A stretch of DNA of 64,000 nt. Origin: an uncultured Flavobacteriaceae bacterium (GTDB lineage Bacteria; Bacteroidota; Bacteroidia; Flavobacteriales; Flavobacteriaceae). The translations under genes were made by a program, and so were the position numbers. The stretch lies in assembly GCA_947500445.1 (NCBI GenBank), contig CANMSB010000004.1, positions 62,001 to 126,000 on the forward strand, written 5' to 3'. This document shows, in pieces, positions 1-64,000 of the stretch (positions are counted from its first letter, which is position 1; every line of letters begins with the position of its first letter). Under the pieces are notes generated by a model, which did no database searches, was not told where the DNA came from, and was given only the letters and a program-made list of their open reading frames with translations.

Positions 1-216
1 ATCAGGTAAAAAGGTATCGAAATAAAGACCGTCAAAAGTGTTCAGACCGTACTCGGTACCGATCCACAAATACCCATTGTCATCTTCTTGAAAACATTTT
101 ACCAAGCTGTGCGACAGGCCGTCTTTGGTCCCATAAGGTTTGAATACAAAATCTTGTGCCATTCCTTGCTGAAGGAAAAACAAAAGGACAACCAAATAAA
201 AAAGAGATTTTCTCAT
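1..216 (-). CDS. Hybrid two-component sensor/regulator, N-terminal fragment (partial)
   Basis: This gene starts at 216 and runs off the left edge of the window; only its first 72 codons are visible. They begin with a Sec signal peptide (MRKSLFYLVVLLFFLQQGMA, residues 1-20). The segment GTKDGLSHSLVKCFQ followed by GYLWIGTEYGLNTFDG is the typical first blade of the two-component regulator propeller (reg_prop) found at the periplasmic N-terminus of Bacteroidota hybrid two-component systems. Such proteins usually sense oligosaccharides and control polysaccharide-use genes. The histidine kinase, receiver and AraC-type parts would lie outside the window and are inferred. A stand-alone propeller sensor is possible. 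Confidence 0.7.
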   Translation of the reverse strand, partial: MRKSLFYLVVLLFFLQQGMAQDFVFKPYGTKDGLSHSLVKCFQEDDNGYLWIGTEYGLNTFDGLYFDTFLPD

Positions 217-534
217 TTGCGATATCAACTTTTCACGAAAAATTGAATTGGAGTAGTATACTTACGTTAAAAACCGTTAAAAGGTTCGTTCGTATCGTTA
301 AAGATGGCATTGTTCGGTAGTGTTTGAAACCCTTTCTTACATTGACCAGTATGGATAATTTCTATTTCGTAATGGTGAGAAATCCCCATTACCGCAAAAT
401 CAACTTGTGTGGAGAAAACGGAGGCTTTACAAATCGGAAAAAGACGATATCCTTTCCGATCCAGGTATTGCTTCAAGATTGATAAGCTTGCGTATTTTCT
501 GATGGAATGCCTTTATATGGGCTAACAGGTACTC
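217..534. other. Intergenic region, no convincing gene
   Basis: This 318-nt gap separates two minus-strand regulators. It holds a 69-codon minus-strand open frame (267-476), but its translation has no signal peptide, domain or family resemblance that I recognise, and no TAnnTTTG promoter box precedes it. It may be a chance frame or a gene remnant. It probably contains the promoter of the hybrid sensor gene. Confidence 0.5.
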
Positions 535-1557
535 TTACAGGGACTTCCGGGGAATTACATAAAAAGGGTTTTTATATTGCTCTTTCCTATTGTCGAGTAT
601 GAGTTGAGCGGCCTGCTGGCCCAACTTTTCAAAATCGGTAGAAATTACTGTAATACCGTCCAACAATACCTCTTTTATGGGGGTGTCGTTATAGGAAATG
701 ATGCCGACATCCTTACCGAGCCGATAATCGGTAGCCTTTATTTTTTTGATGAGGGTTACCAAATCCTTTTCCCTTAGGTTAATGTAAACGGTGTGTTTTT
801 CTATAATCTCGTCAGCAATGGCATCAATAATTTTAAAATCATAGGCGTAGGTTCCACAGAACTTAAAAAACCCCTTTTTGATCTCAACGGGATGATAGGT
901 TTTTTTGGGAACCAACAGTTTTAGTTGTTTGTATTTCTTTAGCTGGGGGTTCAATTGTTCCAAGGCGGCGTAAATATCGTGTTCAAAATCTTGGTAAACA
1001 CTTGCGGGAACGGACTTGAACGCGGCAATATGTTTGTCCAAAATCAACAGTTTTTCCTCGGGGATCTCATTGCGAACAAAATCCAGCACATCTTCGCCAC
1101 CCTCTTCAAAATGGCAAATGATGGCGTAATGAGAATAATTACGGGCCTTACTGGCGGTTATTAAGTTTTTGAACTGTCTGTAGTTGTTGTCATAAATAAA
1201 GAAGTCTATCGTAGCTTGGTCGCCGAGCGCTTTCGAAAATGCATCGTAGATGATTTTTTTATGTGCGCTGAGTTTATTGAACAGCAAAAACACCTTGGCT
1301 TGTAACTTTAAATCGTCATTGGTTACGTAGTATCCTTTTCCGGGAACCGAATCGATAAGCTTCATGGTTTTTAAATGGTCATAAGCCTTTACAATGGTAT
1401 CGCGGGAAATATCGAACTCCAACCATAGGTCGTTGACCGAGGGCAGTTTATCGTTCACCTTCATTTGCCCGTTCCCCAAGGCCGATAGGACCGAGTTTAC
1501 GATCTGTTGATACTTGGGTATTTTGGAATTTTCGTTTATTTCAATGAGGTGTAACAT
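535..1557 (-). CDS. GntR-family regulator with LacI-like sensor domain
   Basis: This 340-residue DNA-binding regulator has a GntR winged helix-turn-helix at residues 1-78, with the recognition region KLPSVNDLWLEFDISRDT and the wing DSVPGKGYYV. Residues about 88-340 resemble a type 1 periplasmic-binding fold as in LacI/GalR: near the end are GIISYNDTPIKEVLLDGITV and then ISTDFEKLGQQAAQLILD, typical of the dimer and effector domain. Bacteroidota proteins of this architecture respond to sugars. It neighbours a hybrid two-component sensor in the same orientation, which suggests the edge of a carbohydrate-use locus. Its ligand and target operon cannot be read from the sequence. Confidence 0.85.
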   Translation of the reverse strand: MLHLIEINENSKIPKYQQIVNSVLSALGNGQMKVNDKLPSVNDLWLEFDISRDTIVKAYDHLKTMKLIDSVPGKGYYVTNDDLKLQAKVFLLFNKLSAHKKIIYDAFSKALGDQATIDFFIYDNNYRQFKNLITASKARNYSHYAIICHFEEGGEDVLDFVRNEIPEEKLLILDKHIAAFKSVPASVYQDFEHDIYAALEQLNPQLKKYKQLKLLVPKKTYHPVEIKKGFFKFCGTYAYDFKIIDAIADEIIEKHTVYINLREKDLVTLIKKIKATDYRLGKDVGIISYNDTPIKEVLLDGITVISTDFEKLGQQAAQLILDNRKEQYKNPFYVIPRKSL

Positions 1558-1698
1558 GTTCAGCGTTCGATTGCATTTCGAATATACTCATATTGCGGCA
1601 GTAACGTACTGCTGTAATAGCTTTAGATGATCGTATTTTGGCAACAGGCTACTATTTCCAAAGACGGAACGATACAAATACCCGGTATAAAATAAAGG

Positions 1699-2160
1699 TC
1701 ATTCCAACGGATACCATTCCTTCTGTTGTAGCGGTTGCCTGCGGGCGGTTTTTTTGGGAGGATAATTAGCGGTCAAATAGGAAAGGATGATTTCTTCTTG
1801 CGCACCCAGGTCCCAAAGGTTTTGGGTTTCCTGCATCCATCGTATCGTTGAAACCCATGCCTCGCGTCCCATCCGGTTTTGGATGATCAATTGTGCCGAA
1901 TGGCAGGTAGTACAGTTATTGACTACCTCGGTAAATCCGTCGGCCGCTATGAGACCGGTGGGCGTATGAATACCGTCCACAATGTTCGTATCCTGATCTA
2001 AGGTCGGGGGCAGTTCTTCAGTACGCGAAACAAAGGTGTTTTTTTGATGGATGACCAGGCCGATGGCAAGCAATAGGAATACAAGGGCGATCCATCGGAA
2101 CGGAAAACCGTTTGTCCCCTTTTTTTTGGAATCCCCTCCTTTATTTTTTAAGCCGTTCAT
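1699..2160 (-). CDS. Membrane-anchored monoheme cytochrome c
   Basis: This 153-residue protein has an N-terminal membrane anchor (residues about 21-38, after a basic Lys-rich stretch) and one haem-binding motif CTTCH at residues 83-87. Met98 or Met109 could be the distal ligand. It lies 229 nt downstream of the sulfite-oxidase-like gene on the same strand. That context suggests it is the electron acceptor of that enzyme, like the SorB cytochrome subunit of SorAB sulfite dehydrogenases. SorB is usually soluble and periplasmic, whereas this one looks membrane tethered. The haem site is seen directly; the pairing is inferred. Confidence 0.8.
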   Translation of the reverse strand: MNGLKNKGGDSKKKGTNGFPFRWIALVFLLLAIGLVIHQKNTFVSRTEELPPTLDQDTNIVDGIHTPTGLIAADGFTEVVNNCTTCHSAQLIIQNRMGREAWVSTIRWMQETQNLWDLGAQEEIILSYLTANYPPKKTARRQPLQQKEWYPLE

Positions 2161-2389
2161 TAATAACGATCGTTGGTTAAAAAAATACGCTGTAGTACTA
2201 GCCTTTGCCCCGAGTGGTTGGAGCTACAAATTTTCAACAAGTCAGCGGTCACAGGTTGTAGTCAGTAGTCTTAACGGATTACAAATCGTATTACCGGCAA
2301 CTGTGTACCGCTACTTTAATGCCATGTGGAAAAAACGTTTTCTTCTTTTCCCATAAGTCGATACCTTTTAAATGCATCGTAGTGGTTGG

Positions 2390-3613
2390 TCAAGCGGTTA
2401 CTTTTACGGCAATTCGGTGACAGGCGTTGTTGAGGTACCCCTTGGGATTCCAGCCCGGAACCACCATGGGTTGGCTATTTCCCTTGGCGTCCGTAGCCCG
2501 CGCCCATACTTCATAATAGCCTTTTTTAGGGAAGCTGACAGCGGCCGAAAATTGTTGCCAAGCCAAACGATTGACGGGTTTTTCCAACATGCACTCTTGC
2601 CAATTGGCCCCAAAGTCAATGGAGTATTCCATTTTTGAAACCTGAAGTTCCCCTGCCCATGCATGCCCTCGAATGCTGAATTTTTTATCCATAGGAAACA
2701 TGGCCCCGGTTTTTGGATAGGTGATCAATGATTTCACCGGCATCGATTCGATAATACAAAGGTCCTTGTCCGCTACTTTTGCTCCCGGCGCAACAGGTTC
2801 GCAGGGCACCCGATAAGAGGCGCCCGTCATTTTGGCCCCGTCATGTACTTGATCTCGTATACGTAACTTTTGGATCCATTTTCCGGATGCGGATGCCGGC
2901 CAACCACCGGCAACAAGGCGCAAGGGATATCCATGAACGTTTGGGATCGGTCCACCATTCATTTCATAAGCGAGCAAGGTTTCTTTTTGAAGTGCTTTTG
3001 CCAAAGGGATACCGCGGGAAATGGGTTCTTTGTCGAGGTCTCGGCTCAAATGGATGTCAGCGGCATGGTAGGCGATGTAGACCGCATTCTCTTTAAACCC
3101 GACATCATCAAGAATGTCGCTCAAACGAACCCCCGACCATCGTGCACAGGAAACGGCACCTACCGTCCATTGGTTCCCTTTTGCCGGAGGGGAGAGTTCA
3201 CTTCTGCCGTTCCCGCCGCACTCCAAAGTAAGTTGATAGGTATGTTTGGTAAAGCGCGACTTCAGGTCTTTTAAGGTATAGCGCTGTGGCCGTATTGCGG
3301 CGGCACCCGTAACCTGTAGTTCCCATTTTTCAGGTACTGTCTTTTCGGGAAGTAGCCCGTTGTTCCGAATGAACATTTTTGAATTTGGAGTGATCTTATC
3401 GTCCAAAAGATGGGCTTGGGCTTCCATATTAAGGGGCCTTTTGTTCAATACCGTCATCTCCGAATGTTTTTCGAACAATTTAAAAGGATCGGTGGTCCGA
3501 AGTGCTATCGGAACATAATCCGCAGGCATGTTCGCTCCGAATACGATTTCGGTACCTATCGCAGCGGCCATGGTACCCAGTAACACATCCGATACAAAAC
3601 TACGCCTCTTCAT
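2390..3613 (-). CDS. Molybdenum sulfite oxidase/dehydrogenase family protein
   Basis: This 407-residue oxidoreductase belongs to the sulfite oxidase family (SorA/SoxC-like). The N-terminus KRRSFVSD plus a hydrophobic stretch fits a twin-arginine export signal, expected for a cofactor-loaded periplasmic enzyme. The segment TLECGGNGRSE places the conserved molybdenum-ligand cysteine at Cys132. CARWSGVRLSDIL and AYEMNGGPIPNVHGYPLRL are further molybdopterin-domain signatures. Residues about 275-405 form the C-terminal Ig-like dimerisation domain, ending NACHRI. The start codon lies inside the 3' end of the DUF349 gene (14-nt overlap), and a cytochrome c gene follows. Sulfite is the best-guess substrate, but related family members act on other substrates. 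Molybdopterin genes lie at 25788-28613. Confidence 0.85.
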   Translation of the reverse strand: MKRRSFVSDVLLGTMAAAIGTEIVFGANMPADYVPIALRTTDPFKLFEKHSEMTVLNKRPLNMEAQAHLLDDKITPNSKMFIRNNGLLPEKTVPEKWELQVTGAAAIRPQRYTLKDLKSRFTKHTYQLTLECGGNGRSELSPPAKGNQWTVGAVSCARWSGVRLSDILDDVGFKENAVYIAYHAADIHLSRDLDKEPISRGIPLAKALQKETLLAYEMNGGPIPNVHGYPLRLVAGGWPASASGKWIQKLRIRDQVHDGAKMTGASYRVPCEPVAPGAKVADKDLCIIESMPVKSLITYPKTGAMFPMDKKFSIRGHAWAGELQVSKMEYSIDFGANWQECMLEKPVNRLAWQQFSAAVSFPKKGYYEVWARATDAKGNSQPMVVPGWNPKGYLNNACHRIAVKVTA

Positions 3614-5930
3614 TGGTGTCTTCCGCGGCGGTATCCGCTTCGTTTGTCCCCTCTTCTTCGGTTTTGTGCAACTGATGCACCATGATGTTCAATTTTTTGA
3701 GTTTCCCTTGCCAGGTTTCCAACGCCTTTTTATGACGGTCGATGTTTTTGATGACATCTTTTACCAAAGGATTGTCTTCCGAGGCATTGGAGAAGAATTG
3801 AAGGTTGTTTTCCAGCTGTCGAATTTCGTTTTTGCTCTCCGTAATCTTTTTACGGACAAATTGGCGTTCGTTTCCGAGGGCCCGCTCTTGGTCTTCGGAA
3901 GTGGACAGTTGATTGATTTTATTCCCATATTGCAACAGTTCGGCCTCTTGTTTGCTCAATCCGATTTTTCTAAAAAGCGCATCCAAGATTTTTTGGAACT
4001 TTTGATCAATGTTCTTTTGTTTGTAAGGTACCCTGCCCAGACCTTTCCATTCGGAAACGAATCCCTTGATACGTTCCAGGTCTTTTTCCTTTTCCCCTCC
4101 GAGTTCGAATGCGCGTAAATTTTCTAGAAAAGCGAGTTTTTTCTTTAGGTTTTCTTCCTCCTGTTGGTGCGCGCTGTTTTTTCGTGCATGTAGCCGGTCA
4201 AAGTAGTGGTTACAGGCATTTTTGAAATCTTTCCAAATGCTATCGGAGTACTTTCGGGGAACATGCCCTATTTGTTTCCATTCATTCTGGATGCGTTTCA
4301 TTTCTTGGGTAGCGGTATCCCATTCATCGCTATCCTTGAGTTCATTGGCAACGCCAAGCAATGCCCGCTTTTTGTCCAGATTCTGTTGTTGTTCCTTTTT
4401 TAGGCTCTTGTAAAAGGTGTTTTTATTGTGGTTGAAGGTCCGTACCGCGTCCTTAAAGGCGGCCCAAGTTGCCTCGTTCGCATGTTGGGGTACTTTTCCC
4501 GCAGCAAAAAACTGTTCCCGTAATTGAGCGACCTCTTTAATTTGCTGTTGTAGTCCACGATGGTTGGTAGCGGCATTGGACCCGATTTCCTGTATTTTGG
4601 AAATGAGTTCGTTTTTAAGAATCAGGTTATCCCCGTAACTGGCTTCCAGTACCTTATGATATTCCTGTCGGCGTTGGTGGAGAACCTTGGTAGCATTGCT
4701 GAAACGATCCCAAATGGCATCTCTATGGTCCCTATCGACCGGACCGATATCTTCTTTCCAAACTTTATGGAGCATTTGGAGCTCTCGAAAGGCTTTTCCC
4801 AGATCTTCCTCCGTTGCTAGGGCTTCCGCCTTTTCGACCAACTTGGTTTTTTCTTCCAGATTGTGCTTGAAATCCAAATCGCGCAATTCCCGGTTCAAAT
4901 GCAGAAAATCATAAAAGATCTCCATATGATGCCGGTAGGTACGCCACACATCATTATACTGGGTTCGGGGGACCGGCCCGGCATTTCTCCAGCGCTCCTG
5001 AATACTTTTGAAGTTGGCGTAGGTAGTATTGATATCTTCCTCAACGTTGACCAACCCCTTCAGCTCCTCAATGATCTCCAGTCTTTTGGAAAGGTTTTCC
5101 TTGAGGGTGTTTTCCAGGTTTTTGTAATACTGGTTTCGTTTTTCACGGTAATCCGAAAATACTTCGTTGAATTGCCTTTTGGTGACCGAATTGTAATGAA
5201 AGTCGATTTCGTTGCCACCATTGGCCACAAAATCCTGTTTTTTACCGTCTATGAACTCTTGGAATTTCTGATCGAATTCATATTTAATGCCGTCCACATG
5301 CTTTTTTATTGCCTGAACTTTTTCGTTTCGCACCAATCGCTGTAGCTCTCCCACCAAATTTTCCATGGACATGGCATGGTAGTCCAAAATGGGGATTTGA
5401 TGCCGTTGTTGGTTTTCCGAATCTTCGGCGTCCTCGGCGTTTTCCTCATCTATCTCTGCAAGTACGGCCTCTTCTTCCTCGGGTTTTTTCTTTTCCGTTG
5501 GTGCTATGGCCGTTTCAGAAATTTCGGCATCGTTCGTTTCTGAGAATCGGGTAGCGTCAGATTCGGGAACAGCTTCCTTTTTCACTTCGGTTTCAACCTC
5601 TTGGGAAACGACCGGATCACTGGTGGTTTCCGTAGGATTTTCGACCGTTACCTCTTGGTCCTTGGCGGTATCCGCGGAGGGCGTTTCCTGGGAATCATTT
5701 GTAGCCGTTGCCGCCTCTGAGGAATCGACATCGTTAGAATTTTCAGCGTTCTCCGGTAGCGTTGTTGTCTCTGTTGCCACTGTGGGTTCGGAGGTTGCCG
5801 ATCCTTCGGAAGGTTCGGTTAGTTCCTTATCGGAAGTCCCCCCTTCTTTTGCTATATTTTCCGGTAGCTCGTTGCTTTCGTTTGCTCCATCGGAGGCATG
5901 TTGTACCTCTTGCTCTTTATCTTCTGGCAT
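3600..5930 (-). CDS. DUF349 repeat coiled-coil protein
   Basis: This 776-residue, probably cytoplasmic protein starts with about 180 residues of acidic Glu/Ser/Thr-rich low-complexity sequence. It continues as helical coiled coil with five DUF349 repeats, recognisable by W-x-x-x-G-x-V-P type motifs (RWRNAGPVPR, EDIGPVDRD, FFAAGKVPQ, EWKQIGHVPR, EWKGLGRVPY). The function of DUF349 in Bacteroidota is not established. No signal peptide or membrane segment is seen. The 3' end overlaps the sulfite-oxidase gene by 14 nt. A long antisense frame over the N-terminal acidic region is only a by-product of biased codons. Confidence 0.85.
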   Translation of the reverse strand: MPEDKEQEVQHASDGANESNELPENIAKEGGTSDKELTEPSEGSATSEPTVATETTTLPENAENSNDVDSSEAATATNDSQETPSADTAKDQEVTVENPTETTSDPVVSQEVETEVKKEAVPESDATRFSETNDAEISETAIAPTEKKKPEEEEAVLAEIDEENAEDAEDSENQQRHQIPILDYHAMSMENLVGELQRLVRNEKVQAIKKHVDGIKYEFDQKFQEFIDGKKQDFVANGGNEIDFHYNSVTKRQFNEVFSDYREKRNQYYKNLENTLKENLSKRLEIIEELKGLVNVEEDINTTYANFKSIQERWRNAGPVPRTQYNDVWRTYRHHMEIFYDFLHLNRELRDLDFKHNLEEKTKLVEKAEALATEEDLGKAFRELQMLHKVWKEDIGPVDRDHRDAIWDRFSNATKVLHQRRQEYHKVLEASYGDNLILKNELISKIQEIGSNAATNHRGLQQQIKEVAQLREQFFAAGKVPQHANEATWAAFKDAVRTFNHNKNTFYKSLKKEQQQNLDKKRALLGVANELKDSDEWDTATQEMKRIQNEWKQIGHVPRKYSDSIWKDFKNACNHYFDRLHARKNSAHQQEEENLKKKLAFLENLRAFELGGEKEKDLERIKGFVSEWKGLGRVPYKQKNIDQKFQKILDALFRKIGLSKQEAELLQYGNKINQLSTSEDQERALGNERQFVRKKITESKNEIRQLENNLQFFSNASEDNPLVKDVIKNIDRHKKALETWQGKLKKLNIMVHQLHKTEEEGTNEADTAAEDTNEEA

Positions 5931-5941
5931 TTTAGTTGTAT

Positions 5942-6121
5942 TTACCGGTTGTTGTTTGTGCCTGTTGCCGTAATGTCCCGTTCTTTGCGTGTGCGTTCTA
6001 TTTGAGCATAATGGGCTTCATGCGCAGTATTCATTAGCGTTACCGCTGTAATGAATTCGTTCAGATCGGAACAAAAACGAACGTTGATACGTTTGTTTAA
6101 CCCAAGATAGTAACAACCCTG
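5942..6121 (-). other. Possible small ORF or leader peptide upstream of the DUF349 gene
   Basis: A minus-strand frame is open from just after a TAG at 6122-6124 to a TAA at 5942-5944. The only ATG (6032-6034) gives a 30-residue peptide ending 11 nt before the DUF349 start codon. The whole 59-codon frame reads like ordinary protein (for example GLNKRINVRF, EFITAVTLMNTAHEAHYAQ, ERTRKERD). It may be a leader peptide, a gene starting at a non-ATG codon, or the decayed end of an older gene. I do not recognise a family. Confidence 0.25.
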
Positions 6122-6316
6122 CTAATGGCAAAGTGATTGTAAAAGTCTTTTTTCTTTTGCATATCCGGTAGGGGAGCCCTAGAAGCGACCGGTATGGAAA
6201 TCTACCGACCGGGTCAACACTTCATGAAAGCTATGGGCGGGTTAATGGCACTGTTTTGGTAGGGTTTCCAAAAGGTATTTCCTATTGAGATGGCAGGAAG
6301 GCTAACGGAGCATTTT
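6122..6316. other. Intergenic region, nothing recognised
   Basis: This is the remainder of the 386-nt gap between aroE and the DUF349 gene. I see no open frame with coding character, no RNA gene and no clear terminator. A short GACCGGTA/TACCGACCGG-like imperfect dyad around 6188-6215 is too weak to call. Confidence 0.4.
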
Positions 6317-7087
6317 TTATCGATTTTCATTGGATTGTTCGGTCCATATTTCCCAGGCTTTTTCGGCCTGTAGTTCCAACATACGAAGTCCGTTGCTAAT
6401 AATGGCGCCGCGTTGTTCCCCTTCTTGTAAAAAAGCCGTTTTCTCAGGGTTGTAGATCAAATCGAACAAGAGGTGGTCTTCAGTGATGTCGTCATACGGT
6501 AGGGGCGGTTTTTCGGTTACGTTCGGTTGTGTGCCCAATGGTGTTGCATTGATGAGTACCAGATGTTTTTTAATGACATCGGAATTCAGCTGTCCGTAAC
6601 CAAATTGTCCGGGTTTTGGATTTCTGGATACGAACGAAAAGGAAATGCCCAAATGGTCCAATACGTAGGCAACGGCCTTTGAAGCCCCTCCGGTGCCTAA
6701 GATCAATGCTTTTTGATGATGTTTTTTAAGCTTTGGTTCCAGTGCTTTTTGAAACCCATAAGCATCGGTGTTGTAGCCAAGCAATGTGGTTCCCGCTACT
6801 TTTATGGTATTGACCGCCCCGATCTGCAGCGCTTTTTCATCGATTTCGGTAAGGTAGGGGAATATGGCCTCCTTATAGGGAATTGTGACGTTGAACCCCT
6901 GAATGTCCCCTAAATCGTGCTTTAGACGCTCAAAATCGGAGATATCCGGGAGGTCAAAGTTTTCGTAGGAGTGCCCGTCCAGACCCAGTTCCTGAAATTT
7001 TTTCGTGAAATGACCTCGGGAAAAGGAATATCCGATGTTCTTCCCGATCAAACCGTACCTATGGCGTGCTGCTTCTTTTTTTTCCAT
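6317..7087 (-). CDS. aroE: Shikimate dehydrogenase
   Basis: This 256-residue enzyme reduces 3-dehydroshikimate to shikimate with NADPH in aromatic amino-acid synthesis. RYGLIGKNIGYSFSRGHF forms the substrate-binding N-terminus. The catalytic pair is Lys72 in NVTIPYK and Asp108 in GYNTDAYG. The nucleotide-binding loop GTGGAS is at residues 131-136, followed by NATPLGTQP. Length matches the family. The start overlaps the 3' end of the upstream DUF368 gene by 29 nt, suggesting a shared transcript. The first residues MEKKEAARHR precede the conserved core, so a slightly later start cannot be excluded. Confidence 0.93.
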   Translation of the reverse strand: MEKKEAARHRYGLIGKNIGYSFSRGHFTKKFQELGLDGHSYENFDLPDISDFERLKHDLGDIQGFNVTIPYKEAIFPYLTEIDEKALQIGAVNTIKVAGTTLLGYNTDAYGFQKALEPKLKKHHQKALILGTGGASKAVAYVLDHLGISFSFVSRNPKPGQFGYGQLNSDVIKKHLVLINATPLGTQPNVTEKPPLPYDDITEDHLLFDLIYNPEKTAFLQEGEQRGAIISNGLRMLELQAEKAWEIWTEQSNENR

Positions 7088-8078
7088 ACCAATCCAAAAC
7101 TAATAAGATTCCTATTCCAATACCCACGCAAATAAAGGCCCACCAAGTTTCACTTGTGGTAAAGTCGGGCAGGTATCGTTCGTAATTCAATATCACCGCT
7201 TTGCCATTGGTGTCCACCTGTATCGCTCCGTTTTCCGCCGTTTTGTATATGGTTTTTTTCCAAGGCCAAACCACGCCCAAGGATCCTGTGATAAAACCAA
7301 GTATGGTAATGGTGGTCAGGTGTTTGTAGCGCTTCAGTACAAAGGACAGTAGATGCGATAAACTAACGAGCCCGGTAGCGGATCCGGCCGTGAACACGGC
7401 CAATATGGTAAGGGTATTCAAGCGCGTTTCATTGGAAACAAAACTAAAATCGCCCCGAAACACTTCCGAAAAGGTATCGTAAAGCGCGTTTACGGAATCC
7501 ACCAGCAGCAGTACATAGTTGCCCAACAGAATCAAAATAAACGAACCGGACAGTCCCGGAAGGGTCATTCCCGAAACGCTGATCATGCCGCAAAGAAATA
7601 CGAACCATAAATTATCATTTTCAGTGGCCGGACTCAAAAAACTTATGGATACTCCCACCAAAAGCCCTATCAACCCTGCGGGTATGGTACGTTTGTTCCA
7701 ATGTTCAAAGTCCTTTCCGATATAATAGATGGAGCCTAAGATCATACCAAAAAAGGCGGACCATACGAAGAGCTCTTTTTTTGCCAAAAAATAATCCAAG
7801 AGTTTGGAAACACTGAAATAGCTGACTAGCATCCCAAAGATGAGTAGGGTGAGAAACGTGCCGTTCACGTAACGGTAAAAACTTCTTAAGCGACCGTTGG
7901 CAAGAAGCTTGAACGCTTTTAGGTTGATGCGCTGCAAGGAGTAAATGAACTCCTCATAAAAACCACCGACAAAGGCAACGATTCCCCCGGATACTCCGGG
8001 CACCTTGTTCGCGGCGCCCATGCACAATCCTTTCAGGACAAGAAAGCACTTGTCCATAATGCTCCTTGGTTCGTTCAT
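7059..8078 (-). CDS. DUF368 membrane protein, second copy (undecaprenyl-phosphate translocase family)
   Basis: This is a polytopic inner-membrane protein of about 339 residues. The DUF368 family includes PopT, reported to return undecaprenyl phosphate across the membrane for reuse in envelope synthesis. The signature GAANKVPGVSGGIVAF lies near the N-terminus and its internal partner MTLPGLSGSFILILLGNY in the second half; these form the two symmetric re-entrant motifs. The frame is open back to 8177, but the ATG at 8076-8078 (MNEPRSIMDK) is chosen because it lies just after the stop of the first copy at 8083. It is a divergent paralogue of its neighbour. The family assignment is secure; the exact substrate is inferred. 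Confidence 0.85.
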   Translation of the reverse strand: MNEPRSIMDKCFLVLKGLCMGAANKVPGVSGGIVAFVGGFYEEFIYSLQRINLKAFKLLANGRLRSFYRYVNGTFLTLLIFGMLVSYFSVSKLLDYFLAKKELFVWSAFFGMILGSIYYIGKDFEHWNKRTIPAGLIGLLVGVSISFLSPATENDNLWFVFLCGMISVSGMTLPGLSGSFILILLGNYVLLLVDSVNALYDTFSEVFRGDFSFVSNETRLNTLTILAVFTAGSATGLVSLSHLLSFVLKRYKHLTTITILGFITGSLGVVWPWKKTIYKTAENGAIQVDTNGKAVILNYERYLPDFTTSETWWAFICVGIGIGILLVLDWYGKKRSSTP

Positions 8079-8082
8079 AGGG

Positions 8083-9000
8083 TTACTTTTTGGAAGCCAA
8101 ACGTTCCAGCATAAAAATAAGGGAAAAACCAAAGAGGGCCGCAATAACGGCAAAGAGTATTTTAGGCTCGCCGTCAAAAGCGGTGGGCAGAATGTTCTGT
8201 TCCCGAATGACGATTACTTTATCCCCGTAGGTACGGGTTTCCAGTACTTGTTTCCAAGGCCAAATTTTATTTAATGAACCAAAAATAAAACCGGTCAACA
8301 TAGCCAAGGTGATATTTTTATAATGCTTGAACATCCATTTTAGCAGTCGGGCAAAGCTTAAAAGCCCAAAAATAGCCCCTGCAGCGACCACGGCAACGGT
8401 TTTCAGCTCATATTCGTGAACGGCATCCAAAATTGTTTTGTACGAACCCAAGAGCACCAGTATAAAGGCACCCGAGATTCCGGGCAGTATCATGGCACAA
8501 ACGGCGAGGGCCCCGGAAAGAAACAAATAAGGTAGGCTATCAGCATTTTCGTTCGCGGGCAGGGTAGTTATGTAGTATGCGGCGAGTGCCCCCAAAAGGA
8601 GTACGACAATGGTGGCGATATTCCATTTTTTCACTTCCTTCCCGACAAAAAAAATACTCGCCAAAACAAGTCCGAAAAAGAAGGACCAGAGGAGGATCGC
8701 CTCATGCTCTAAAAGCCAGCTGACCAAAGTTGCCAAGGAAAAAAGGCTTAGGAAAATACCCGCAAAGAGCGCTACCAGAAAATTACCGTTCAACTGTTTC
8801 CATGCCGCTTTTAAACCATCGTTCCGCAATACTTTAAAGGTATCCAGGTTGATCTGGTTGATAGCGGAAATTAGTTCTTCGTAAATACCGGAGATAAAGG
8901 CTATGGTTCCACCGGAGACCCCCGGAACAACATCGGCCGCGCCCATTGCCATGCCCTTAAGTGCAATAAAAATATAATCGATCGGTTTGCGCGTTGCCAT
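8083..9000 (-). CDS. DUF368 membrane protein, first copy (undecaprenyl-phosphate translocase family)
   Basis: This is a 305-residue polytopic membrane protein of the DUF368/PopT family. Motifs are GAADVVPGVSGGTIAF near the N-terminus and MILPGISGAFILVLLGSY in the second half, with several hydrophobic helices in each half. It ends four nucleotides before the second DUF368 gene starts, so the pair is almost certainly co-transcribed. Having two different copies side by side raises the question of division of labour: heterodimer, different lipid carriers or different growth conditions. Nothing in the sequence settles this. Confidence 0.87.
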   Translation of the reverse strand: MATRKPIDYIFIALKGMAMGAADVVPGVSGGTIAFISGIYEELISAINQINLDTFKVLRNDGLKAAWKQLNGNFLVALFAGIFLSLFSLATLVSWLLEHEAILLWSFFFGLVLASIFFVGKEVKKWNIATIVVLLLGALAAYYITTLPANENADSLPYLFLSGALAVCAMILPGISGAFILVLLGSYKTILDAVHEYELKTVAVVAAGAIFGLLSFARLLKWMFKHYKNITLAMLTGFIFGSLNKIWPWKQVLETRTYGDKVIVIREQNILPTAFDGEPKILFAVIAALFGFSLIFMLERLASKK

Positions 9001-9100
9001 AATACAGGTTGTTTACAAAAAGTTGGTTGGTACGGTGCCCTATGGAGCGCTGCAAATATCTTTATTTTAGAAATAAAACCGTATCGAAACCCCCATAAAG

Positions 9101-10498
9101 TTACGAGGCTCTTTTTGATGCGGAATGCAACTCTAGCACCCAACTTTCTGTAGCAAATTGCGGAAACGCTTGATGAAACCCTTCAAATTTTTCAAGGTTT
9201 TGTTTTAACGCTTTCATCAAATGGATACGGCCGTTTATACGATCGTCCTGCAAGAGATGGATTCCTGCCATTTGATAGGAAAGTTCCGCCCGGTCGGGAT
9301 AAAACTGTTGCCCCTGGAGCAATATCTCCAGTGCATCGGAATGTCTTCGGTCCAACACCGTAACGTCGGCCCATGAAAGCCAAGTGTCCAGCTCGTAATT
9401 GCCAAGGTCTACCGCATGCTTATATGAAAAATCGGCATTGTCGTAATCCTTGAGCGCCGTATGGATCTTTCCGCATTTTTTCCAGTAGTTCGGATTGTCA
9501 CCATCGATATTTAGGGCCTTGTTAATATAGTATATGGCTTTCTTGTAGTTCTTTTTTTTGTAGTAAAACTCGGTGATGACCAACCACCCCTTATCCAGTA
9601 AGGGATCCTCATGAACCGTTTTGTAATAGTGGTATTTGGCCATTTCATCATTTCCCTCCTTTTCATAGCATCGCCCGATGCGCAAATAGGCATGGGAAGT
9701 GGGGTCTTCCAGTTTTAAGGTCGTTTCATAGTTTTCGATCGCCTCTGCAAATTTTCCTTGTTTTTCGAGCACCTTTCCCTTTTCAAAATAGGCGCCGATA
9801 AAGGTATCGTCGGATATGATGGCAAAATCAAAGGACGTTAAGGCTTCGGGGTACATTTTTTTGGAATAGTACTGTTTTCCCAATTGGTGCCAAGCGACTT
9901 CGCAATACGGATTTTTATCCAAATAGTCGTTAAGATAGGTGATGGCGCCATCAAAATCCTCTAAAAACTCAAAACAGTAAATGACGTTGTAGAGGGATGA
10001 ATAGTCCTGTTGGTCAAAGGCGACACATTTCATAAAATTGTCCTTGGCGAGTTTAAAATCGTCCATGAACAAGTATTCCATACCAAGCAAGGAGTGAATA
10101 TCGAAGCTGTCCGTGGTAAGTTCCAATGCTTCTTCCAATAAGGCTACCGCAGCTTCGTGGTTGTCCTTTTTAGAGTAAATATTGGCACGCTGAATGTAAA
10201 TTTCCTCGTTATTGCTATCCAATACTTGCAATTCGTCCAACAGGCGTTCCGCCAACTCCAGATTGTTCTCGAAGACCAACACTTCAACGTCCAACAGTTT
10301 TAAGGCAATGGAAGCCGGGTGCTGCTGAAGTCCGATTTTAATGGCTTTTTTGGCCAGGGCGATTTTCCCATGGTTGAGGTAATAATGGATAATTTCTTCA
10401 AAATCTTCCGCATCAAAAAAATAGACATCGTCTGTTTTGAGCATCGATTCGAATTTGGTAACAGATTCACCAGGTCTCTCTTCGGATTGGAATGCCAT
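9101..10498 (-). CDS. Tetratricopeptide repeat protein
   Basis: This 465-residue protein is built almost wholly of about ten TPR units (for example IYYINKALNIDGDNPNYWKK and ALTSFDFAIISDDTFIGAYF). No signal peptide is seen, so it is probably cytoplasmic and mediates protein-protein contacts. It lies between the DUF368 pair and the aminotransferase, all on the minus strand. No binding partner can be deduced. Confidence 0.85.
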   Translation of the reverse strand: MAFQSEERPGESVTKFESMLKTDDVYFFDAEDFEEIIHYYLNHGKIALAKKAIKIGLQQHPASIALKLLDVEVLVFENNLELAERLLDELQVLDSNNEEIYIQRANIYSKKDNHEAAVALLEEALELTTDSFDIHSLLGMEYLFMDDFKLAKDNFMKCVAFDQQDYSSLYNVIYCFEFLEDFDGAITYLNDYLDKNPYCEVAWHQLGKQYYSKKMYPEALTSFDFAIISDDTFIGAYFEKGKVLEKQGKFAEAIENYETTLKLEDPTSHAYLRIGRCYEKEGNDEMAKYHYYKTVHEDPLLDKGWLVITEFYYKKKNYKKAIYYINKALNIDGDNPNYWKKCGKIHTALKDYDNADFSYKHAVDLGNYELDTWLSWADVTVLDRRHSDALEILLQGQQFYPDRAELSYQMAGIHLLQDDRINGRIHLMKALKQNLEKFEGFHQAFPQFATESWVLELHSASKRAS

Positions 10499-10595
10499 AG
10501 GAACGTTTTGGTTAAACTATAGAATTAAAAGTAGTCTATTACGCCTATTTTCAATGGCTGATAAGGGCTATATTATTAACAAATTAGTTAACAGT

Positions 10596-11777
10596 TTATT
10601 GCTCATATGCTGTTAAAACCGTTGTTATAATACGACACCCTTTTTCAATTTCTTCCTGGGAAACGGTTAGGGGAGGAGAGATGCGTACCGCTCTTTTTTC
10701 AAAGAGCAGCCAAAACAAAAGCACCCCTTTTTTTGCACATTCCAAAACAACATAATCCGCCATTTCTGGAGTTTTCATGATCAGTGCCAGCATGAGCCCT
10801 TTACCCCGTATTTCTAGGATGGATGGGTGTTGCAACAGTTCCCGAAATTGCTTTTCTTTTTCGAGGGTATCCGAAATGAGGTTTGACTCGGTTATGGTTT
10901 TTAGGGTGGCCAGACTGGCCGCGGCGATAACCGGATTGCCGCCAAAAGTGGTGATATGTCCCAATTTTGGATGGTCTTTTAAACTATCCATGATCTCTTT
11001 GGAAGAGGTGAACGCCCCTACGGGCATGCCGGAGGCCATTCCTTTTCCCATGACCAATATATCGGGTACACAGCCGTAGTATTCAAATGCAAAAAGGTTT
11101 CCCGTTCTACCGAATCCCGGTTGAATTTCATCAAGGATGAGCAGGGCACCCGTTTCGTCGCAACGTTTTCGGACTTTTTGAAGGTAATCGGCCTCGGGAC
11201 AGATAAAGCCGGCACCGCCTTGAATGGTCTCCAAAATAACGGCCGCCGTTTTTTCGGTAATGTTTTCCAGTGCGATAGGGGCATTGAAGTGGATATAACG
11301 GACATCGGGAATCAGCGGGCGAAAAGGGCCTTTTCTCGGTTCGTAATCACTTACGCTCAAGCTTCCCATAGTATTGCCGTGATATGCCCGGTGTGCGGCA
11401 ATGAGTTCAGAACGCCCCGTATAGCGCCGTGCCAGCTTTAAGGCGCCCTCGATCGCCTCTGTACCGGAATTTACCAGATAAGTCGTTTCCAAAGGTTCGG
11501 GAAGCAGGGAAGCCAGTAATTCCGCATAGCGAACGGCAGGTTCCTGAACGTATTCCCCATATACCATAACATGCAAATAGGTTTCCGCTTGTTCTTGAAT
11601 AGCTTTTACAACATTCGGATGGCAATGACCTAAACTACAGGCAGATACTCCGGCGACAAAGTCGAGATGTGCCTTGCCATTGGTATCGTAAATATAACTT
11701 CCAGTAGCATGGGATATCTCCATCGCTAGGGGATGGGGGGTCGTTTGTGCCTGATGGGCAAAGAACTCTTTTTTCAT
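10596..11777 (-). CDS. Class III PLP aminotransferase (acetylornithine/ornithine-type)
   Basis: This 393-residue aminotransferase belongs to the fold-type I class III family and is usually annotated as aspartate aminotransferase family protein. YLVNSGTEAIEGALKLAR binds the cofactor phosphate, LLILDEIQ carries Asp216, and MGKGMASGMPVGA carries the Schiff-base Lys245. HRAYHGNTMGS and FGGNPVIAAASL are further signatures. The frame extends 14 codons upstream to 11819, but MKKEFFAHQAQTTPHPLAM matches the usual family N-terminus, so 11777 is chosen. The substrate is uncertain: arginine- or lysine-pathway amino acids are likely, but no biosynthetic neighbours support this. Confidence 0.85.
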   Translation of the reverse strand: MKKEFFAHQAQTTPHPLAMEISHATGSYIYDTNGKAHLDFVAGVSACSLGHCHPNVVKAIQEQAETYLHVMVYGEYVQEPAVRYAELLASLLPEPLETTYLVNSGTEAIEGALKLARRYTGRSELIAAHRAYHGNTMGSLSVSDYEPRKGPFRPLIPDVRYIHFNAPIALENITEKTAAVILETIQGGAGFICPEADYLQKVRKRCDETGALLILDEIQPGFGRTGNLFAFEYYGCVPDILVMGKGMASGMPVGAFTSSKEIMDSLKDHPKLGHITTFGGNPVIAAASLATLKTITESNLISDTLEKEKQFRELLQHPSILEIRGKGLMLALIMKTPEMADYVVLECAKKGVLLFWLLFEKRAVRISPPLTVSQEEIEKGCRIITTVLTAYEQ

Positions 11778-11852
11778 CGAACAACTTTTGGTTCCGAAAG
11801 GGTCGCTTTCATTGGTCACGATCGTTAGTTGAAAGGTTGCACCTTGGTACTA

Positions 11853-12060
11853 ATACCATTTTAACTTTGAAATAGCACTAATAAAAGGTTTCTTTTTCAG
11901 CTGTACTTCGTTAAAAAGCCTGTCCCCGGCTTGACCGGGGATAGAACCGTAGCTAAGGCTATGCTTAGATCCCCGGTCAAGCCGGGGACGGGCTTTTTGC
12001 CTTGAACAACTAAAAAATAATTCAATTTCTATACATGCCATTTCAAAGTTAAAATGGTAT
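11853..12060. repeat. MITE-like palindromic repeat, family A copy 1 (with extra GC-rich dyad)
   Basis: This 208-bp non-coding element has terminal inverted repeats: the left end starts ATACCATTTTAACTTTGAAA, and the reverse complement of the right end matches it for the first 21 bases. TA dinucleotides sit at both outer ends, compatible with TA target duplication. It is the inverted counterpart of copy 2 at 33932-34093: the arms (GGTTTCTTTTTCAG, TTCGTTAAAAA; AGAAATTGAATTATTTTTTA) and the centre AAGCATAGCC-TAGCTA correspond. Between arm and centre, this copy alone carries a dyad with arms TCCCCGGCTTGACCGGGGAT and its complement. A 63-codon frame across it is treated as spurious. Confidence 0.8.
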
Positions 12061-12322
12061 ACGCTTTCCCGTTTGCTCTGGGCAATTGCTTTTTATAACA
12101 AGTTCTCCGTCGCAAATGCCATACAAACCAGCCTATCGCCGACAGGTAATCGGTATTTTGGTACGTTACGGAAAAGAATTTCATTCTTTGGTTGTATGCC
12201 TTTTAAATACAAAACAGTTTCGTACTGCAAAGCGGATAATTGGTACCGTTATCCGTTCCCTTTTTGTATGATTTTAAGTCATAACGCTTCGCGGCTTTCT
12301 TAATCGTCATGCTAACAGTTGC
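12061..12322. other. Intergenic region, no gene seen
   Basis: This stretch joins the repeat to the 3' end of the OstA-like gene. Open frames on the plus strand (up to 76 codons) show no family resemblance, signal peptide or promoter. No terminator hairpin with a T-run is evident. Confidence 0.5.
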
Positions 12323-14089
12323 TTAGGGACTTGGGGCTTGCACCGATTTTTTTATGTTCTTCTTTTTTCTGATGCCGCTAGGCTTTCTTGTTTTCTCCCG
12401 AATATCGGAATCTCTTGGTTTAATATTGTTTACCGGGTCTATGGGGTTCAGCGCACGTTGGTCTTCCTCCGCGTCGGTGTCTATCGGATTGTTAACGCCT
12501 TTGATGACTACCAGTTCGATGTTGTTATCGTCCTCGTCAAAAATATCGTCCTTCGTTAATATACGTTCATCGCCACGCCAGATAAATCCTTTGAGTTTCG
12601 GATTTTCTTCTTCCAAGAGGTCCTGTGGGGTGATGTCCCCATCGGGATTGGTGAAAAATGTGAGGTCTTCCACATCGTTATTGGCCATGATGATGTTGAT
12701 TTTACTACACACCGTTTGGTCTACGCCGATAAGATCCAGTTCATCGTACATATAATAAATGACCTCTGTATTCTTTATCAGGTCGATGTACTTGAGTTCG
12801 TTGTCGATGAATTTTCCAAAAAGGTCTTTTCCCTTGGCTTGGTTGAAACCGATTTTTCCAATGGTATCTTGGGATATGATAAACGCATTTTCCAACACTT
12901 TTAAGGAATCGAGTTTTTCTGTTTTTAAATCGGACAAGAGGTGAATACTATCCCCGGTCATTTGGTTTTCGCCGTTCCATAAAATGGGGTTTCTGACCAA
13001 TTGGGTAATTCCCGTGCGTTGTTCGGAATGAATGGAATCGCATTTACCGCTGAGGTCCGTCTTATAAAATTTTGCGTTGCGGAACGCCCTTAGAATACGA
13101 AGCTCGGGCGGACCGGTCACCATTAGCGTATCGCCATGCATATAGAGCGAATCCAATTCGACAAGGTTTATTGATACGGCCCGTTTCGTTGCAAAAACGG
13201 AGTCCTTGGCCTTGTACACTTCGGCGTAATGCGCGCGAATGATACCTTTGTTCACCGTGTCGGTGACTACTATATTGTTCGTAGCGGAAGCGAACTCGGT
13301 AATTTTATCAAAATAAACGCTATCCCCTTCAATGATGCGGTTGTTGTAATCGATACGGGTGTTTTTAATGCCATAACCGCTTTCAATATTGGTGTCGTAA
13401 AAACCACGCTCGCAATACATCCGGTACGTTTGCCCGATAATGGTCGAAGGCCCGTACATATAGGCATTTTTCGAATTGGTATAATAATCGAGCTGTTCCG
13501 AATCCAGGGTAAATTCAGGATTGTCGATATGGACGCTGTCCAGAAATTGCGCCTTTTTAATTTCCATAAAATACCTTCCGATCTCGCTGGTAAGCGTGTT
13601 GGTCGAGTCGACTACCGTACCGAAATCCTGATAGTACGATTCTTGCTTTTCCCGATCAAAGTATAGGGTATCCGTGGTTATCGTAGTGGTCTTGTTTTCC
13701 AAGATTACATCTTCGTATGCCTTTGCGAGTTGGATTTCGCCATCGTAATCGATTTTGCCGCTGGTCAATTCTACGGAGTCTCCCTGCTGCAAACGCACAT
13801 TGCCAATGGCCCGTAAGCGATTTTCTTTTTGATAGTGTATGGCAATATCGCACCAAAGATCCGCGCCCTGATGGCGGAATTGTACCTGTTTTTGGTCCTT
13901 ACTGAAGATAAAAGCTCCGGGAAACCGTATTTCGTCCTTGGTGAAATTGGCACCGTACACCACGCGTATTTGTGTGGTATCCACCTCTTGTTCCGAAGTT
14001 TCTTGTGCCCATCCCAAGTGGGCGGTGAGCAATAGCATTAGAAAAACATACCCGGTTCTCAACGTCTGGATTTTGTTCAAAAATACCAC
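12323..14089 (-). CDS. OstA-like LPS-transport protein (LptA/OstA domains)
   Basis: This exported 588-residue protein has a signal peptide ending near GWAQ and repeated OstA/LptA beta-jellyroll units (for example GADLWCDIAIHYQKENRLRAIGNV, with LQQGDSVELTSGKIDYDG). Flavobacteria use such OstA-like proteins in the periplasmic bridge that moves lipopolysaccharide to the outer membrane. The C-terminal 80 residues are charged and Lys/Pro rich. The listed start at 14089 is GTG. A TAnnTTTG-type box (TATTTTTG, minus strand, 14078-14085) overlaps it, so translation may instead begin at a TTG near 14062, giving MRTGYVFLMLLL. The start is therefore uncertain. Confidence 0.85.
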   Translation of the reverse strand: MVFLNKIQTLRTGYVFLMLLLTAHLGWAQETSEQEVDTTQIRVVYGANFTKDEIRFPGAFIFSKDQKQVQFRHQGADLWCDIAIHYQKENRLRAIGNVRLQQGDSVELTSGKIDYDGEIQLAKAYEDVILENKTTTITTDTLYFDREKQESYYQDFGTVVDSTNTLTSEIGRYFMEIKKAQFLDSVHIDNPEFTLDSEQLDYYTNSKNAYMYGPSTIIGQTYRMYCERGFYDTNIESGYGIKNTRIDYNNRIIEGDSVYFDKITEFASATNNIVVTDTVNKGIIRAHYAEVYKAKDSVFATKRAVSINLVELDSLYMHGDTLMVTGPPELRILRAFRNAKFYKTDLSGKCDSIHSEQRTGITQLVRNPILWNGENQMTGDSIHLLSDLKTEKLDSLKVLENAFIISQDTIGKIGFNQAKGKDLFGKFIDNELKYIDLIKNTEVIYYMYDELDLIGVDQTVCSKINIIMANNDVEDLTFFTNPDGDITPQDLLEEENPKLKGFIWRGDERILTKDDIFDEDDNNIELVVIKGVNNPIDTDAEEDQRALNPIDPVNNIKPRDSDIREKTRKPSGIRKKKNIKKSVQAPSP

Positions 14090-14235
14090 TTTTGCCGGCA
14101 GAACCTATTCATTTTTGGATAGAATTGGCAATCGGGGTATGGTATATGCGGCAAAGAATGGTACCGATTTATGGAGGTGTTTCGTGTAAGGTAATTTAAA
14201 AATCAGTGGTCGTTCTTTAGGGTAAAAAAAACCAT

Positions 14236-14395
14236 GAACCCATTTAGACTTTTTGGATTGAAGCGAAAATTAGTGATTTAAAGGCCTGTTAAAGACTTTT
14301 TTGAGTTTCATAGCAGGGCTACGAGAGGAAAAAAAGGTAAAAACAGGGCTGTAAAGGACAATTTTTTAGCCAATTAAAAAAGTCTAAATGAGTTC
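14236..14395. repeat. Candidate inverted-repeat element, family B
   Basis: This is a 160-bp non-coding segment with 25-bp terminal inverted repeats that match at 22 positions (shared core CATTTAGACTTTTT, 14241-14254 and 14376-14389). The interior is AT-rich and has no coding frame. It lies in the 373-nt gap between the OstA-like gene and a terminator. Only one copy is seen in the window, so mobility is inferred from the end structure alone. Confidence 0.55.
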
Positions 14396-14405
14396 CATTT
14401 AAGAT

Positions 14406-14445
14406 AAAACGTCTTCCTTGCGGTGAAGCAGGGAAGACGTTTTTT
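14406..14445. terminator. Bidirectional rho-independent terminator
   Basis: The arms AAAACGTCTTCC (14406-14417) and GGAAGACGTTTT (14432-14443) form a perfect 12-bp stem with a 14-nt loop. T-runs follow on both strands. It lies 18 nt after the stop of the minus-strand gene at 14463. Confidence 0.85.
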
Positions 14446-14462
14446 AGGAATTTACAAAACGA

Positions 14463-15041
14463 TTAATCCATTGTGGCATACTTGCTAATGGTTTCCAGCA
14501 GTTCCATATCTACTGGTTCATTGAGCAAAAACGGATGGATTTCTTTTGGATTTATAGCAATATGAGGAAAGAAAGAAATAATCTTTCCCTTTTCTATTAT
14601 AAAGATTCCGTTGGTTTTATTTTTCCCATTGTTTACTCCGTAATATACGTTTTCCATGTGCCCATAACTCACGGGTAGTCTTTTTTCATTTTCGAAAAGC
14701 TCCGGATGCAGGGCGAATAAATCATTATGTGAGATAAAAAAGTTTATCTCGTATTTGTCCGGGTCTAATCCTATAGACTCTTTTGTAGACTTTCTAATAT
14801 ACAACAGAAGATTTTCGAAATACGCATTTCCTTTCAGGGATTTATGGATATTTACGTATTTATGAAAAACATCCATCGGTAAAGAGTCGCTTTCGCTAAG
14901 AATAAACTCATTTCTAAAGTTACGCAGCAACAGCGTATCGTTGGTAACACCTTCTTCCTGACCACTTACCGTTGCAAAAGCGAACAGCAACAGGATACCG
15001 AGATACCTTAGGAATTTTGGAAAATTAATTGCTTTTTTCAC
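14463..15041 (-). CDS. Exported protein of unknown function
   Basis: This 192-residue protein has a clear signal peptide (hydrophobic YLGILLLFAFATVSGQ, residues about 13-28) and is probably periplasmic or secreted. The mature part is charged and shows no motif or family that I recognise. The start codon is GTG (15039-15041), giving MKKAINF. It is followed by a strong terminator and is transcribed toward the OstA-like gene. The upstream gene at 15168 is on the same strand, 126 nt away. Function unknown. Confidence 0.65.
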   Translation of the reverse strand: MKKAINFPKFLRYLGILLLFAFATVSGQEEGVTNDTLLLRNFRNEFILSESDSLPMDVFHKYVNIHKSLKGNAYFENLLLYIRKSTKESIGLDPDKYEINFFISHNDLFALHPELFENEKRLPVSYGHMENVYYGVNNGKNKTNGIFIIEKGKIISFFPHIAINPKEIHPFLLNEPVDMELLETISKYATMD

Positions 15042-15167
15042 AGGTATAGATTAACCTCTGTTAGTTGTGGTCCCCTCATTTTACCAGGCGAGGGTTGATG
15101 ACATTTCCTTTTAAGAGTGCTGATTATTTTCAGTGATAACGTTTCATATCGATATGCTGTTCGGTCG

Positions 15168-18100
15168 TTATTCCATAGGATGCAGTTCCAAAAGTTCGTC
15201 CGGGGTCCAAAATCCTTTTTTATCCTTTGTAGCATCCCGTACGGTTTTTACGGTTTCGGGGGTAACCACAGTGGCCTTATTGCCAAAGGCATTTCGCACG
15301 TAGGTCAATACGGCGGCAATTTCCTCGTCCTTTAAAATATCCCGAAAGGCCAGCATGGGTACTTGTCCTTCATAATGGTTGCCGAATACCTTCATTGGGC
15401 CATATAGTCCGTTCAAGGTTAGCTTGATCAATCGTTCCTGGCTGCCGACCACCCATTTTTGGTTTACCAAGGTGGGATACCCGCCGGCTTGAAGCCCCCC
15501 GCCATTCTCTTGGTGACAGGTAACGCAGTAGCCTTCCGTTTCGTAGATTTCCTTTCCCTTTTTAAACTGTTCAAAGTCGTCTCCCTTCAAGTGGGATGCC
15601 AGAACCACGGCGGCATCTTTTTCCTTAAAGGTACCGGATAGTGTCGCATGGGCAAATTCATAGGAGGCTTTCATCCAATCGTCAAGGGGGTGCGCCGCTG
15701 CGGACTCCAAAATATTCAGTCCGGTTTCCGAGGGCAACCATGATGCGGCTGCGATTACTTCCAATCGCACACGGCCATGGGGGTCGTTCGCCGCTTTTTT
15801 CATCAAGGTATTACGCTCCGCGATGTCGTGGCCGGCATAACGCAATACCCGTACCGCTGCGGCGCGGGCCCTATGGTCTTTGGCGGAAAGCATTTCCTTT
15901 AAAACAGTAAGGTCGACCTCGTTCATCCCCCAGGATACCCATAAGGCCTCAAGAAGGTGGTGTTCGTATTCGGAGTCCGATTTGTCCAGAGTGGCGACCC
16001 ATTCCCGCAGTTGTTGCATCACGGTTTTTTTGTCCTTTCCCCTCAGGGCCCTTCTACTACGGTAACGGCTGCGGTACTCCGGTAATTTCAGATTTTCCAA
16101 CAGTTCCGGGATACTGGCACCCGCAACCTTCGGTGGGGTCACCAATGGCCTTGATGGATAAGTAACCCTGTAAATGCGGCCGTGTACGTGATCGCGTAAC
16201 GGATCTCTGGCGTTATGTTGCATATGGCCGACCAGAACATTATGCCAATCGACAAGGTATAATGAACCGTCCGGTGCGAATTCGATATCCACGGGACGAA
16301 AGTTGGCGTCGGTACTGGTGAGCAGATCTTGACGGTGCTCGGTACGGTAACCGGTTCCGTTCTCCTGTACCCGATGTTGTTTGATACCTAAAAACCCAAT
16401 GGTATTGCCCAAAAGGATATCGCCTTGTACGTTTTCGGGAAAATGCCGGCTCGAAACAAATTCAAGGCCCGATGTGGGCCGAACACGGTGTGCTTCCTCA
16501 ATAAGGTCTTCTGTTAGGGGAGCGGCAACTCCGTAAATCGGGTTTAAGGTGCTGGGCATCATCCAACGCATTTTGGTGGTAGAGGTTTCCAAGAAAAAAT
16601 CCTGCCCCCAATGGTCAAAAGCGATACCCCAGGGGTTCGGAATACTGATTTGGGCGTTGCGCTCCAATCGGTTGCTTTGGGGACTAAAACGATAAAAGCC
16701 TCCATTGGTCGCACGTACCGTTCCGTAGGGGGTTTCTACATTGGAATGTAAAAAGGTACCCTCCCCCATATAAATGGCCCCGGAAGGGTCTGCACAGAAG
16801 GCGGAAATCGCATGGTGGGTGTCATGGTCGTCAAAACCGCTCAATATAATTTCTTCCCTATCGGCTTTATCGTCCCCATCCGTATCGGTATATAACTTTA
16901 AATGGGTCCCCTGGCTTACATAAACGCCTTCCGGAGCAAATTCGAAACCGATCGGTAGGTGCAGGTTTTCGGCAAACACCGTCTGTTTGTTGGCCTTCCC
17001 GTCGCCATCGGTATCCTCCAGTATGAGTAATTTATCGTTTGGTCTAGGGTCTCCTGGCCGGTAGTGCGGGTATGATGGCATTACGGCCACCCAGGCCCTT
17101 CCCTTGTCGTCAAAAGCGATTTGTACCGGATTGGCCAAATCGGGAAACTCTTTTTCCGAAGCAAAAAGATCGATGTGGTACCCCTCCGCCATGGTAAACG
17201 TTTTTAGGGATTCCTCTCCGTAAAGGTAGCGTACGGCCTGATCGGGGTCGCCCATGGTAAAATTTGTTTCTACCGGTGGTAACGCTGTGGTATTTTTGTC
17301 GGCCGCGGCAACATCATAGGCGTTGTTTTGGGCAATAGACCAGATTGCGGTATCCCTAATTGCCGTCATTTCCCGTATTTTTTTGATTTCAAACGGGTAG
17401 TTGTCCGGACCGTAAGGAGCATGTCTGCGACCATAAACATGAACGCCGTTGGGCATTTTATAGTCGTTTTGCCAATAAAAATTCTTGTCGCTGACGGCTT
17501 TTGATAAGCGGTCGAGCGGTATCGAACTGCTTGTTTCACGTGCGCCAAAGATCACATCGGCCAATTGTTTGGCCAATTTTTGATAGCCCTTTGAATTCAA
17601 TTGAAGACCATCGATCGTAAACGGACCATCTTTTTCGTACCATTCTTTGGAACTATGAAATACATCAACAAAAGGAACCTTATGGGTGTCACAGACCGCT
17701 GCCATTTTTTGGGTATAGCGTTCCAATTCCTTGTTGCGCGCAACACCGTCGGGCAGGTCCCTTACCGCGGAAAGATCTTCAAAGGCGGTCGGGGAAACGA
17801 TTACCAATTCGGGCGGAACGGAGCCATTGTATTTTTGGGATCGGGTATGCACTATAAAAGCTTCCAGTTCTTTCCCAAAATTCTCCAGTCCGTCCGCACC
17901 GGCATACGCTTCATTGTTACCAAAAAAAGCGAGTACGATATCGGCGGAAAGTCGTTGCAACCATTCATCGGGTTTTTCGAACAGCCCTTCGCTACCGGAA
18001 CTTATGGCCAGTTCGTTCTGGAAACTTTTAGCCCCTTCAAAGGCCCAGGCGTCCATACGCGCGGAATGTGGTCTAAAGCCGGGTGTATCCCCACCGTCGC

Positions 18101-18317
18101 ACATGTTTCTTATAAAAAGATTATGGTCGGGATAACGAAGATGCAGTTCGGTCTCAAAATGACCGTAGTTCCCCATTCGGGAACCCAAATTATTTCCTAA
18201 CAATACAATTCGACTGCCCTTTTCCAAAGGGACCATCTCTTTTTTAGAAGTATCACAACTCGCTAAAAGCACAAGCACCAATAGCTGTAAAATACAGTTG
18301 GGAAACGAAAATCTCAT
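15168..18317 (-). CDS. PVC-type multidomain lipoprotein: SGNH-like, propeller, HEAT, cytochrome c
   Basis: This 1049-residue lipoprotein (lipobox LLASC near residues 17-21) has four parts. Residues about 35-260 resemble an SGNH hydrolase: RIVLLGNNLG, AFFGNNEAYAG and DGLQLNSKGYQ mark its blocks. Residues about 360-740 form a membrane-bound-dehydrogenase-type propeller (PIGFEFAPEGVYVS, DTDGDGKAN, NPWGIAFDHWGQDFF). Residues about 760-900 look like HEAT repeats, and residues 910-1000 form a cytochrome c with CVTCH. The architecture matches the PVC-type haem-binding CxxCH proteins, probably periplasmic oxidoreductases of sugars or related compounds. The expected SGNH nucleophile Ser and base His are replaced by Asn and Gln here. 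The substrate is unknown. Confidence 0.82.
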   Translation of the reverse strand: MRFSFPNCILQLLVLVLLASCDTSKKEMVPLEKGSRIVLLGNNLGSRMGNYGHFETELHLRYPDHNLFIRNMCDGGDTPGFRPHSARMDAWAFEGAKSFQNELAISSGSEGLFEKPDEWLQRLSADIVLAFFGNNEAYAGADGLENFGKELEAFIVHTRSQKYNGSVPPELVIVSPTAFEDLSAVRDLPDGVARNKELERYTQKMAAVCDTHKVPFVDVFHSSKEWYEKDGPFTIDGLQLNSKGYQKLAKQLADVIFGARETSSSIPLDRLSKAVSDKNFYWQNDYKMPNGVHVYGRRHAPYGPDNYPFEIKKIREMTAIRDTAIWSIAQNNAYDVAAADKNTTALPPVETNFTMGDPDQAVRYLYGEESLKTFTMAEGYHIDLFASEKEFPDLANPVQIAFDDKGRAWVAVMPSYPHYRPGDPRPNDKLLILEDTDGDGKANKQTVFAENLHLPIGFEFAPEGVYVSQGTHLKLYTDTDGDDKADREEIILSGFDDHDTHHAISAFCADPSGAIYMGEGTFLHSNVETPYGTVRATNGGFYRFSPQSNRLERNAQISIPNPWGIAFDHWGQDFFLETSTTKMRWMMPSTLNPIYGVAAPLTEDLIEEAHRVRPTSGLEFVSSRHFPENVQGDILLGNTIGFLGIKQHRVQENGTGYRTEHRQDLLTSTDANFRPVDIEFAPDGSLYLVDWHNVLVGHMQHNARDPLRDHVHGRIYRVTYPSRPLVTPPKVAGASIPELLENLKLPEYRSRYRSRRALRGKDKKTVMQQLREWVATLDKSDSEYEHHLLEALWVSWGMNEVDLTVLKEMLSAKDHRARAAAVRVLRYAGHDIAERNTLMKKAANDPHGRVRLEVIAAASWLPSETGLNILESAAAHPLDDWMKASYEFAHATLSGTFKEKDAAVVLASHLKGDDFEQFKKGKEIYETEGYCVTCHQENGGGLQAGGYPTLVNQKWVVGSQERLIKLTLNGLYGPMKVFGNHYEGQVPMLAFRDILKDEEIAAVLTYVRNAFGNKATVVTPETVKTVRDATKDKKGFWTPDELLELHPME

Positions 18318-18378
18318 AAGGTATGGGTTTCAATGTTTTCTTTGGTTTCGAAGAACTTGAAAACCACCCATAGTTATT

Positions 18379-19650
18379 CTAACGGTGTATGGTCTGCGTA
18401 CGGTCCGGACCTACGGAAACAATTTTTATGGGTACTTCCAATTCTTTTTCCAAGAAAGCAATATAGGCATTTAAACTATCTGGAAATTGGTCGATATGAT
18501 CCATTTTTGTCAAATCCTGTTGCCATCCGTTCATTTCGGAATAAACCGCCGTTACATTTTCGGGTTCAATGTTATAGGGTAGGTGGGTAATCTCTTTTCC
18601 CTTGTAAACATAGGCGGTACATACCTTTATGGTGTCAAAGCCGCTCAACACATCGCCTTTCATCATCATCAAAGCGGTTACCCCGTTCACCTGCACGGCA
18701 TATTTTAACGCTACCAGATCCAACCAGCCACAACGTCGCGGTCTACCGGTCGTTGCGCCGAACTCGTTACCGACGCGTCCCATGGTTTCCCCGTCCGAAT
18801 CGAACAGTTCCGTGGGAAAAGGCCCGCTTCCCACTCGCGTGGTATAGGCTTTAAAAATACCGAATACTTCCCCGATTTGATTGGGGGCAATACCAAGGCC
18901 CGTGCATGCTCCTGCAGCGGTAGTGTTACTAGAGGTTACAAAGGGATAGGTCCCAAAATCGATATCCAAAAGGGACCCTTGGGCGCCTTCCGCAAGTATT
19001 TTTTTTCCGTTTTTACGCGCTTGATACAGGTATTCCTCGCTATCGATGAACGTCAGTTTTTTCAAAACCTCCACGGCTTCAAAAAAGTCTTTCTCCAAAT
19101 CTTCCAAGTCGTACTCAAGTTGTACGTCATAATAGGCAATCATGGATTCGTGCTTGTCCGCCAAAGCGCGGTATTTTTCTTCCCAATCGCTCATCTCCAG
19201 ATCACCGACCCGTATGCCGTTACGGCCGGTTTTGTCCATATAGGTAGGGCCGATACCCTTTAGCGTGGATCCGATTTTAGCCTTTCCCTTTGAAGCCTCA
19301 GAAGCGGCATCCAACAACCTATGGGTAGGCAATATCAAATGTGCTTTTCTGGATATCAAGAGCGTTTTGGTAATATCAAGCTGGAACTGTTCCAAATTAT
19401 CCAGTTCCTTTTTAAAGATAACAGGGTCAATAACTACGCCATTGCCCACCACGTTAATGGCATTTTTATGAAAAATTCCCGAAGGTATGGTGTGGAGTAC
19501 ATGTTTGATCCCGTCGAATTCCAACGTGTGACCGGCATTGGGCCCGCCCTGAAAACGTGCGATAATATCGTAGTTGTTGGTAAGTACATCAACTATTTTT
19601 CCTTTTCCTTCATCTCCCCATTGCAATCCTAAAAGTAGATCAACTGCCAT
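18379..19650 (-). CDS. purA: Adenylosuccinate synthetase
   Basis: This 423-residue GTP-dependent enzyme joins IMP and aspartate to form adenylosuccinate in AMP synthesis. The P-loop-like GLQWGDEGKGKIVD is at residues 8-21, NAGHTL follows, and GPTYMDKTGRNGIRVGDL and TTTGRPRRCGWLDLVALKYA are conserved. Length is normal for the family. It lies directly downstream of fur and rel on the same strand, an order often seen in flavobacteria. Confidence 0.97.
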   Translation of the reverse strand: MAVDLLLGLQWGDEGKGKIVDVLTNNYDIIARFQGGPNAGHTLEFDGIKHVLHTIPSGIFHKNAINVVGNGVVIDPVIFKKELDNLEQFQLDITKTLLISRKAHLILPTHRLLDAASEASKGKAKIGSTLKGIGPTYMDKTGRNGIRVGDLEMSDWEEKYRALADKHESMIAYYDVQLEYDLEDLEKDFFEAVEVLKKLTFIDSEEYLYQARKNGKKILAEGAQGSLLDIDFGTYPFVTSSNTTAAGACTGLGIAPNQIGEVFGIFKAYTTRVGSGPFPTELFDSDGETMGRVGNEFGATTGRPRRCGWLDLVALKYAVQVNGVTALMMMKGDVLSGFDTIKVCTAYVYKGKEITHLPYNIEPENVTAVYSEMNGWQQDLTKMDHIDQFPDSLNAYIAFLEKELEVPIKIVSVGPDRTQTIHR

Positions 19651-19685
19651 GTTATTAAACGTATTTTTGTGGTTATTGGTTGTAT

Positions 19686-20135
19686 TTATGATTCTTTTTC
19701 CTCATTCCGTGTGCCGTAGAAATAAAGGGAATGGTTGTTGATTTTGATATCGAATACCTCCTCGATGGTCTTTTTGATGGATTGGATACGTGGATCACAG
19801 AATTCGATGACCTCTCCTGTATCGGTAAGGATAACGTGGTCGTGTTGCCGGTCAAAATAGGACTTTTCGTATTGCGCCTGATTTTTGCCGAATTGGTGTT
19901 TGCGGACCAACTTGCATTCCAATAAAAGTTCAATGGTATTGTAAAGGGTCGCACGACTTACCCGGTAATTTTTAACCTTCATGTTTATGTAAAGTGATTC
20001 AATGTCAAAATGGTCGTCACTTTCATAGATTTCCTGCAGGATCGCGTAGCGTTCCGGAGTTTTTCGGTGCCCGTTATCCTCTAGAAATGAGGTGAACACG
20101 TTTTTTACGATTTCTTGGTCCTTGTTTGTTGCCAT
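19686..20135 (-). CDS. Fur-family metalloregulator
   Basis: This 149-residue repressor of the Fur/PerR/Zur superfamily has a winged helix ([20 protein letters not shown], then [20 protein letters not shown]) and a dimer domain with the sensing-site motif [18 protein letters not shown]. The two CxxC pairs that bind structural zinc in classical Fur proteins are missing; only two cysteines are present. Which metal or signal it senses cannot be read. It sits between rel and purA. Its start is 26 nt downstream of a TACATTTG box. Confidence 0.88.
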
Positions 20136-20161
20136 AGTGTTGATATCGCTGCATCAATTCG

Positions 20162-20169
20162 CAAATGTA
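20162..20169 (-). promoter_or_regulatory. Candidate -7 box for fur (TACATTTG)
   Basis: On the minus strand, TACATTTG matches the Bacteroidota -7 consensus TAnnTTTG and lies 26 nt before the fur start codon. No good -33 TTG is visible at the expected distance, so confidence is limited. Confidence 0.35.
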
Positions 20170-20352
20170 CAGTTAAATTTTGATTGATGAAACCTTTAAA
20201 AGGGGCAATTATCCAAAGATATTCCCATTCGGGAAATGCATGATCCACGGTGCAAAAAATATCGGATAAAGGCTATTGTTTTGAACGGTTTTCGGAACTG
20301 ACGCGAAGGTGTTCCGTTATGTGACCGATGGTTGGACCAATTGAAGCCTAGG

Positions 20353-22557
20353 TTAGATACGGCTCACTTTTTCGATTCCATTGATCTGTTTCAAACGTTC
20401 CATTACTTTTTTGAGGATGCCCTTGTTTTTTACCACCACCGTTATGGTTCCCGTAAATGTGCCGCCATCGGTGCTGAAATTGATGTTCCGCATGTTCACG
20501 TGCATGTTGTCGGAGATGACCGCTGTAATTTCACTGACCAAACCGAGGTTATCGATTCCGGTGAGTCGAATTTCGGAACGAAACTCTTCTTTTGACGAGT
20601 CTACCCATTTTGCCGAAATAATCCGGTAGGCATAATTGCTCTGTAACGAAATGGCGTTCGGGCAATTCTTTTTATGCACTTTGATCCCTTCCGAAACGCT
20701 CACAAAACCGAATACGTCATCTCCGGGTATGGGGTTGCAACATTGGGATAAGGTGTAATCCAGTTTTTCTTCTTCCTTGCCAAATACCAAGAGGTCATAT
20801 TTGGAGGTGATTTCCTCTTTATTGACGTCTTCCGGAATAGGGTTGCGACGCATCTTGTTTTTAAAAAAACTGATAAAGGCATTGCTGTACGAGGAAGCAA
20901 AATCCTTGATCATGAGGTTGTCGATAGCGCCCATGCCTACGCGATAAAACAAGTCCAAGCTGGTCTTTAACTTAAAATGGGCCACCATTTTGTTTACCGT
21001 ATCCTCGTTCAAGGTAATTTTTTGGGTCTTTAGCTTGCGCCGCAACACTTCTTTGCCTTCAAGGGCGATGGCTTTTTGCTCTTCCCGGAGGGACGATTTG
21101 ATTTTTGACCGTGCCCGTGCCGTGGTGGCGTAGTCCAGCCAGTTTTGATTGGGTTTGGCCTGGTCGGAGGTAATGATCTCTACCTGATCGCCACTGTTTA
21201 AAACGGTACTGAGCGGTACCAATTTTCCATTTACCTTGGCCCCCCTTGTGTGCATGCCGACCTCGGTATGGATAGTAAAGGCAAAGTCCAACGGAGTGGC
21301 GCCCTTTGGTAGGGATTTTAACTCGCCATTGGGGGTAAAAACGAATATTTCCTTGGCGTACAGGTTGAGTTTGAACTCTTCCACGAAGTCCACGGCGTTC
21401 GTGTTCGGATTTTCTAAGGCTTCCTGCAAGCGGTTGAGCCAAATTTCAATACCCTGTTCCTTTTGATCACCGTGTTTGTATTTAAAATGGGCCGCATAGC
21501 CCTTTTCGGCAATTTCATGCATGCGGTAGCTTCGTATCTGTACTTCTACCCATTTCCCCCCAGGTCCCATTACGGTGATATGCAACGCTTCATACCCGGT
21601 AGATTTGGGCGATGATATCCAGTCCCTCAAACGCACCGGGTTCGGCGTAAAGTGATCGGTAACGATGGAGTAGATTTTCCATGCCAAAAACTTCTCGTTC
21701 TGTCGGTCCGAGGCGTATATGATCCGAATGGCGAACTTGTCGTAAATTTCATCAAAGGAAACGTTTTGCGCCTTCATTTTTCGGCGCATCGAGAAAATCG
21801 ATTTCATACGGCCCTTAATGCTGTAATTCAACCCTTCCTTGTCCAGAGAATTTTCGATAACCTTTTTAAAGGAGTCGATGTATTCCTGCTGTTCTTCCTT
21901 GGATTCCTCTATTTTCCCCTGAATATCGGCATAGACTTCCGGTTCGGTGTATTTTAAGCTCAGGTCCTCCAGTTCGGTCTTGATATTGTAAAGCCCGATA
22001 CGATGTGCGAGCGGTGCGTAGATGTATAAGGTTTCCGATGCAATTCTCACCTGTTTGTGCTCCGGCATGGCGTCCATGGTGAGCATGTTGTGAAAACGAT
22101 CGGCTATTTTTATGATAATGACACGAACATCGTCGTTCAGGGTAAGCAGCATCTTTCGAAAGTTCTCCGCCTGTTGGGAGATGTTCATGTCCTTTTTTAA
22201 ATGCGCGATCTTGGTGAGCCCGTCAACGATGCGCGCAACGGTTTCCCCGAACATCTGTTCGATGTCGTCCAGGGTATATTCGGTATCCTCCACCACGTCG
22301 TGCAATAGCGCCGATGCAATCGATACCGCATCCAATCCGATTTCGGAAGCGACGATCTTAGCTACCGCAATGGGATGAAAGATATAGGCTTCGCCGGACT
22401 TTCGTCGTTGGTCCTTATGCGCGTCCAGGGCAACCTCGAAAGCCGAGCGGATCAGTTTTTTATCCGTTGGGGTCAAGGTCTGATAGCTGATACGAAGCAG
22501 TTCTTTATACTGCCTGGTAATCTCCTTGTTTTCTATTTCTAATGCCGCCTCGGTCAT
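20353..22557 (-). CDS. Bifunctional (p)ppGpp synthase/hydrolase (RelA/SpoT)
   Basis: This 734-residue stringent-response enzyme makes and degrades (p)ppGpp. Its domains in order are: HD hydrolase with ALLHDVVEDTEYT (His86-Asp87 intact), synthetase with SIFSMRRKM, DKFAIRII and STGYEALHITVMG, TGS (VFTPNGELKSLPKGATPLDF), a zinc-finger-like RIS region with SQCCNPIPGDDVFGF, and a C-terminal ACT domain. The intact HD motif indicates hydrolase activity as well as synthesis. It leads the rel-fur-purA run. A 217-nt gap separates it from fur. Confidence 0.95.
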   Translation of the reverse strand: MTEAALEIENKEITRQYKELLRISYQTLTPTDKKLIRSAFEVALDAHKDQRRKSGEAYIFHPIAVAKIVASEIGLDAVSIASALLHDVVEDTEYTLDDIEQMFGETVARIVDGLTKIAHLKKDMNISQQAENFRKMLLTLNDDVRVIIIKIADRFHNMLTMDAMPEHKQVRIASETLYIYAPLAHRIGLYNIKTELEDLSLKYTEPEVYADIQGKIEESKEEQQEYIDSFKKVIENSLDKEGLNYSIKGRMKSIFSMRRKMKAQNVSFDEIYDKFAIRIIYASDRQNEKFLAWKIYSIVTDHFTPNPVRLRDWISSPKSTGYEALHITVMGPGGKWVEVQIRSYRMHEIAEKGYAAHFKYKHGDQKEQGIEIWLNRLQEALENPNTNAVDFVEEFKLNLYAKEIFVFTPNGELKSLPKGATPLDFAFTIHTEVGMHTRGAKVNGKLVPLSTVLNSGDQVEIITSDQAKPNQNWLDYATTARARSKIKSSLREEQKAIALEGKEVLRRKLKTQKITLNEDTVNKMVAHFKLKTSLDLFYRVGMGAIDNLMIKDFASSYSNAFISFFKNKMRRNPIPEDVNKEEITSKYDLLVFGKEEEKLDYTLSQCCNPIPGDDVFGFVSVSEGIKVHKKNCPNAISLQSNYAYRIISAKWVDSSKEEFRSEIRLTGIDNLGLVSEITAVISDNMHVNMRNINFSTDGGTFTGTITVVVKNKGILKKVMERLKQINGIEKVSRI

Positions 22558-22678
22558 ACAATATTAAAATTACCATAATCTGTTTGACTACACAACAAAA
22601 ATGATGCCTGTTTATCGGGTTTACGGGCCATTCATCCCTAATTGTCAGTGATGCGCGCGGTCTTTCCCATTGTTGGTT

Positions 22679-23941
22679 TTATGAAGTCGGGATACGGGTA
22701 TCGGTCGTTTTTTTCGACCGTTGTAGGTTTCGGATCCTATCGATCAGCGGAGGATGGGAGTAGTAAGCGAACACATAGGCGGGATGCGGGGTAAGGTTGC
22801 TCAAATTGTTTTTGGAGAGTTTTTTGAGCGAGCTTACCAAGGCATCGGCACCGTAGGTATCCTTGGCATAGGTATCGGCCTGGTATTCAAAAGTTCTGGA
22901 AAGATGGTTCATGAACAGTCCCGTTAACTCGGAAATGGGACTATACAAAATTGCAAAACCGACCAATGCCGCATGAAAACTCGGTCGGGTGACCCCAATG
23001 GCAAGGGATACTTGTGGGTTGTTGATGAAGAGGGATAGAACGAACAGGGTAAGAGCCGTCAAAACAAGTGATAACAGCATATTGAAAACGATATGCTTAC
23101 GCTTGTAATGTCCTACCTCGTGCGCCAAAACGGCCACGATTTCTTTTTCCTCCAAATCCGAGATCAAGGTGTCATACAAGGTTACTCTTTTTTCCTTTCC
23201 AAAACCGGAAAAATAGGCGTTTGCCTTGGTCGACCTTTTGGAGCCGTCGATAACGAAAATATTCTTAAGATCGAATCCTACCTTTTGTGCATAATGTTCA
23301 ATATCGTTTTTTAACGTTCCTTCCCCTAACGGAGATTGTTTATTGAAAAGGGGGACGATCAATTTGCTGTAAAACAGGTTCATTAAAATACTGAATACGG
23401 CGATCAACGACCAGGCGTATATCCAAAAATGTTGTCCGGCCCACCGATAAAACAACATCACAAGGGTCAAAATGGCCGCACCGATAATGAGGCTCATGAT
23501 CCATGTCTTTAATTGGTCGATAAAAAATAAGCTTTTGGTGGCCTTGTTAAAACCAAATTTATCCTCAATATAAAAGGTTGCATAATAGGAGAACGGAAGG
23601 GTCAACAGACTGCTGCCCAACAATATGGTGCCAAAAAACAGTAACGCCATTCCTATGGGCGCTTCGGTGACCTGCCGTACGAGCCGGTCTACCCATTCAA
23701 ATCCACCGAAAATCAAAAAAACAAGTGTCAATACCAACGAAAACGAGCTGCGCAATATGCCAAAACGATGGTTTGTTTTTTTGTACTCCTGCGCTTTTTG
23801 ATAGGCTTCCTTATCGAAAACATCGTCGAGTTCTTCCGGTATGGGGTCGTTATAGCGCTTTGCGTTCAAGCTTTTTAATAGCGTTTCCAATAGAAATTGA
23901 AGCAGAAGAATACCGATAATGGTGTAGAAAAGGGTGTTCAA
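22679..23941 (-). CDS. M48 (Ste24/CAAX protease 1-like) membrane metallopeptidase
   Basis: This 420-residue integral membrane zinc protease has the M48A motif HEVGHYKRKH (His274, Glu275, His278) and a third ligand in FEYQADTYA. About seven hydrophobic segments surround it, as in Ste24/CAAX prenyl protease 1 homologues. Bacteria mostly lack prenylated CAAX proteins, so membrane-protein quality control is the likelier role. The start codon is TTG (23939-23941), giving MNTLFYTIIG. It has no obvious operon partner. Confidence 0.9.
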   Translation of the reverse strand: MNTLFYTIIGILLLQFLLETLLKSLNAKRYNDPIPEELDDVFDKEAYQKAQEYKKTNHRFGILRSSFSLVLTLVFLIFGGFEWVDRLVRQVTEAPIGMALLFFGTILLGSSLLTLPFSYYATFYIEDKFGFNKATKSLFFIDQLKTWIMSLIIGAAILTLVMLFYRWAGQHFWIYAWSLIAVFSILMNLFYSKLIVPLFNKQSPLGEGTLKNDIEHYAQKVGFDLKNIFVIDGSKRSTKANAYFSGFGKEKRVTLYDTLISDLEEKEIVAVLAHEVGHYKRKHIVFNMLLSLVLTALTLFVLSLFINNPQVSLAIGVTRPSFHAALVGFAILYSPISELTGLFMNHLSRTFEYQADTYAKDTYGADALVSSLKKLSKNNLSNLTPHPAYVFAYYSHPPLIDRIRNLQRSKKTTDTRIPTS

Positions 23942-24049
23942 AACAATGTTGGATGTTGGTGTGGCGGAATTTTAATCGTTTAAATATAAACCATGGTAAC
24001 AGCAAAAGATAGCATAAACGCTTTTGCTTGGTTATCGATACCCATTCGT

Positions 24050-24865
24050 TTATACCTGTTTCTCTCGTTGGCGCTTTCCCTCAAAGATAAGGATTGCGGC
24101 GGACACCGATACGTTCATGGAGTCTATTTCCCCGTTCATGGGAATGATAATATTCTGATCGGATCCGGTCAACCAAGCATCGGAAAGTCCGGTTGCTTCC
24201 GTTCCCATGACTATGGCGGTGGCACCGGTGAAGTCGATCGAGGTATAGGGTTTGGAGGCGCTCAGGGCCGCAGCATAAATTTTGATTCCTTTCTTGGTCA
24301 AGTATTGGATAATTTCCGAACTGCTACCAGTGGCAATAGCGTTGGTAAACAGGCCGCCAACGCTCGAACGAACGATATTGGGGTTGTACAGATCGGTTTT
24401 GGGATCGGCAATAATAACGGCATCGAGCCCGGCGGCATCGGCGGTACGTAACAACGCCCCAATATTCCCGGGTTTCTCGGGAGCTTCGGCAACCAAAACG
24501 AACGGATTCTTTTCCGGTAATTCTAGACCGTCCAAATGATGTGGTTTGCTTTGGCCCAAGGCAACCACACCTTCAGTACTTTCCCTATAGGCAATTTTAC
24601 GGTACACCTCCTTGCTGACCTGTATCATTTCAACGGTTTTGGGGTATGGTTTCAGGATTTCGTTCAATTCTCGTTCAGAAATAAGATCGGCAGAAAACAA
24701 CAGGTTCTCGATGACGTAACCCCCTTTGATCGCGAGCCCTAGTTCGAGCAGTCCTTCCAAAACAAATAGCCCACTTTTTTTCCGTTCCTTGGACTTTTCT
24801 CGCAGCAACCCTATTTTCTTTACCAAGGGGTTTTGGAGACTGGTTATTTGCTTAATTTCGTTCAT
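24050..24865 (-). CDS. TrmH-family (SpoU) RNA 2'-O-methyltransferase
   Basis: This 271-residue SAM-dependent enzyme methylates ribose 2'-OH groups in rRNA or tRNA. The N-terminal substrate-binding part (QITSLQNPLVKKIGLLREK) is followed by the knotted SPOUT domain: GNIGALLRTADAAG (motif 1), IVMGTEATGLSD (motif 2) and IIIPMNGEIDSMNVSVSAAI (motif 3). The frame is open up to 25270, but that extension runs antisense to the DUF6503 lipoprotein gene. The ATG at 24863-24865 is chosen because the family N-terminus begins there and a TACATTTG box stands 5 nt before it. The target RNA is not known. Confidence 0.92.
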   Translation of the reverse strand: MNEIKQITSLQNPLVKKIGLLREKSKERKKSGLFVLEGLLELGLAIKGGYVIENLLFSADLISERELNEILKPYPKTVEMIQVSKEVYRKIAYRESTEGVVALGQSKPHHLDGLELPEKNPFVLVAEAPEKPGNIGALLRTADAAGLDAVIIADPKTDLYNPNIVRSSVGGLFTNAIATGSSSEIIQYLTKKGIKIYAAALSASKPYTSIDFTGATAIVMGTEATGLSDAWLTGSDQNIIIPMNGEIDSMNVSVSAAILIFEGKRQREKQV

Positions 24866-24870
24866 TCGGA

Positions 24871-24878
24871 CAAATGTA
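24871..24878 (-). promoter_or_regulatory. Candidate -7 box for trmH, near-leaderless start
   Basis: TACATTTG on the minus strand matches the Bacteroidota -7 consensus and ends 5 nt before the ATG. This implies transcription starting at or next to the start codon. No -33 TTG is visible at the usual spacing. Confidence 0.4.
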
Positions 24879-24932
24879 AATAAAAGTGGTCGGATCGGAT
24901 TCCCTCCACACAAATTAAAGGCCCAAAAACGA

Positions 24933-25751
24933 ATGAAAAAGAAAATACAATGGCTGCTGGTTTGGTGTTGCACCGCTGTTTTTTTGAATTGTAAAGAGCA
25001 ACCAAGTAAGCGGAAAGAAGAAACGATGACCGTAGCGGAAACCGAAGTTGTCAAAAGTAGGTTTCCGGAAGCTTTGGTAAACGTGTTGAACGGGCACGGG
25101 GGGCTTGAGGCCTGGAACAAAAAAAGGACCCTGCAGTTCGAACTTCCCAATGATAAGGGCGGTGAGGTGCATACGATAGACCTGCGCACGAGAAAGGATA
25201 AAGTGACGATGCGGGACGTGAGCATGGGTTTCGATGGTACGGATGTTTGGGTGTTGGACGAGAAAAACAATTTTAAGGGCGACGCGGTGTTTTACCACAA
25301 CCTAATGTTTTATTTTTATGCCATGCCCTTTGTATTGGCCGATGAAGGAATCCAATACGATTCTGCCAAGCCTATCATTTTCGAAGATTACACTTATCCC
25401 GGTATCCGCATTGCTTATAACAATGGGGTAGGTACATCGCCAAAGGACGAATATTTTTTGCACTACGATCCCAAAACGTTTCAAATGGAATGGTTGGGAT
25501 ACACCGTCACCTACGGAACCGGGGAAAAGTCGGATACCGTAAAATGGATCCGTTATGAGGATTGGATGGAAGTTTCCGGATTGAGACTCCCTAAAAAGTT
25601 AACATGGTATTCCAATACGGGGCAAACCATGGAAACGGCAAAAAGCAGCCGTATTTTTGAAAATGTTCGGTTGGATACTACGGAAAAACCGGACACATTT
25701 TACGCACTTCCCAAAGGAGGAACGGTAGTGGACGATGTGGAAGGATTGTGA
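24933..25751 (+). CDS. DUF6503-like lipoprotein
   Basis: This 272-residue exported protein has a lipobox-like end (VFLNC, Cys at about residue 20) after MKKKIQWLLVWCCTA. The mature part begins around LNGHGGLEAWNKKRTL, a pattern shared by flavobacterial DUF6503 proteins, with an LolA-like or outer-membrane-lipoprotein beta character inferred. The frame extends upstream to 24726, but the ATG at 24933 starts the signal peptide. It lies 67 nt from the divergent trmH start and 36 nt before moaD, so it may share a transcript with the molybdopterin genes. Its function is unknown. Confidence 0.75.
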   Translation: MKKKIQWLLVWCCTAVFLNCKEQPSKRKEETMTVAETEVVKSRFPEALVNVLNGHGGLEAWNKKRTLQFELPNDKGGEVHTIDLRTRKDKVTMRDVSMGFDGTDVWVLDEKNNFKGDAVFYHNLMFYFYAMPFVLADEGIQYDSAKPIIFEDYTYPGIRIAYNNGVGTSPKDEYFLHYDPKTFQMEWLGYTVTYGTGEKSDTVKWIRYEDWMEVSGLRLPKKLTWYSNTGQTMETAKSSRIFENVRLDTTEKPDTFYALPKGGTVVDDVEGL

Positions 25752-25787
25752 ATTTTTAAGTACCTTGTACCATAAAAGAAACGGATA

Positions 25788-26030
25788 ATGGAGGTGTTGT
25801 TGTTTGGTATTGCAAAAGACATTGTCGGCGCTTCGGTATTGGCAATGGAAAGCTTTGAAAAGCGGCCAGATACCGTCAAGGAGTTGAAACAGGAGTTGGA
25901 ACGTTCCTTTCCCGATTTTGGGAAACTTTCGTCCTTGGCCATAGCCGTAAATAGCGAATATGCGGAGGAAGGCACCCAATTGCGTTCTGGTGATGAAATT
26001 GCGATCATCCCTCCGGTAAGTGGTGGTTAA
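25788..26030 (+). CDS. moaD: Molybdopterin synthase sulfur-carrier subunit
   Basis: This 80-residue ubiquitin-fold sulfur carrier ends in the required Gly-Gly (PPVSGG). MoeB adenylates this C-terminus, it is then thiocarboxylated, and it donates sulfur to MoaE for conversion of cPMP to molybdopterin. Length and the terminal motif are normal. Its stop overlaps the moaE start in the form TAATG (26028-26032), indicating coupled translation. Confidence 0.93.
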   Translation: MEVLLFGIAKDIVGASVLAMESFEKRPDTVKELKQELERSFPDFGKLSSLAIAVNSEYAEEGTQLRSGDEIAIIPPVSGG

Positions 26031-26449
26031 TGAAGGAAATGAACGTCGAAATTGTGCCCCAGATCGAGCTGGGTAAGGTATACGAAACCCTTTCGCACCC
26101 CGAGAGTGGAGGCATATGTGTATTTGTGGGTACCGTAAGGGAGTTTACAAAAGGCGAACAAGTGGTATCCCTTGAATTTGAGGCTTACGAACAAATGGCC
26201 CTTAAGGAAATGCAAAAGATCGCCGATACGGCATCGGAAAAATGGAAGCTCGATCGAGTACTGCTGCAACACGCCGTTGGTGTAAAATCGGTCGCGGAAC
26301 CGGTAGTCGTCGTAGGGGCGTCTTCGGCGCATCGAGAGGCCTGTTTTGCGGCATGCCGTTTTTTGATCGATACCTTAAAAGAAAAAGTGCCGATCTGGAA
26401 AAAAGAATTTTTTAAGAACAAGTCCGTCTGGGTGTCCGCCCATCCATAA
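26030..26449 (+). CDS. moaE: Molybdopterin synthase catalytic subunit
   Basis: This 139-residue partner of MoaD converts cyclic pyranopterin monophosphate to molybdopterin. The conserved GGICVFVGTVREFTKG, LEFEAYEQMA, VVVVGASSAHREACFAACR and catalytic-lysine region KEKVPIWKKEFF are all visible. It overlaps moaD by one nucleotide and is followed by moaC after 7 nt. Confidence 0.95.
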   Translation: MKEMNVEIVPQIELGKVYETLSHPESGGICVFVGTVREFTKGEQVVSLEFEAYEQMALKEMQKIADTASEKWKLDRVLLQHAVGVKSVAEPVVVVGASSAHREACFAACRFLIDTLKEKVPIWKKEFFKNKSVWVSAHP

Positions 26450-26456
26450 GATAAGA

Positions 26457-26939
26457 ATGGTAAGAATGAAGAAAGCGTTGTCCCATATCGATACTTCCGG
26501 CCGGGCCAATATGGTCGATGTTTCCTCCAAAAACATTTCGGTGCGGACGGCAACTGCCACGGGTAGGGTCACGTTTCCCAAAGCGGTATTCGATACCCTT
26601 GCCGATCGGGACTTTTTGGGAACCAAGGGGAGTATCGTACAAACGGCGGTCATCGCCGGAATACAGGCCGTTAAAAAAACATCCGATTTAATTCCACTAT
26701 GCCATCAACTGAACCTGTCAAAAGTCCATATCGAAATTTTACCCGATGCCCATCATTTGGAAATCAGTTGTACGGTCAAATGTAACGAACGTACAGGTGT
26801 TGAAATGGAAGCATTGACGGGTGTTTCGGTAAGTGCCCTTACCATTTATGATATGTGCAAGGCACTTTCCCATGATATTACGATTACCGACATTCGGCTC
26901 GAACAAAAAACAGGAGGTAAAAATGACTTCAACCGCTAA
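26457..26939 (+). CDS. moaC: Cyclic pyranopterin monophosphate synthase
   Basis: This 160-residue enzyme makes cPMP from the product of MoaA (3',8-cyclo-GTP). Signatures are SHIDTSGRANMVDVSSK, LIPLCHQLNLSKV, CNERTGVEMEALTGVSVSAL and YDMCKALSHDI, ending RLEQKTGGK. Either ATG at 26457 or at 26466 (MKKALSH) could be the start. The 3' end overlaps mobA by 17 nt. moaA, which supplies its substrate, is not in this window. Confidence 0.95.
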   Translation: MVRMKKALSHIDTSGRANMVDVSSKNISVRTATATGRVTFPKAVFDTLADRDFLGTKGSIVQTAVIAGIQAVKKTSDLIPLCHQLNLSKVHIEILPDAHHLEISCTVKCNERTGVEMEALTGVSVSALTIYDMCKALSHDITITDIRLEQKTGGKNDFNR

Positions 26940-27528
26940 ACTATATGGCTTGGTCCTTTCCGGAGGAAAAAGCACCCGAATGGGAACCGATAAAGGGTTG
27001 ATCACCTATCACGATAGCCCTCAAAGAGATCATTTGTATCGGCTGCTCCAGCAGGTCTGTGAAGCGACCTATATAAGCGTACGTTCGGACCAGTTGCCCG
27101 ACTTGCCCAAAACCATGACCTCGATTACCGATCGCGACCGATATAAGGGGCCCTATAACGGATTGTTATCCGCCCATGAAGCATTTCCCGATGTGGCCTG
27201 GTTGGTTTTGGCCTGCGATCTTCCGTTAATGGATGTAGAGGCATTGGAACAACTCGTTTCCGAGAGGGATGATAGTAAAATGGCCACTGCATTTGCACAA
27301 AGGGAAGATCCTTTACCAGAGCCATTATGCGCAATATGGGAGCCCAACGCCTTACGCGCTTCCATGGACTATTTGGAAACAGGGCAGGGCAGTTGCCCAA
27401 GAAAGTTCCTGATCCATAACGATGTGAAATTGGTATTTCCCAAAAACGAAAATGTATTGTTGAACGCAAATTCAAAGGAGGACTATAACGCTGCATTGTC
27501 CAAAATGGGCGGATCTATTTCTTCTTAA
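26923..27528 (+). CDS. mobA: Molybdenum cofactor guanylyltransferase (MobA-like)
   Basis: This 201-residue nucleotidyltransferase begins with the GTP-binding motif LVLSGGKSTRMGTDKG, continues with AWLVLACDLPLMD, and has PEPLCAIWEP in the second half, as in MobA. It attaches GMP to molybdopterin. The start at 26923 is chosen over an earlier ATG at 26833 because the family N-terminus begins there. The AGGAGG just upstream is forced by the Gly-Gly-Lys codons of moaC and need not be a ribosome site. Sulfite-oxidase enzymes do not need the guanylyl form, so another substrate enzyme may exist elsewhere. Confidence 0.88.
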   Translation: MTSTAKLYGLVLSGGKSTRMGTDKGLITYHDSPQRDHLYRLLQQVCEATYISVRSDQLPDLPKTMTSITDRDRYKGPYNGLLSAHEAFPDVAWLVLACDLPLMDVEALEQLVSERDDSKMATAFAQREDPLPEPLCAIWEPNALRASMDYLETGQGSCPRKFLIHNDVKLVFPKNENVLLNANSKEDYNAALSKMGGSISS

Positions 27529-27536
27529 AGCACTCC

Positions 27537-28613
27537 ATGGACAACGAAAGGTATCAACGGCAGCTTATTTTAAAAGGCTTTGGTGCAACGGCACAGCAGA
27601 AACTGGCAAATGCCAGTGTTTTGGTCGTTGGAGCGGGCGGACTCGGTGTGCCGATGCTAACCTATTTGAATGCCATGGGGGTCGGGCGCATCGGAATTTT
27701 GGATGGTGATACGGTTTCGTTTTCAAACCTTCATCGGCAGGTCTTATACGTGGAGTCCGATGTCGGCCTTTCGAAGGTGGATGTTGCCAAGGAAAAGCTT
27801 TCCGCACAAAATTCAAATACCGTTTTAGAAGGGTACAACTACTTTCTGACAAAGGACAATGCATTGGAAACAATAGCGCAGTTCGATATTGTCGTAGACG
27901 CATCCGATAACTTTCCCACACGTTACCTGGTAAACGATGCCTGTGTACTACTCAAAAAACCATTTGTCTATGGAGCGTTGCATGCATTTGAAGGGCAGGT
28001 GAGCGTATTCAATTACCAAAAAGGCCCTACCTATCGTTGTTTGTTTCCGAACATGCCCAAACCCGATGAGGTACCCGATTGCAACGAAAATGGGGTATTG
28101 GGCATTCTTCCGGGCATTGTGGGTAATTTACAGGCTTTGGAGACGATTAAATTGATCACCGGGGTAGGGGAAGTGTTATCTGGACAATTGGCCCTGTTCG
28201 ATGGATTGGGTACCGTACTGCGTAAAATTCGGTTTTCCGCGATACCGGAGAACCTCCAAATAACGGCTTTACGGGACAATTATGAGTTAGAATGTGCCGT
28301 GGCGCCCGTTACTTCGGTTACTGCACTGGAATTTCAGGAACTTCTGGAGTTGGGGAACCCGCAGGTAATCGATGTACGTACCTTATCGGAATATGAAGGA
28401 CAACGGCTTTCGGTGGCCCGCCATATTCCTTTGACCGAGCTGGAGCAGCGTAAGGATGAGATCGATGTTAAGCGTCCCGTTTATTTCCTTTGCCAATCGG
28501 GTATCCGTAGTGCCAAAGGCATTTCGCTATTGGCGTCCTATTTTCCGAAAGCAACATTGATCAATGTTACCGGTGGCATGAACCAACTTCGTTCCTATGC
28601 TGCTACCCATTGA
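27537..28613 (+). CDS. moeB: MoeB/ThiF-type adenylyltransferase with C-terminal rhodanese domain
   Basis: This 358-residue E1-like enzyme activates the C-terminus of MoaD. Residues 1-235 carry the nucleotide site VVGAGGLGVPML (30-41), DGDTVSFSNLHRQ and the catalytic-cysteine region PDCNENGVLG (Cys182). Residues about 265-358 are a rhodanese domain with active-site Cys319 in YFLCQSGIRSAKG, which can deliver sulfur. The usual zinc-binding CxxC pairs look incomplete: the first reads TYRC and the second is absent. The fused layout is common in such proteins. The 3' end overlaps the next gene by 17 nt. Confidence 0.92.
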   Translation: MDNERYQRQLILKGFGATAQQKLANASVLVVGAGGLGVPMLTYLNAMGVGRIGILDGDTVSFSNLHRQVLYVESDVGLSKVDVAKEKLSAQNSNTVLEGYNYFLTKDNALETIAQFDIVVDASDNFPTRYLVNDACVLLKKPFVYGALHAFEGQVSVFNYQKGPTYRCLFPNMPKPDEVPDCNENGVLGILPGIVGNLQALETIKLITGVGEVLSGQLALFDGLGTVLRKIRFSAIPENLQITALRDNYELECAVAPVTSVTALEFQELLELGNPQVIDVRTLSEYEGQRLSVARHIPLTELEQRKDEIDVKRPVYFLCQSGIRSAKGISLLASYFPKATLINVTGGMNQLRSYAATH

Positions 28614-29373
28614 GCACCTTGTACTGCTGTGCCTTGGTTTTTTTATTGTTGCGGCCTTATATGCTTCTGTAGGGTTCGGTGGGGGATCTAGTTACTTGGC
28701 ACTATTGTCCTTAACCGTAATCGGCTTTTTTGGCATTCGCTCTTTGGCCTTGGTCTGTAATCTGATGGTGGTTTCCACGAGTACTTTTTTATACTTTAAA
28801 AATCGCCATGCCAATTTAAAGGACTTTTTGCCTTTTGTGGTCGCCAGCGTTCCATTGGCGTTTATTGGGGCCTCTTTTCGATTGAAAGAGGAGGTATTCT
28901 TTATTATTTTGGGCGGCGCTTTGGTTGTCTCATCGATTGCCTTGGCCTGGCAGACTTTTCATACGGCTTCAAAAAAGGATTTTAGCCGAAGGTATCCCAA
29001 ATGGGTTTCTTATGGTTTGGGAGCATCCATTGGATTGTTATCGGGTTTGGTGGGTATTGGTGGCGGTATTTTTCTAGCGCCCGTATTGAACCACTTGCGC
29101 TGGGCATCTTCCTTAAAAATTGCCGCCTTGGCCAGTTTTTTTATTTTGGTGAATTCCCTTTCAAGTTTGGCGGGACTTGCTGCCGCAGAAACCCTTGCCT
29201 TGCCTTTTGTGGAAACTGTGGCATTGATGGCGACCGTTTTTTTGGGAGGCCAACTTGGCATTCGTATCGGTCTTAAGAAAATGACCCCAAGAGCGATAAA
29301 AATGGTCACCGCACTATTGGTATTTATAGTAGGTATCCGGGTATTGCTAAAGAATGGTCTAGGCGTTTTTTAA
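28597..29373 (+). CDS. TauE/SafE (TSUP) family membrane exporter
   Basis: This 258-residue polytopic protein has about eight hydrophobic helices and the two TSUP repeats, with SVGFGGGSSYLALLSL in the first half and GLVGIGGGIFLAPVL in the second. Family members export sulfite or other sulfur-containing organic anions. It overlaps the end of moeB, so it belongs to the molybdopterin run. With the molybdenum sulfite oxidase at 2390-3613, this suggests handling of sulfite, but the substrate is inferred. Confidence 0.9.
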   Translation: MLLPIEHLVLLCLGFFIVAALYASVGFGGGSSYLALLSLTVIGFFGIRSLALVCNLMVVSTSTFLYFKNRHANLKDFLPFVVASVPLAFIGASFRLKEEVFFIILGGALVVSSIALAWQTFHTASKKDFSRRYPKWVSYGLGASIGLLSGLVGIGGGIFLAPVLNHLRWASSLKIAALASFFILVNSLSSLAGLAAAETLALPFVETVALMATVFLGGQLGIRIGLKKMTPRAIKMVTALLVFIVGIRVLLKNGLGVF

Positions 29374-29417
29374 GGCGGCGGTCTTCTTTCGATTGGCAAC
29401 TTTTGAGAAGGATCGAA

Positions 29418-29462
29418 TTCAAATGTCAAATTCAAACACAAATGTCAAACACAAATTCAAAA
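29418..29462. repeat. Short TTTGnn(n) tandem run
   Basis: On the minus strand this segment reads as consecutive 6-7-nt units starting TTTG (TTTGAA, TTTGTG, TTTGACA, TTTGTG, TTTGAA, TTTGACA, TTTGAA). It adjoins the heptamer array and lies between two convergent genes. Confidence 0.7.
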
Positions 29463-29476
29463 TCGTGTTTTTTTTT

Positions 29477-29547
29477 GACTACTTATTACTTCCTACTTAT
29501 TACTTTATACTCACCACTCACCACTCACCACTGAATACTAAACTACT
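29477..29547. repeat. Degenerate heptanucleotide tandem array (nnnnACT)
   Basis: Ten consecutive units end in ACT with a seven-base period: GACTACT, TATTACT, TCCTACT, TATTACT, TTATACT, CACCACT three times, GAATACT, then one extra base and AACTACT. The three identical CACCACT units suggest recent slippage. The array is in the 191-nt gap between the convergent 3' ends at 29373 and 29565 and resembles the short tandemly repeated heptamers known in cyanobacteria. Confidence 0.8.
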
Positions 29548-29564
29548 AAACCCTGAAAAGGGCA

Positions 29565-30851
29565 TCACTTCCCTTCGTACTTCTTCATATACCGTTTCCA
29601 AAGTTTCGTTTGGTGTGTTTCCAGAGAGATGGCACGTCCGTCAATAAAAGCGTGCGTCAGCTGGTTGCTGCGCATATCGAGCGCATCGCCTTCCGAAACG
29701 AAGAGGGTCGCACTTTTTCCTATGGCTAGCGTTCCATACGTATCGTCTATTCCTAAGATTTTTGCCGAGTTTCCGGTAATCAATTGAACCGCTTGCTCCT
29801 TATCCAAGCCTTGTCCCGCTACCTGTCCCGCATAAAAAGGGAGGTTCCTTGTTTGAAAATTACTGGCTTCCCCATTTTGAAGGGCCACCAGAATACCGGC
29901 ATCCAACAATAGCTTCGGTAATTTGTAGGGCAGGTCATAATCCTCATGATCGAAAACGGGCAATTGGTGGGTAAACTGCACCAGCACGGGAATACTGTTT
30001 TCTTTTAAGAAGTCTACCACTTTATGGGCATGGTATCCACCGACCAAAACGATCTGGGAAACCCCCTGGTTTTTTGCCATTTGGATGCCATCGATGATCT
30101 GACGTTCATTGTCCGCATAAAGGTATAGTTTCTGACTCCCGTCAAAAACGCCTTTCATGGCCGCGAACGCAGGATTCATTTCTTTTGAGGCGCCTTTTCC
30201 ATACGCCTTGGCACCGGTCAAAAAGGTAGTAATTTCGGTCACTTGTTCCTCGTACTTGTCGTTGGGTTTATATCCGGGGTCTTCGCCCATCCACCACCGA
30301 CCGGCCCTAAAGGTACTCGGCCAGCGCAAATGTATGCCGTCGTCCACTTTTATCGCGGCATCTTCCCAGTTCCATGCATCGAACTGTACAATGGAAGAGG
30401 TGCCCGATATGCGTCCTCCCTGCGGCGTGATCTGTCCGATCAACACACCGTTCGGTCGCATACTTTCCACTACTTTGGATTCCGCATTATAGGCGATGAG
30501 GCTTCGGACATGTGGAATGATATCACCAATTTCATCCTGGTCGTTACTGGCCCTTACGGCATTGACCTCAATAAGGCCCAAAGACTTGTTAGGGGCAATA
30601 AACCCGGGATAAACGTGTTTTCCGGAAGCATCGATTTCGGTTCCTTTAACGGTCGCATCGGCGGCAATAGCGGTTATTTTTCCGTTTTCGAACACTATTG
30701 TGGCATTTTCGATAAGGGTGCCATCACCTAAATGTGCCGTAGCCCCGGTAATGCTAATTGCCCCGTCCTGCGCCGGAGCGGGTGTTTGTTGTGCATTGTG
30801 CTGCAGGCACACGCCTAAAAGGACAATCAGCGCTATAACTACTTTTTTCAT
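29565..30851 (-). CDS. Exported amidohydrolase-family protein lacking metal ligands
   Basis: This exported protein has about 428 residues and an amidohydrolase-like layout: a beta-sandwich part (GTLIENATIVFENGKITAI, GTEIDASGKHVYPGFI) and a TIM-barrel region, ending with the second half of the sandwich (GTLAIGKSATLFVSEGDAL). The metal-binding HxH expected after the first strand is absent (HVYPGFIAPNKS), and the usual active-site Asp near the end of the barrel reads LQNGEAS. It may be catalytically inactive. The start at 30851 is chosen because MKKVVIALIVLLGVC forms a signal peptide; 30881 is possible. It is followed on the same strand by nothing recognisable and preceded, 31 nt away, by a larger homologue. 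Confidence 0.8.
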   Translation of the reverse strand: MKKVVIALIVLLGVCLQHNAQQTPAPAQDGAISITGATAHLGDGTLIENATIVFENGKITAIAADATVKGTEIDASGKHVYPGFIAPNKSLGLIEVNAVRASNDQDEIGDIIPHVRSLIAYNAESKVVESMRPNGVLIGQITPQGGRISGTSSIVQFDAWNWEDAAIKVDDGIHLRWPSTFRAGRWWMGEDPGYKPNDKYEEQVTEITTFLTGAKAYGKGASKEMNPAFAAMKGVFDGSQKLYLYADNERQIIDGIQMAKNQGVSQIVLVGGYHAHKVVDFLKENSIPVLVQFTHQLPVFDHEDYDLPYKLPKLLLDAGILVALQNGEASNFQTRNLPFYAGQVAGQGLDKEQAVQLITGNSAKILGIDDTYGTLAIGKSATLFVSEGDALDMRSNQLTHAFIDGRAISLETHQTKLWKRYMKKYEGK

Positions 30852-30882
30852 GGGATATCGGTATAATTGGTATAGTGACATA

Positions 30883-33834
30883 TTATCGGGATTGGCAGTG
30901 CATTTGTTCTTTCTTGTTCATTTTCGGAGGTTGCGTTTTACCGCCTTTGTCTTTTTCCGTCAACATTTTTCCGATGAGGCGGTTGCGCTCCTCGCGGACC
31001 GATTTTCGCAGTTCCCCATCTTTTTGCAGATCAAAGAAAATAGCGCCGTCGATCATCGTTTTTTCAGCCTTGGTGTAAACGGACATAGGGTGCCCGCTCC
31101 ACAGGACCAAATCGGCATCTTTTCCGTTTTTGATGCTTCCGGTACGCTCCTCCAGATGTAATAATTTTGCTGGGTTTATGGTCACCATTTTCCAAGCCTC
31201 CTCTTCGCTAAGGCCCCCGTATTTGACAATTTTAGCGGCCTCTTGGTTCAATCTCCGGATCATTTCGGCATCATCGCTATTGATGGCTACCGTAACCCCT
31301 TGGCTTTGCATGATGGCCGCGTTGTAGGGAATGGCATCGTTCACCTCATATTTATAGGCCCACCAGTCGCTAAAGGTACCGCCGCCCACACCGTGTTCGG
31401 CCATTTTATCGGCCACTTTGTACCCCTCTAGAATATGGGTAAAGGTGTTCATGCGAAATCCGAATTTTTCCGCAACTTTCATCATCATGTTTATTTCACT
31501 CTGTACATAGGAATGGCAACTGATAAAACGTTCCCCGTTTAAAATTTCTACCAAGGTCTCCATTTCCTCGTCCGTTCGGTACGGTTGACCGCTCTTCTTC
31601 CGTATTTCATACTCTTTGGCACGCTGAAAGTAATTGGTGAATACCTGTTCAACGCCCATCCGGGTCTGTGGAAATCGATTAAAACTGCCCCAATTGCTTT
31701 GTTTTACGTTTTCGCCCAATGCGAATTTGATGAACTTTGGCGTGTTCCCATAAATCATGTTATCGGCACTTTCGCCCCATTTAAGTTTCATAATGGCCGA
31801 TCTTCCCCCTATGGGGTTTGCCGATCCGTGTAACAACTGCAAAGAGGTCACGCCACCGGCCAAAGCATGGTAGATGCCCTTGTCCTCGGGGTCGACCACG
31901 TCTTCCATTTTTACCTCTGCGGTGGAATTGTGACCGGCCTCGTTGACGGATAGTGCGGCAATATGGCTGTGTTCGTCTATAATACCCGCTGTCAGGTGTT
32001 TTCCGGTAGCATCGATGACCTGGGCGCCACCGGCATTTAAATCTTTACCGATTTTTACGATTTTTCCATTTTTGACCAAAACATCGGTATTTTCTAGGAC
32101 ACCTTCCGATTCTCCTGTCCATACCGTCGCATTCCTGAAAAGGGTGTTTTGCGGTTTCGGAATGGCATCATAGCCATAGGCGACATTGGGAAACTTGACC
32201 GAAATCGGGCCAGGCGTTTCCTGCGTTTTGGAATCTTCTTTTTTAGTATCCTCAAAGGCTTTTGTCCGGGTCACGGTGAACGAACGCTCCGCTCCCTTTG
32301 GCAAAACGGCCTTACCGCTTATATCAGTTGTATTTTCAAGGACGTTGGCCACAAGCCGGTAACTTTCCTTTTTCGCCTCATTGAAACTTAATTCGAACCA
32401 ATTGCCCGCATGGTTAAATTTGGAAGTCAATACCAGGGTGTCTTTTTTTACCTCGGCCGTTTGTTTTGCAGCGGTTCCTTTGATCGCTAATGAAAAACGC
32501 TGATTCCCGATAGCGAGTGTATAGTCGCCCCTTAGGTCTTTTTTGGAAAAATCGTTGATTACGTTTTTACGTCCTTGTACCCAATTTTCGTAGAGTACCG
32601 TACCGGAGGCGAACAGATCACCTGAGGTAACGATAAAGTTGGCCTGACTACCTTTTTTCAACGACCCTATTTCGGCCGATTTTCCCAAAATTCTGGCGGG
32701 AACGGTGGTAAGGGCGGCCAAGGCCTCTTTTTTGGATAATCCTCGCGCCAAAGCTTTTTTTATTTTTGCGTCGAACGCTTTGGTAGACTTTAGTTTATGA
32801 AGCGTAAATGCGAACGGAACATTGTTTTCGGCAAGTATTTTTGGGTTTGATGGTGCTTGGTCCCAATGCCGCATGTCCGACAGCGACACATACTCCGAGT
32901 CGTAAGGGTTGGACACGTCGTAGGCCTCGGGAAAATTCAAGGGCAATACTAATGTGGCCTCCGTTGCCTTGATATCCGCTACCCGTTCGTACTCGTCCCC
33001 ACCACCTACAATTACATATTGAATGCCAAATTGATCACCGATTCCATCGGCCCGGATCACATTGCCCTTGTCGCCGGCCTCAAAAATTTGTACCTGGCCC
33101 TTATTGGCGTTCAACGCCTCCAAAGAACGGTCCTTGGTGGTTACGTTGCCCTTGGCGTACCAATCGGCATCATAATACATTTGTCGCATCAAGGCCATGG
33201 CCCCCATTAAGGATGTTGGGTACGACTGTCGTTTGGCGATACTCTTTTTGAAAGAAAAATAATGGCCCGAGCGGTCTTCTAAAATACGGTCCGCTTCATT
33301 TCCATGGGGGTTGAGGGCGATCAACACCCCGGTACCCCTGGCAATTCCGTCCGGGATATGTGCGTTGACCACTCCAAAACCTAGGTTTCGAAGCGCTTTC
33401 GCTTTCTTATCGTCATAGGTGAATTTTGTGACCGCATCATTTTCGGGCATGATATGGTCGTTCCAATAAAAGCCCTCCCGCGACGGTTCGTAAACCGCGG
33501 ACCGACCATCGCTCTTGGCTTTTTCGGGTTTTTCAATTCCAAAGTCGGAGTACAAATCGATAAACGAGGGATAAATCTGTTTTCCTTTTAAATCGATGGT
33601 TACCGTATTTTTTGGAATCGCTATCGCTTTTCCCGTAGCGACCACTTTTCCCTTTTGTATCAAAAGTGTTCCATTGTCGATGACCTCGTCCGGTGTCACA
33701 TAGATCTTGGCGTTTGTAAAAGCGGTGTAGTTGTTGTCGTTAGCCTTTACGCCATCGTTTTTTGGAAAGTACTCTTGGGCAAAAACGGCCGTTGCGCACC
33801 AAAAAAAGGTTAGGGCAAGCATTCTTTGTTTCAT
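30883..33834 (-). CDS. Double amidohydrolase-family exported protein (pseudo-module plus active module)
   Basis: This 983-residue exported protein has two amidohydrolase modules after a signal peptide (ALTFFWCATAVFAQ). The first (about 35-430) lacks HxH: the expected site reads PSFIDLYSDFG. A beta-rich linker (about 430-545) joins it to the second module (about 560-960), which keeps a full metal site: HSH at 622-624, His774, His800 and Asp854 in NSDD. LKLKWG-like KLKWG (683-687) may hold the bridging lysine. Family members are hydrolases of cyclic amides, peptides or similar bonds. The substrate is unknown. It is adjacent to another family member without metal ligands, so the two may act as a complex. 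Confidence 0.85.
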   Translation of the reverse strand: MKQRMLALTFFWCATAVFAQEYFPKNDGVKANDNNYTAFTNAKIYVTPDEVIDNGTLLIQKGKVVATGKAIAIPKNTVTIDLKGKQIYPSFIDLYSDFGIEKPEKAKSDGRSAVYEPSREGFYWNDHIMPENDAVTKFTYDDKKAKALRNLGFGVVNAHIPDGIARGTGVLIALNPHGNEADRILEDRSGHYFSFKKSIAKRQSYPTSLMGAMALMRQMYYDADWYAKGNVTTKDRSLEALNANKGQVQIFEAGDKGNVIRADGIGDQFGIQYVIVGGGDEYERVADIKATEATLVLPLNFPEAYDVSNPYDSEYVSLSDMRHWDQAPSNPKILAENNVPFAFTLHKLKSTKAFDAKIKKALARGLSKKEALAALTTVPARILGKSAEIGSLKKGSQANFIVTSGDLFASGTVLYENWVQGRKNVINDFSKKDLRGDYTLAIGNQRFSLAIKGTAAKQTAEVKKDTLVLTSKFNHAGNWFELSFNEAKKESYRLVANVLENTTDISGKAVLPKGAERSFTVTRTKAFEDTKKEDSKTQETPGPISVKFPNVAYGYDAIPKPQNTLFRNATVWTGESEGVLENTDVLVKNGKIVKIGKDLNAGGAQVIDATGKHLTAGIIDEHSHIAALSVNEAGHNSTAEVKMEDVVDPEDKGIYHALAGGVTSLQLLHGSANPIGGRSAIMKLKWGESADNMIYGNTPKFIKFALGENVKQSNWGSFNRFPQTRMGVEQVFTNYFQRAKEYEIRKKSGQPYRTDEEMETLVEILNGERFISCHSYVQSEINMMMKVAEKFGFRMNTFTHILEGYKVADKMAEHGVGGGTFSDWWAYKYEVNDAIPYNAAIMQSQGVTVAINSDDAEMIRRLNQEAAKIVKYGGLSEEEAWKMVTINPAKLLHLEERTGSIKNGKDADLVLWSGHPMSVYTKAEKTMIDGAIFFDLQKDGELRKSVREERNRLIGKMLTEKDKGGKTQPPKMNKKEQMHCQSR

Positions 33835-33931
33835 CTGGTAAGGTATCAGGTTATTAGTCCCGTTAAAAATAGGGGAAGTAGCGTAATTTTATCCTCTTGT
33901 CGGGATATTTTAACGTTTCAACGATGATTTT

Positions 33932-34093
33932 ATACCAATTTAGCTTTGAAATAGCACGTATAGAAATTGAATTATTTTTTAGGTATTCAAGGCAAAAAAC
34001 GGAAGCATAGCCGTAGCTATGGTTATTTTTTTTAACGAATAATAACTGAAAAAGAAACTATTTATTTGTGCTATTTCAAAGTTAAATTGGTAT
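33932..34093. repeat. MITE-like palindromic repeat, family A copy 2
   Basis: This 162-bp element begins ATACCAATTTAGCTTTGAAA and ends with the near inverted complement (CAAAGTTAAATTGGTAT). Its centre is the imperfect palindrome AAGCATAGCCGTAGCTATGG. The arms match copy 1 (11853-12060) in the opposite orientation over nearly their full length. It occupies most of the 304-nt gap between the amidohydrolase and DUF3810 genes. A 75-codon frame overlapping it is considered spurious. Confidence 0.8.
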
Positions 34094-34138
34094 TCTACCA
34101 TTTCTGATAAGCTATAGGATACTGGGGGTGCAACGGGG

Positions 34139-35206
34139 CTATATCGGATGCTTTTTATGGTAACCGACCATAAGACTGACCACCCTTCCATAGCTTTGTA
34201 TGCCATCTGCCTGACTGTTGGCCTTTAAAAACGTACTGAAAACGGATTCAAAAATAGGCTCGAAAGGATTTTCATAACGCGTATAAAAATCACGGAGTTC
34301 TTGGTAGTTGGCCTTCACACCGTTGTTGAGGGTGCTGTACAATTGTTCGAATTCCGTTTCATTTTCCCTGGCGATGGCACTTAAGCAATGGCTGAGCGCG
34401 TAGGCATAGGCCGAATATTGAAAGTAAGGGTCTTTGTGGCGCACGGTTACCAAATAACCAATAAAATTGGTCTCATTTTCAGCGGCATACCCGATCTGGT
34501 GGCCAATTTCATGTCCACTGATTACGGGAAGTCTAAAAGCGGGCGTCAATGCATTTACTTGGGCCTCGTTGGTAAAAGGGTTCAAATAGCCCCCGATACC
34601 CAGATAACTCGATAAGGTGCTATAGCCCGAAGCCTTAATGCTCGGGTTGGTGTAGGTTAAAAAAGGAATTCTTTTTTTTATCTCTGCATATCCGTATACC
34701 GTTTTTTGAAAAATTTCCTCTTGGGGATAGGGAACGTTTACCATTTGGGTACTGTCGCCGGTCAAAGAAAATTGTAGGGTATTCGTTTTTTGGATCAATC
34801 GTTCGGTCAGTTTCAGTAATTCCGGCTTGGTAATGCTATCGGTTATCGCCAAGTTTTCGGCAATTGGGCGACGGTAGTAATTGAGGCCCCAGACCAAATG
34901 GAACGTGAAATAAAAAACGGACAGTACGGCCACGACATTGATCAGAAACCGAAAGGGTTTTCTTTTGATATGGCGCCACTTATGCACAAGGTACCACAGT
35001 ATGCTGAGCAACAGCAGACTGTATACCAACTCCCCGATGGAAAAAGGGATCCACCCGAACGCCCAGCGAAACAGACCACTTATTTCCGGGTAAAGTCCCT
35101 TACTATAATACTGTTCTACCCATTCCGGGCGGTTTCCGAACCATTTAACGAACAAAATTTGAGGTAGTATGGCAAGCGCAATCCCTTTACGCAGGTTATC
35201 CTTCAT
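34139..35206 (-). CDS. DUF3810 membrane metalloprotease-like protein
   Basis: This 355-residue inner-membrane protein has about three N-terminal hydrophobic helices (residues 8-25, 45-75, 88-108) and a large domain with HEIGHQIGYAAENETNF, an HExxH zinc-protease motif with a downstream glutamate. The Bacteroidota-specific DUF3810 family has this arrangement. No substrate is known. The promoter region is shared with the divergent pepD gene (96-nt gap). Confidence 0.85.
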   Translation of the reverse strand: MKDNLRKGIALAILPQILFVKWFGNRPEWVEQYYSKGLYPEISGLFRWAFGWIPFSIGELVYSLLLLSILWYLVHKWRHIKRKPFRFLINVVAVLSVFYFTFHLVWGLNYYRRPIAENLAITDSITKPELLKLTERLIQKTNTLQFSLTGDSTQMVNVPYPQEEIFQKTVYGYAEIKKRIPFLTYTNPSIKASGYSTLSSYLGIGGYLNPFTNEAQVNALTPAFRLPVISGHEIGHQIGYAAENETNFIGYLVTVRHKDPYFQYSAYAYALSHCLSAIARENETEFEQLYSTLNNGVKANYQELRDFYTRYENPFEPIFESVFSTFLKANSQADGIQSYGRVVSLMVGYHKKHPI

Positions 35207-35277
35207 ATGAATTTTACAAACATGGATTCTAAAATATCAAATTTAGCTATTTAACCTACATGCCGATTTTTAAATCT

Positions 35278-35285
35278 TATTTTTG
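35278..35285 (+). promoter_or_regulatory. Candidate -7 box for pepD (TATTTTTG)
   Basis: TATTTTTG matches the Bacteroidota consensus TAnnTTTG and ends 17 nt before the pepD start codon at 35303. No -33 TTG at the standard spacing is visible, so support is only from the -7 match and position. Confidence 0.35.
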
Positions 35286-35302
35286 GGAAAACCTTCTTAC
35301 GG

Positions 35303-36766
35303 ATGAACCCTGATATACGATCCTTGGAGCCTCAAAGGCTATGGAACAAATTTGCCAATCTTAATGCCGTGCCCCGACCGTCGAAAAAAGAGGAGCGGGT
35401 AATCCGATTTATGGTCAACTTTGGAAAATCGCTGGGGTTGGAGACGTTTACCGATACCATAGGGAACGTTATCATCCGAAAACCGGCCAGTCCGGGAATG
35501 GAAAACCGTAAAATGATGACCTTGCAATCCCATTTGGATATGGTACACCAAAAAAATGCCGATACCAAATTTGATTTCGACACCCAAGGGATAGCGATGT
35601 ATATCGACGGGGATTGGGTAAAGGCCAAAGGAACTACTTTGGGCGCCGATAATGGACTAGGAGTGGCTACGATAATGGCACTTTTAGAGGGTACCGAAAT
35701 AGCGCACCCACCGTTGGAAGCCTTGTTTACCATCGATGAGGAAACGGGGATGACCGGAGCGTTGGGATTGGAGCCAAACGTGCTTCAAGGAACTATTCTA
35801 CTGAATCTGGATACGGAAGAAGATGATGAACTGGATATCGGATGTGCAGGGGGAATAGATGTCACGGCCGAAGGTACCTACGAAAGCGATCTGCCGTTAC
35901 GGGATCATGTGACGTATGAAATTACCGTAAAAGGGCTATCGGGCGGCCACAGTGGTATCGAGATACATAAAGGATTGGGAAATGCCAATACGATCATGAA
36001 CGGCTTGTTGTTTGCGGAAAGTGGTCCCTCAGGTATGCGAATCATTCAAATAGAAGGCGGTGGCCTTAGAAATGCGATTCCAAGAGAGAGCAAAGCCCTT
36101 GTTGCGGTACCCAAAGACGAGGCACGCGATTTTGAGGCAAGGATGCATCGGTCCGCCGAGACGATTGTGACCACCCATAAAAAATTAGACCCCGAAATGA
36201 ATATCGGAACAATGCTGGTAACCGCTTCCGGTCCTCCAATGAAACAAGAAGCCCAAGCTGCGCTATTGGAAGCATTGAAAACGGCACATAATGGCGTATA
36301 TGCCATGAGTGCCGAAATTCCTGATTTGGTGGAAACTTCGAACAATATTGCCAGGGTAACCGTTCGGGATGGCCGTATCCAAATAAGTTGTTTGACCCGC
36401 TCTTCGTTGGAGACGGGCAAAATGGAATTGGCCGGCAACTTGCGGGAAACGTTCGAAAAAGCGGGATACCAAGTAACCTTCAGCGGAGATTACCCGGGAT
36501 GGAAACCCAATCCGAAATCGCCCATATTAAAAGTGCTGGAAGAAACCTACACGGAACGATTCGGAGAACGACCCAAGGTTGTGGCATGCCATGCCGGATT
36601 GGAATGTGGTATTCTGGGCAGGCATTATCCCGAAATGGATATGATCAGTTTTGGCCCCACCATTTTGGGAGCACATTCCCCTGACGAGCGTGTTCAAATT
36701 TCTTCGGTACAAAAGTTCTGGGGATTTTTATTGGACGTTTTGAAAAAGACACCTAAACTACATTAA
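35303..36766 (+). CDS. pepD: Aminoacyl-histidine dipeptidase (M20)
   Basis: This 487-residue cytoplasmic metallopeptidase of the PepD/carnosinase type cleaves Xaa-His dipeptides. The co-catalytic metal ligands are visible: HLDMVH (His77, Asp79), GADNGLG (Asp116) and DEETGMTGA (Glu146/147). GLSGGHSGIEIHKGLGNA belongs to the lid domain, and ACHAGLECGIL and HSPDERVQI complete the metal site. Length is normal. The next gene starts 2 nt after its stop codon, so the two are co-transcribed. Confidence 0.94.
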   Translation: MNPDIRSLEPQRLWNKFANLNAVPRPSKKEERVIRFMVNFGKSLGLETFTDTIGNVIIRKPASPGMENRKMMTLQSHLDMVHQKNADTKFDFDTQGIAMYIDGDWVKAKGTTLGADNGLGVATIMALLEGTEIAHPPLEALFTIDEETGMTGALGLEPNVLQGTILLNLDTEEDDELDIGCAGGIDVTAEGTYESDLPLRDHVTYEITVKGLSGGHSGIEIHKGLGNANTIMNGLLFAESGPSGMRIIQIEGGGLRNAIPRESKALVAVPKDEARDFEARMHRSAETIVTTHKKLDPEMNIGTMLVTASGPPMKQEAQAALLEALKTAHNGVYAMSAEIPDLVETSNNIARVTVRDGRIQISCLTRSSLETGKMELAGNLRETFEKAGYQVTFSGDYPGWKPNPKSPILKVLEETYTERFGERPKVVACHAGLECGILGRHYPEMDMISFGPTILGAHSPDERVQISSVQKFWGFLLDVLKKTPKLH

Positions 36767-36767
36767 T

Positions 36768-37934
36768 ATGAAACAAATCGCTTTTTTTTTACTGTTGACG
36801 GTCCTTGTTGGCTGTAAAACTACGAACGATACCGGAAACGTAATCGAAAGTACCGACGCCGCTACCTTCGTTCTTGAACTCGGGGAAGATGCTTTGGACC
36901 AGTCCATGATCGCCGATGGCACCCTATCCTGTTCAGGCTGTTCGGTTTCGTTGGAATCCATTGCGGGGAAGCCGGCAATCGGCATTACCACCGATCAAGA
37001 GTTTTCCGACGGTTTTATCGATCTCAAAAAATTATATGGGTATCCGATCAATTTTAGGGAAGCGGATTATTTGGAACTGGAACTCTACGTGCCCAAGGAT
37101 AGTTGGATTACCGCTTTAAAGTTCAACTACAAGGATGATGAGGGGAATTTTGGAGGATGCCACGAAATCGCCAATAACTTTCACGGCAATTACGATCGGT
37201 GGATCAAGGTAAAAGTAGATTTAAAAGAAGCGTTGGCCGACTGTAAAAATTGGGTGGGCGACAAGAGCCCTATCCCGAATACTGCTAGCCTCTCTTTGAA
37301 TCCCTATAATACCCATCAAGCGGATAGCTCGGCTATTTATGTACACCGGATATGGGTGGGCAACGACCTCCCTGCCGGTGATTTTGTTGCGGCACTTTCC
37401 GCGAAACCCGATACCATCACCAGCCCATTTGTAATGGATTTTGAAGATACCCCGCATTTCCGACAAATATTGGCCTATCGGGGATTTGAGTCCTCAGGCC
37501 AGGCTTTTGGGAAAAATAAATTTGGAAATCCTACCAATGCCGTACGCTTAAAGAACAGTAATGATGTGAAACGAAAATTCACTTGTTTTCTTCCCATGTT
37601 CGATAAGGTGACGGGCAGTCCCGTAGATTTTACCAAAGTGAAAAAAATATATTTTGATTATTACCTTACCGAGGAAAGCGATGCTTTTGAAGATGCCACC
37701 CTTTTTCTTACCGGGCAGCATTGGGGCCAGATTTTAAAGGATTCCAGTGCTATTAAAGGTTTTAAAACGGGCTCTTGGGAAAGGGCGGAAATCTATATGG
37801 ACAGTTTGGACCTTCGTTTGGTGAAAGGCGAGGTAAGCCCGATTTCGGAAGTGTATGAGCTGCGGTTGGATCTAAATTACCTTCCCGGCAAGAAAAATAC
37901 CGAAATGTGGATGGACAATTTTGGATGGGAATAA
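36768..37934 (+). CDS. Lipoprotein of unknown function, two beta-sandwich-like halves
   Basis: This 388-residue lipoprotein (LLLTVLVGC, Cys at residue 16) follows pepD by one base. Two halves of similar character can be seen, the first with FREADYLELELYVPKDSWI and the second with FTKVKKIYFDYYLTEESDAF, both followed by residues such as WIKVKVDL or WERAEIYMDSLDL. Such patterns are typical of galactose-binding-like or carbohydrate-binding jelly-rolls, but I do not recognise a named family. It is probably exposed on the outer membrane. Function is not known. Confidence 0.65.
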   Translation: MKQIAFFLLLTVLVGCKTTNDTGNVIESTDAATFVLELGEDALDQSMIADGTLSCSGCSVSLESIAGKPAIGITTDQEFSDGFIDLKKLYGYPINFREADYLELELYVPKDSWITALKFNYKDDEGNFGGCHEIANNFHGNYDRWIKVKVDLKEALADCKNWVGDKSPIPNTASLSLNPYNTHQADSSAIYVHRIWVGNDLPAGDFVAALSAKPDTITSPFVMDFEDTPHFRQILAYRGFESSGQAFGKNKFGNPTNAVRLKNSNDVKRKFTCFLPMFDKVTGSPVDFTKVKKIYFDYYLTEESDAFEDATLFLTGQHWGQILKDSSAIKGFKTGSWERAEIYMDSLDLRLVKGEVSPISEVYELRLDLNYLPGKKNTEMWMDNFGWE

Positions 37935-38020
37935 ACGTTATTTCCCTGAAAAGGGGGAATACCCGGCCTAGGGAAACTACTATCTTTAGCGCATTAACAA
38001 ATATGAAGAAAACGTATCTT

Positions 38021-38788
38021 ATGAAAAAAGTGATTACGCTCCTTGTTATCGTTATGGCAGGAGTATCTGTACAGGCACAGTTCGGAAAAAAATTATTGAA
38101 AAAGGGCAATGTGGATGCTGCCAAAAAGGTGACCAAGGCGGCTACGTTATCCGATGAGGACATGGCGGCCCTATCCTTACAATCCGTTGTATGGATGGAT
38201 GAAAACAACCCCATAGCAGCGGTCGGAAGCCCTTACGGCGACCGTTTGGCAAAATTGGTGGAAGGATTGGAGACCGAGGATGGACTGGAATTGAATTTTA
38301 AGGTATACGAGGTGGTAGATGTTAACGCATTTGCTACACCTGATGGCAGTGTTAGGATAATGGCCGGACTCATGGACCTGATGACCGACGCCGAAATATT
38401 AAGCGTAATCGGTCATGAAATCGGACATGTGAAACTGGGACATTCCAAAAAACGCTACCAATCCGCATACACCATTTCCGCTGCCAAAGATGTAGCGGTA
38501 GCCAATACCGGTGCCGGAAAAGTACTGGCCGACGATGAGGTGGGCGGTTTTGTTGAAAATGTGCTCAACGCCCAATTTTCACAGTCGAACGAGTCCGCTT
38601 CGGACGCGTACGGGTTTAAATTTTTGGTGGCGCATAACTATGATTACCATGCCATGGAAGGCGCTTTTCAAAAACTGGCCGACTTAAGCGGCGACCGCGG
38701 TAAGGGGTCTTTGACCTCCTCGCATCCAGGATCCGCAAAACGTGCGGAGCGGGCCAAAAAGTGGGCAGAAGAGCAAGACGCAAAATAA
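38021..38788 (+). CDS. M48-family metalloprotease (BepA/LoiP-like, exported)
   Basis: This exported zinc protease of about 255 residues has a signal peptide (VITLLVIVMAGVSVQAQ), NAFATPDGSVRIMAGLMDLM and the metal motif HEIGHVKLGHSKKR, with the third ligand in NESASDAYGFKFL. That order matches single-domain M48 proteases of the periplasm such as LoiP and the BepA protease domain. The frame is open to 37907; ATG at 38003 (MKKTYLM) or 38021 (MKKVITLL) are plausible starts. A TATCTTTA near-match to the -7 consensus at 37981-37988 supports either. A strong terminator follows at 38834. Confidence 0.88.
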   Translation: MKKVITLLVIVMAGVSVQAQFGKKLLKKGNVDAAKKVTKAATLSDEDMAALSLQSVVWMDENNPIAAVGSPYGDRLAKLVEGLETEDGLELNFKVYEVVDVNAFATPDGSVRIMAGLMDLMTDAEILSVIGHEIGHVKLGHSKKRYQSAYTISAAKDVAVANTGAGKVLADDEVGGFVENVLNAQFSQSNESASDAYGFKFLVAHNYDYHAMEGAFQKLADLSGDRGKGSLTSSHPGSAKRAERAKKWAEEQDAK

Positions 38789-38833
38789 CGGCATAACGGT
38801 CCTGCTATATTGTAGTACCGTGATGTTCCTTAT

Positions 38834-38871
38834 AAAAAAGACCCTATCCAGTTATGGATAGGGTCTTTTTT
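38834..38871. terminator. Bidirectional rho-independent terminator
   Basis: A perfect 16-bp stem is formed by AAAAAAGACCCTATCC (38834-38849) and its complement (38856-38871) around a 6-nt loop, with T-runs on both strands. It separates the plus-strand M48 gene (ends 38788) from the minus-strand PPIase gene (ends 38942). Confidence 0.9.
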
Positions 38872-38911
38872 ATGTAGGTAGCAAATATCTGCCCGTAAGC
38901 GTATGCTTTAT

Positions 38912-38934
38912 ATCATTTCAAGGTTAAAGTGGTA
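38912..38934. repeat. Degenerate end of the family A palindromic repeat
   Basis: ATCATTTCAAGGTTAAAGTGGTA differs at a few positions from the right end of the family A repeats (ATTTCAAAGTTAAAATGGTAT) and has no partner arm nearby. It is probably a decayed relic. It lies immediately before the 3' end of the PPIase gene. Confidence 0.45.
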
Positions 38935-38941
38935 ACGGCCG

Positions 38942-40057
38942 CTACTCTTTGGTTTCCGCCATACCGGTAATCTCGATATCAAAAACCAAATTGGAACCAC
39001 CGGGAATCGGACCGTAATTTTGCTCGCCATAACCCAAATGTGGGGGGATGAACAGGCGCACTTTATCCCCGACTTTCATGGTCATCAAGCCTTCCTTGAA
39101 ACCGGCGATCAAACTGGCGTCAGGGCTGTAATCCATTGGTGTGGGTTCGTATCTACCGGCCGCTTTCATACGCTCGTCAAACTTATCGAATTTAACAAGC
39201 ACATCTTCGTAATTGCTATCGAACAAGGTACCATCGCTCAGGTAACCTGCGTATTTCACCATTACCTTTTGGCCCACTGCAGGTTTGGTGCCCGTACCCT
39301 CCGTAAGGGTTAACGTTTTTAGCCCTGAAGGAAGTGCAGTAGCCTTTTCTTCATCTGTTTTGAAGGCTGCTGCCGTATCGGCCAGGAGCTTTTTCTTTGC
39401 GGCCAATATCCGTTCTTCCTCGGCAAAATAGGCAGTCAATACCTTGTCCGCCTTAAATTTTTTGGCATCCCGCCCGTTGCGTATGATTTCCACAGTATTC
39501 ATGGTTACCGGCGATTCGGGTCGGTTTTGAGCTCCTACAGTGACATTGGCAATAGAATCGACTACGGCCATGCCTTCTACCACTTCCCCAAAAACGGAGT
39601 GCTTTCCATCGAGCCAAGGCGTTTCTTTATGCGTAATAAAAAATTGACTGCCATTGGTCTTAGGCCCTGAATTTGCCATGCTGAGAATTCCCGCCTTGTA
39701 GTGTGTTAACGAATCGTGGAATTCGTCCTTGAATTTATATCCCGGACTACCGCTTCCCGTTCCGGTGGGATCTCCCCCTTGGATCATAAAATCTTTCATG
39801 ATCCTGTGGAAGGTAAGTCCATCATAGTATTTTTTACCTTTGAACTCTTCCGCAACAAAAGTATTTTTACCTTCTGCCAAGGAAACAAAGTTGGCAACGG
39901 TAACCGGCGTTTTTTCATATTCGAGTTTTACGACCACGTCGCCCATATTGGTTTTGATGTCGGCAAAAAGCCCATCGCCCAAATCCGCATATTTGCTCGA
40001 TTTACAACTCGCTAGGGCAAAGGCCACCGTGAACAGTAATAGATATAGGTTTTTCAT
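38942..40057 (-). CDS. Cyclophilin-FKBP fusion peptidyl-prolyl isomerase lipoprotein
   Basis: This lipoprotein of about 371 residues (lipobox LASC) joins two unrelated prolyl-isomerase folds. The cyclophilin part (about 25-190) has GLTFHRIMKDFMIQGGDPTG and GSQFFITHKETPWLDGKHSVFG. The C-terminal FKBP domain (about 255-370) has VMVKYAGYLSDGTLFDS, LIAGFKEGLMTMKVGDK and FIPPHLGYG. It would assist folding of periplasmic or surface proteins. It lies next to gldI, another FKBP-type lipoprotein, which suggests a joint role in gliding or outer-membrane protein folding. An alternative start at 40072 adds five residues. Confidence 0.9.
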   Translation of the reverse strand: MKNLYLLLFTVAFALASCKSSKYADLGDGLFADIKTNMGDVVVKLEYEKTPVTVANFVSLAEGKNTFVAEEFKGKKYYDGLTFHRIMKDFMIQGGDPTGTGSGSPGYKFKDEFHDSLTHYKAGILSMANSGPKTNGSQFFITHKETPWLDGKHSVFGEVVEGMAVVDSIANVTVGAQNRPESPVTMNTVEIIRNGRDAKKFKADKVLTAYFAEEERILAAKKKLLADTAAAFKTDEEKATALPSGLKTLTLTEGTGTKPAVGQKVMVKYAGYLSDGTLFDSNYEDVLVKFDKFDERMKAAGRYEPTPMDYSPDASLIAGFKEGLMTMKVGDKVRLFIPPHLGYGEQNYGPIPGGSNLVFDIEITGMAETKE

Positions 40058-40087
40058 TTGTAAGGGTTTCATTTAATATTAAAATTG

Positions 40088-40681
40088 TTATTGAATTTGT
40101 TGTGTTTCTTCTGGAGCAGGTACTACTTTAAGAATGGATATGGTCGCCTTTAACGGCATGTTTATTCCCACCTTATCCCCATCTCCGGGATATCCGTATG
40201 CGAGGGATGAGGGAAACAAAAATGTGGCGACTTCCCCTTCTTTTAAGATTTTTATACTATTTCGAAGTCCGGGAAAGAGTTCTTGCTTGTCCACTTTGTA
40301 CACCTGTACTCCCTTGGACTCCATGCTGTATAGGGTGTCGTTTTCAAAACTAACGAGATTGTAGGCCATGGTCACTAAATCGTCCGGTTTTGGAAGGTAT
40401 GTTGCCGTCTCGTTCTTGATATCATAGTAGTACCACGAACCATTGGCACTTTGTCGGTATTTGTGCAGCGTATCGCTTTTGATAATTTCTTGCATTAGCG
40501 CTTCTTCCGCCGCTAAAATTTCCTTGCTCCTTGCTATGGACTCTTCGTAATAACTGCCGCTCTTAACGTCTTTTGGTCTTCTGGGTTCCGGTTGTCCGCA
40601 ACTTACCGCTAAGAACATTAAAAGTAACGATAGACAAAAGTTGACTTTAAAAATAGTCGAAAAAATCGGTATTGCTTTCAT
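40088..40681 (-). CDS. gldI: Gliding-motility FKBP-type prolyl isomerase lipoprotein
   Basis: This lipoprotein has about 197 residues (signal LSLLLMFLAVSC) and a C-terminal FKBP-like domain (VQVYKVDKQELFPGLRNSIK, EGEVATFLFPSSLAYGYPG). The N-terminal SGSYYEESIARSKEILAAEE region and overall layout match GldI, needed for gliding and type IX secretion in some Bacteroidota, where it may fold other Gld proteins. The neighbours (cyclophilin-FKBP, DHH phosphoesterase, and ndk nearby) are the usual flavobacterial context. The start at 40681 is preferred over 40693 because MKAIPIF begins the signal peptide. Confidence 0.88.
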   Translation of the reverse strand: MKAIPIFSTIFKVNFCLSLLLMFLAVSCGQPEPRRPKDVKSGSYYEESIARSKEILAAEEALMQEIIKSDTLHKYRQSANGSWYYYDIKNETATYLPKPDDLVTMAYNLVSFENDTLYSMESKGVQVYKVDKQELFPGLRNSIKILKEGEVATFLFPSSLAYGYPGDGDKVGINMPLKATISILKVVPAPEETQQIQ

Positions 40682-40731
40682 ACGGCTTTCCAAGCGCTTT
40701 TCGTTTATATGGTACGTAAACCAAAAGGGTT

Positions 40732-41754
40732 TTAGACGTTTTTTACAAGGGGTTTTCTGGTCGCTTTTACATAATCCAAAAAGCGCGTTATGGTCTCTTC
40801 CATAGAAAAATCGCTTTTTCCCCCCGCGGCGTTCTTATGCCCGCCCCCTTCAAAATAGGTCCTGGCAAATTCGTTCACGGAGAAATCCCCGCTGGAACGG
40901 AACGATATTTTTATAATGCCTTCCTCTTTGTTTTCAATAAAGATTACGGCGAAATTTATACCCTCTAAGGTAAGGCCATAGTTCACGATGCCCTCGGTAT
41001 CGCCTTTTTTGTAATCGTACTGGTTCAACTCTTCTTGACTTAGGGTGATATAGGCGGTGGCATAGGCATCCAATATCACCATATTTTTGAGGGCACATCC
41101 CAAAATATGTAACCTGCTCGGGGCATTGGTATCGAACACCTGAGTGTGTATTTTGGTGTTGTCGGCACCCTTTTCGATCAAATCGGCGACGATTTGGTGT
41201 GTTTTTGCGGTAGTCGATGCGTATTTAAAGGAACCGGTGTCCGTCATAATGCCGGTGTAAAGGCAGTTGGCAATATCCGCGGTAATGGCTTGCCCGCCAT
41301 CGAGCGACATGATGAAATTATAGACCATTTCGCAGGTGGAACTCATGGTGACATCGGAATACATGACCGCGGCATAATCCTCAGGACTTTGATGATGATC
41401 GATCATGATAAAGGGTACATCCAGCGTTTTTAAAAGCGGTTCCATTTGGCCGGCCCTTCCCAAATGGTTAAAATCCAAAGTGAATATCAAGCTGGCCTCG
41501 TTCAATTTTTCTTTGGCCTGTATGTTCTGTTTCTCAAAATTGATTACGCCCTCACTACCCGGAATCCATTTTAAGAATTTTGGAAAATCGTTAGGGGCCA
41601 CCACAGCTGCGGATTGCCCCAGTGAATTTAGAAAATGGCACAGTCCCAAAGTAGAGCCGATAGCATCACCATCGGGGTTTTTATGGGGTACGATAACGAT
41701 TTTTTGTGGTTGGGAGAGTAATTTTTGTACGGTCTTAATATCCTCAAAATTCAT
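40732..41754 (-). CDS. DHH/DHHA1 phosphoesterase (NrnA-like)
   Basis: This 340-residue manganese-dependent phosphoesterase contains IVPHKNPDGDAIGSTLGL, FTLDFNHLGR, FIMIDHHQSPEDY (the DHH motif) and GGGHKNAAGG of the DHHA1 domain. NrnA-type enzymes degrade short oligoribonucleotides or pAp. The frame is open to 41781, but the ATG at 41752-41754 is chosen because a TATCTTTG -7 box at 41760-41767 would place transcription start there, excluding the longer form. It sits with gldI and ndk as in other flavobacteria. Cyclic dinucleotide or pAp hydrolysis are alternative substrates. Confidence 0.92.
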   Translation of the reverse strand: MNFEDIKTVQKLLSQPQKIVIVPHKNPDGDAIGSTLGLCHFLNSLGQSAAVVAPNDFPKFLKWIPGSEGVINFEKQNIQAKEKLNEASLIFTLDFNHLGRAGQMEPLLKTLDVPFIMIDHHQSPEDYAAVMYSDVTMSSTCEMVYNFIMSLDGGQAITADIANCLYTGIMTDTGSFKYASTTAKTHQIVADLIEKGADNTKIHTQVFDTNAPSRLHILGCALKNMVILDAYATAYITLSQEELNQYDYKKGDTEGIVNYGLTLEGINFAVIFIENKEEGIIKISFRSSGDFSVNEFARTYFEGGGHKNAAGGKSDFSMEETITRFLDYVKATRKPLVKNV

Positions 41755-41759
41755 GGGCG

Positions 41760-41767
41760 CAAAGATA
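41760..41767 (-). promoter_or_regulatory. Candidate -7 box for the DHH gene, near-leaderless
   Basis: TATCTTTG on the minus strand (plus CAAAGATA) fits TAnnTTTG and ends 5 nt before the ATG at 41754, implying a leaderless or nearly leaderless mRNA. A -33 TTG at normal spacing was not found. Confidence 0.45.
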
Positions 41768-41823
41768 CAATTTAATAACATAGTGGTATTGCTGAAAAGT
41801 GCTATTTTTAGGACAAAGAAATT

Positions 41824-41853
41824 GTATTGTTATGAAATGAGCCATAACAATAC
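41824..41853. promoter_or_regulatory. Dyad GTATTGTTATG / CATAACAATAC
   Basis: A perfect 11-bp inverted repeat with an 8-nt spacer lies about 60 nt upstream of the DHH gene's -7 box. No T-run follows, so it looks more like an operator than a terminator. The binding protein is unknown. Confidence 0.4.
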
Positions 41854-41929
41854 TTGATACCGACCGAAATGATTATTGGCGAATTACATCTGACCATTAA
41901 AAAACAATAAATATTAACAGATGAAATGG

Positions 41930-41982
41930 GCATAAACTTGTTTTAAGCATACTCTATCGAGATGATTAAAACAAGTTTATGC
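41930..41982. promoter_or_regulatory. Long AT-rich dyad between the DHH and PhoD genes
   Basis: The arms GCATAAACTTGTTTTAA and TTAAAACAAGTTTATGC are perfect 17-bp complements separated by 19 nt. They stand 65 nt upstream of the PhoD-like start. Without a T-run a terminator is unlikely; a regulatory stem in the leader or a protein-binding dyad is plausible. Confidence 0.45.
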
Positions 41983-42047
41983 GAATTACTGAAAGTGCAG
42001 AAATTTTTAGTTTCTTCATTTTCAATAAACTACAAAATTTTAAACAG

Positions 42048-43112
42048 ATGAAAGTAAATATATTGGTGTGGGTATTGGCGGTGGGTTGTATTTTGGGTAG
42101 CTGTAAGGCGAACCGTAATGCTACGGCAAAAAATGATTTGGAGGAAAAGGAAACTTCCGATGCCGAAGCTTTTACCATAGCATTTGGGTCCTGCAATAAA
42201 ACCAGTATCAAAAACTTCCTTTGGGACGATATTATTGCATTGGAACCCGACCTATGGATATGGGGGGGCGACAATATTTATGCCGATACCGAGGATATTC
42301 AAAAACTACAACAACTATACGGGGCGCAAAAGGGATTGAAGGGGTACCGCGAATTGAGGGCCGCCATACCGGTAATCGGCACTTGGGATGACCATGACTA
42401 CGGTGTGAACGATGGCGGGAGTGAGTTTCCGGTAAAGAAAGAGAGCCAACAGGCATTTTTAGATTTTATGGACGTACCCATGGACAGTCCCAGACGTACC
42501 CAAGAAGGTATTTATACCAGCCACGAGTATCGGTTGCCGGACGGAAGGGTAAAAGTAATCGTTTTGGATACACGGTATTTTAGAACGCCGTTGACCTTGG
42601 ATACGGTTACCGTTAAGCGCACCAAATCGAATGCGTATGGGGATGGTACCATTTTAGGGGATAAACAATGGGAATGGCTCACCAAGGAGTTGAATGCCTC
42701 CGATGCCAATTTTAATGTTATCGTCAGCAGTATTCAAGTGCTTTCGAACGAACACGGTTGGGAGACATGGGGCAATTTTCCGCATGAGGTGGACCGTTTG
42801 AAAAAAACAATTGCTGACTCCGGGGCCGCTGGTGTCCTTATTCTTTCGGGAGACCGTCATATTTCGGAATTTTCACAGACCTCGGTCGCCGATTTGGATT
42901 ATCCTTTGGTCGACTTCACGAGTAGTGGTCTTACCCATGCCGTTTCCAATTTCAAAGGGGAGCCGAACCCTTTCCGGGTCGGTAGCGTGGTATCGGACGA
43001 GAGTTTCGGGCTGTTGCGTTTCGATTTTTTAAACAATACCGTTTCTATGAAAATGATCGGGGACAATGGCCAAACGCTTCATGAGCTGGACCGATCTTAT
43101 GGCGGTAAATGA
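42048..43112 (+). CDS. PhoD-like phosphatase/phosphodiesterase lipoprotein
   Basis: This 354-residue lipoprotein (lipobox LGSC) has the metallophosphatase pattern of the PhoD family: FGSCNKTS, IWGGDNIYAD, GTWDDHDYGVNDGG, VIVLDTRYFR and ILSGDRHISEF supply the metal ligands and phosphate contacts. PhoD enzymes are calcium/iron alkaline phosphatases or phosphodiesterases that release phosphate outside the cytoplasm. The ATG at 42048 is chosen because it starts the lipoprotein signal; the frame is open to 41979. Two inverted repeats lie upstream. No Pho box was identified. Confidence 0.88.
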   Translation: MKVNILVWVLAVGCILGSCKANRNATAKNDLEEKETSDAEAFTIAFGSCNKTSIKNFLWDDIIALEPDLWIWGGDNIYADTEDIQKLQQLYGAQKGLKGYRELRAAIPVIGTWDDHDYGVNDGGSEFPVKKESQQAFLDFMDVPMDSPRRTQEGIYTSHEYRLPDGRVKVIVLDTRYFRTPLTLDTVTVKRTKSNAYGDGTILGDKQWEWLTKELNASDANFNVIVSSIQVLSNEHGWETWGNFPHEVDRLKKTIADSGAAGVLILSGDRHISEFSQTSVADLDYPLVDFTSSGLTHAVSNFKGEPNPFRVGSVVSDESFGLLRFDFLNNTVSMKMIGDNGQTLHELDRSYGGK

Positions 43113-43262
43113 CGCTGGTAAACCCAACCCTTCCAAAATGTTGGCCAAAGCCTACTGTTCATTAAGAGGTAAGCACGACCATTTGATGATGGCCGCTAAC
43201 GATTTAGGCAATTCCGTATTTCATGGTATAGATAAATTCATCTAAGGCAATCCCATAAATAG
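43113..43262. other. Intergenic region before ndk
   Basis: No gene is supported. A 35-codon frame (43138-43245) shows no family resemblance. Confidence 0.4.
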
Positions 43263-43292
43263 TTGTCCATTGTAAGGAAAAGCTTAATTTTG
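43263..43292 (+). promoter_or_regulatory. Candidate ndk promoter (TTG-N19-TAATTTTG)
   Basis: A -33 TTG at 43263-43265 and a -7 TAATTTTG at 43285-43292 are separated by 19 nt, matching the Bacteroidota TTG/TAnnTTTG promoter consensus. The start codon follows 16 nt after the -7 box. Confidence 0.5.
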
Positions 43293-43308
43293 CGCAAAAT
43301 TTTTAAGC

Positions 43309-43728
43309 ATGACAACAAATAGAACGTTTACAATGATCAAGCCCGATGCCGTTGAAAATGGACATATCGGAGCAATTTTGGAAAAAATTAGCGGAGCCGG
43401 CTTTAAGATCGTTGCAATGAAATACACACAGTTGAGCAAGAGAGATGCCGAAGCATTCTATGCCATACATAAAGAACGTCCATTTTTTGGCGATTTGGTC
43501 AGTTTTATGACCAGAGGGCCTATCGTCTCGGCCATTTTGGAAAAGGACAATGCCGTTGAGGACTTTCGGGCCTTGATCGGGGCAACCAACCCTGCGGAAG
43601 CAGCGGAAGGAACCATTCGAAAACTTTTTGCGAAGGATATTGGTGAAAATGCCGTGCACGGATCGGATAGCGATGAGAATGCCGCCATTGAAGGTGCATT
43701 TCATTTTGCCGGTAGAGAAATTTATTAA
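43309..43728 (+). CDS. ndk: Nucleoside-diphosphate kinase
   Basis: This 139-residue enzyme transfers the gamma-phosphate between nucleoside triphosphates and diphosphates. The N-terminus [20 protein letters not shown] and the active-site [12 protein letters not shown] (phospho-His117) are typical. It has its own promoter and a clear terminator. Next to gldI and the DHH gene it forms a common flavobacterial neighbourhood. Confidence 0.97.
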
Positions 43729-43757
43729 TACGGATTAAAGAACCAACAGCACAAAAG

Positions 43758-43784
43758 AAAGGCAGCGGAAACGCTGCCTTTTTT
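43758..43784 (+). terminator. Rho-independent terminator after ndk
   Basis: GGCAGCG (43761-43767), a GAAA tetraloop and CGCTGCC (43772-43778) form a 7-bp GC-rich stem flanked by an A-run and followed by six T residues, 33 nt after the ndk stop. Confidence 0.9.
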
Positions 43785-43930
43785 ATGAATACCACTCGCG
43801 CTGTTCTTTGGAGTTTGGAAGAAAGTTGTTTTTTGCTTGCGTTGCCATTAACACTTATTGACTGCCAAAGCCTGTAATGTTCGAGCCAAGCTACAAAATG
43901 TGAATGTGAAGGTTTGGGTATCGGACCAGC

Positions 43931-44356
43931 TTAAGAAAACTGCTGTTCTTCGCATTGCAATTTGAGCGCCTTGTTCATGGCGATGAAACCATTTTTGGTA
44001 TCGTGTTGCAATTTTCGTTTGAATAAAGGAACCGTAAGACCGGAAAACGTCTCTACTTGACGAAATGTTGTTTTTTCGGGGCCTTCGGGCCGTATCTCAA
44101 ACAGATGTTCTCCATCAAAAATGCCTTTGAACCATAAACTTCCCAACCATTTTAAGGTTTTAGGGCTATTGCATTCCAACACTTGTGGCCGAAAGCGCAT
44201 CGTGCCTATCTGAATACCTAAAACAGCACCTTTTTTGGGAGTTCCCGAAATATTCGTGATGAATGGGTTCCAGTTGGGGTAGTTGTCAAAGTCGATAAGC
44301 ACGGCCCATACTTTCTCTGCAGGGGCTTCGATACTGATTTCTGTAGCTATTGTCAT
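43931..44356 (-). CDS. SRPBCC-domain (START-like) protein
   Basis: This 141-residue cytoplasmic protein has the helix-grip START/polyketide-cyclase pattern: TEISIEAPAEKVWAVLIDFD at the N-terminus, YPNWNPFITNISG, RFRPQVLECNSPKTLKWLG and the C-terminal long helix. Such proteins bind hydrophobic ligands; the ligand here is unknown. Just upstream (44374-44399) is a collapsed family A repeat, so its promoter region may have been remodelled. Confidence 0.8.
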   Translation of the reverse strand: MTIATEISIEAPAEKVWAVLIDFDNYPNWNPFITNISGTPKKGAVLGIQIGTMRFRPQVLECNSPKTLKWLGSLWFKGIFDGEHLFEIRPEGPEKTTFRQVETFSGLTVPLFKRKLQHDTKNGFIAMNKALKLQCEEQQFS

Positions 44357-44373
44357 CCCAGTTTGTTTTTGTC

Positions 44374-44399
44374 ATACCATTTCAAAGTTAAAATGGTAT
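44374..44399. repeat. Collapsed copy of the family A palindromic repeat
   Basis: This 26-bp palindromic remnant joins the outer left end (ATACCATTT) directly to the right end (CAAAGTTAAAATGGTAT) of the family A element, with the interior missing. It probably arose by deletion between the inverted ends. It lies 17 nt upstream of the SRPBCC start codon. Confidence 0.6.
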
Positions 44400-44443
44400 T
44401 ATACAAAGATGCAATGGACAAAAACGGTATCGCTTGACAAATA

Positions 44444-45013
44444 TCAAGAAGTTTTTTTTGCGCGTATGCGGCTTAGGGTTTCAGGGGTCATCCCTAGCAT
44501 GGTGGCAATATATTGCAACGGAACATGGCGGAACATTTCCTTGTTCGCCTCAAAAAAGAGCCGGTAGCGTTCCGCGGCGGGTAGCGACAGTAGTTCAAAC
44601 ACCCTGTTCTCCAAGGTGACAAAGCATTTGGTCAAAAACATTTTTTCAAGCATCGGCCAGTCGTCAACGGTTTCCTGCAATTTTTGGTAGTCGGCCCTTT
44701 TTATGGTGAAGGTTTCACAGTCCGTAAGCGCCTGAATGCTGAACCGGGCTTTTTGGTGGAACATAAAACTGGACATATCGGTAACAAAATATCCTGAAGA
44801 AGCGATCCATTGGGTAACTTCCCGATGTTCCGTTTCGGCAAATATGCGTAGGTAGCCTTCTTTTACAAAGCTCAGGGTAGTGCAATAAGTGTCCTGTTTG
44901 GTATAAAAAGTACCCTTGGGAAGGGATTGTATTTCAAAAAAAGGCAGTATTTGATGGAGTGCATCGGACGAAACGCCAAAATAGGACCGTATATATTCCC
45001 CTAGTGCCTCCAT
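44444..45013 (-). CDS. Crp/Fnr-family transcription regulator
   Basis: This 189-residue protein has an N-terminal cyclic-nucleotide-binding-like beta barrel (SLPKGTFYTKQDTYCTTLSFV, EGYLRIFAETEHREVTQWI) and a C-terminal helix-turn-helix (PLQYIATMLGMTPETLSRIRAKK). No iron-sulfur cysteine cluster typical of Fnr is seen. The effector is unknown. It starts 5 nt downstream of the DciA-like gene, so it probably shares its transcript. Confidence 0.88.
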   Translation of the reverse strand: MEALGEYIRSYFGVSSDALHQILPFFEIQSLPKGTFYTKQDTYCTTLSFVKEGYLRIFAETEHREVTQWIASSGYFVTDMSSFMFHQKARFSIQALTDCETFTIKRADYQKLQETVDDWPMLEKMFLTKCFVTLENRVFELLSLPAAERYRLFFEANKEMFRHVPLQYIATMLGMTPETLSRIRAKKTS

Positions 45014-45018
45014 ACCGA

Positions 45019-45315
45019 CTACCGTAGTACTAATTTTGCGATGACCTCTTCGCCCAGCTCGTTGTTCAACATGGTAATGATTTTTGATTTTCCATGGCTT
45101 AGCTCCTCTCTCAGGACCGACGAAGACAGCGATACGTACAAGGTGTCGTTACGAAGTTCTACCGCTGTAGTATAGTTGTTTACGCCGTTTCCCATTAAGG
45201 CGGCCCAGGCATCGCGCACAGCTACCTTGTTCATTCCTTTTTCCAGCTTATTCTCCTTTATAAAGGCCTTTAAGGCATCGCCCAATTGTAAATTGTCTTT
45301 TTTTCTTTTCGCCAT
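45019..45315 (-). CDS. DUF721 (DciA-like) protein
   Basis: This 98-residue protein has the DUF721 core (LGDALKAFIKENKL, AWAALMGNGVNNYTTAVEL, LYVSLSSSVLREELSHGKSK). DciA proteins of this family load the replicative helicase in bacteria lacking DnaC, so a role in replication initiation or restart is likely. Its position next to recF fits. It meets the preceding lipoprotein gene at 45315 with one base of overlap. Confidence 0.88.
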   Translation of the reverse strand: MAKRKKDNLQLGDALKAFIKENKLEKGMNKVAVRDAWAALMGNGVNNYTTAVELRNDTLYVSLSSSVLREELSHGKSKIITMLNNELGEEVIAKLVLR

Positions 45316-45860
45316 TATGGTGTTATGGAAATTGGTTCGAATCTTTTGTAATCGTATCGAATTCCCTTTTCGTTCAGAAGCGAAAAAGCATCGTTATCGA
45401 GGGCGACCAGTTCCTCTTCCCAATTGCTGAGGTCGTTACGGTATGCTAAAAAGAAACGTCCGTCCCGTTCTTGTACCGTAAACATTTCCGCATCGTTGGA
45501 GGTGCCGTAGGTACCGTCCAATTTCGGTTGTACTTTTTTCCGGAATCCCTGTAATGCCTCAATATGGATAAAATCGATTACCGTGCTGGCAGTATAGGTT
45601 TTGCTTTCGCCGTTGGAAAAAATGACCTGTTCGATTTCCCAATATCCGCCCAGTTTGGAAAGATTGTCCGATGAAACGCTTTCTTTACAACCGCCCAGCA
45701 ACAATACCAATACCGGCAGTAAAAGCTTCGCACCTAAACGGAGCAGTTGTGGGCGGGCAGAAATCTTTTTTGCGCCAACGGGCCGTGGTCCGGACAACGA
45801 AAAAGAATCGGTATGGAACGCCCATCGGTTAATGACGGGAAAAACTTCGGATAACATCAT
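45315..45860 (-). CDS. Lipocalin-like lipoprotein with unusually long N-terminus
   Basis: This 181-residue lipoprotein has its lipobox (VLVLLLGGC) only around residue 58, preceded by about 40 polar residues; lipoprotein signals normally start within the first few residues. No alternative ATG, GTG or TTG lies in between, while the ATG at 45860 overlaps the recF stop (TAATG), arguing for this start. The mature part (GGYWEIEQVIFSNGESKTYTA, FFLAYRNDLSNWEEELVAL) looks like the lipocalin-like proteins often found between recF and DUF721 in flavobacteria. Function is unknown. Confidence 0.7.
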   Translation of the reverse strand: MMLSEVFPVINRWAFHTDSFSLSGPRPVGAKKISARPQLLRLGAKLLLPVLVLLLGGCKESVSSDNLSKLGGYWEIEQVIFSNGESKTYTASTVIDFIHIEALQGFRKKVQPKLDGTYGTSNDAEMFTVQERDGRFFLAYRNDLSNWEEELVALDNDAFSLLNEKGIRYDYKRFEPISITP

Positions 45861-46939
45861 TACAATTTAAATATTTTATACGATTGGTGGATTTCCTTTA
45901 CTACATTTTCGGTCCGTTCGGCATGGGTATCGCTAATAAAGATCTGGCCAAAGTTGGCATCGTTGACCAACGAGATGATATGGCCTACGCGATGTTCGTC
46001 CAATTTATCAAAAATATCGTCCAGTAATAAAATCGGTGTCGTTTTTGCGCGGGCTTTGATAAACTGGAACTGGGCAAACTTTAAGGCGATCAAGAAAGAC
46101 TTTTGTTGGCCTTGGCTACCAAATTTTTTTATGGGAAATCCTGAAATTTCAAACCCAAGATCGTCTTTATGGATGCCTACACTGGTATACTGCAGCGCAC
46201 GGTCACGATCCTTATTTTGCTCTAGGAGTGCTGGAAAATCAACTTGGTTCAGTTTACTGTCATACGTGAGGGTCACGGTTTCGCGGCCTCCAGAAATACG
46301 AAGATATTGTTCTTGGAATATGGGGGCGAACTGTTCTAGGAACCCGGTTCTTTTTTCAAATATGGGGACGCCATATTGTTCCAGTTGCTTGTCATAGACC
46401 GATAGGGTGTCCCCGTCGAACGTTTGGTTGACATTAAAATACTTCAATAAGGAATTCCGCTGCGAAAGAATTTTATTGTAGCGCAGTAGGTCTTGCAGGT
46501 ATTCCCTATCGGATAACGAAATGACGCCGTCGATAAATTTTCTTCGGGTATCACTGCCCTCTATGATCAAATCCCGATCGGAAGGCGAAATGATGACAAG
46601 GGGCAAAAAACCGATATGTTCGGATAGTTTATCGTATATTTTTCCGTTTCGTTTGATTAGTTTTTTACTGCCTTTTTTTAGGGTACAGGTAATTTTTTCG
46701 TTTCGTTCCGATTTCTCAAATTCTCCCTCGATGACAAAAAAGGCCTCACCATGCCTAATATTTTGACTTGCAATAGGGTTGAAATAGCTTTTACCGAACG
46801 AGAGGTGGTAAATGGCGTCCAAAATATTGGTTTTCCCGATTCCGTTCGCACCTACAAAACAATTGATCTTGCTATCGAACTCAAATTCGCTCGAAGCAAC
46901 GTTTTTGTAATTTACTAGCGATAACTTTTTTAGGAACAT
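45860..46939 (-). CDS. recF: DNA replication/repair protein RecF
   Basis: This 359-residue SMC-like ATPase loads RecA at gapped DNA. The Walker A loop GANGIGKT is at residues 30-37, [25 protein letters not shown] is the conserved central stretch, and the C-terminal half carries [18 protein letters not shown] (signature) and [16 protein letters not shown] (Walker B and D-loop). Length is normal. It is the first gene of the recF-lipoprotein-dciA-crp run and diverges from the TPR gene at 47068. Confidence 0.96.
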
Positions 46940-47067
46940 TGATACAAGGTCTGGTTTTCAAGTATTCGGAGGATACCGGGGTCGGTAAAATATCCAAAAA
47001 TAACGAATAAATACCCTTTCGGTTTTGGATAAAAACTTTATTTTTGCGCGACCAATAAAATAATACG

Positions 47068-47835
47068 ATGGCAACATATAAAAAGCGTGGGTACAAACCT
47101 AAAAACAAGGAAGAGGAACAGCAGTTCGATGAGCAGGAAAGTACGACCGCCGAAGTTTTTAGTAGTTTGGATGAAGGTGCTTCAAAAACAGAGGCTTGGG
47201 TATCTAAAAACCAGAGCTATATTTTAGGGGTCATCGGTGTTATCGCGGTAGGGCTTATCGGTTATTTGGCCTATACCCAATTCGTACAAAAACCGAAAGA
47301 TGCCAACGCCGCCAACGAATTGTATTATCCGCAACAATATTTTGATCAGGCAATGACCAGTACCACCGAAAAGGATTCCCTTTTCAATCTTGCCTTGAAC
47401 GGAGGAGAGGGAAAGTATGGTTTTCTTGATATCATCGCGGAATACCCGGGAACAAAAGCGGCCAACTTGGCCAATTATTCGGCCGGTATGGCATTTTTAA
47501 ACTTACAACAGTATGACGATGCCATCAGTCATTTAAGTGATTTTTCTTCGGACGATGCCATTTTGGGCGCAATGGCGAAAGGCGGACTTGGTGATGCTTT
47601 TATGCAATTGAACCAGCCAACGGAGGCCTTGGGCTACTATGAAGGTGCCTTTGCCCATAGTACCAACGATTATACTACGCCAAGATTTTTGTATAAGGCC
47701 GGGGTAACGGCTATGGAACTGGACCAAAACGACAAGGCGCTCCAATACTTTGAGCGCATCAAGGAAGAGTTTTCCAGCGCCGACGAGGCACGTACCATAG
47801 ATGCCTTTATCGGAATGGCCAAAAGTGTGGACTAA
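47068..47835 (+). CDS. Membrane-anchored TPR protein (YfgM-like)
   Basis: This 255-residue protein has a charged cytoplasmic N-terminus, one membrane helix (SYILGVIGVIAVGLIGYLAY) and periplasmic TPR repeats (NYSAGMAFLNLQQYDDAISH, LYKAGVTAMELDQNDKALQY). The layout resembles YfgM, a periplasmic chaperone at the Sec translocon. A TATTTTTG -7 box at 47039-47046 lies 21 nt upstream. It overlaps ribH (TAATG). Confidence 0.85.
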   Translation: MATYKKRGYKPKNKEEEQQFDEQESTTAEVFSSLDEGASKTEAWVSKNQSYILGVIGVIAVGLIGYLAYTQFVQKPKDANAANELYYPQQYFDQAMTSTTEKDSLFNLALNGGEGKYGFLDIIAEYPGTKAANLANYSAGMAFLNLQQYDDAISHLSDFSSDDAILGAMAKGGLGDAFMQLNQPTEALGYYEGAFAHSTNDYTTPRFLYKAGVTAMELDQNDKALQYFERIKEEFSSADEARTIDAFIGMAKSVD

Positions 47836-48317
47836 TGGCTACCGTCCATAAAAATCTTTCTGTTTACGACAAGACCGAACTTCCCGATGCTTCAAAACTC
47901 CGCATCGGTGTGGTCGTTTCCGAATGGAACCATGAAATTACGGAAGGCCTTTACAACGGGGCAATAGAAGCATTGGTCGATTGTGGGGTGGCATCCGATA
48001 ACATAAGCCGTTGGAACGTACCCGGAAGTTTTGAGCTTACCTATGGTTGTAAGCGCATGATCATGGACATGAAAGTAGATGCCGTTATCGCCATAGGAAG
48101 CGTTATCCAGGGGGAGACAAAACATTTTGATTTTGTTTGCAGTGCTACGGCACAGGGAATAAAAGACCTGAACGTACAATATGATACCCCTGTGATATTT
48201 TGTGTATTGACGGACAATACGTTACAGCAGGCTAAGGACCGCAGTGGTGGTAAACATGGCAACAAAGGTGCCGAGGCCGCTATCGCCGCAATAAAAATGG
48301 CAGTCTTAGGAAGTTGA
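47835..48317 (+). CDS. ribH: 6,7-dimethyl-8-ribityllumazine synthase
   Basis: This 160-residue enzyme condenses 5-amino-6-ribitylaminouracil with dihydroxybutanone phosphate in riboflavin synthesis. Conserved segments are RIGVVVSEWNHEITEGL, VPGSFELTYGCKRM, IAIGSVIQGETKHFDFVC and DNTLQQAKDRSGGKHGNKG. It forms icosahedral or pentameric assemblies. Coupled start with the TPR gene (one-base overlap). Other rib genes are not in this window. Confidence 0.96.
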   Translation: MATVHKNLSVYDKTELPDASKLRIGVVVSEWNHEITEGLYNGAIEALVDCGVASDNISRWNVPGSFELTYGCKRMIMDMKVDAVIAIGSVIQGETKHFDFVCSATAQGIKDLNVQYDTPVIFCVLTDNTLQQAKDRSGGKHGNKGAEAAIAAIKMAVLGS

Positions 48318-48561
48318 CCCATGGGCTAAGGAGGCACGTTATCCTCAATTTTTCGATTGCTTTTTCAAAAAAACATAAGTAATTCCTGGTACGAATCAAA
48401 CGCTACGGGGCTTGTCTTTTTTTGCCTTTTTCTTTCTTTCCCAATTCGTTTTATCGGGTTGTTCTGGCACGCGCTTTTTCGATTTTTGATAGCCGATAAA
48501 ATGTCATGTTTGCCCATGGGCCGTTGCCATTTTTGAAATTGGGACAGATCGAAAAGGTGTT
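48318..48561. other. Intergenic region after ribH
   Basis: No gene is supported. The first part of the gap contains the 3' half of the 108-codon minus-strand frame mentioned under the family C element. No terminator was seen after ribH. Confidence 0.4.
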
Positions 48562-48744
48562 GAACTCGTCTTGAGTTTTTGTTTGGAACCGAGAATGAAG
48601 GCTTTTGTGTCATGATGAAGCCATTTTTAGATTGCATAGCTCCCGAGGGTTCGGGACTACGGAAGCTAAAAATGTCGAAATTATGGCGCAAAATGCGACC
48701 CCGAAGCGTCGGGGGTAGGTAAAAGAAAAACTCAAGACGAGTTC
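48562..48744. repeat. Candidate inverted-repeat element, family C
   Basis: This 183-bp segment is bounded by perfect 19-bp inverted repeats (GAACTCGTCTTGAGTTTTT at 48562-48580 and its complement at 48726-48744). Each arm is itself a small dyad (AACTC-GTCTT-GAGTT). Inside are further palindromes (TCCCGAGGGTTCGGGA near 48647 and CCCCGAAGCGTCGGGG near 48701). A 108-codon minus-strand frame (48365-48691) crosses it and is probably not a real gene. The interval lies in the gap between ribH and the next gene. Mobility is inferred from structure only. Confidence 0.6.
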
Positions 48745-48792
48745 GTTAACAAATATTAGGAGTCATGTTACGGCATGTTTTTTGATTTTGAG

Positions 48793-48800
48793 TAACTTTG
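48793..48800 (+). promoter_or_regulatory. Candidate -7 box, near-leaderless start
   Basis: TAACTTTG matches the Bacteroidota -7 consensus and ends 5 nt before the ATG at 48806. No -33 TTG stands at normal spacing; the nearest is too close. Confidence 0.35.
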
Positions 48801-48805
48801 ATATT

Positions 48806-49105
48806 ATGGGTGTATTTGATAAAATAACGAAATTAAAGCGAAATCGTACCTATGATTACACCCCTCGTTACTACAAAAACGAGAGTGGGGAAAGTCCGTT
48901 TAAACTGGAACAACGTTTCGAAAAATATCGGACTACTGTGGGAAGCCAACGTGGCCTGAAACGAAAATTAGGTTCTGCCATGGCCGATTTGCGACGGGAA
49001 GGCGACCGCAATCTTAGAATTCGCTTCCTGATTATTTTAGCAGTGCTTTTCCTTGTTTTTGCCTATATCATCGATTTCGATTTTTCAATCTTTCTTTCGA
49101 AATAA
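48806..49105 (+). CDS. Small single-pass membrane protein
   Basis: This 99-residue protein has a basic N-terminal half (KITKLKRNRTYDYTPRYYK, EKYRTTVGSQRGLKRKLG) and a C-terminal membrane helix (FLIILAVLFLVFAYIIDFD). Homologues next to ribH/mutL are sometimes labelled riboflavin synthase subunit beta, a name based only on position; no enzyme motif is present. The start at 48806 is preferred over 48782 because of the -7 box at 48793. It overlaps the mutL start by one base. Confidence 0.75.
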   Translation: MGVFDKITKLKRNRTYDYTPRYYKNESGESPFKLEQRFEKYRTTVGSQRGLKRKLGSAMADLRREGDRNLRIRFLIILAVLFLVFAYIIDFDFSIFLSK

Positions 49106-50973
49106 TGGCAGATATCATTCAACTTTTGCCCGACCATGTCGCCAATCAGATTGCGGCAGGTGAAGTCGTACAACGGCCGGCATCCGTGGTCAAGGAGCTT
49201 TTGGAAAATGCCATCGATGCGGGGGCAAGCACCATCAAACTCATTATCAAGGATGGTGGCAAAACCCTGATTCAGGTGGTGGACAACGGTTCGGGGATGA
49301 GCGAGACCGACGCACGGCTTAGTTTTGAACGCCATGCCACTTCCAAAATAAAAAAGGCCGAAGATCTTTTTAAGCTTTCGACAAAGGGTTTTCGTGGGGA
49401 GGCATTGGCCTCCATTGCCGCGATAGCCCATGTAGAAATGCAGACCAAAACGGCAGCTGCCGAACTCGGCACCCATTTGAAAATAGAAGGTAGTAATTTG
49501 GCGTTCCAGGAAGTAAAGGTAGTACCGGAAGGAACCTCAATTTCGGTAAAACACTTGTTTTTTAATATTCCCGCCCGACGCAATTTTTTAAAATCCAATA
49601 CGGTAGAACTCCGCCATATTACCGATGAATTTCACCGGGTTGCCTTGGCACATCCCCATATCGGTTTTCAGTACTACGTAAACGGAAGCGAACTTTTTAA
49701 CCTGCCGGAAGGGAATCTTCGGCAGCGTATCGTGCATATATTCGGAAAAAAAACAAATCAGAAGTTGGTTCCGGTAACCGAGGAAACCCAGGTCGTAAAA
49801 GTCTCGGGCTTTGTAAACAAACCGGAATTTGCCCGGAAGAGCAGGGGAGAGCAGTTCTTTTTTGTAAACGACCGCTTTATTAAAAGTCCTTATTTGCACC
49901 ATGCCGTACTATCCGCTTTTGAAGGTTTGGTAAAAACGGACTGTCATCCCGGATATTTTTTATATCTGGAAATCGATCCGGCAAGTATCGACATCAATAT
50001 ACACCCGACCAAGACCGAGGTCAAATTCGATGACGAACATACGCTATATGCTATTTTACGGGCAACGGTAAAACACGCTTTGGGACAGTTCAATGTTGCG
50101 CCATCGTTGGATTTTGAAAAAGACCCCAACTTGGAAACGCCCTATGTTTTTAAAGATAAGGAGGCCCAGCATCCATCCGTGACGGTAGACCGTACTTTTA
50201 ATCCGTTTGCAGAGCAGGCGCAAGGTGCCGGTGTCGCCCGTAAACATCGCACAATGGTTTCAAAACCTTCGGAAACGGCTTCTTGGGAAGCGTTATACGT
50301 AGGTATGGAATCGGATATGGGTCAAGAAAAGGCTTTTGAGGGCATACAATTCGAATCGGATGCCATTACGGGCTCTATTTTTGAAAAAAGCGCGGAAGAA
50401 ACGGTGCAATCCACCGCGACCACCTTTCAGTTACGACGAAAATACGTGGTGACCACGATCAAATCCGGTATGGTGATCATTGATCAGAGCAGGGCGCACC
50501 AGCGTGTATTGTACGAGAAGTTTTTAAGAAATAGTACCGTAAAGCAAGCGGTAAGCCAGCAGTTGCTCTTTCCGCTGTCGTTATCCTTTTCATCTTCCGA
50601 TGTTAGGGTATTACAGGATATTAAGGAGACATTGGATGCCGTGGGTTTTGTGTTCGATAGCCTGGAGGGCGAAACCGTGCGCATTAGCGGTGTACCGCTT
50701 TTGGTACAGGAAAGCGAGGTAGGGATGGTTTTGGATCAGCTCATTGCCGATTGCCATCAAGAAGTGGCTACCGAGAGTTTTTCCCAGTCCGATGTACTAT
50801 CGAAAACCTTGGCCAAAACCTTGGCCGTTAGAACGGGCGAAGTGTTGGAAGCGGCCTCGCAAATTGCCTTGGTCAATGATCTTTTTGCCTGCAAGGAACC
50901 CTTGATCAGTCCGTTCAATAAACCGGTTTACGTCACCATCGACGAAAACGAAATCGATAAAAAATTTATTTAG
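49105..50973 (+). CDS. mutL: DNA mismatch repair endonuclease MutL
   Basis: This 622-residue mismatch-repair protein has the GHKL ATPase motifs ELLENAIDAGAS, VDNGSGM and TKGFRGEALASIAAI. The transducer domain has INIHPTKTEVKF, and the C-terminal dimerisation domain has VIIDQSRAHQRVLYEKFL. The classical metal-binding endonuclease motif DQHAxxExxxxE reads DQSRAHQRVLYE, so nuclease activity is uncertain. It ends directly before the first rhomboid gene (ATG immediately after the stop). Confidence 0.95.
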   Translation: MADIIQLLPDHVANQIAAGEVVQRPASVVKELLENAIDAGASTIKLIIKDGGKTLIQVVDNGSGMSETDARLSFERHATSKIKKAEDLFKLSTKGFRGEALASIAAIAHVEMQTKTAAAELGTHLKIEGSNLAFQEVKVVPEGTSISVKHLFFNIPARRNFLKSNTVELRHITDEFHRVALAHPHIGFQYYVNGSELFNLPEGNLRQRIVHIFGKKTNQKLVPVTEETQVVKVSGFVNKPEFARKSRGEQFFFVNDRFIKSPYLHHAVLSAFEGLVKTDCHPGYFLYLEIDPASIDINIHPTKTEVKFDDEHTLYAILRATVKHALGQFNVAPSLDFEKDPNLETPYVFKDKEAQHPSVTVDRTFNPFAEQAQGAGVARKHRTMVSKPSETASWEALYVGMESDMGQEKAFEGIQFESDAITGSIFEKSAEETVQSTATTFQLRRKYVVTTIKSGMVIIDQSRAHQRVLYEKFLRNSTVKQAVSQQLLFPLSLSFSSSDVRVLQDIKETLDAVGFVFDSLEGETVRISGVPLLVQESEVGMVLDQLIADCHQEVATESFSQSDVLSKTLAKTLAVRTGEVLEAASQIALVNDLFACKEPLISPFNKPVYVTIDENEIDKKFI

Positions 50974-51720
50974 ATGCTTAGAATATCCGATACGGTAAAA
51001 CATTTGATCATCATTAACGTGCTGTTTTTTATCGCCACCAGTTTTGTTTTTGGCGAGGTAATGTACGATTGGTTCTCCTTATGGTTTCCTAAAAACGGGA
51101 ATTTTCAGTTCTGGCAACTTCTGACCCATATGTTTATGCACGGTGGGCTGGCACACATCGGTTTTAACATGTTCGCACTTTGGATGTTCGGTACGCCCGT
51201 AGAACAACGTTTGGGGAGTAAAAAGTTTCTTTTTATCTATTTTTCCGCAGGCTTGGGTGCCTTGTTGTTTCAACTTGGCTTTTATTATTTTAATTACCTC
51301 CCCTTAATGGAAGAGCTATTGGGGTCGGGCCTTACGGAAAGTCAAATTTTACAAATGCTGAAGTCCAATCAAATTTCGATGGACCTGAGCGATGTACAAC
51401 TGGCCAACCTAAAAGAAGCATTTCCAATTTATAATGCCTCAATGGTAGGGGCATCCGGCTGTATTATGGGAATTTTGGCTGCATTTGGTATGATGAACCC
51501 CAATGCCGAGTTAATGATGATCTTTCTCCCGATTCCGATCAAGGCGAAATATTTTATCCCCGGTATTATTTTGTTGGACGTAATTTCTGCCGTTACCGGG
51601 CAATCCTTCTTTAGCCCGAGCAACACGGCCTATATGGCACACGTCGGGGGTGCGGTAATCGGCTTTATCATCATGTGGTATTGGAAAAAAAATCAGTTTA
51701 ACGACAAACGCTGGAACTAA
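50974..51720 (+). CDS. Rhomboid intramembrane serine protease, copy 1
   Basis: This 248-residue protease has six predicted helices, catalytic Ser161 in GASGCIMG and His223 in AHVGGAVIG. The oxyanion-hole region is THMFMHGGLAHIGFNMFALW. Rhomboids cut membrane proteins inside or near the bilayer. A 50-residue loop (about 105-150) separates helices. It lies directly after mutL and 2 nt before the second rhomboid, so they are co-transcribed. Confidence 0.93.
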   Translation: MLRISDTVKHLIIINVLFFIATSFVFGEVMYDWFSLWFPKNGNFQFWQLLTHMFMHGGLAHIGFNMFALWMFGTPVEQRLGSKKFLFIYFSAGLGALLFQLGFYYFNYLPLMEELLGSGLTESQILQMLKSNQISMDLSDVQLANLKEAFPIYNASMVGASGCIMGILAAFGMMNPNAELMMIFLPIPIKAKYFIPGIILLDVISAVTGQSFFSPSNTAYMAHVGGAVIGFIIMWYWKKNQFNDKRWN

Positions 51721-51722
51721 GT

Positions 51723-52600
51723 ATGGGAACTACCGGACTTCGATATCAATACACCCGATTAAGTATCGCCGAAAAACTGATCGTCATTAATGTGGCCGTT
51801 TTTCTTTTGGATCTGTTGATTCCCTTTTTCCTGAAATTACCGGGAGAAGCGATTTCGGTTTGGTTCGAACTTCCAAAGGAAATTTCGCGATTTCTTTCCC
51901 AACCTTGGTCGTTGGTCACCTATGCGTTCTTTCATGGTAGTTTTGGACATATTTTTTGGAACATGTTGCTGCTTTATTTTTCATCGCGCATATTGCTCAA
52001 CCTGTTCGGCGACCGCAAGTTCATCAATATTTATTTCTTGGGCATTATTGCGGGCGGGGCTACTTTTTTGATAAGCTATAATATTTTTCCGGTGTTTTAC
52101 AATGCCAATTCCGCACTGATCGGCGCTTCGGCAGGGGTAATGGCCGTGTTGATTTTTGTATGTGCCTATATTCCACAGCAGGAGGTACGCCTCATCTTTT
52201 TTAACGTACGGCTTTGGGTGGTCGGTCTAACGGTCGTCCTGCTCGATTTGATACAGATGGGCAGCGGCAATGCCGGCGGACATTTGGCCCATTTGGGCGG
52301 TGCGCTCTTAGGGTATGTGTATGCGCGCCAATTGACCGGAGGGAGGGATATCGGGGAAGGATTCGCAAAAATGTTGGACAGTATCGGAAACCTCTTTAAG
52401 CCAAAAGCAAAAAAAGCGCCTTTGAAAACGGTTTATCGAAAACAACGGAATACCGGGTCTCGAACAGTGAAAAATAGCGACAAGGCGAGCCAACAGCGAA
52501 AAATAGATGAGATACTGGACAAGATTGGAAAGTCGGGCTATGAGAGCCTTTCCAAGGCCGAAAAGGATTTTTTGTTCAAAGCCGGTAAAGAAGACCAATA

Positions 52601-52601
<1 letters not shown>
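51723..52601 (+). CDS. Rhomboid intramembrane serine protease, copy 2, with C-terminal extension
   Basis: This 292-residue rhomboid has catalytic Ser136 in GASAGVMA and His190 in HLAHLGGALLG, plus FHGSFGHIFWNMLLLYF. After the last helix a basic cytoplasmic tail of about 85 residues ends in a short helical motif (KIDEILDKIGKSGYESLSKA) found in Bacteroidota rhomboids, recorded in databases as DUF6576. The two copies are only distantly similar, so different substrates are likely. The stop overlaps the next GTG start by one base. Confidence 0.93.
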
Positions 52602-54557
<1,956 letters not shown>

Positions 54558-54605
54558 AATAAAAAAATAGCGGCGTACCCGTTTCTACGGTCCTGCTGCG
54601 AACAG

Positions 54606-56357
54606 TTACGCTCCGGTTTCACTTTTTTGTTTTTTTCGTTTCCATAACCAACTTCCCACAAAATAAGCGGCCAGCAGCCCTAAAAACAACTTTAGGTACG
54701 ATCTTGGTTCCCCATCTCCATGAACTGTGGTAAAGATCCTGTCCCATCGGGGGCGCCAATTTAGAATTCCTTCATTAAAGTTATCAAAACTGAGCCAAAT
54801 GAATATGGGTGTTCCCACAATATGGTTTTCAGGCACATACCCCCAGGCACGGCTGTCCTCGGAATGATCGCGGTTGTCGCCCATCATCCAGTAATAGTCC
54901 TGTTTAAAAGTGTAACTATCCGTAAGCTCGCCATTTATTTTGATCTGATTGCCCGAAACACTCAACGTATTGTCCTCATAGTGTTTGATGATTTTTTTAT
55001 AAAGGGGCAATGTTTTTAAATTCAATGGTACGGTCTTCCCTTTTTCGGGAATGTATATCGGTCCCATTTGACTATAGTTCCAAGCGTAGTCCGTACTCTG
55101 GGGAAATAGGTTGCCCCCACCTTGTCCCTTAGGTTGTATTTGACGTACTACGGAGTCGATAGCTGCATTTTTTCTGAGTTGTGCTACCATATCGTCGGTA
55201 AGCGGGGCAATTCGTTGTCTACCGGTTTCCTCTTTTATGGAGAGCCTTAGTTTTCGGGCCAAGCTTGCGGGAATACCGTTTTCCTTCGTATAAATTTCCA
55301 AGTTACCTTTCTGGTCCCTATTAAAGCCCATTACATAGCCCTGTAGTCCATCGGCCTGCTGTTGGTTCAGTTGGGCGGTGATATACTTTCGCTGAAAGCC
55401 GGTAACGCCGATTTCTTGTAATAGTTTTGATGAAACGCCCTTATTGGCATAAATGATATAATCGTATTGCGGCTTGGCCCTGTCCGACAACTGCAGCCGT
55501 TTTCCGTTAATGTATACATAACCGTCGATAACCGCTAGGGAATCCCCTGGAATACCAACGCAACGTTTTACATAGTTCGATTTTTTATCGATCGGTTTGA
55601 TCACTCCTTTTTCTTTCTGAAAAAAGCGGTACACGGTATCTGCCGGCCAGCTGAAAACAACAATATCGTTGCGATCTACCTTGCTGATCCCGGGCAATCG
55701 CATATAGGGCAAATGTGTTTTGTTCAACCACGATGTTTTGGCGGTTTCAGGATTGACATCGGCTACATAGGACCTGGTTTTTAGAACGGGGATGGTATCG
55801 TGCACCATCGGCGCGGCAATAGTGGTCATCGGTACCCGAGCCCCAAAATGAAATTTACTGACGAACAAAAGATCCCCTACACGCAAGGTCCGCTCCAGCG
55901 ATGGGGTAGGGATAACGTAGGGTTGAATGAAATAGGTATGTACCAAAGTAGCGGCCACCACCGCAAATACTATGGAACTCACCCATTCTCCCAAGCCCGA
56001 TCTCGGTTGAAGACTTCTGTCTTCCAAATAGGAAACGTCCAAAGCATAATTTACGTAATAGATGTAAAAACCAAGACTAAGGATGACCAACCATGTTTCC
56101 CACAATTTATTGCGTCCAAAACTGCGGATGGTCTCTACCCAAACCACAGGAAACATCAAAAGGTTGATAATGGGAATGAAAAGCAAAATGACCCACCATT
56201 TCGGACGCTTGATGATCTGCATCAATACAATACCATTATAAATCGGTATCGCCGCCTCCCAAGCTTTCCTGCCGGCTTTAACATATAATTTCCAAGTGCC
56301 CACAAAGTGGATTACTTGAACGATCAAAATAAAAATAATCCAATGCGTTCCGTTCAT
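54606..56357 (-). CDS. lepB: Signal peptidase I, large Bacteroidota type
   Basis: This 583-residue membrane protease removes Sec signal peptides. The nucleophile is Ser153 in TPSLERTLRVGD, and the general base is Lys264 in YVKRCVGIPGD. GDNRDHSEDSRAWG is the conserved box E. About 110 extra residues with helices precede the catalytic domain, and a long insertion (about 290-470) separates boxes D and E. One helix follows at the C-terminus. It is much larger than E. coli LepB (324 residues), as is usual in flavobacteria. It lies in the parA-parB-DUF5683-dapB-lepB run. Confidence 0.93.
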   Translation of the reverse strand: MNGTHWIIFILIVQVIHFVGTWKLYVKAGRKAWEAAIPIYNGIVLMQIIKRPKWWVILLFIPIINLLMFPVVWVETIRSFGRNKLWETWLVILSLGFYIYYVNYALDVSYLEDRSLQPRSGLGEWVSSIVFAVVAATLVHTYFIQPYVIPTPSLERTLRVGDLLFVSKFHFGARVPMTTIAAPMVHDTIPVLKTRSYVADVNPETAKTSWLNKTHLPYMRLPGISKVDRNDIVVFSWPADTVYRFFQKEKGVIKPIDKKSNYVKRCVGIPGDSLAVIDGYVYINGKRLQLSDRAKPQYDYIIYANKGVSSKLLQEIGVTGFQRKYITAQLNQQQADGLQGYVMGFNRDQKGNLEIYTKENGIPASLARKLRLSIKEETGRQRIAPLTDDMVAQLRKNAAIDSVVRQIQPKGQGGGNLFPQSTDYAWNYSQMGPIYIPEKGKTVPLNLKTLPLYKKIIKHYEDNTLSVSGNQIKINGELTDSYTFKQDYYWMMGDNRDHSEDSRAWGYVPENHIVGTPIFIWLSFDNFNEGILNWRPRWDRIFTTVHGDGEPRSYLKLFLGLLAAYFVGSWLWKRKKQKSETGA

Positions 56358-56419
56358 CTGAAATGATATTGTTGGTGGTTTTCTTTTTGCTTATTGTAAA
56401 ATTAACACGTTCTAATCGA

Positions 56420-57121
56420 TTACAGTCCCAGCACGTCCTTCATGGAGAAAATACCGGTACGGCCCTTGATCCACTCCGCGGCAATGACGGCCCCTAATGC
56501 AAATCCTTTTCTGTTATGGGCGGTATGCTTTATTTCAATACCATCGACTTCACTTTCATAGGTTACGGTATGCGTTCCCGGCACCGTTCCGATGCGTTTG
56601 GAGTCGATTGCGATTTCATGTTTCTTGACGTCCTTCCCCAGCTTCCAAGTTTCATATGCCGTATGTTCGAGTATGCCTTCGGCCAAGGTAATGGCGGTAC
56701 CACTGGGGGCGTCCAGTTTTTGGGTATGGTGGATTTCCTCCATGGATACCGAGTATTGCGTAAGCGCTTTCATCATTTTTGCCAGCTTCTCGTTCAGATC
56801 AAAAAAGATGTTCACGCCCAGGCTGAAGTTCGAAGCGTAAATGAAGGCTCCTTTTTCTTTCGTGCATAGTGCTACGGCCTCCTCATATTTTGACAACCAT
56901 CCCGTAGTTCCCGAAATAACGGGTACGCCGTTGGTAAAGCAGTTGCTGATATTGCCAAAGGCGGCATCGGGCATGCTGAAATCGATAGCCACGTCCATTT
57001 CACCGAAATTGATGTCCTGGGTGTCCACATCGATCTTTGCAACGATCGTATGCCCCCTTTCAACGGCGATTTGTTCGATCATTTTTCCCATTTTTCCATA
57101 GCCGAAAAGCGCAATATTCAT
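56420..57121 (-). CDS. dapB: 4-hydroxy-tetrahydrodipicolinate reductase
   Basis: This 233-residue NAD(P)H-dependent enzyme acts in lysine and meso-diaminopimelate synthesis. The nucleotide loop FGYGKMGKMIEQ and the catalytic segment HHTQKLDAPSGTA are visible, with SGTTGW and ASNFSLGVNIFF. It is somewhat shorter than E. coli DapB (273 residues), as in other Bacteroidota. The DUF5683 gene precedes it by 37 nt. Confidence 0.96.
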   Translation of the reverse strand: MNIALFGYGKMGKMIEQIAVERGHTIVAKIDVDTQDINFGEMDVAIDFSMPDAAFGNISNCFTNGVPVISGTTGWLSKYEEAVALCTKEKGAFIYASNFSLGVNIFFDLNEKLAKMMKALTQYSVSMEEIHHTQKLDAPSGTAITLAEGILEHTAYETWKLGKDVKKHEIAIDSKRIGTVPGTHTVTYESEVDGIEIKHTAHNRKGFALGAVIAAEWIKGRTGIFSMKDVLGL

Positions 57122-57158
57122 GAGTTTGGATTTTTGTTTGGAATGTTTTGTGCCGCCG

Positions 57159-57797
57159 TTAAAATTTAATGATCATAGCCATGCCGTAGTTGGGATCTCG
57201 CGTTACGGCGTTCAAATTAAGGTAGGGTTGCATATCAAAACTAAGGTCGTCGCTAATATTGAATTGTTTTAAATGCGCATCCACATTGGCATCCACAATA
57301 TTGAGAATATAAAGCCCTATGGTGACCACCAGTGCCAGATCGCGGTCGCGTTGGTAGCGTTCTTGTTGGTTTTGTAACACACTTTCATCAAAATCGGGAC
57401 CATTACCGTCCCCATTGGGGTCATAAAATTCATCATCGGTAAAACCGGCGCGTCTCCTTTTGAAAGCGGTCCGAAACCGATCATAATTATTATCGTTCCA
57501 AGTGTACCAATAAATACTGGCCCCTAAGGCTCCGTAAACCAAAGGTACTTTCCAATAACGTTTGTTATAGATCTGGCCCATACCGGGAAATACGGCCGAA
57601 TAAAAGGCGGCCCTACTTGGGGCCAACGGATTGATGATTTTTTTTTCTGCAATAATCGTGTCTTGAATAACGATACCCTCCTGCTTTAAATCCTGCTGTA
57701 AGGAATCTACCGCTGTTTCCGTTTCGGCTTCTTGGGCCATTAGCCCGGTCAGCGGAAACAGTAATAGCAATAGCAGTATACGCAGGTCGTTATTCAC
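57159..57797 (-). CDS. DUF5683 exported protein
   Basis: This 212-residue protein has a signal peptide (ILLLLLLFPLTGLMAQ) and the DUF5683 signature RAAFYSAVFPGMGQIYNKRYWKV with two hydrophobic helices. The conserved PGxGQxYN pattern resembles the TM2-type membrane proteins. The GTG start (57795-57797) lies inside the parB stop region (8-nt overlap). Function is unknown. Confidence 0.85.
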   Translation of the reverse strand: MNNDLRILLLLLLFPLTGLMAQEAETETAVDSLQQDLKQEGIVIQDTIIAEKKIINPLAPSRAAFYSAVFPGMGQIYNKRYWKVPLVYGALGASIYWYTWNDNNYDRFRTAFKRRRAGFTDDEFYDPNGDGNGPDFDESVLQNQQERYQRDRDLALVVTIGLYILNIVDANVDAHLKQFNISDDLSFDMQPYLNLNAVTRDPNYGMAMIIKF

Positions 57798-58695
57798 CTA
57801 AAATCAGTTTTTGAATTCGGTCGAACTCCGCTTCGCTATGAAACGGGATCGTAATCTTGCCCTTGCCCTTTGCCGATGCACTTACCGCCACGTTTACGGA
57901 AAGTTTTTTTGTAAGCTTCCCTGCTCCGCCCGTAATAAAGGAAGGGGAACGTTGTGTTTCGGCACTGGTTTTTTTGGTGGATACCGGTTTTTCGTGGAAC
58001 GCTTTGACCAGTTTTTCGGTCTCCCGAACCGATAGATTTTCGGTTATGATCTGTTCGTAAAGAGCGATCTGCTCTTCTTTCTTTTCTATGTTCACCAAGG
58101 CCCTACCGTGTCCCATGGTGGTAAAACCATCGCGGATGCCCGTTTGTATGATGGGATCCAATCGCAGCAGTCGCAGGTAATTGGTAATGGTCGATCTTTT
58201 TTTGCCCACCCGATCGCTCAATCGCTCTTGTGTCAATTGTATTTCATCGATAAGGCGTTGGTAGCTCAGGGCAATCTCTATGGGGTCGAGATCTTGCCGT
58301 TGAATGTTCTCGACCAAGGCCATTTCCAAGGATTCCTGATCGTTCGCGATCCGTATGTATGCAGGTATTTTTTGAAGCCCGACCAACTTGGAAGCCCGAA
58401 AACGACGCTCCCCGGAAACCAATTGATATTGGTTGAAATCCATTTTCCGTACCGTAATGGGTTGTATTACTCCCAATTCGCGGATACTGGTAGCCAATTC
58501 GTTGAGTGCGGTATCGTTAAAATTGGAACGTGGTTGAAAGGGATTCACCGCAATGGTCTCCAAATCCAGTTCAACAATATTACCTACTACCTTATCCGCA
58601 TTTTTATCGGAAACGGATTGGATATCGTTGTCCGGATCGTTCAATAGGGCCGATAGCCCTCTGCCCAAAGCCTGTTTTTTGGTTGCCTTTGCCAT
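57790..58695 (-). CDS. parB: Chromosome-partitioning protein ParB
   Basis: This 301-residue DNA-binding CTPase spreads from parS sites to segregate the origin. Residues 40-135 hold the CTP-binding ParB/Srx domain with NPFQPRSNF, SGERRFRASKLVGLQ and ENIQRQDLDPIE, followed by a helix-turn-helix (LTQERLSDRVGKKRSTITNYLRLL) and a C-terminal dimer domain. The N-terminal KKQALGRGLSALL is the ParA-activating segment. It overlaps parA by one base. Confidence 0.96.
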   Translation of the reverse strand: MAKATKKQALGRGLSALLNDPDNDIQSVSDKNADKVVGNIVELDLETIAVNPFQPRSNFNDTALNELATSIRELGVIQPITVRKMDFNQYQLVSGERRFRASKLVGLQKIPAYIRIANDQESLEMALVENIQRQDLDPIEIALSYQRLIDEIQLTQERLSDRVGKKRSTITNYLRLLRLDPIIQTGIRDGFTTMGHGRALVNIEKKEEQIALYEQIITENLSVRETEKLVKAFHEKPVSTKKTSAETQRSPSFITGGAGKLTKKLSVNVAVSASAKGKGKITIPFHSEAEFDRIQKLILGE

Positions 58696-59468
58696 TATAC
58701 TGTTTGCTTGTTGCGCTTGATCATTTCGTTGGCCAAGTTCAGATAGTTTTCGGCACCCTTACTACTTGCATCGTATTTGATAATACTTTCGCCATAACTG
58801 GGCGCTTCGCTCAACCGAACGTTTCGTTGTATGATGGTATCGAATACCATATTGGCAAAATGTTTTCGTACTTCTTCCACCACTTGGTTGGACAAACGCA
58901 AGCGGGAATCGAACATGGTCAAAAGCATCCCTTCAATGTCCAGGTCCGGATTATGGATTTTTTGGACGCTTTTAATCGTGTTCAGTAGTTTGCCCAAACC
59001 TTCCAGGGCGAAGTATTCGCACTGTATGGGAATAATGACCGAATCGGCAGCGGTAAGGGCGTTCAGGGTAAGCAGCCCTAGGGATGGCGCACAATCGATC
59101 AGAATATAATCGTAGGTCTCCTTTAGCTCCGTTATCGCCAGCTTCATCATATACTCCCGCTGGTCCTTGTCCACCAATTCGATTTCTATGGCCACAAGAT
59201 CGATATGGGCCGGGATAAGGTCTACATTCGGGGAATCGGTCTTAACGATGGCATCCATCGCTTTTTTGGTATGTTCCAACAATTGATAGGTGCCTACCGA
59301 TACGCTGTCAACATCGATGCCCAGTCCAGAAGTGGCATTTGCCTGGGGATCGGCATCTATAAGCAATACTTTATTTTCCAATACGCCCAACGATGCCGCT
59401 AAATTAACGGTCGTGGTCGTTTTTCCAACGCCTCCCTTCTGATTCGCTATAGCAATAATCTTGCCCAT
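58695..59468 (-). CDS. parA: Chromosome-partitioning ATPase ParA/Soj
   Basis: This 257-residue ATPase moves ParB-parS complexes. The deviant Walker A KGGVGKTTTTVNL is at residues 11-23, with DADPQANATSGLG and DYILIDCAPSLGLLTLNAL for Walker B. Its start is preceded by a well-matched promoter at 59477-59510. It is the first gene of the parA-parB-DUF5683-dapB-lepB-WbqC-DUF6122 run. Confidence 0.97.
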   Translation of the reverse strand: MGKIIAIANQKGGVGKTTTTVNLAASLGVLENKVLLIDADPQANATSGLGIDVDSVSVGTYQLLEHTKKAMDAIVKTDSPNVDLIPAHIDLVAIEIELVDKDQREYMMKLAITELKETYDYILIDCAPSLGLLTLNALTAADSVIIPIQCEYFALEGLGKLLNTIKSVQKIHNPDLDIEGMLLTMFDSRLRLSNQVVEEVRKHFANMVFDTIIQRNVRLSEAPSYGESIIKYDASSKGAENYLNLANEMIKRNKQTV

Positions 59469-59476
59469 TGTCCTAC

Positions 59477-59510
59477 CAAAATTAGAGGGTAAAAGTACGA
59501 TTATTTACAA
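59477..59510 (-). promoter_or_regulatory. Candidate parA promoter (TTG-N23-TAATTTTG)
   Basis: On the minus strand, a -33 TTG (59508-59510) and a -7 TAATTTTG (59477-59484) are separated by 23 nt, the upper end of the reported Bacteroidota spacing. The box ends 8 nt before the parA ATG. Confidence 0.45.
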
Positions 59511-59622
59511 TGCTAAAAAATGGAAATTGTTAACATGAAGTGAATAAGTGTAGTGCCCTGTGTTAAAGTAGGTTAAAGAAATGAACATCCCATGTTCACG
59601 GTACTGTAACGGGTGACACTCC

Positions 59623-59970
59623 CTATCGCTCCTCTTCGGATAGCAACCTAAGGCTATCCTCATATTCGATCAGGTAAATTTCTTCGTTCTTCTTTTTGAG
59701 GAAATACTGTTCCCTGGCAAATTTTTCCAGTTGCTTGGGGTCCGACAGTTGTTCGATTATTTTTTTGTCCTTAGCGATTTCCTCTTTTAAAAATTCCTGT
59801 GTTTTTTGCAGTTTTTCAATTTCCTGATTGAGTTCTAAATGTATTTTCAAGGAGTTGGTATCAAAAAATATCATCCATATGAGGAAAGCGGTCAGCACCA
59901 ACACATACAGACTGCTAAAGACCTTTAGCAAAGGGTACCACTTGCTTTTTTTGAAATTGCTCCAACCCAT
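59623..59970 (-). CDS. FtsB/DivIC septum-formation initiator
   Basis: This 115-residue bitopic protein has one helix (LYVLVLTAFLIWMIFFD) and a coiled-coil with LHLELNQEIEKLQ-type heptads, followed by LEKFAREQYFLKKKNEEIYLIEY, the family end motif. FtsB/DivIC joins FtsL and FtsQ/DivIB at the division site. The start lies 5 nt after the udk stop, so the two form an operon. Confidence 0.9.
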   Translation of the reverse strand: MGWSNFKKSKWYPLLKVFSSLYVLVLTAFLIWMIFFDTNSLKIHLELNQEIEKLQKTQEFLKEEIAKDKKIIEQLSDPKQLEKFAREQYFLKKKNEEIYLIEYEDSLRLLSEEER

Positions 59971-59975
59971 AAGGC

Positions 59976-60584
59976 TTATCTCAGTTTTTGATCGATAACG
60001 CTCCGCATCATAGCAACGGCAACGGTATTGTATTTGTTGTTGGGGATGATCATATCGGCATATTCTTTGGAAGGTTCTATAAATTGCTCGTGCATCGGCT
60101 TGATGTTGCTCTGATATTTTTCCAGGGTCTCGTTAAGGTTCCATCCTCTTTCGTTGACATCCCTTTTGAGCCGTCGTATCAGTCGCTCGTCCGAATCGGC
60201 ATGAACAAAAATCTTAATATCGAACATGTCCCGTATTTTGGGGTTGGTCAAGATCAGGATGCCCTCTACGATCATTACCTTGCTGGGAAGAACGGGAACG
60301 GTCTGATCCGTACGGTTACATTCCAAAAAAGAGTACACCGGTTGCGCAATGGCTTTCCCGGCCTTTAGGGCGGTCAAATGGCTTTCCAACAGTTCAAAAT
60401 CGATGGACTGCGGATGATCGAAATTCGTTTTTCTACGTTCGGCCAAGCTGAGATGCGAAAGATCGTTGTAATAGGAATCTTGGGAAATGACCCCGACTTC
60501 ACCCTTGGGCAGTTCGTTCACGATCTGGTTCACCACAGTAGTCTTTCCACAACCGGTGCCCCCGGCAATCCCGATAATCAGCAT
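59976..60584 (-). CDS. udk: Uridine kinase
   Basis: This 202-residue kinase phosphorylates uridine and cytidine for nucleotide salvage. The P-loop GIAGGTGCGKTTVVNQI is at the N-terminus, DSYYNDLSHLSLAERRKTNFDHP binds substrate, and FVHADSDERLIRRLKRDVNERG is the lid. The frame is open to 60602, but the ATG at 60582-60584 is preferred because a TACTTTTG -7 box (60600-60607) would overlap a longer start. Confidence 0.94.
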   Translation of the reverse strand: MLIIGIAGGTGCGKTTVVNQIVNELPKGEVGVISQDSYYNDLSHLSLAERRKTNFDHPQSIDFELLESHLTALKAGKAIAQPVYSFLECNRTDQTVPVLPSKVMIVEGILILTNPKIRDMFDIKIFVHADSDERLIRRLKRDVNERGWNLNETLEKYQSNIKPMHEQFIEPSKEYADMIIPNNKYNTVAVAMMRSVIDQKLR

Positions 60585-60599
60585 AGGTGTTCTTTTTTG

Positions 60600-60607
60600 C
60601 AAAAGTA
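60600..60607 (-). promoter_or_regulatory. Candidate -7 box for udk (TACTTTTG)
   Basis: TACTTTTG on the minus strand matches TAnnTTTG and ends 15 nt before the chosen udk ATG. No -33 TTG was found at normal spacing. The box decides between two possible start codons. Confidence 0.4.
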
Positions 60608-60869
60608 GCGATTTGACTTTAAAAACGGGGCGTCATCGTCCATATCCGAAGGCAAACTATTTTCGGGTGCCGCGGTGCTTTGTAAACGACAGCTGTGCAC
60701 CTCGGTATCAATTGCCAGATGTCTTTTGTTTCCCAAGGAATAGCGTTACCACATCGGTTCCCAATTGAAGGAAACCCTACCGGTAAGCATGCCTTTTTTC
60801 TATTTTTTTGAAATGAAAACAACAAAAGAAATTACGTAACTTCACCCCTATAGTAAAATAGTTGTGCTT

Positions 60870-61355
60870 ATGGATCCCACCTTTAAATTGACCGTAAACG
60901 AAGCCTTGCAATTTGATTTGACGAAGGCCGACCTAGCGGAAACCGACCTGTTGGAAGTGTCGGAAAACACCTTTCATGCGCTTGCGGGCCATAAGTCTTA
61001 CGATGTACGATTGGTGACTTCCGATTTTCTTCGAAAACGGTATGTCCTTATCGTGAACGGAACCCGATATGAGGTAGCTATTGCGGATGATCTGGACGTT
61101 TTGATCCAAGAAATGGGGTTCGCGCTTTCCGAGGCTGAAAGTATTACCGCGATCGAAGCGCCAATGCCGGGACTCATTCTAGAAATCAATGTTACCGCGG
61201 GACAGGAGGTACAGGAGAACGATACGCTGTTGATCTTGGAAGCCATGAAAATGGAAAATAGCATCGTATCGCCGCGAGACGGACTGGTTAAGTCCATTTC
61301 GGTAGCACCGGGCGATACCGTTGAGAAGAAACAGGTACTGATCGAATTTGAATAA
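60870..61355 (+). CDS. Biotin carboxyl-carrier protein of an acyl-CoA carboxylase
   Basis: This 161-residue protein ends in a biotinyl domain with the biotin-acceptor lysine in EAMKMEN and the flanking IEAPMPGLILEINV and GDTVEKKQVLIEFE. The N-terminal half, about 85 residues, is a linker-like domain found in acyl-CoA carboxylase carriers. The ATG at 60870 is preferred to a GTG at 60864. The next two genes supply biotin carboxylase and carboxyltransferase, so this is one subunit of a three-part enzyme. Confidence 0.9.
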   Translation: MDPTFKLTVNEALQFDLTKADLAETDLLEVSENTFHALAGHKSYDVRLVTSDFLRKRYVLIVNGTRYEVAIADDLDVLIQEMGFALSEAESITAIEAPMPGLILEINVTAGQEVQENDTLLILEAMKMENSIVSPRDGLVKSISVAPGDTVEKKQVLIEFE

Positions 61356-61361
61356 ACCGAT

Positions 61362-62804
61362 ATGAAAAAAGTAGTGGTCGCCAATAGGGGCGAAATAGCG
61401 GTCCGTGTGATGAAGACCGCACAAAAAATGGGCATCAAAACGGTTGCGGTCTTTTCCGAGGCCGATCGGAACGCACCCCATGTGCGGTTTGCCGATGAGG
61501 CCGTATGTATCGGTCCGCCACCCTCTTCCCAGTCCTATCTGTTAGGGGAAAAAATCATTGAAGCTGCCAAAGTACTTGGTGCGGATGCTATACATCCGGG
61601 TTATGGATTTTTGAGCGAGAACGCGGGATTCGCAGAGGCCGTCGAAAAAAATGGGCTCGTTTTTATTGGCCCGAAAGCAGCCGCAATTCGGGTGATGGGG
61701 AGCAAACTTGCTGCCAAAGAAGCGGTAAAAAAGTTCGATATCCCCATGGTGCCGGGTATCGATGAGGCCATAACCGACGTGGAAAAAGCAAAGGGAATCG
61801 CTTCCAAGATTGGTTTTCCCATTTTGATCAAAGCTTCCGCTGGCGGCGGCGGTAAAGGAATGCGAGTGGTTACCAACGCGGCCGAAATGGAATCTCAAAT
61901 GGAGCGCGCCATTAGCGAGGCAAAATCGGCCTTTGGTGACGGTTCCGTTTTTATTGAAAAGTATGTGGCCTCCCCAAGACATATCGAGATACAGGTAATG
62001 GCCGATTCCCATGGGAATTACCTGCATTTTTTTGAACGGGAATGTAGTATACAGCGAAGACACCAGAAGGTGGTGGAAGAGGCGCCCTCCTCGGTATTGA
62101 CGCCGCAGCTAAGGGAAGAAATGGGAGCCGCCGCAATACAAGTGGCCAAAGCGTGTAACTATATCGGGGCAGGTACGGTCGAATTTTTATTGGATGCCGA
62201 TCATCATTTTTACTTTTTGGAAATGAACACCCGGCTTCAGGTGGAACATCCTGTCAGCGAATTGATATCCGGGGTAGATCTGGTGGAATTACAGATAAAG
62301 GTGGCCCGTGGCGAAGCGCTTCCCATGCGACAGGAAGATTTAAAGATCAATGGACATGCCTTGGAACTACGTGTATATGCTGAAGACCCCCTAAACGATT
62401 TCTTGCCCAGCGTGGGTACCTTGGAAACCTATCGTTTGCCGGAAGGGGAGGGCATACGGGTAGACAATGGTTTTGAGGAGGGGATGGAAGTACCCATTTA
62501 TTATGATCCCATGTTATCAAAACTGATTGCTTACGGTGCTACCCGGGAAGAGGCTATACAACGAATGCTGCTGGCCATAAAGGAGTATAAGATCGAAGGT
62601 GTGCAAACGACCCTGCCGTTCGGGAAGTTCGTTTTTGAACACGCCGCTTTTCGTTCCGGACAGTTCGACACCCATTTTGTAAAACAGCATTATGCCCCCG
62701 AGGCGTTAACGGAGAAGAATACCCAAGAAGCAAAAATAGCGGCCCTCATCGCCTTGAAAACGTATTTAAAGGACCAAAAGACACTCAGATTACCTACAGC
62801 ATAA
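61362..62804 (+). CDS. accC: Biotin carboxylase subunit
   Basis: This 480-residue ATP-grasp enzyme carboxylates the biotin carrier. Signatures are [29 protein letters not shown], the glycine-rich loop [31 protein letters not shown], and [20 protein letters not shown] for metal binding and catalysis. It lies 6 nt after the carrier gene. The acyl-CoA substrate depends on the carboxyltransferase partner. Confidence 0.95.
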
Positions 62805-62806
62805 TT

Positions 62807-64000
62807 ATGGATTTGAAACAACAGCAGTTAGCGGAAAAAATAGCATTGGCCAAACAGGGCGGTGGACCGTCCCGCATAGAAAAGCAACATTCCAAAAAAA
62901 AGTTGACCGCCAGGGAGCGTATTCATTACCTTTTGGACGAAGGGTCTTTTGAAGAAATGGGCATGATGGTGACCCATAGAACGACCGACTTTGGAATGGA
63001 AGACCAACTTTTTTATGGGGATGGCGTAGTAACCGGACATGGCACTATAAATGGCAGGGCGGTATACGTGTATGCACAGGATTTTACGGTGTTCGGGGGA
63101 GCCCTTTCGGAAACCCATGCGGAGAAAATTTGCAAGGTGATGGATCTGGCCTTGAAGGTAAAGGTTCCCATTATCGGGTTGAACGATTCTGGAGGTGCGC
63201 GTATTCAGGAGGGGGTGCGGTCTTTGGGCGGATATGCCGATATTTTTTACCGGAACGTTCAGGCCTCTGGCGTAGTGCCCCAGATTTCCGGAATTATGGG
63301 CCCCTGTGCTGGTGGTGCCGTATACTCCCCGGCGATGACCGATTTTACGGTTATGGTAGCGCAGACCAGTTATATGTTCGTTACCGGACCGAATGTGGTG
63401 AAAACGGTGACCAATGAAACGGTTTCCGCAGAGGAATTGGGCGGTGCCACCACCCATGCCGAAAAATCAGGTGTTTCCCATAGGACCGCCTTAAACGATG
63501 TTAGCTGCCTGGAGGACATCAAAACACTTTTATCGTACCTGCCGAGCAACAATACACAGCGACCGCCCCATCTTGCCTATGAACTTCAGGATGAGGTTCG
63601 CGAGGTTTTGGAGGGTATCGTGCCCGAAAATCCGAACAAACCGTACGATATGCGGGCCATCGTTAACGGAATCATCGATACCGATTCGTTTTTTGAGATC
63701 CATAAGTCGTATGCCGAAAATATGCTTTGTGGTTTCGGGCGTTTGGGCGGCAGCAGTATCGGCATCGTGGCCAACCAGCCAATGGCCCTCGCCGGAGTGC
63801 TGGATGTCAATAGTTCCAGGAAAGCGGCCCGTTTTGTCCGCTTCTGTGATGCTTTTAATATTCCCCTATTGGTACTGGTCGACGTTCCCGGTTTCTTGCC
63901 CGGTACCGATCAGGAGTGGAACGGTATTATCGTGCACGGCGCGAAGCTGTTGTATGCCTTTAGCGAAGCTACGGTACCAAGGGTTACGGTAATTACCCGA
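62807..64000 (+). CDS. Acyl-CoA carboxylase beta (carboxyltransferase) subunit, partial
   Basis: This gene starts at 62807, two bases after the accC stop, and runs off the right edge with 398 codons visible. The crotonase-fold carboxyltransferase is clear: [70 protein letters not shown] and [20 protein letters not shown], with [13 protein letters not shown] near the edge. This layout is that of propionyl-CoA carboxylase beta. The enzyme would make methylmalonyl-CoA from propionyl-CoA; acetyl-CoA use is not excluded. Confidence 0.93.

What the first reader, a model, noticed from the sequence alone, without database searches (positions are those of the whole stretch)
29418..29547. Heptanucleotide array between convergent genes
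Ten units with ACT at every seventh base (nine in exact register), including three identical CACCACT, adjoin a second run of TTTGnn(n) units. Heptameric short tandem repeats are known from cyanobacteria, but their role in Bacteroidota is unclear. Location between two convergent 3' ends suggests tolerance, or a role in termination or chromosome structure. Identical units suggest ongoing slippage, so the array could be a strain marker.
Basis: seen in the sequence. Interest (0 to 1): 0.5.

Follow-up and report, generated by a model that had tools for sequence, protein, structure and literature searches.

The report
Heptad array, relic of IVP elements
The seven-base repeats between these two genes look like a leftover end of a widespread, little-understood selfish gene cassette whose small ring-shaped protein gene is flanked by such repeats in many groups of bacteria, which offers a testable origin for a long-puzzling kind of bacterial repeat.

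Summary
In detail: nine ACT starts at exact 7-base spacing (29481-29537) beside a second, 7-ish TTTG array (29418-29461); 200 shuffles never approach it. The genome holds many such arrays; among 22 places examined they are not enriched at convergent ends, and none lies 3' of the same gene in eight congeners. Following it outward gave a strong link that my literature searches did not find in print: genes of the 23S_rRNA_IVP family (PF05635, S23/four-helix-bundle protein; two solved homologues, five chains each) usually carry degenerate tandem arrays of period 7 (103 of 149 loci) or 8 (34) in their flanks, inverted left to right, with a locus-specific word, about five units per side, G-rich left and C-rich right. 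It holds in the window's phylum, other phyla and cyanobacterial plasmids. In 296 genomes of the phylum IVP genes and ACT heptads co-occur (185/235 versus 9/61). One operon spacer shows IVP with arrays, arrays without IVP, and neither. The window array shares period, polarity and word with an IVP flank of its own genome, but has no gene and no inverted partner: I read it as a solo derivative. That the IVP ring reads the arrays unit by unit is inferred.

The parts
29478..29551 (-). AGT-type heptad array (ACT on + strand), nine ACT starts in exact register 29481-29537 plus degenerate ends; its G-rich strand is the sense strand of the amidohydrolase gene that ends beside it
29418..29461 (-). second array, TTTGnnn units on the - strand, mixed 6/7/13/19 period
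29468..29476 (+). T9 tract between the two arrays
29370..29399 (+). stretch similar to the core of the dispersed composite heptad element; score 17.5, reached by 1 of 3000 random windows; overlaps the stop codon of the TauE gene
28597..29373 (+). flanking gene, sulfite exporter TauE/SafE family (PF01925)
29565..30881 (-). flanking gene, amidohydrolase; its stop codon lies 13 bases from the array region

Best explanation
The array is a solo derivative of the flanking repeats of an IVP element. An IVP element is a small selfish cassette: one gene for a four-helix-bundle protein (PF05635, the family of the S23p of 23S rRNA intervening sequences, distantly similar to bAvd), bounded left and right by inverted, degenerate tandem arrays of a 7-base (less often 8-base) unit, about five units each, lying in short spacers between genes. 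SHOWN here by computation: the association, the inversion, the usual G-rich/C-rich polarity, the unit number near five, co-occurrence across genomes, inverted arrays without IVP at a site that holds an IVP cassette in congeners, and arrays of the same word elsewhere in the genome. INFERRED: (1) solo arrays such as this one arise when the gene is lost or never carried along, then drift and lengthen by slippage; (2) in the transcript the two arrays pair into a stem, as the ends of 23S rRNA intervening sequences do, so the cassette is tolerated within operon mRNA; (3) the pentameric IVP ring binds the array, one unit per subunit, which would set the period and the length of about five units. At the window site itself the array probably does nothing essential today.
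For: Best flank period was 7 or 14 in 103 of 149 IVP loci and 8 in 34 (relatives 25/32 and 31/40, named loci 47/77 for 7 or 14, which repeats without loci that hold N or short flanks). 12 of 13 cyanobacterial plasmid IVP loci score best at period 7, 1 at 8. Against real gaps of the same named contigs: period 7 or 8 agreement >=18/28 in 68.6% of 153 IVP flanks, 15.3% of 85 other gaps. Left flank matches the inverted right flank of its own locus: mean 15.5 versus 8.3 for other genomes, 10.2 shuffled, 10.2 direct orientation; own partner best of 150 for 55 loci. In 68 of 150 loci with clear arrays on both sides: units per side median 4.6/4.9; GC skew left >0 in 61, right <0 in 63; RNA duplex -39 versus -24 kcal/mol; left-right pairs in the folded cassette median 23 versus 5 with a foreign right flank. 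Co-occurrence: 40 genomes 25/1/2/12, p=2e-7; 296 genomes 185/50/9/52, odds ratio 21, p=2.6e-20, and with TCA heptads counted too 203/32/19/42, odds ratio 14. atpA-atpG spacer series, IVP-less hairpin z=-6.5. Window AGT half versus IVP L172 left flank: score 20, 0 of 1500 random windows. Period 7 versus 8 follows protein relationship at other sites and genomes, 77/101 against 59% expected, p=0.0006.
Against: The window array has no IVP gene, no inverted partner array, and only weak RNA structure (z -1.8 and -1.3). Its TTTG half matches own-genome IVP flanks only moderately (13.5 to L175 right flank; control 99th percentile 11, maximum 19). Of the four IVP genes of this genome only L172 exceeds 18/28 at period 7 on both sides; L173 does on one side, L174 has 15 and 15, L175 a period-6 flank. 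The repeat word follows IVP protein similarity only slightly once orthologous sites are removed (8.72 versus 8.27, p=1.6e-4). 9 of 61 IVP-less genomes have ACT heptads, up to 158 matches, 10 more have TCA heptads; 50 of 235 IVP-bearing genomes have no ACT heptads, 32 neither kind (hand count). Genome size also correlates with heptads (Spearman 0.72 versus 0.78 for IVP number), although 34 of 41 IVP-less genomes of at least 2.8 Mb have no ACT heptads. Random-window controls are mostly coding DNA. No target-site duplication, mobility or binding was tested.
Confidence: 0.72

Rival explanations
1. Ordinary simple-sequence repeat: replication slippage favours 7-base units (polymerase footprint idea of Mrazek et al. 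2007, as cited in PMC4679880), tolerated between genes because 7 is not a multiple of 3. No link to any gene.
For: Identical ACTCACC units; heptads dominate strong arrays in the sample; 1 of 22 array places lies inside an ORF; long perfect arrays exist.
Against: Does not predict arrays on both sides of IVP genes in inverted, locus-matched words, the polarity or co-occurrence with IVP genes. Slippage can still explain array lengthening.
Confidence: 0.12
2. The arrays are independent intergenic features (for example repeats of another mobile system) and are hot spots into which IVP genes integrate, so IVP is a passenger rather than the owner.
For: Arrays far outnumber IVP genes in this genome (249 pattern matches, 96 composite matches, 4 IVP genes); words follow IVP protein similarity only slightly.
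Against: Integration into a direct array should give the same word in direct, not inverted, orientation on the two sides (inference); the Coxiella 23S rRNA IVS carries heptameric repeats next to its S23p ORF inside an rRNA gene (PMC4990558); most genomes without IVP lack arrays.
Confidence: 0.12
3. Translation or transcription insulator: heptads rich in stop codons (7 mod 3 = 1, so three units stop all frames) placed after a gene to end readthrough, or a C-rich unstructured strand acting in Rho termination.
For: Stop-codon density on the sense strand of left arrays 0.110 versus 0.067 shuffled and 0.044 antisense; among the 22 places the G-rich strand is the sense strand of the gene ending within 30 bases in 11 of 11 cases (counted by hand).
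Against: The 11 of 11 is partly circular, since a stop-rich strand ends any ORF that enters it; congeners have no array after the same gene; termination was not tested.
Confidence: 0.04

Closest known systems
23S rRNA intervening sequences (IVS) with S23p ORF, e.g. Coxiella burnetii (PMC4990558; abstract part and passages seen)
   Same: Same protein family; cassette ends are complementary and form a stem; tandem heptamers (GACAGAT) just upstream of the S23p ORF, number varying between strains; regarded as selfish.
   [quoted passage not shown] the heptamers are not generalised in the passages seen. The cassettes here sit in spacers of protein-coding genes and the window copy has no ORF.
TAACTGA heptamer repeats of Beggiatoaceae, Cyanobacteria and five Bacteroidetes (PMC4679880; abstract, section list and passages seen)
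   Same: Mostly intergenic heptamers, Bacteroidota included, stop codons in all frames.
   Different: Explained there as possible translational regulator sites; no IVP link in the passages seen. Whether TAACTGA arrays flank IVP genes was not tested here.
GGGAATC/GGGGATT heptamers of Xanthomonas and Nostoc (PMC4692102; passages seen)
   Same: Heptads between genes, some paired; the Dyella IVP flank L270 is built of GGGAATC-like units, and the genomes of L270 (Dyella) and L273 (Luteimonas) carry 16 and 65 matches to a GGGAAT heptad pattern, the other six genomes searched none.
   Different: Discussed there as G-quadruplex formers; IVP not mentioned in the passages seen. The Luteimonas IVP flank itself uses another word (GTGATTG-like).
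Heptamer DNA repeats found by SPADE in prokaryotes (PMC6344855; passages seen)
   Different: A survey; no gene association given in the passages seen.
bAvd of diversity-generating retroelements (PF22296)
   Same: Weak profile similarity to IVP L172 (E 1.7e-5, below the curated cut-off).
   Different: No reverse transcriptase or template/variable repeats were looked for; the role of Avd is recalled.

Membership tests
Heptameric short tandem repeats (STRR/LSSR) | tandem 7-base units, more than chance | tested here: met
Heptameric short tandem repeats (STRR/LSSR) | intergenic and dispersed in the genome | tested here: met
IVP element (defined in this report) | PF05635 gene between the arrays | tested here: not met
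   4 PF05635 genes in the genome, none in the window
IVP element (defined in this report) | inverted partner array of the same word | tested here: not met
   by eye both halves have the same polarity; weak folding
IVP element (defined in this report) | G-rich strand is sense for the gene that ends beside it | tested here: met
   polarity of cassettes
IVP element (defined in this report) | word shared with an IVP flank of the same genome | tested here: met
   AGT half score 20 to L172 left flank, 0 of 1500 random windows; TTTG half only moderate
23S rRNA intervening sequence | inserted in an rRNA gene | tested here: not met
   between TauE and amidohydrolase genes; no Rfam match at 28800-30000
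23S rRNA intervening sequence | RNase III excision | not testable with these tools
   needs RNA ends
Diversity-generating retroelement | reverse transcriptase with template and variable repeats | not tested
   not searched
Transposon or MITE | target-site duplication and empty site | tested here: inconclusive
   atpA-atpG spacers with IVP, with arrays only, and with neither; target duplications not analysed

The most novel reading that the evidence does not exclude
Most period-7 (and period-8) intergenic arrays of bacteria, including the long-known heptads of cyanobacteria, Xanthomonadales and Bacteroidota, are ends or relics of one ancient class of selfish IVP cassettes, and the 7/8-base period is the reading register of the pentameric IVP ring, which wraps a transcript or single strand of about five units much as TRAP wraps its RNA triplets (TRAP recalled).
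Probability: 0.4. Interest if true: 0.93.

Novelty: new variant of a known kind. Interest (0 to 1): 0.84.

Why it matters
[quoted passage not shown] IVP/S23p proteins include a solved toroidal pentamer and have no known function (PMC4990558, passage). If the two belong together, each explains the other: the repeats have an owner, the protein has a candidate substrate, and 23S rRNA intervening sequences become one special case of a broader element. It also gives simple bench tests.

Tried and rejected
Enrichment at convergent ends: not seen in 22 places. Stop-codon insulator: the own-genome polarity count is partly circular; kept only as a rival. Protein coding by the array: an 84-aa ORF 29393-29647 runs over it; not followed. 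Rfam: no match at 28800-30000. IVP in phages: no match in the phage collection at E 1e-5 with one query. Word dictated by overall IVP similarity: slight only. Searches used loci not turned to the gene strand; redone. In one search the L333 fold was taken from the wrong strand and is not used. One search included L241 and L246, which hold N; one search drops them with L245. L199 was dropped before as wrongly framed.

Literature: searched for heptamer repeats and for IVP/S23p or Avd; the only co-mention of the two that I saw is the Coxiella repeat in PMC4990558. The library holds open-licence PMC papers only, so absence in print is not proven. Papers opened: PMC4679880, PMC4692102, PMC6344855, PMC4990558, all as passages (the first also as abstract and section list); the rest were listings.

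Full report
WHAT IS THERE. The window holds nine ACT starts at exact 7-base spacing, 29481-29537, with three consecutive ACTCACC, next to TCAAATG/CAAACAC units at 29418-29461. Period-7 agreement reaches 38/50; 200 Markov shuffles reach at most 29, and ACT(N4ACT)x3 occurs six times here and in none of 100 shuffles. The array lies between a TauE-family gene (+) and an amidohydrolase (-).

GENOME-WIDE. The genome (5.18 Mb, 177 contigs; unnamed, Bacteroidota by inference) has 249 matches to five ACTs at 7-base spacing and 41 to the pattern read backwards, which is itself a heptad pattern. In 846 kb of three contigs, strong arrays (score >=22) number 5 at period 7, 4 at 14, 2 at 6 and none at the other periods from 4 to 15; a shuffled copy has none. 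By eye, many arrays form a composite element of roughly 160-230 bases with AGT heptads, TTTGA heptads, a core containing TTTCAGCGCAGCGGTCTTTTTT and CAATTAG heptads, in a recurring order with exceptions such as C5:198417-202419, which has another core. One such unit finds 96 BLAST matches in this genome, 41 in G003, 16 in G002, 15 in G008, 12 in G007, 1 each in G001 and G004, 0 in G005, G006 and G009. The window contains a core-like stretch at 29370-29399 (1 of 3000 random windows scores as high). Arrays are not concentrated at convergent ends: 4 of 22 places (12 tandem, 1 divergent, 4 contig end, 1 in an ORF) against 41 of 215 background gaps; the 22 come from a listing that stops at contig C11. 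Eight congeners in which the amidohydrolase was found have no comparable array 3' of it; in a ninth, G005, it was not found.

THE LINK. Two arrays stood directly before genes of family PF05635 (23S_rRNA_IVP). The genome has four such genes. By eye all have repeats beside them; scored at period 7 (best of 28, left/right in gene orientation) L172 has 21/19, L173 13/19, L174 15/15 (inserted between atpA and atpG) and L175, whose gene has an internal stop, 13/12 with a period-6 right flank of 24. Best period of both flanks together was 7 or 14 in 25, 31 and 47, and 8 in 4, 4 and 26. The named set is biased towards one subfamily by its search motif and its query, L178, whose own flanks are of period 8/9. 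By record title it spans Bacteroidota, Cloacimonadota, Desulfosarcina and Geobacter relatives, Acidobacteria, Nitrospirae, Clostridia, Anaerolineae, Patescibacteria and Proteobacteria. Compared with other intergenic gaps on the same named contigs, agreement >=18/28 at period 7 or 8 is seen in 68.6% of 153 IVP flanks and 15.3% of 85 gaps; random windows give 2.2% at period 7. From 43 plasmid records with a match (20 listed) I fetched 13, all cyanobacterial: 12 score best at period 7 and one at 8, with units such as GGGAACA, AGTCAGG, TTCTGCC and CTAAAAG; L367 and L368 are nearly identical, and L373 scores only 14/14 with no evident array.

ARCHITECTURE. In 150 loci, the left flank aligns to the reverse complement of its own right flank (mean 15.5) far better than to those of other genomes (8.3, n=2250), other loci of the same genome (8.5, n=338), shuffles (10.2) or its right flank in direct orientation (10.2); the own partner is the best of 150 in 55 loci and in the top three in 84. 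In the 68 of 150 loci with a tract score of at least 9 on both sides, the median number of units is 4.6 left and 4.9 right; GC skew is positive left in 61 and negative right in 63; the duplex of the two flanks is -39 against -24 kcal/mol for mismatched loci. Folding these 68 cassettes whole gives a median of 23 left-right pairs, 5 with a foreign right flank. Solved homologues are 2gsc (Xanthomonas XCC0516) and 2rld, five chains each; the Xanthomonas S23p is described as a toroidal homopentamer (PMC4990558 passage citing Lin et al. 2006).

CO-OCCURRENCE. In 40 genomes (own plus relatives), IVP and ACT heptads are both present in 25, IVP alone in 1 (a hit below the family cut-off), heptads alone in 2, neither in 12 (p=2e-7). 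In 296 genomes of the phylum: 185, 50, 9 and 52 (odds ratio 21, p=2.6e-20); counting TCA heptads, the tool's control, as well: 203, 32, 19 and 42 (odds ratio 14, p=1e-16) (IVP counted at E<=0.001, 221 of 235 pass the cut-off). Genomes are related, so these p-values are not for independent events. Genome size is a confounder (Spearman 0.72 against 0.78), but 34 of 41 IVP-less genomes of 2.8 Mb or more have no ACT heptads.

SITE HISTORY. In the atpA-atpG spacer of nine genomes of the genus (G006 had no match), G000 and G007 have IVP with arrays; G003, G008, G002, G004 and G001 have heptad-like sequence without IVP there, by eye inverted, in G003 as a 19-bp hairpin (z -6.5), in G008 z -3.3, G004 -2.8, G002 only -1.3, G001 not folded; G009 has a different repeat; G005, which has no IVP gene and no ACT heptads, shows none. 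I read this as a series from full cassette to relic to empty, though the direction of change is not proven. In the Dyella genome, whose IVP flank carries GGGAATC-like units, a GGGAAT heptad pattern has 16 matches and in Luteimonas, whose IVP flank uses another word, 65; five + then - pairs lie 63-173 bases apart; six other genomes have no match.

MECHANISM. The polarity, the stem and the Coxiella precedent (28-bp stem, RNase III cleavage, heptamers before the S23p ORF varying in number between strains; PMC4990558 passages) make an intervening-sequence-like, transcript-level element the best reading. That paper also reports that S23p is probably not expressed in Coxiella, which does not favour a protein role there. 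The near-five unit number and the fact that period 7 versus 8 follows protein relationship across sites and genomes (77 of 101 against 59% expected, permutation p 0.0006; not corrected for relatedness of organisms) suggest that the IVP ring reads the array. Against it, the word follows the protein only slightly. How cassettes move is unknown; by their size of one short ORF they carry no transposase or reverse transcriptase of their own.

THE WINDOW COPY. Its AGT half matches the left flank of IVP L172 of the same genome better than any of 1500 random windows (20 against at most 15) and has the cassette polarity, but there is no gene and no inverted partner. I therefore call it a solo derivative, probably neutral, confidence about 0.7.

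Noticed in passing
window 11848-12061 and 33929-34094: MITE-like palindromic repeat of about 170-210 bases (TACCATTTTAACTTTGAAATAG ... inverted), also at C1:219200, 246804, 262684 and 345724 of the same genome.
   Followed up: no
window 14235-14398: Another dispersed element (TTTAGACTTTTTGGATTGAAGCG ...), also at C1:304826.
   Followed up: no
window 41921-42056: Repeat just upstream of a gene start (TTTTTAGTTTCTTCATTTTC ... AAAATTTTAAACAGATG), relatives on C1 at 27268, 50337, 214044, 219904 and 295884, perhaps a shared leader.
   Followed up: no
L370, L371, L378: IVP genes inserted inside CRISPR operons of cyanobacterial plasmids: cas6-IVP-cas4 twice and cmr2-IVP-cmr3 once.
   Followed up: partly
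L327 (G009 atpA-atpG spacer): A different repeat, with CCCCCTCTAACTCCCCCAAAAGGGGAG, sits where congeners have heptads.
   Followed up: no
G000 contigs C2 (end), C3, C5 (end), C13, C22, C24, C35, C56-C58, C69, C72, C73, C79 (starts): Several contigs begin or end in or near heptad arrays or the composite element, so their true number and length are probably underestimated.
   Followed up: no
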